12,386 nt of DNA from Candidatus Nomurabacteria bacterium (lineage in GTDB: Bacteria; Patescibacteriota; Minisyncoccia; Phycocordibacterales; Phycocordibacteraceae). A program made the position numbers and the translations under genes. The notes beneath the pieces are model-generated. The model saw only the letters and a list, made by a program, of their open reading frames with translations, ran no database searches and was not told the origin of the DNA. Shown here piece by piece: positions 1-12,386 of this stretch. Each line of letters begins with the position of its first letter. Position 1 is the stretch's first letter. The stretch lies in the NCBI GenBank assembly GCA_943355045.1, contig CALRDY010000009.1, positions 1 to 12,386 on the forward strand, in the 5' to 3' direction.

Positions 1-2
1 AG

Positions 3-695
3 ACGCGTTCTGAGGTCGCGGAGATAGTGAAGCAGAAAGGCGAAGCGGCCGCGTATGAAGCGGGCGTCATCGGGCTCGACCCGAAGCTGACTGCCCTTCT
101 TGGGCGGCTTCACTTCCGCACGAGCTACGGACAGAACGTGCTTACACACTCCATCGAGATGGCGCATATCGCCGGGATGCTCGCGGCAGAGCTCGGTGCT
201 GACGTCGCGGTCGCGCGCGCAGGTGCACTTCTGCACGACATCGGCAAAGCGGTCGATCATGAAGTGCAGGGTACGCACGTGGAGATCGGCCGCAGGATCC
301 TTGAGAAATTCGGCGCCGATAAGCGCATCGTCCAGGCGATGCAGGCGCACCACGAGGAGTATCCGTATGAAACGCCCGAGTCAGTCATCGTGCAGGTGGC
401 TGACGCTGTCTCAGGCGGACGCCCGGGCGCGCGCCGCGACACGGTCGATCGCTATCTCGAACGTCTTGGCGACCTTGAGCGCCTTGCAGGCACGTTTGAA
501 GGTGTTGAGAAAGTCTATGCGATAGCCGCCGGCCGCGAGATCCGCGTCTTCGTGAACCCGGGAAAGATTTCCGACATCGCGATGCACACGCTCGCACGCG
601 ACATCGCGAAACGCATCCAGGACGAATTGAAATATCCCGGCGAAATCAAGGTCAACATCATCCGCGAAAACCGCGTCGTCGAATTTGCGCGCTAG
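3..695 (+). CDS. rny: Ribonuclease Y, C-terminal part (5' end outside window)
   Basis: RNase Y is a membrane-anchored endoribonuclease that starts bulk mRNA decay in many bacteria. Only the C-terminal part is seen. The frame is open to the window edge, so the GTG at 27 is probably internal and the usual N-terminal membrane segment, coiled coil and KH domain should lie upstream. Visible are the HD-phosphohydrolase signatures LLGRLHFRTSYGQNVLTHS and ALLHDIGKAVD (metal-binding His-Asp), then HHEEYP and VIVQVADAVSGGRPGARRD. The typical RNase Y C-terminal domain follows (GVEKVYAIAAGREIRVFVNP, IKVNIIRENRVVEFAR). These are near-diagnostic for RNase Y rather than other HD proteins. Stop TAG at 693-695. 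It is followed by 125 bp without a gene before HU; I see no clear terminator there. Incomplete only because of the window boundary. Confidence 0.96.
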   Translation, partial: TRSEVAEIVKQKGEAAAYEAGVIGLDPKLTALLGRLHFRTSYGQNVLTHSIEMAHIAGMLAAELGADVAVARAGALLHDIGKAVDHEVQGTHVEIGRRILEKFGADKRIVQAMQAHHEEYPYETPESVIVQVADAVSGGRPGARRDTVDRYLERLGDLERLAGTFEGVEKVYAIAAGREIRVFVNPGKISDIAMHTLARDIAKRIQDELKYPGEIKVNIIRENRVVEFAR

Positions 696-738
696 AAGTA
701 GTGATTTCGCACTGTCCCCTCGGACTTGGCAAGCCCTA

Positions 739-766
739 TTGCGCAATACGGCGCATTTCCTATACT
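739..766 (+). promoter_or_regulatory. Probable promoter of the HU gene
   Basis: A good -10 hexamer TATACT lies at 761-766, with a half-matching -35 (TTGCGC, 739-744) 16 bp upstream. Transcription would start near 773 and give a leader of roughly 50 nt before the HU ATG at 821. No strong Shine-Dalgarno is visible in that leader. The -10 is convincing; the -35 is weak. Confidence 0.45.
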
Positions 767-820
767 TTCTTCATACCCACCCCCGAGACAGGTCGTGGGA
801 TTAGCAGCTAGCAGATATTC

Positions 821-1093
821 ATGAATAAAGCAGACATAGTCGACAAGGTGCACGGGGTTCTCGGATCGACGAAGGCCGATGCTGAGCGCGCTGTCGAGAC
901 CGTTATCGATTCAATCGTTTCCAGCCTTAAGTCGGGGGATGAAGTGTCGATCGCAGGTCTCGGTATTTTCGCGACGAAGGCACGTCCTGCGCGCCAGGGC
1001 CGCAATCCTCGTACGGGCGAGACGATTCATATCGCAGCTTCTCGCACCGCGAAGTTCCGCGCCGCAAAGGCATTGAAGGACGCAGTAAAGTAA
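821..1093 (+). CDS. hup: HU family nucleoid DNA-binding protein
   Basis: A 90-residue histone-like protein, the normal length for HU. It binds and bends DNA as a dimer and compacts the nucleoid. The N-terminal helical dimerisation part (MNKADIVDKVHG, about residues 1-45) is followed by the beta-arm region with VSIAGLGIFATKARPARQGRNPRTGE (about 48-73), where GRNPRTGE is the family signature with the DNA-intercalating proline, and ends in a basic helix (TAKFRAAKALKDAVK). HU rather than IHF is favoured by sequence and by the single gene. It stands alone, with a promoter-like sequence upstream and a strong hairpin 17 bp after its stop, so it is probably monocistronic. The ATG at 821 gives the family N-terminus exactly. 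Confidence 0.96.
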   Translation: MNKADIVDKVHGVLGSTKADAERAVETVIDSIVSSLKSGDEVSIAGLGIFATKARPARQGRNPRTGETIHIAASRTAKFRAAKALKDAVK

Positions 1094-1110
1094 CCTCTCT
1101 TTTTTAGAGG

Positions 1111-1147
1111 AAACACAACGCGGCGCCGGAGGCGCCGCGTTGTGTTT
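1111..1147 (+). terminator. Strong hairpin, probable terminator after HU
   Basis: A perfect 17-bp inverted repeat (1111-1127 and 1131-1147) with a GGA loop, very GC-rich in the middle (CGGCGCC/GGCGCCG). It lies 17 bp after the HU stop and 22 bp beyond the 3' end of the convergent tRNA-Gly, so it may stop both. There is no long U-tract on either side (only the TTT within the distal arm), so it is not textbook. An AGAGG/CCTCT mini-hairpin (1094-1110) precedes it. Confidence 0.6.
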
Positions 1148-1168
1148 GTCTCAAAACCCTGTCGTTTG

Positions 1169-1239
1169 TGCGGGACGGGAGAATCGAACTCCCACTAGAA
1201 GGTTGGAAACCTTCTGTTCTACCATTAAACTAGTCCCGC
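1169..1239 (-). tRNA. tRNA-Gly (anticodon TCC)
   Basis: On the minus strand a full cloverleaf can be drawn: acceptor GCGGGAC pairs with GTCCCGC, D-arm contains TTTAATGGTAGAAC, anticodon stem GAAGG/CCTTC with loop TTTCCAA (anticodon TCC), and T-arm GGGAG-TTCGATT-CTCCC. The discriminator is A and the following bases are CAA, so CCA is not encoded and must be added by the Cca enzyme. It converges with HU. No 3'-end duplication is seen here, unlike the Gly(GCC) and Arg genes. Confidence 0.96.
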
Positions 1240-1322
1240 TTCAGAAACGAGAATACCAGGAAACGCTGTTCTCGCGAAGGGCTCCATCCTCGCTGTCTTT
1301 CAAAACGAAAGTGCGTTAGCGT

Positions 1323-2453
1323 ATGTCTATGAATCGCTCGACCTCTTATCTCGGCATTATCGCCGCACTCGCGGCCGTCCTTTTTATTGCAATGCTTTCT
1401 GATGCGCCGCCCACCTCGCAGGAGTCGCCTGTCTCCACGACCACTCCTATCATCGTCGTGAGTGCGCCGGAGATCGTTTCTCAGCCGAAGCTTGAAGCAG
1501 CGACAACCTCGCCTGCTCTCCTGCCCGCCGTTCCTCGCGCAGAAAAGCCGGTAGTGCCGAAAGCACCCGTGCCTGCTCCTGCCCAGCCTGTTGCGCCGGT
1601 AGTGGTGCAATTAATCCCGACAGAAGTCTTGTTCGATGCTTCCGCGCTCGCGCTGCGCGACGCGCTTGTAAATATCATCTGCTACGCTCCGCCAGGCAGC
1701 CGCCTGCGCTCGATAAGCGGCAGCGGCGTCTTCATCGACTCGAAAGGCATCATCCTGACGAATGCGCACGTCGCGCAATCTTTCCTTCTTGCTGATCGCC
1801 GCGTTTCCTGTGTCATCCGTTCCGGCAGTCCGGCGAGAGACAAGTACGAGGCTGCGCTCATCTACATCTCGCCGTCGTGGATCAGGGCGAATGCGACCGC
1901 CCTTACTCAGGACTCGCCGAGCGGGAACGGCGAATACGACTTTGCCCTTCTTGCGGTCACGAAGAGCGCGACAAGCGCGCCGCTCCCGACCAGGTTCCCT
2001 TCTGTGCCGCTCGCACAGACGCCTTCCCCGTCCGGCACTCCGGTCATCATCGCTTCCTACGGCGCGCAATTCCTCGAATCGGATCAGATACAGTCATCGC
2101 TCTTCCCTACGGTCGTCTTCGGCACGATAAAGAAGATATATACATTCGCGACGAATACCATCGATGTATTCTCTCTCGGCGGCTCGGCTGCCGCGCAAGA
2201 AGGCTCTTCAGGTGGAGGCGTTGCCGATATGGCAGGTACGCTCATCGGCACCATCACGACGAGTACTGTGACCGGCACGACCGATACGCGCTCTCTGTCT
2301 GCCATCACTGCTTCGTACATTCGCGCCGAGTATGCGAGCGAGATGGGGAGCGCGCTCGACCTCCTTCTCGCTGAACCGATAGCATCCTCCGTCGCTGACT
2401 TTGCGCCACAAATACCGATACTTGAGGCGATCCTGGCTGCTCACATACCTTAA
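1323..2453 (+). CDS. Anchored/secreted trypsin-like serine protease (HtrA-like fold, no PDZ)
   Basis: A 376-residue predicted envelope protease. Residues 9-26 form a hydrophobic signal/anchor segment, followed by a long Pro/Ala/Val/Thr-rich linker (about 28-100). The chymotrypsin-fold domain shows a full triad: SGSGVFIDSKGIILTNAHVA with His149, EYDFALLAV with Asp206, and GSSGGG with the nucleophile Ser296. The two cysteines (C120, C163) bracket the catalytic His and could form a disulfide outside the cell. No PDZ domain follows, so regulation by PDZ as in DegP/HtrA is not expected; about 55 C-terminal residues remain after the domain. The start is uncertain: ATG 1323 or ATG 1329, with no Shine-Dalgarno for either. 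It converges with tRNA-Pro only 6 bp beyond its stop. The substrate cannot be told from sequence; quality control or surface-protein processing is a family-level inference. Confidence 0.85.
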   Translation: MSMNRSTSYLGIIAALAAVLFIAMLSDAPPTSQESPVSTTTPIIVVSAPEIVSQPKLEAATTSPALLPAVPRAEKPVVPKAPVPAPAQPVAPVVVQLIPTEVLFDASALALRDALVNIICYAPPGSRLRSISGSGVFIDSKGIILTNAHVAQSFLLADRRVSCVIRSGSPARDKYEAALIYISPSWIRANATALTQDSPSGNGEYDFALLAVTKSATSAPLPTRFPSVPLAQTPSPSGTPVIIASYGAQFLESDQIQSSLFPTVVFGTIKKIYTFATNTIDVFSLGGSAAAQEGSSGGGVADMAGTLIGTITTSTVTGTTDTRSLSAITASYIRAEYASEMGSALDLLLAEPIASSVADFAPQIPILEAILAAHIP

Positions 2454-2459
2454 TAATCA

Positions 2460-2530
2460 TCGGGCCGCCGAGAATTGAACTCGGTCTGTCTGCTCCCAAA
2501 GCAGATGTACTACCGGCATACTCCGGCCCG
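2460..2530 (-). tRNA. tRNA-Pro (anticodon TGG)
   Basis: Minus-strand cloverleaf: acceptor CGGGCCG pairs perfectly with CGGCCCG, anticodon stem TCTGC/GCAGA with loop TTTGGGA (anticodon TGG), T-arm CCGAG-TTCAATT-CTCGG. C1-G72 and discriminator A73 are typical bacterial tRNA-Pro identity elements. The bases after the discriminator are TGA, so CCA is not encoded. It lies 20 bp downstream of yraN on the same strand and may share its transcript. Confidence 0.95.
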
Positions 2531-2550
2531 TTGTTTGCATCGTAACAGAT

Positions 2551-2946
2551 TCAGACGATTTGCGGCAGGTAGCGGACTTTCGCCATGCCATCCCTGCGCC
2601 GCAGCCACACGAGACAGCCGTCCACCTGCCAATCCCCTCCCCACTCCTTCTCAAGGACATACCACTCCCCTGTCCGCGCGACCTTCCGTATCTTTGCCTC
2701 GTGGAGATTCAGTGACGGGTCATAGCCGTCCCCGGTGTCGTCCTCGTGCGGGAACTCATCCGCGAGAATCGTCTTTACTTCAACGAAATGCAGCGTATCT
2801 TCTTTCTTCGCGATTATATCGAGCTCGCCAGTCTTGCGTACAACATTGCGATCGCGGATAGAGAAACCGTGCCGCTTCAGATACTCGGCCGCAACGTTTT
2901 CCCCGAGCGCACCGACCTCTTTTCGAGTCTTAGAAGAAATATCCAC
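2551..2946 (-). CDS. yraN: YraN/UPF0102 family nuclease-fold protein
   Basis: A 131-residue member of UPF0102, a family with a restriction-endonuclease-like fold whose cellular role is still unclear (some members have been linked to DNA recombination or repair). Family signature: KEVGALGENVAAEYLKRHGF (about 9-28), then GELDIIAKKEDTLHFVEVKT (40-59) with E41, D43 and the E56-V-K58 metal-binding motif, so the active site looks intact. The frame opens with GTG at 2946. A promoter-like TATACT lies 6 nt before an ATG at 2968-2966 in the neighbouring frame; one base fewer in the AAAA run at 2950-2953 would join that ATG to yraN as MSRISKAVDISSK. The annotated start may therefore hide a small indel. 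tRNA-Pro follows on the same strand after 20 bp. Confidence 0.9.
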   Translation of the reverse strand: MDISSKTRKEVGALGENVAAEYLKRHGFSIRDRNVVRKTGELDIIAKKEDTLHFVEVKTILADEFPHEDDTGDGYDPSLNLHEAKIRKVARTGEWYVLEKEWGGDWQVDGCLVWLRRRDGMAKVRYLPQIV

Positions 2947-2968
2947 GGCTTTTAGAAATACGGCTCAT

Positions 2969-2980
2969 TTGCTAAGTATA
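2969..2980 (-). promoter_or_regulatory. Promoter-like -10 upstream of yraN
   Basis: On the minus strand TATACT is followed by TAGCAA and then an ATG, i.e. a -10 hexamer 6 nt before a start codon, the same spacing seen at several other genes here. The ATG opens only a 12-codon frame, overlapping the yraN GTG start. No convincing -35 is seen. Confidence 0.35.
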
Positions 2981-3016
2981 CTGTAGGACCAGGTAAAAAT
3001 TCGCCCAAGGAACAAG

Positions 3017-3052
3017 TGTCCTTTATCCCCAGTGTGCACAGGTTTATCCACT
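3017..3052 (+). promoter_or_regulatory. Two DnaA-box-like 9-mers next to a TGTCCTTT word
   Basis: TTATCCCCA (3023-3031) and TTATCCACT (3044-3052) each match the DnaA box TTATCCACA at 8 of 9 positions, have the same orientation and are exactly 21 bp apart (two helical turns). Between them lies the palindrome TGTGCACA (3033-3040). The first overlaps TGTCCTTT (3017-3024), a word that recurs at 6253-6295 beside another DnaA-like 9-mer. This is suggestive only: there are too few boxes and no AT-rich unwinding element, so I do not call an origin. Confidence 0.3.
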
Positions 3053-3072
3053 TTCGACACAGAACGAAAAGA

Positions 3073-3109
3073 CATGCAAAAACGGCTCAATCGAGCCGTT
3101 TTTGCATGT
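3073..3109. terminator. Perfect hairpin, probable bidirectional terminator
   Basis: An inverted repeat around 3073-3109 has 17-bp arms (5' arm ACATGCAAAAACGGCTC) and a short AATC loop. Each arm carries an AAAAA/TTTTT block, but inside the stem, so a U-run is available in both directions. It sits downstream of the minus-strand unit tRNA-Arg/HTH gene/tRNA-Gly/repeat A and would end that transcript. Confidence 0.6.
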
Positions 3110-3151
3110 TCTCGGTGCGTGTAAGTAGGCTTGCCCGCTTTCGCTCTCTCG

Positions 3152-3181
3152 GAAAATATGAAGGAAGACTCTCATATTTTC
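3152..3181. repeat. 10-bp stem-loop beside the distal tRNA-Gly 3'-end copy
   Basis: GAAAATATGA (3152-3161) and TCATATTTTC (3172-3181) form a perfect 10-bp stem with a 10-nt loop. A similar shorter A/T stem (AATTTTC/GAAAATT, 3235-3241 and 3254-3260) lies inside repeat unit A. Both are bordered by CTCG/CGCTCG words that recur across this intergenic region. Confidence 0.5.
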
Positions 3182-3192
3182 GCTCGTTCGCT

Positions 3193-3369
3193 GTGCGGGT
3201 AGGGAGAACCCCGATTACAGTTTCGGCTACGGATAATTTTCTCGCCGTCGCTCGAAAATTTCCTCGGCCCCGCCTCGCGGTTTCTCTTGCTGGCGAAACA
3301 TCGCTCTGGCTTTCGATTCTCCCTACCCGTCCTATCCTCGTTACACTCGTCTGGTGCGGGTAGGGAGAA
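3193..3369 (-). repeat. Repeat unit A: tRNA-Gly(GCC) 3'-end copies in direct and inverted orientation
   Basis: This fills most of the 408-bp gene-free stretch between yraN and tRNA-Gly. A 16-bp copy of the tRNA 3' end, GTGCGGGTAGGGAGAA, occurs at 3193-3208 and again in the tRNA itself at 3354-3369, offset 161 bp. An inverted 18-bp copy (3312-3329) is the exact reverse complement of 3357-3374 in the tRNA. It also pairs over 13 bp with the distal direct copy (3196-3208 with 3317-3329). Reading along the tRNA transcript the order is tRNA, antisense copy, about 100 nt, second sense copy. The same order, and similar internal words (CGAG..TA.CGAGGA, AGAAA..CCGC.AGGCG, GTAATCG.GGT), occur after tRNA-Arg (repeat unit B). 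Confidence 0.85.
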
Positions 3370-3425
3370 TCGAACTCCCATCATCTGATTGGCAACCAGA
3401 TGTTCTACCATTGAACCATACCCGC
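3352..3425 (-). tRNA. tRNA-Gly (anticodon GCC), CCA encoded
   Basis: Minus-strand cloverleaf: acceptor GCGGGTA/TACCCGC, D-arm GTTCAATGGTAGAAC, anticodon stem TCTGG/TCAGA with loop TTGCCAA (anticodon GCC), T-arm GGGAG-TTCGATT-CTCCC, discriminator A at 3355. The next three bases (3354-3352) read CCA, making this the only one of the four tRNA genes with an encoded CCA. Its first base directly follows the TGA stop of the upstream HTH gene, so it is almost certainly cut from a joint transcript. An 18-nt sequence antisense to its T-arm and acceptor 3' strand lies 22 nt downstream of its CCA end. Confidence 0.95.
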
Positions 3426-4112
3426 TCACTTGGATATATTCTCATAATATCCCCTGCCGAGCAATTCTTCAGGGAGGAGTTTTACCCACTCTAGGATCTT
3501 TTGTTTGAAATAGGTGCTTGAGACGGTTACCGTACAGACACCCCATCCAAGCCGGCGTGTCGCATGGCGCCCCTCTATCACGACGCTTTTTGTGAAGTTC
3601 TCCCAGGGCAGTCCGCTTACTTTCGACCAGTATGCTCGGATAGTTTTCTCTTCCAAATCGGGATATATAAGCACATATGCCTTGATTTTTTCGACAGGAA
3701 TGCGGCATGACCGGATAAGGAATTGCACGTAGAACTTGATCATTTTCGCGTCACTATTCGTGACTATTACCCCCACCTTGGGATTTTTCGTGCCTTCTCC
3801 CCAATAGAGCATGATGCCGGAGATGAATACTGGATCGTATTTAAGCAATTCGAATTCTTTCTGGGCCTCCTCGCGGGCTGCTTCATATGCTTGAGCGAGA
3901 CGTTGGCCACGAGTCTTATTCAAGCCCATGAGCCGCACCGTGTTTCCTTCCTTAGCCGAGGTGGTAAGGCGTTTCCGAATCTCTTCAGACCATCCTTTTT
4001 TAGTAAACCAATCAGAAAGCGTGCTACGAGGGATGCAAAGCATCTGGTGGATTTCGTTGTAGCTTTTTCCTGCTCGTCGCAGATTTGCAGCAGTTTCCTT
4101 ATCTTTTCGCAT
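3426..4112 (-). CDS. HTH-containing protein of unknown function (LYWGEG-type family)
   Basis: 228 residues. The N-terminus (about 8-36, NLRRAGKSYNEIHQMLCIPRSTLSDWF) is a clear resolvase/MerR-like helix-turn-helix, so DNA binding is likely. The rest contains SGIMLYWGEGTK (about 97-108), VTNSDAKMIKFYVQFLI and a C-terminal TVTVSSTYFKQKILEWV. The arrangement is faintly reminiscent of LAGLIDADG-type proteins, but the canonical acidic residue of the first motif is not in place, so I do not call an endonuclease. Similar LYWxEG proteins occur in other bacteria without known function, as far as I can recall. The ATG at 4112 has TATGAT 6 nt upstream, a leaderless-type arrangement. The TGA stop (3428-3426) touches the tRNA-Gly 5' end with no spacer. 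Base composition looks more AT-rich than its neighbours, and it lies between two tRNA genes carrying 3'-end duplications, which hints at horizontal origin. Confidence 0.8.
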   Translation of the reverse strand: MRKDKETAANLRRAGKSYNEIHQMLCIPRSTLSDWFTKKGWSEEIRKRLTTSAKEGNTVRLMGLNKTRGQRLAQAYEAAREEAQKEFELLKYDPVFISGIMLYWGEGTKNPKVGVIVTNSDAKMIKFYVQFLIRSCRIPVEKIKAYVLIYPDLEEKTIRAYWSKVSGLPWENFTKSVVIEGRHATRRLGWGVCTVTVSSTYFKQKILEWVKLLPEELLGRGYYENISK

Positions 4113-4124
4113 CTTACAATCATA
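4113..4124 (-). promoter_or_regulatory. -10-like hexamer directly before the HTH gene
   Basis: TATGAT (minus strand, 4124-4119) is 5 of 6 to the -10 consensus and ends 6 nt before the ATG, so transcription would begin at or next to the start codon. No -35 and no ribosome binding site are evident. Confidence 0.4.
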
Positions 4125-4167
4125 TCAGACGCGAGTTCGGAAACAGGAGTTGTTCGCTTTTCTAGTG

Positions 4168-4344
4168 GTGCCCCGACCAGGACCGCGATTACGCTTTTCG
4201 ATCCTTACAGGATCGGTACGCCTTGCGGATTTTCTGTTCGCTTCGCTCCATAAAATGCTCGCAAGGTCTTCGAATCCTGGTCGCACGTCTCCCAGACGTG
4301 CTTCGGGGTACGTCCTCGCTAGCTCGGCTGTGCCCCGACCAGGA
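4168..4344 (-). repeat. Repeat unit B: tRNA-Arg(TCG) 3'-end copies in direct and inverted orientation
   Basis: This fills the gap between the HTH gene and tRNA-Arg. The tRNA 3' end GTGCCCCGACCAGGA occurs at 4168-4182 and in the tRNA at 4330-4344, offset 162 bp (161 in unit A). An inverted copy TTCGAATCCTGGTCG at 4269-4283 is the exact reverse complement of 4336-4350. It can also pair with the distal copy over 9 bp (4174-4182 with 4275-4283). Two further hairpins lie inside: CGATCC/GGATCG (about 4199-4215) and GCACGTCT-CCC-AGACGTGC (4283-4301). The distal copy reads GC-A-CCA on the minus strand, whereas the tRNA gene itself reads GC-A-CAG, as if the native 3' flank had been moved 162 bp away. 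Confidence 0.85.
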
Positions 4345-4402
4345 TTCGAACCTGGAACGACTGCTTCGAAGGCAGTAATGATATCCATTTCACCATCGGG
4401 GC
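4331..4402 (-). tRNA. tRNA-Arg (anticodon TCG)
   Basis: Minus-strand cloverleaf: acceptor GCCCCGA pairs with TCGGGGC, D-arm GGTGAAATGGATATCATT, anticodon stem ACTGC/GCAGT with loop CTTCGAA (anticodon TCG), T-arm CCAGG-TTCGAAT-CCTGG, discriminator A at 4331. The bases after it are CAG, so CCA is not encoded. It is divergent from cca, which starts 39 bp away on the other strand. Repeat unit B follows its 3' end. Confidence 0.95.
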
Positions 4403-4429
4403 GCGTACGTTTATAGTACGGCACTGTGC

Positions 4430-4441
4430 TACGATTTGGAA
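4430..4441 (+). promoter_or_regulatory. -10-like hexamer directly before cca
   Basis: TACGAT (4430-4435) is followed by 6 nt (TTGGAA) and the ATG at 4442. If used, the mRNA would be leaderless. This favours ATG 4442 over the in-frame TTG at 4436, which would lie at the edge of the -10. No -35 is visible. Confidence 0.35.
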
Positions 4442-5905
4442 ATGCTGCATCGCATTCCAAGCGAAGTCTCATTAGTCTCAAATGGTCTGCGGAAAGCGGG
4501 ATTCGAGCCATATCTCGTCGGCGGATGCGTGCGCGATCTCATCATTGGGCGCGAGCCAAAGGATTGGGACATTACGACGAATGCAACACCGACGCAGATC
4601 CAGGCTATATTTCCTGACTCTTTTTATGAAAATGACTACGGGACCGTCGGCGTGAAGACTGGTTCTGAGGATCCGCGCCTCGCTATCGTTGAGATAACCC
4701 CCTACCGCACCGAATCTGCGTATTCTGACAAGCGCCGCCCGGACAAAGTAGAGTTTGGTACTTCCCTGCTTGAAGATCTCGCCCGCCGCGACTTTACCAT
4801 CAATGCCATCGCGCTCGACGACGCTCAAGGACATCTGGTTGACCCGTACGACGGTCAAAAGGACATAAAGGACAAAGTGGTGCGGGCGGTTGGTAACGCC
4901 TCTGAGCGCTTCAATGAGGACGCTCTGCGCATGCTTCGTGCCGTTCGCTTAATCGCCGAGCTCGGTTTCGGCATAGATAGCAATACAGCATCGGCGATAA
5001 ACGAAAATAGCAAGCATTTAAGCCATGTTTCACGTGAAAGGGTTCGGGATGAGCTCGTAAGAATACTGAATTCGAGTCAGCCGATGAATGCCCTTGTCCT
5101 TGCGCAGCAGCTCGGTATTCTCGAATTCATCGTCCCGGATCTCATTCGCGGTATCGGCGTCGAGCAGAATCAGGCTCACTCGTATGATGTCTTTGGGCAC
5201 AATCTACGCACGATGCAGCATGCGGCTGATAAGGAGTGGGGTTTTGATATTCGTCTCGCGGGTCTCTATCACGACATTTCAAAGCCGGAGACTCGCCGCT
5301 GGGTTGAAGAAAAGAAGGACTGGAGCTTCCACGGGCATGAAGTTGTTGGTTCACGTGTAACAAAAAAAGCCCTTGAAGACCTCCATTTCCCGCGCGAAAC
5401 GATAGATAAAGTCGTTAAATTGGTGCGTTGGCACATGTTCTTCTCTGACCCAGAACAGATTACCCTCTCTGCAGTACGTAGGATGATCAAGAACGTCGGC
5501 GAGGAGAATATAGTGGACTTGCTCAATCTGCGCATCTGCGACCGCATAGGGACCGGCAGGCCGAAGGAGCAGCCTTTTCGTTTCCGGAAATACAAAGCGA
5601 TGGTTGATCAGGCGCTTCGCGACCCTATTTCAGTAGCAATGCTAAAAACAGACGGGAAGCACATCATGGAAATGTTCCACGTGAACCCAGGACCGAAGCT
5701 CGGATGGACGCTGAACGCGCTTCTTGAGGAAATACTTGATGATTCCGCTAAGAATACCGAAGAATATCTCGATAAACGAACCGAAGAGCTTCTCAAAATG
5801 CCTGAAGATGAGCTACGGAAGCTTGGAGAATCTGGAAAAAAGAAGAGGGAAGCAGCTGAAGATGAGGAAATAAAGCATATAATGGAGAAACACCACGTCT
5901 GTTGA
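4442..5905 (+). CDS. cca: CCA-adding tRNA nucleotidyltransferase with HD domain
   Basis: 487 residues. The enzyme adds or repairs the 3'-terminal CCA of tRNAs from CTP and ATP. Class II nucleotidyltransferase head: FEPYLVGGCVRDLIIGREPKDWDITTNATP with the metal-binding D41-W-D43; then the flexible-loop and B/C-type motifs around RRDFTINAIALD (115-127) and the RNA-binding neck (ERFNEDALRMLRAVRLIAELGF). An HD domain follows (GLYHDISKP, His277-Asp278; FHGHEVVGS), giving a Cca with probable extra phosphohydrolase activity. The last ~40 residues are charged and probably coiled (EEYLDKRTEELLKMPEDELRKLG). A CCA-adding rather than poly(A)-polymerase role is supported by nearby tRNA genes, three of which lack CCA. 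Start ATG 4442; an in-frame TTG at 4436 is the alternative. Three parS-like sites lie inside the gene in different reading frames. Confidence 0.95.
   Translation: MLHRIPSEVSLVSNGLRKAGFEPYLVGGCVRDLIIGREPKDWDITTNATPTQIQAIFPDSFYENDYGTVGVKTGSEDPRLAIVEITPYRTESAYSDKRRPDKVEFGTSLLEDLARRDFTINAIALDDAQGHLVDPYDGQKDIKDKVVRAVGNASERFNEDALRMLRAVRLIAELGFGIDSNTASAINENSKHLSHVSRERVRDELVRILNSSQPMNALVLAQQLGILEFIVPDLIRGIGVEQNQAHSYDVFGHNLRTMQHAADKEWGFDIRLAGLYHDISKPETRRWVEEKKDWSFHGHEVVGSRVTKKALEDLHFPRETIDKVVKLVRWHMFFSDPEQITLSAVRRMIKNVGEENIVDLLNLRICDRIGTGRPKEQPFRFRKYKAMVDQALRDPISVAMLKTDGKHIMEMFHVNPGPKLGWTLNALLEEILDDSAKNTEEYLDKRTEELLKMPEDELRKLGESGKKKREAAEDEEIKHIMEKHHVC
5026..5041. promoter_or_regulatory. parS-like site 1 (inside cca)
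   Basis: TGTTTCACGTGAAAGG matches the Bacillus-type ParB site TGTTTCACGTGAAACA at 14 of 16 positions. It lies in the codons for VSRER of Cca. Confidence 0.6.
5347..5362. promoter_or_regulatory. parS-like site 2 (inside cca)
   Basis: TGGTTCACGTGTAACA, 14 of 16 matches to the parS consensus, 321 bp after site 1. It overlaps the codons for GSRVT of Cca. Confidence 0.55.
5673..5688. promoter_or_regulatory. parS-like site 3 (inside cca)
   Basis: TGTTCCACGTGAACCC, 13 of 16 matches, 326 bp after site 2. It is read in a different codon phase (MFHVNP), so it is not a by-product of a repeated peptide. Confidence 0.55.
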
Positions 5906-5913
5906 TGCTCGGT

Positions 5914-5934
5914 AACCTTGTCGATAACAAGGTT
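5914..5934. repeat. 8-bp stem-loop after cca
   Basis: AACCTTGT (5914-5921) and ACAAGGTT (5927-5934) form a stem with a CGATA loop, 8 bp after the cca stop. Its 3' arm overlaps the next inverted repeat, so the two structures exclude each other. Confidence 0.6.
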
Positions 5935-5963
5935 CCACGTGAACCGCTTTCACGTGGAACCTT
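5929..5963. promoter_or_regulatory. parS-like sites 4 and 5 as one inverted repeat
   Basis: A perfect 15-bp inverted repeat (AAGGTTCCACGTGAA at 5929-5943 and its complement at 5949-5963, loop CCGCT). Each arm contains a palindromic CACGTG core with parS-like flanks: site 4 at 5931-5946 and site 5 at 5946-5961, each 12 of 16 matches. The two cores are 15 bp apart. As DNA it would be a double ParB-type site; as RNA it would be a strong hairpin. Confidence 0.55.
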
Positions 5964-5992
5964 CTGGAAGGTTAAACCTTCCAGAGATTTTG
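5963..5992 (+). terminator. Probable terminator of cca
   Basis: TCTGGAAGGTT and AACCTTCCAGA (5963-5973 and 5975-5985) form an 11-bp perfect palindrome around one A; the U-rich GATTTTG follows on the plus strand. It is 58 bp after the cca stop. With a single unpaired centre base it must open to form a loop in RNA. Confidence 0.5.
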
Positions 5993-5997
5993 ATTAC

Positions 5998-6028
5998 TAA
6001 AAACAAAAAAGCCACCCTGAGTGGTGGC
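5998..6028 (-). terminator. Rho-independent terminator on the minus strand
   Basis: Read on the minus strand: GCCACC-ACTCAG-GGTGGC (6028-6011) followed by TTTTTTGTTTTTAG. A textbook intrinsic terminator. It is 296 bp beyond the exonuclease III stop, so it ends either a long xth 3' UTR or a separate short RNA starting near 6085. Confidence 0.8.
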
Positions 6029-6095
6029 CGGAGACAAAAAGGAGCTGGGGCATTGATGGGGCCTCCGACCCGAGAATGAGGGTAGCTTTTTATAC
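6006..6095 (-). ncRNA. Candidate small RNA upstream of the minus-strand terminator
   Basis: On the minus strand a TATAAA (6094-6089 region) precedes a compact GC-rich stretch ending in the strong terminator. It has possible internal pairings ACCC/GGGT (about 6083-6066) and CGGAG/CTCCG (about 6067-6030). The transcript would be about 80 nt. No known RNA family is recognised, and a short frame beginning MPQLLFVSGHHSG is probably just the terminator read as codons. The candidate rests only on a -10-like box and the terminator. Confidence 0.25.
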
Positions 6096-6105
6096 GCATA
6101 CTGGC

Positions 6106-6121
6106 GCTTTCACGTGGAACA
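6106..6121. promoter_or_regulatory. parS-like site 6 (intergenic)
   Basis: GCTTTCACGTGGAACA, 13 of 16 matches to the parS consensus, 160 bp after site 5 and about 200 bp before the end of exonuclease III. It overlaps the -35 region of the candidate minus-strand small RNA. Confidence 0.55.
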
Positions 6122-6238
6122 CCTTACCGAATGGCTTGTGTTGCGGATTCGCCGCAGCGTGGGCAGGGTACCTAATTAGGCGCATTGATGCCGATAACTG
6201 ATATTGGACAGAGCTAGAAAGAACTTCTCGTCTTTTGC

Positions 6239-6295
6239 TATACTATTCTAGTAAAGGACAATGTAAAGGACATACCTGTGGACAACGTGTCCTTT
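6239..6295. promoter_or_regulatory. AAAGGACA repeat cluster with TATACT and a DnaA-like 9-mer
   Basis: AAAGGACA occurs at 6253-6260 and 6265-6272 (12 bp apart) and inverted as TGTCCTTT at 6288-6295. TGTGGACAA (6277-6285), 8 of 9 to the DnaA box complement, lies between. A good -10 TATACT is at 6239-6244 on the plus strand, but no gene follows in that direction before the convergent xth, and no -35 is seen. The inverted pair could be an operator or initiator-type site. No other gene-like feature is seen in the remainder of 6122-6323 except a small TGCGG/CCGCA hairpin (6142-6156) and the palindrome CCTAATTAGG (6171-6180). Confidence 0.4.
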
Positions 6296-6323
6296 AGATA
6301 GTTATAGAAAGAGGGCAGTGGTC

Positions 6324-7094
6324 CTAGGTCGCGATAGTAATCGCGACCGGACAATGGTCGGAACCATAAATCTCAGAGTGTATCTCTGCTTTCTTGATAC
6401 TCTTCATGAATTCGTTTGCGACGAAAAAATAGTCGAGACGCCAGCCGACATTCCGGTCGCGAGATCGAGTCTTCATATCCCAGTATGTATACGCTTCTTT
6501 CATGTTTGGATGGAAGTGGCGGAATGAGTCGATGTATCCGGCGTTTATGACTTCGTCGATCCATGCGCGCTCTTCGGGCAAAAAGCCAGTATTTCCCTCG
6601 TTTTCTTTCGGTCGTGCGAGGTCAATCGCTTCATGAGCGGTGTTCACATCCCCGCAGAAGATGACAGGCTTTTGCTTACGAAGTTTCTCTATAAATGAAA
6701 GAAAAGCGTCATAAAAGCGTAGTTTGTAGTCGAGTCGCTCGGGACCTTGTCCGCCGTTGGGAAAGTAGGCGTTAATAAGCCAGAAATTCTCGTATTCTGC
6801 GCCGATAAATCGGCCTTCCTGGTCGAATTCTTTTATCCCCATGCCGTAGATGACTTTCAGAGGCTCGATTTTTGAGTAGATGGCGACGCCGCTATAGCCT
6901 TTACGAACTTGGCAGGAAGAGAAGAATGATGAGAATCCGGCAGGGGAGAGCATCGCTTCCGAGACTTGCTCAGGGTTCGCCTTGGTCTCTTGCAGACAAA
7001 AGATGTCGGGCTTCGTACCTTTCAAAAAAGATTCCCAGTAGCCGTCCTTGGCGAGCGAGCGTAGGCCGTTTACATTCCACGAGACTATTCTCAT
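6324..7094 (-). CDS. xth: Exodeoxyribonuclease III / AP endonuclease
   Basis: 256 residues, the normal length of the ExoIII family. It cleaves DNA at abasic sites and removes 3' blocking groups in base-excision repair. All family motifs are intact: MRIVSWNVNGLR (N7), FCLQETKA (E36), LINAYFPNG (Y110), FCGDVNTAHEAIDLARP (D149, N151), GWRLDYFF (D221) and GSDHCPV (D246, H247). The ATG at 7094 is preceded by TACAAT with 6 nt between, which would give a leaderless mRNA; the sequence also contains the overlapping extended -10 TGGTATAC. It lies 113 bp after the Xer gene on the same strand, so it may be read both from its own promoter and from upstream. Confidence 0.96.
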   Translation of the reverse strand: MRIVSWNVNGLRSLAKDGYWESFLKGTKPDIFCLQETKANPEQVSEAMLSPAGFSSFFSSCQVRKGYSGVAIYSKIEPLKVIYGMGIKEFDQEGRFIGAEYENFWLINAYFPNGGQGPERLDYKLRFYDAFLSFIEKLRKQKPVIFCGDVNTAHEAIDLARPKENEGNTGFLPEERAWIDEVINAGYIDSFRHFHPNMKEAYTYWDMKTRSRDRNVGWRLDYFFVANEFMKSIKKAEIHSEIYGSDHCPVAITIAT

Positions 7095-7100
7095 GGGCTT

Positions 7101-7112
7101 ATTGTATACCAG
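7101..7112 (-). promoter_or_regulatory. Extended -10 promoter directly before xth
   Basis: On the minus strand TGGTATACAAT: TG-n-TATACA, or TACAAT ending 6 nt before the ATG. An extended -10 can work without a good -35, and none is seen. The start point would fall at or within a base or two of the ATG. Confidence 0.5.
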
Positions 7113-7149
7113 ATGGCCCCGAGTTTATGCGCGGCTTTTGCCGTGGAAT

Positions 7150-7200
7150 TTTTTATGGACCCCGGTACCACAAGCATCAGAATGCTTGGCTACGGGGCAG
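7150..7200 (-). repeat. Nested stem-loop between the Xer gene and xth
   Basis: On the minus strand AAGCAT-TCTG-ATGCTT forms a 6-bp stem with a 4-nt loop, enclosed by CCCCG...CGGGG. No U-tract follows, so it may be an mRNA-stabilising or processing structure rather than a terminator. A smaller CGGC-AAAA-GCCG hairpin lies about 7131-7143. Confidence 0.4.
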
Positions 7201-7207
7201 GTTTCGC

Positions 7208-8107
7208 TTATTCCCTGGAGCGAGAATGGTATTTGCGATGAATTTCTCGTAAATGGCTGTCCGTTATGTGCGTATAGATCTGGGTAGTATTGATGGAAGC
7301 GTGGCCGAGGAGCTGCTGGACGGAGCGTATGTCGGCGCCGTTGTTGAGGAGGTCCGTGGCGAAGACGTGTCGGAGGATATGCGGCGAGACCTTTTTCGTG
7401 ATGCCGGCCTTTCTGGCGCAGGTCTCGATGAGGCGCTCGACGGAACGAGGCGTGAGGCGCGCAGGGATTGCTTTCCCGCGCGGAACATTTACGAAAAGCG
7501 CTTCCGCCATGTCCTTGCGGGCCTTTAAATATGCCGCGACAGCGTTTTTGGCAGTGGGGGAGAGGAACACGACGCGGACTTTGTCACCTTTGCCCCGCAC
7601 CGAGAAGGAGTCTTGGGTCAGGTCGAGATCGGTGTCGAGCGCGCAGAGTTCGGATACGCGCAGTCCGGTAGAAAAGAGGAGTTCGAGTATCGCGGTGTCG
7701 CGCAGATTTTTCTCTTCGGTGCCATGGGCGGCTTGCATGAGGCGCGCGAGCTCGGCAGGAGTGATGAGATCGAGCTGGCGCTCGGGAAGCTTCGCGAGCT
7801 CAATCTTCTCCGGAGAAATGGCGGCGATGTCGCGTTTCCTGAGGAATTTGAGGAAGGCGCGCAGCGCAATCATGTAGTAATTCTGGGTGCGACGCTTCAT
7901 GGACCCGGCAGCCGTACCCGGCTGCCGGTTGAGCCAGAGACGGAATTCGCGGACATTCTGCTCGCTAATGTCGCCCACGTCCCGTATGTGCATCTGAGAA
8001 AAATAGCGGGAGAGGTAGTGATCGTAATTTTCAATGGTTTTGACCGCCCGACCGCGTTCGATTTCGATATATTCAAGGAATTGTCGTTTTGCCGCCTCAG
8101 CGTTCAT
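7208..8107 (-). CDS. xerC: Xer-type tyrosine site-specific recombinase
   Basis: 299 residues, the size of XerC/XerD. N-terminal SAM-like core-binding domain (about 5-95, with KTIENYDHYLSRY) and C-terminal catalytic domain with the full set: R150 (STGLRVSEL), K173 (RGKGDKVR), H243 and R246 (HILRH), H269 (LLGHASINTTQIYTH) and nucleophile Y278. The residue positions are almost the same as in E. coli XerD. Xer enzymes resolve chromosome dimers at dif. No dif-like site or integron/phage context is seen, so a housekeeping role is likely; only one Xer gene is visible, so XerC versus XerD cannot be decided. The ATG at 8107 has TACACT 6 nt upstream and no ribosome binding site. Confidence 0.92.
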   Translation of the reverse strand: MNAEAAKRQFLEYIEIERGRAVKTIENYDHYLSRYFSQMHIRDVGDISEQNVREFRLWLNRQPGTAAGSMKRRTQNYYMIALRAFLKFLRKRDIAAISPEKIELAKLPERQLDLITPAELARLMQAAHGTEEKNLRDTAILELLFSTGLRVSELCALDTDLDLTQDSFSVRGKGDKVRVVFLSPTAKNAVAAYLKARKDMAEALFVNVPRGKAIPARLTPRSVERLIETCARKAGITKKVSPHILRHVFATDLLNNGADIRSVQQLLGHASINTTQIYTHITDSHLREIHRKYHSRSRE

Positions 8108-8119
8108 GGGGAAAGTGTA
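8108..8119 (-). promoter_or_regulatory. -10-like hexamer directly before the Xer gene
   Basis: TACACT (minus strand, 8119-8114), then 6 nt (TTCCCC), then ATG. This is the same leaderless-type spacing as at xth, cca and the HTH gene. No -35 is seen. Confidence 0.3.
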
Positions 8120-8156
8120 GCATCATGCGTCGGCTGGGCGGGGGAAAGGGGAGGTT

Positions 8157-8184
8157 TTGTGATTACACGGCACTTGCATAAATA
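8157..8184 (+). promoter_or_regulatory. Probable rpsO promoter
   Basis: TTGTGA (8157-8162), 16 bp spacer, TAAATA (8179-8184). Transcription would start near 8191 and leave a ~22-nt leader with purine-rich TAGGGTAGGG before the ATG, one of the few ribosome-binding-like sequences in the window. Confidence 0.4.
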
Positions 8185-8212
8185 ATCAAGGCGTGGTAGG
8201 GTAGGGTTCTCC

Positions 8213-8479
8213 ATGCTTACGACAAAGAAAAAGGCGGCAGTCATCAAAAATACTGCCCGGCACGATACTGACACCGGCTCGCCGGATGTGCAGGTCGCGC
8301 TTCTTTCGGGGCAGATCGACGAGCTTGCGAAGCATCTCAAGAAGAACCCGAAGGATTTTCATTCTCGCCGCGGACTTCTCCAGATGGTCGCCGACCGTCG
8401 CAATCATCTCCGCTATCTCGAGACGAACAACAAACGTCATTACAACGCGCTTATCAAGAAACTTGGCCTGAAGAAGTAG
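8213..8479 (+). CDS. rpsO: 30S ribosomal protein S15
   Basis: 88 residues, the normal S15 length. It binds 16S rRNA helices 20-22 early in 30S assembly. Signature: KNTARHDTDTGSPDVQVALLSGQIDELAKHL (about 12-42), FHSRRGLLQMVADRRNHLRYL (about 49-69) and the C-terminal RHYNALIKKLGLKK. The start at ATG 8213 is well supported by the alignment of the N-terminus and by a purine-rich upstream tract. A pnp gene, often next to rpsO, is not present here; the neighbour is a NYN-type predicted RNase. Confidence 0.98.
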   Translation: MLTTKKKAAVIKNTARHDTDTGSPDVQVALLSGQIDELAKHLKKNPKDFHSRRGLLQMVADRRNHLRYLETNNKRHYNALIKKLGLKK

Positions 8480-8517
8480 GTTGGAGTTCGTAGGGGGTAG
8501 GGAGTAGTATGGAAGCA

Positions 8518-8538
8518 GCGGCTACGCCGCGGAATTTT
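8518..8538 (+). terminator. Probable terminator after rpsO
   Basis: GCGGC-TAC-GCCGC (8518-8530) followed by GGAATTTTTAATAA on the plus strand, 38 bp after the rpsO stop. The 5-bp stem is short but GC-only. Confidence 0.5.
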
Positions 8539-8548
8539 TAATAACCTT

Positions 8549-8582
8549 TCGGGAGTCGTTTTTTACTACAAGCTACTCCCGA
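8549..8582. repeat. Stem-loop between rpsO and the NYN gene
   Basis: TCGGGAGT and ACTCCCGA form an 8-bp stem around an 18-nt, T-rich loop. An upstream GGGAGTAG (about 8500-8507) is complementary to CTACTCCC (8573-8580), so an alternative pairing spanning the first hairpin exists, attenuator-like. Confidence 0.4.
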
Positions 8583-8598
8583 CAAACAATTCACTTTT

Positions 8599-9114
8599 AT
8601 GGCAGTTATCAAACATCCAGCACAGCGCGTCGGAGTATTCATCGATACGCAGAATCTCTATCACAGCGCAAAGCATCTCTACAAAGCGCGCGTTAACTTC
8701 GGCAAGATCCTCGAAGAGGCCGTGGGTGGCCGCATTCTCGTGCGCGCGATCGCCTACGTCATCTCGACGGAGGGCGGCGAGGAGAAGAATTTCTTCGAGG
8801 CGCTTACCAAGATGGGTATCGAGACGAAGATGAAGGATCTTCAGATCTTCGCGGACGGCGCAAAGAAGGCGGACTGGGACGTCGGCCTCGCAATCGACGC
8901 GGTCAAACTCGCTCCGAAGCTCGACACGGTCGTGCTCGTTACTGGCGACGGCGACTTCATTCCGCTCATCCAGTATCTCGATATGAACGAGGGATGCCAG
9001 GTAGAGGTCATCTCTTTCGGAAAATCTTCTTCGGCGAAACTCAAGGAAGCGGCGCATGCCTTTACCGATATGTGCGACGATCCTCGCAAGTTCACGATTA
9101 CCTCACGGGCATAA
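8599..9114 (+). CDS. NYN domain (LabA/DUF88-like) predicted RNase
   Basis: 171 residues, a single NYN/PIN-like domain. These proteins are predicted metal-dependent RNases acting on structured RNA or tRNA/rRNA processing; few are characterised. The conserved acidic pattern is complete: GVFIDTQNLY with D16, KKADWDVGLAIDA with D92/D94/D100, and LVTGDGDFIPL with D117/D119. The DUF88/LabA type is favoured by the IDTQNLYH and ADWDVGLAIDA strings. No additional OST/LOTUS domain is present. No ribosome binding site and no promoter hexamer stand at the usual position, so it may be read from the rpsO promoter past the intergenic hairpins. The link to rpsO is only positional. Confidence 0.88.
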   Translation: MAVIKHPAQRVGVFIDTQNLYHSAKHLYKARVNFGKILEEAVGGRILVRAIAYVISTEGGEEKNFFEALTKMGIETKMKDLQIFADGAKKADWDVGLAIDAVKLAPKLDTVVLVTGDGDFIPLIQYLDMNEGCQVEVISFGKSSSAKLKEAAHAFTDMCDDPRKFTITSRA

Positions 9115-9154
9115 CTCGCGGCGCATGCCGCCCGATACGTTACTATAGGTAGCG

Positions 9155-10420
9155 ATGGATGCGAATGCGACAGGAGGAAGCGCTATGTCCGGCAAGGGTC
9201 CGCCGGAGAAGCGTATCCGTACGTTCGCGAGCGATATGGAAATCTTGAAAAAGGGCGGCACGCCGATTCGCGCGTCGCTTGCGGCCATGCGCCCAGAACC
9301 GCCGGCATCGATTCCTAAGTCGATACGGGAGGTAAGCGCAATCGCGCAGAATGCCGCGCCAGATACCGGATCGCCGGAGAAATTTATCCGCACGTTCTCT
9401 CTCGATACCGAGACGCTGAAAGAGGGCGGCACTCCCGATCTTGTGCCGCTCGCAAGTGCGCGTCCCGAACCGATCGTCCCGACTCCTGTCCCGGCACTGT
9501 CTCCCGAGATGGTCAGAGCGATGCCGATCAAGACCTACGCCGATGATTTCTCTCAGCGGATGAAGGATACGCACGCTTCGCGGGCGACGGTGCTTGCGGC
9601 CGAACAGGATTCGGCGACCGGAGCGCCGCAGGCAGAACCGCAAAAATCGTCGCGCGGAAATCTTTTCTATGTTATCGCCGGCATCGTGCTCTTTAGTGCG
9701 GGCGGGGTCGGCGCGTACTTCGCCTATACACAATACTTGGTCACGATACAGCCGATCATTCTCGCGCCGAGCATCTCGGCGCCTATATTCGTCGACCAGC
9801 GCGAGCAGATTTCCGGTACCGGGAAGGATCTTTTCAAGACGATTACGCAGTCGGTAAGTCGCCCGCTCGCGGCGGGTGCCGTCCGGTTCATCCATTTCGC
9901 GCCTTCAGCGGCTGCTTCTGAGAGTGTCTTTTCCGCATTGCGCATGCCGGCACCCGGCATCTTGCTGCGTAATGTGCATGCCGAGGGCAGCATGGCGGGC
10001 ATCGTGAATGTGGGCGGCGCTCAGACTCCTTTTTTCATACTTTCCGTCGTCTCATATAGCGATACGTTCTCCGGCATGTTGCAATGGGAACCTCTGATGC
10101 AGCGCGACCTCGAGCCGCTTTTCCCGCTCTACCCGACACTGACCACGACTGTCTCATCGGCGACATCGACTGTCGCGACCTCGACGCCGAAGACGAAAAC
10201 GAAGGCGGCGAGCACCCCGATTGTCGCACCTGTTCCGAGTCCGAAACCGGCATTTTCCGACGAAGTCATAGCGAATCATGACGTACGCGTCTATCGCGAT
10301 GCTGCCGGTAGGAGCATCTTTCTCTATGGCTACTGGAATCAGACGACGCTCGTCATCGCCCGCGACCCGGCGGCGTTCGCGGAACTGCTGCAGCGGCTTG
10401 CAACCTCACGCACCAATTAA
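9155..10420 (+). CDS. Anchored hypothetical protein with duplicated IRTF-type cytoplasmic repeat
   Basis: 421 residues, function unknown. The N-terminal part contains two related ~34-residue repeats (about 16-49 and 73-106), each PEK-x-IRTF-x(2)-D-x-E-x-LK-x-GGTP ... RPEP, and a third related stretch MPIKTYADDFSQRMKDTHAS (about 123-142). One membrane segment follows (about 169-193, LFYVIAGIVLFSAGGVGAYFAYT). The C-terminal 225 residues are predicted outside, with a Ser/Thr/Lys linker (about 330-365) and a final folded-looking segment (DVRVYRDAAGRSIFLYGYWN). Topology N-in/C-out is inferred from the basic residues before the segment. Similar IRTF/IKTYxxD tails are, to my recollection, common in Parcubacteria envelope proteins; no catalytic motif is seen. 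TACTAT lies 8 nt before the ATG. Confidence 0.75.
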   Translation: MDANATGGSAMSGKGPPEKRIRTFASDMEILKKGGTPIRASLAAMRPEPPASIPKSIREVSAIAQNAAPDTGSPEKFIRTFSLDTETLKEGGTPDLVPLASARPEPIVPTPVPALSPEMVRAMPIKTYADDFSQRMKDTHASRATVLAAEQDSATGAPQAEPQKSSRGNLFYVIAGIVLFSAGGVGAYFAYTQYLVTIQPIILAPSISAPIFVDQREQISGTGKDLFKTITQSVSRPLAAGAVRFIHFAPSAAASESVFSALRMPAPGILLRNVHAEGSMAGIVNVGGAQTPFFILSVVSYSDTFSGMLQWEPLMQRDLEPLFPLYPTLTTTVSSATSTVATSTPKTKTKAASTPIVAPVPSPKPAFSDEVIANHDVRVYRDAAGRSIFLYGYWNQTTLVIARDPAAFAELLQRLATSRTN

Positions 10421-10425
10421 TCTGT

Positions 10426-10437
10426 TAGTATTCCTGC
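10426..10437 (+). promoter_or_regulatory. -10-like hexamer before the TraR/DksA-type gene
   Basis: TAGTAT (10426-10431), 6 nt, ATG at 10438. This spacing supports ATG 10438 as the original start of the zinc-finger gene, upstream of the frameshift. Confidence 0.35.
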
Positions 10438-10494
10438 ATGAATCCCGAACAATATAAAACAAAGCTTGAAGCGGAGAAGGCGAAGCTAGAGTGA
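10438..10494 (+). other. 18-codon 5' part of the TraR/DksA-type gene, cut off by a frameshift
   Basis: ATG 10438 encodes MNPEQYKTKLEAEKAKLE and then TGA (10492-10494). This is the coiled-coil N-terminus expected of TraR/DksA-type proteins. Skipping the T at 10492 joins it to the next frame as KLEEMGSVGRKNPS. It is either a real +1 indel, an assembly error, or an upstream cistron coupled by TGAGATG. Confidence 0.6.
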
Positions 10495-10495
10495 G

Positions 10496-10783
10496 ATGGG
10501 GAGCGTCGGCCGCAAGAATCCGAGCGTTCCCGATGACTGGGAACCGGTGCCGTCGGAGACGGGTACGGAAGCTGATCTCGCCGATCAGGCCGATGTCGTC
10601 ATGAGCCGCGAGAGCAATATCGCGATACTGTCCGATCTCGAAGCTCGGTATGACACCGTGCTCGCTGCGCTCGCACGGATCGAGAAAAAGACGTTCGGGA
10701 AATGCGAAGTCTGCGGCAAAGAGATAGAGGAGGCTCGTCTTGGGGCCAATCCGACCGCCACCACGTGCATCGCACATCTATAA
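10496..10783 (+). CDS. TraR/DksA-type zinc-finger protein (N-terminus in another frame)
   Basis: 95 residues as an open frame from ATG 10496. TraR/DksA proteins bind RNA polymerase through the secondary channel and modulate transcription initiation. Visible: GRKNPSVPDDWEPVPSETG (about 5-23), a helical region with ARYDTVLAALARIEKKTFG, and the zinc finger CEVC ... TCIAHL: C-x2-C-x17-C-x2-H, i.e. Cys3His rather than the usual Cys4. The natural N-terminus is in the preceding frame (ATG 10438), separated by a 1-nt shift at a TGA. Without it the first coiled-coil arm is shortened by about 18 residues. The stop overlaps a perfect TATAAT that may serve comM. Family assignment is sure; whether the intact protein is made is not. 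Confidence 0.85.
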   Translation: MGSVGRKNPSVPDDWEPVPSETGTEADLADQADVVMSRESNIAILSDLEARYDTVLAALARIEKKTFGKCEVCGKEIEEARLGANPTATTCIAHL

Positions 10784-10784
10784 T
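10779..10784 (+). promoter_or_regulatory. Consensus -10 (TATAAT) before comM
   Basis: A perfect TATAAT overlaps the stop codon of the zinc-finger gene and ends 5 nt before the comM ATG (10790). No -35 is obvious. It could drive a leaderless comM mRNA. Confidence 0.4.
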
Positions 10785-10789
10785 GCGTC

Positions 10790-12364
10790 ATGGCTGCGAC
10801 ACGGCCGAAACCAGACTCGGTTCGCGCACCAGCTCATTCTTCGTTGCCGAAACTCGGCTATGCGAAGACGCTCGCCGCGCAGCCGGTCGGCTCAGGCGCA
10901 GAGATAGTCACGGTCGAGGCGGATCTCACGCGCGGCCTGCACGCGTTCTCGATTGTCGGCCTCGCCGATAAAGCGGTCGAAGAAGCGCGCGACCGGGTCA
11001 GCGCCGCGATACGCCATTCCGGATACAAGCCGCCCAAGCAGCAGAATAAGCGCATCGTCCTCTCGCTCTCTCCTGCGGATTTAAAGAAAGAAGGTTCGCA
11101 TTACGACCTCGCGCTTGCGATCGCATATCTCATTGCCGCCGGCGACCTCGTGCCTCCTGAAGGAGAGGTGTTGCTTATCGGAGAGCTCGCGCTCGATGGC
11201 ACGCTGCGCGCGGTAAAGGGCGTCCTGCCGCAGGTGCTCGCCGCCAAGCGGCGCGGCATCAAGAGTATTTTCGTACCGCCGGGGACCTCCCGCGAGGCGT
11301 TGCTCGCCGAAGGTCTCTTTGTGTACGCGCCGAAATCGCTCGCGGAACTTCTGCAGCATTTTAAAAATGAGAAGCCGCTCCCGCGGCTCGTGCGCGACCG
11401 TCGCATAGAGTCGCCGCCGCCCGCACTCGACCTTTCGGATGTGAAAGGGCAGGAGAGCGCTAAACGCGCGCTCGAGATCGCCGCCGCAGGTCGGCACAAC
11501 ATCGTTTTCTATGGCCCGCCCGGCACCGGCAAGACGATGCTCGCCCGCGCGCTCGCCGGCATCCTTCCGCCTTTGACCGACGACGAAATGCTCGAAGTGA
11601 CCGCGATACATTCCACCGCAGGGCTTTTGCGGGACGGGGAGGCGGTGTATTGGCCACCGTTCCGTGCGCCGCACCACTCGATATCACATGTCGCTATCGT
11701 AGGCGGAGGCACGTTCCCGAAAGCTGGGGAAGTGACGCTCGCGCATAAAGGCGTTTTATTCTTGGATGAATTCCCCGAATTCGAGTCGCGTTCGCTCGAG
11801 GCGCTCCGGCAGCCGCTCGAAGATCGTATCGTCACCGTTTCGAGAGCGCGCGCGAGCGTGACGTTTCCTGCCGACTGCATGATCGTCGCAGCGATGAATC
11901 CGGCGGACACGCTCTCTGCGGACTCGCGCGTAGCGCTGCGCGCCGCCGCGAAACAGGCGCGCCGCATCTCGCGGCCGATCGTCGACCGTCTCGATCTCTG
12001 GATCGAGGTGCCGCTTATCTCGCACGATACGCTCTCGAAGCTTTCGCAGGGCGAACCGTCGGAAGACGTGCGTAAGCGCGTCGTTGCCGCGCGCTCTCGT
12101 GCCGAGAAGCGCACTGGCAAAAAAGGCTCGACAAATGCCGCGCTCACGGGCCGGGAGCTTGATGAAAAAAGCGATTTTACCGCCGCCGCGAAAGAAACTC
12201 TGACAAGCGCCGCCGCCCGTTTAAACCTCTCTCCGCGCAGCTACCACCGCACGATGCGCGTCGCGCGCACCATCGCCGACCTCGCGGGCGCTGATACCGT
12301 CATTCCGGCACACGTCCACGAAGCGCTCCAATACCGCCCGCGCGGACTATTCGGATTCGAATGA
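10790..12364 (+). CDS. comM: ComM/YifB family AAA+ ATPase (Mg-chelatase-like)
   Basis: 524 residues. ComM is a hexameric helicase that promotes branch migration during integration of transformed DNA; YifB homologues are widespread. Order: ~20-residue basic N-terminal extension, Lon-protease-like ChlI domain (about 25-190; [39 protein letters not shown]), then the AAA+ domain with Walker A GPPGTGKT (242-249), [17 protein letters not shown], Walker B VLFLDEF (322-328), sensor-type IVAAMNP (365-371) and the C-terminal helical domain ([21 protein letters not shown]). Oddity: after AAMNP the canonical PCG...C.C cysteine motif is missing and replaced by [12 protein letters not shown]; only one cysteine (C363) is left in this part. 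The ATG at 10790 is 6 bp after the previous stop, with TATAAT just upstream. Confidence 0.94.
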
Positions 12365-12386
12365 TCAAAGAAAGTAGCGCGGCGCC

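Follow-up and report, generated by a model that had tools for sequence, protein, structure and literature searches.

Why should the sequences that follow two neighbouring tRNA genes contain copies that fit their own upstream tRNA, and what kind of element could produce such an arrangement? The question arises in the window, the whole stretch of 12,386 nt of Candidatus Nomurabacteria DNA analysed here, where tRNA-Gly(GCC) and tRNA-Arg(TCG) are each followed by a short unit. The sequence-only reading had offered two answers, a mini-element inserting at tRNA 3' ends or a structured trailer co-evolving with its tRNA. From the present analysis the units are insertions of folded, non-coding DNA of about 150 to 200 nt at tRNA 3' ends, and we assign a probability of roughly 60% to the reading that each is the insertion of a mobile, protein-less and strongly folded element. 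This reading draws on a target duplication at one tRNA, a fold backed by covariation, the sense orientation of the units, a local match of the copies in most of them and a change of target between similar cores.

Anatomy of the two units

Both units lie on the minus strand, and for both the succession of tRNA, antisense copy, internal part and second sense copy was confirmed, as were the direct-copy offsets of 161 and 162 bp and the exact antisense copies of 18 and 15 nt that had been read for the Gly and the Arg unit, respectively (Table 1). When some 250 nt downstream of each tRNA were dinucleotide-shuffled 2000 times, the longest inverted and direct matches were 13 and 12 nt for the Gly unit (18 and 16 observed) and 14 and 11 nt for the Arg unit (15 and 14 observed). 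The internal words said to be shared between the units held up in part: a small hairpin that precedes the second copy (CTGTAATCGG in the Gly unit, GCGTAATCGC in the Arg unit) and words of the spacer are indeed common, whereas the cores belong to two different families.

Table 1. Positions of the two units, their repeats and host genes in the window.
Feature	Position	Strand	Basis
Terminator-like hairpin downstream of unit 1	3072..3109		
Unit 1 tail2, second sense copy (16 nt) of tRNA-Gly 3' end	3193..3208	-	
Unit 1 type A core: two long hairpins (P2, P3) and CTG-TAAT-CGG hairpin	3209..3311	-	
Unit 1 inverted copy, 18 nt exact, of tRNA-Gly T-arm/acceptor 3' strand	3312..3329	-	
Unit 1 spacer, tRNA to inverted copy	3330..3351	-	
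tRNA-Gly(GCC), host gene of unit 1, 3' end = tail1	3352..3425	-	
Unit 1 direct copies, 16 nt, offset 161	3193-3208/3354-3369		
Unit 1 inverted copies, 18 nt	3312-3329/3357-3374		
Unit 2 tail2, second sense copy (15 nt) of tRNA-Arg 3' end, runs on as CACCA	4168..4182	-	
Unit 2 type B core: CCTTGCG..CGCAAGG, CGATCC..GGATCG and GCG-TAAT-CGC hairpins	4183..4268	-	
Unit 2 inverted copy, second part: 15 nt exact; T-loop, T-stem, two acceptor bases	4269..4283	-	
Unit 2 P0 hairpin (GCACGTC-TGGGA-GACGTGC), splits inverted copy	4283..4301	-	predicted fold
Unit 2 inverted copy, first part: imperfect complement of acceptor 3' strand	4304..4311	-	by eye
tRNA-Arg(TCG), host gene of unit 2	4330..4402	-	
Unit 2 direct copies, 15 nt, offset 162	4168-4182/4330-4344		
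Unit 2 inverted copies, 15 nt	4269-4283/4336-4350		

The terminator-like hairpin downstream of unit 1 is also present in a G002 locus (L133) that has no unit. An ORF between the Arg unit and tRNA-Gly (3426-4112, minus strand) has an N-terminal helix-turn-helix (weak HTH_23 match) and what we take to be a LAGLIDADG-like look, with no family match; matches to it were obtained in 34 of 58 genomes, and G005 has no such gap between the two tRNAs. Near the tRNA cluster of the window are also a Xer-like tyrosine recombinase (7208-8107, minus strand) and a CCA-adding tRNA nucleotidyltransferase (4436-5905, plus strand).

Two core families in the genome and its relatives

The genome to which the window belongs (452 kb, 51 contigs, 87.8% complete) gave 33 tRNA matches, of which 32, all except C22:2082, were inspected. 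Five carry a unit, namely those for Gly, Arg, Cys, Leu and Pro; further copies, on whose existence the sequence-only reading had staked its proposal, are thus found in the same genome as well as in relatives. The Gly, Cys and Pro units share a core designated type A and the Arg and Leu units a core designated type B. A covariance model built from the Gly, Cys and Pro units (R1) matches just these three in the genome and misses the Arg and Leu units, which places the cores in two families, and a second model (R2) was built from the Arg and Leu core family. In the window the R1 match at 3200-3325 covers the core of unit 1 and the R2 match at 4177-4276 that of unit 2, each unit being a training sequence of its model. 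Behind the tRNA tail come a spacer, an inverted copy of that tail (in many cases interrupted by P0), the folded core and the second tail copy. With regard to assembly chimerism, which the sequence-only reading had named as a possible refutation, this design recurs in many separate assemblies.

When related genomes were searched with the covariance models, as had been advised, both matched widely: among 58 genomes, own and relatives, R1 (E up to 0.01) has matches in 44 and R2 in 27, with one or both core types in 45, and type B reaches 30 matches in one genome (G055). The R1 set held 100 matches in 92 loci, or 98 after two repeats of the same places were dropped, and a sense tRNA ends within 250 nt upstream of 87 of these and within 100 nt of 82. 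Of the tRNAs within 100 nt of the 98 matches, 83 stand upstream in sense and none upstream in antisense; those downstream number 9 in sense and 5 in antisense. For type B, 32 of 33 R2 matches were examined (the second L282 match was dropped) and 23 have a tRNA within 220 nt, 23 also within 100 nt. More distant type A loci (29 matches, 28 loci once one second match was dropped) have a tRNA within 200 nt in 21 of 28 cases, and loci from named genomes within 220 nt in 22 of 30. Over the near, distant and type B sets the host tRNAs cover all 20 amino acids.

Match of the copies to the local tRNA and change of target

In the type A set of 82 units, which includes the three R1 training units and the near-duplicate L043, an antisense run of at least 11 nt to the own tail was found in 55 units (79 of 6278 comparisons with other isotypes) and a second copy of at least 11 nt in 42 (11 of 6278). 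The type B antisense segment matches the own tail in 17 of 23 units against 2 of 422 other-isotype comparisons, and the second copy in 18 of 23 against 0 of 422. The statement that the copies fit the tRNA of their own unit, made originally for the two units of the window, therefore holds generally, in most units of both core types.

In L064 the second copy is exact but the antisense segment does not fit, which argues against a strict guide role; the one exact match of this guide in its genome is the unit itself, and no tRNA donor for it was seen in 12 of the 20 near-match loci of that genome. In the Arg unit of G002 (L276 vs L304) the tRNA tail is unchanged and the antisense copy next to it has drifted, and in L042 the inverted copy and tail2 keep an A57-type letter where the own tRNA has G57; both speak against selection for the match. 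In G005 the inverted copy mirrors the changes in the tRNA-Gly (TCCGA, TGCCCGC), as does tail2 for the acceptor change, which favours a match that is either kept or made anew. The core of this G005 unit is clearly different, so it may be an independent insertion. A cell-by-cell comparison of tail1, antisense copy and tail2 in 53 of 80 units (18 without a T-loop copy and 9 with an unrecognised tail2 were dropped) gave 386 cells in which all agree and 3 in which all differ, with tail2 differing alone in 54, the antisense copy in 48 and tail1 in 1; since many differing cells are indels or lie at the P0 boundary, it is given little weight. In L130, L250, L263, L264, L267 and L288, units of different tRNAs, the antisense segment shows the same small change, with GAGAA or GAGGA in place of the TCGAA or TCGGA that would complement the T-loop exactly.

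Comparison of the cores themselves revealed that the nearest core, among the retrieved units and with L043 set aside as a near-duplicate, sits at a tRNA of the same anticodon in only 7 of 81 tRNA-assigned units and in the same genome in 9 of 81. Three pairs at different tRNAs, L048 (Leu)/L049 (Asp), L072 (Cys)/L078 (Ala) and L103 (Ser)/L114 (Asn), are 89-92% identical in the core and unlike outside it, and each member fits its own tRNA, with tail2 of L048 and L078 partly decayed. Further close pairs, L044/L052 and L062/L080, involve short forms. Cores about 90% identical that stand at different tRNAs with locally matched copies indicate that the element changes target and that the copies follow.

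Evidence for insertion

An empty site, which had been named as a thing to look for, was found at tRNA-Pro(CGG). G000 and G002 share an insert of 165 nt, identical in the two and flanked on either side by a 28-nt repeat, which spans from the T-loop to 12 nt beyond the tRNA; G015 has the repeat once and no insert, and the 70 nt that precede its repeat do not differ from those of G000. The Pro marker gene occurs in 6 of 92 genomes, the other three being represented by L349 (a different neighbourhood), L350 (no tRNA nearby) and L351 (a weak match, left out). Insertion with duplication of the target is thus shown at this one tRNA.

Presence at the tRNA-Gly/YraN locus is sporadic. Among 24 loci with a sense tRNA-Gly(GCC), 2 have the full unit, 2 a short form and 20 no unit, as judged by eye over 330 nt in 30 loci taken from the 41 of 58 genomes with a YraN match. 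The empty locus L135 continues past its tRNA like the tail2 flank in the window, and tail2 is accordingly probably the original tRNA end, as far as this resemblance goes. L285, with two different type B cores in series, the second sitting at the tail that the first had left behind, is a case of sequential insertion, and at L166, which is not a tRNA, the same design is seen with a 33-nt direct repeat and an antisense copy of the repeat start.

Two observations concern the movement of the host genes. The Pro unit is identical at L346 and L347 (G000 and G002) and the adjoining small ORF is just 78% identical in protein, which suggests that a block of tRNA and unit was transferred between genomes. 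By eye, the same tRNA-Gly(GCC) is found in genomes with differing YraN proteins at L132, L135, L136, L143, L147, L151, L152, L156 and L158, other alleles occurring at other loci, and tRNA alleles may therefore move between genomes.

Fold and fine anatomy

The type A core is modelled as a P2 and a P3 hairpin, around which the inverted copy and tail2 can close. Over 97 distinct R1 matches 92.2% of cells pair and two-sided changes occur in 29 of 29 pairs, with a covariation of 0.579 against at most 0.108 for slid partners; over 33 type B matches the values are 96.6%, 16 of 19 pairs, and 0.545 against at most 0.116. As both alignments were fitted to the structure, the pair counts lean towards the fold, a bias which the slid and shuffled controls offset in part.

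On the sense strand P2 and P3 together show 52 G.T cells against 14 A.C cells, 25 of the G.T cells coming from one pair; without these 25 cells the ratio is 27 to 14 (p 0.06). Such an imbalance would suggest that it is the sense strand that folds, though most of it is due to that single pair. The idea that scarce G-U pairs mark the stems as DNA-only was dropped: the P2/P3 G.T rate is 1.1%/3.0% against 2.6%/5.0% for tRNA stems, and a rate at or below that of tRNA stems is compatible with both RNA and single-stranded DNA.

An antisense copy of the T-loop is present in 60 of 80 units and missing in 20, among them short forms. In 39 of the 60 the uninterrupted copy stops after tRNA position 64, 65 or 66, near the boundary of T-stem and acceptor, and a P0 hairpin of at least 5 pairs stands at the stop in 44 (counted without a shuffled control), its loop being CTGC in 19 of the 44; an acceptor complement of at least 6 nt precedes P0 in 21 of the 60. 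Recognised tail2 copies start mostly at position 56/57, right after the core, or else at 59/60, often behind a small hairpin with the loop TAAT or similar, and in many units tail2 is decayed. In the short forms (at tRNAs for Trp, Lys, Val, Ala and others) the tRNA is followed directly by a hairpin, then by about 6 nt of complement and the core. Some units stand in tandem. A tRNA-like structure of acceptor and T-arm, with P0 replacing the other arms, would fit the geometry and was rejected in view of the many decayed tail2 copies.

Proposed mechanism and rival explanations

The element would consist of the P0 hairpin and a type A or type B core some 90-110 nt long, entering the 3' tail of a tRNA gene and sometimes other places. 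A folded single strand would enter, staggered nicks would duplicate the tail and fold-back copying would add the inverted copy. The target would then be left three times, as tail1, by which the tRNA stays whole, as the inverted copy beside the core and as tail2, the original end; the inverted copy and tail2 could close the fold around the core. That the moving form is a folded single strand, DNA or RNA, mobilised in trans appears to us about an even bet. More tentatively, the inverted segment may be a guide that pairs with the target, its pairing seeded by the near-universal T-loop sequence, and that is rewritten to the local sequence during or after insertion by fold-back or template-switch synthesis. 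The 20 of 80 units that have no antisense T-loop copy, including short forms with about 6 nt of complement, count against this. Template switching has been proposed to create and maintain perfect stems (PMC8794818).

Of the two answers given by the sequence-only reading, the mini-element is the one supported, in view of the empty Pro site, the sporadic presence at Gly, the cores about 90% identical at different tRNAs, L285 and L166, and the structured trailer is disfavoured by the same facts. A trailer transcribed together with the tRNA, in which the antisense segment switches tRNA maturation by pairing with one or the other of the tRNA tail and tail2 and the copies co-evolve by selection, would accord with the sense orientation of the units behind tRNAs, with two alternative folds predicted in silico and with the mirrored G005 tRNA-Gly changes, even if the clearly different core there may reflect a separate insertion. 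We nevertheless hold it unlikely, since the unit is absent at 20 of 24 Gly loci and at the G015 tRNA-Pro, the design recurs at a non-tRNA site, the G002 Arg antisense copy has drifted beside an unchanged tail, and a terminator-like hairpin often separates the tRNA from the inverted copy (seen by eye, uncounted). A miniature integrative element moved by a tyrosine recombinase at a T-arm attachment site, with tail1 and tail2 as attL and attR, would use a classic kind of site, the tRNA 3' end. A duplicated tRNA end with a restored tRNA is what the Gly and Pro loci present, with tail2 as the displaced end, and a Xer-like recombinase is encoded in the window. Yet a single enzyme would need attP sites matching the tRNAs for every one of the 20 amino acids, different, locally matched copies accompany cores of about 90% identity, the repeat length varies (15, 16, 28 and 33 nt), the 165-nt Pro insert contains no integrase gene, and to our knowledge an inverted copy is not part of such attachment sites, so that we give this account little credence.

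The two remaining accounts name other enzymes. Insertion of IS200/IS605 elements is not known to duplicate the target or to rewrite the guide, which stands against Y1 single-strand transposition of the IS200/IS605 or RAYT type in view of the 28-nt duplication at Pro, although folded element ends would suit it. Y1 genes have matches in 31 of 44 type A genomes against 4 of 14 others (Fisher p 0.010, raw, one of three tests and with genomes treated as independent of kinship); 13 of the 44, including G043 with 11 units, have no Y1 match, and 20 Y1 loci examined hold no R1 or R2 match. Many of the RAYT-like Y1 genes viewed (L228-L247) are flanked by near-perfect palindromes of their own, as seen by eye. 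The inverted segment would here be a long version of the IS608 guide, which recognises its target by base pairing and has been engineered to 12/17-nt targets (PMC5934647); on balance we rate this account a poor prospect. The other account, target-primed reverse transcription, would start from a SINE-like RNA and obtain the inverted copy through self-priming at the tRNA terminator; it would explain duplications of variable length and copies that end at the T-loop. Modified T-loop bases stop reverse transcriptases. Reverse transcriptase domains, however, have matches in 17 of 44 type A genomes and 8 of 14 without (raw p 0.35, same three tests and same independence assumption), RT_1 has no match in 27 of the 44, and the unit-rich G018, G020, G027, G043 and G044 have no such match; this account seems very improbable to us. 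The helix-turn-helix/LAGLIDADG-like ORF fared alike as a partner (27 of 44 type A genomes and 7 of 14 without, raw p 0.54, counted likewise). Of these three candidate partners only Y1 is associated at the genome level, and the Y1 loci examined being free of units, a mobilising enzyme was not found among them.

Relation to known systems

REP/RAYT repeats and MITEs are short, protein-less and hairpin-rich, occur in several copies per genome and are probably moved in trans, and the units resemble them in being short, protein-less, hairpin-rich and present in several copies; unlike in these, the target supplies the closing stem and most sites are tRNA tails, and the palindromes around the RAYT-like genes here differ from the units. 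With the integrative elements of tRNA ends the units share the duplicated tail, the whole tRNA and the tail fragment left downstream, and differ in three ways: they are too short for an integrase gene, a given core type is found at tRNAs for every amino acid, and an inverted copy lies within them. Group I and II introns and IS110 bridge RNAs are structured RNAs with target-complementary segments, a combination also seen here; the units are far shorter than the introns, and their complement follows the target at each site. IS200/IS605 elements are not known to have an inverted target copy, and the 20 Y1 loci examined here showed no link to the units. We know of no described element in which a guide-like segment is refitted to each target. 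A literature search, in which subscription journals were thinly covered, showed no such element, and the sequence-only reading likewise knew of none.

IS608 also has folded single-strand ends and a target chosen by pairing between element and target, its target being a tetranucleotide, unlike the long tRNA-tail match found here (PMC5934647). TIGR-Tas, likewise from these bacteria, has a different layout, as far as PMC12045711 describes it. In the window and 20 related loci, Rfam release 15 gave nothing but tRNA above the gathering score; assignment to a known RNA family was rejected, the miRNA and other matches below the cut-off being taken as chance.

It is conceivable, though we would not bet on it, that the units represent a new class of mobile element, a protein-less folded single strand led to its target by a guide, which is afterwards rewritten from the new target; if true, such an element could move among the tRNA genes of every amino acid and would finish with a guide that fits the site it occupies. 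Whether selection or template switching is the rewriter, and which enzyme moves the element, would then be testable questions. Fragments of tRNA left by integrations in archaea are treated in PMC9897764, and if the proposed reading is right, 3' tRNA fragments in the present genomes can be insertion scars.

Distribution across the phylum

Across the phylum, R1 has matches in 38 of 379 genomes, own genome and genus included (E up to 1e-4). If the proposed reading is right, Patescibacteria, whose listed genomes are of about 1 million bases or less, carry up to 30 element matches per genome. The Gly unit has no blastn matches in phages or plasmids and one type A pattern has no match in viral_contigs, and a phage or plasmid origin was rejected on these results.

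A type A pattern scan of named genomes returned 30 loci. Of these, 26 come, by record title, from Patescibacteria, Parcubacteria, Paceibacterota or named lineages thereof (Kaiser-, Nomura-, Adler-, Moran-, Falkow- and Yanofskybacteria); the other four come from Saccharibacteria (L171), Elusimicrobia (L170) and two entries labelled just 'bacterium'. L170, on a contig binned as Elusimicrobia and maybe misbinned, shows by eye a direct repeat of about 50 nt, within which a second P0 hairpin stands that has paired changes.
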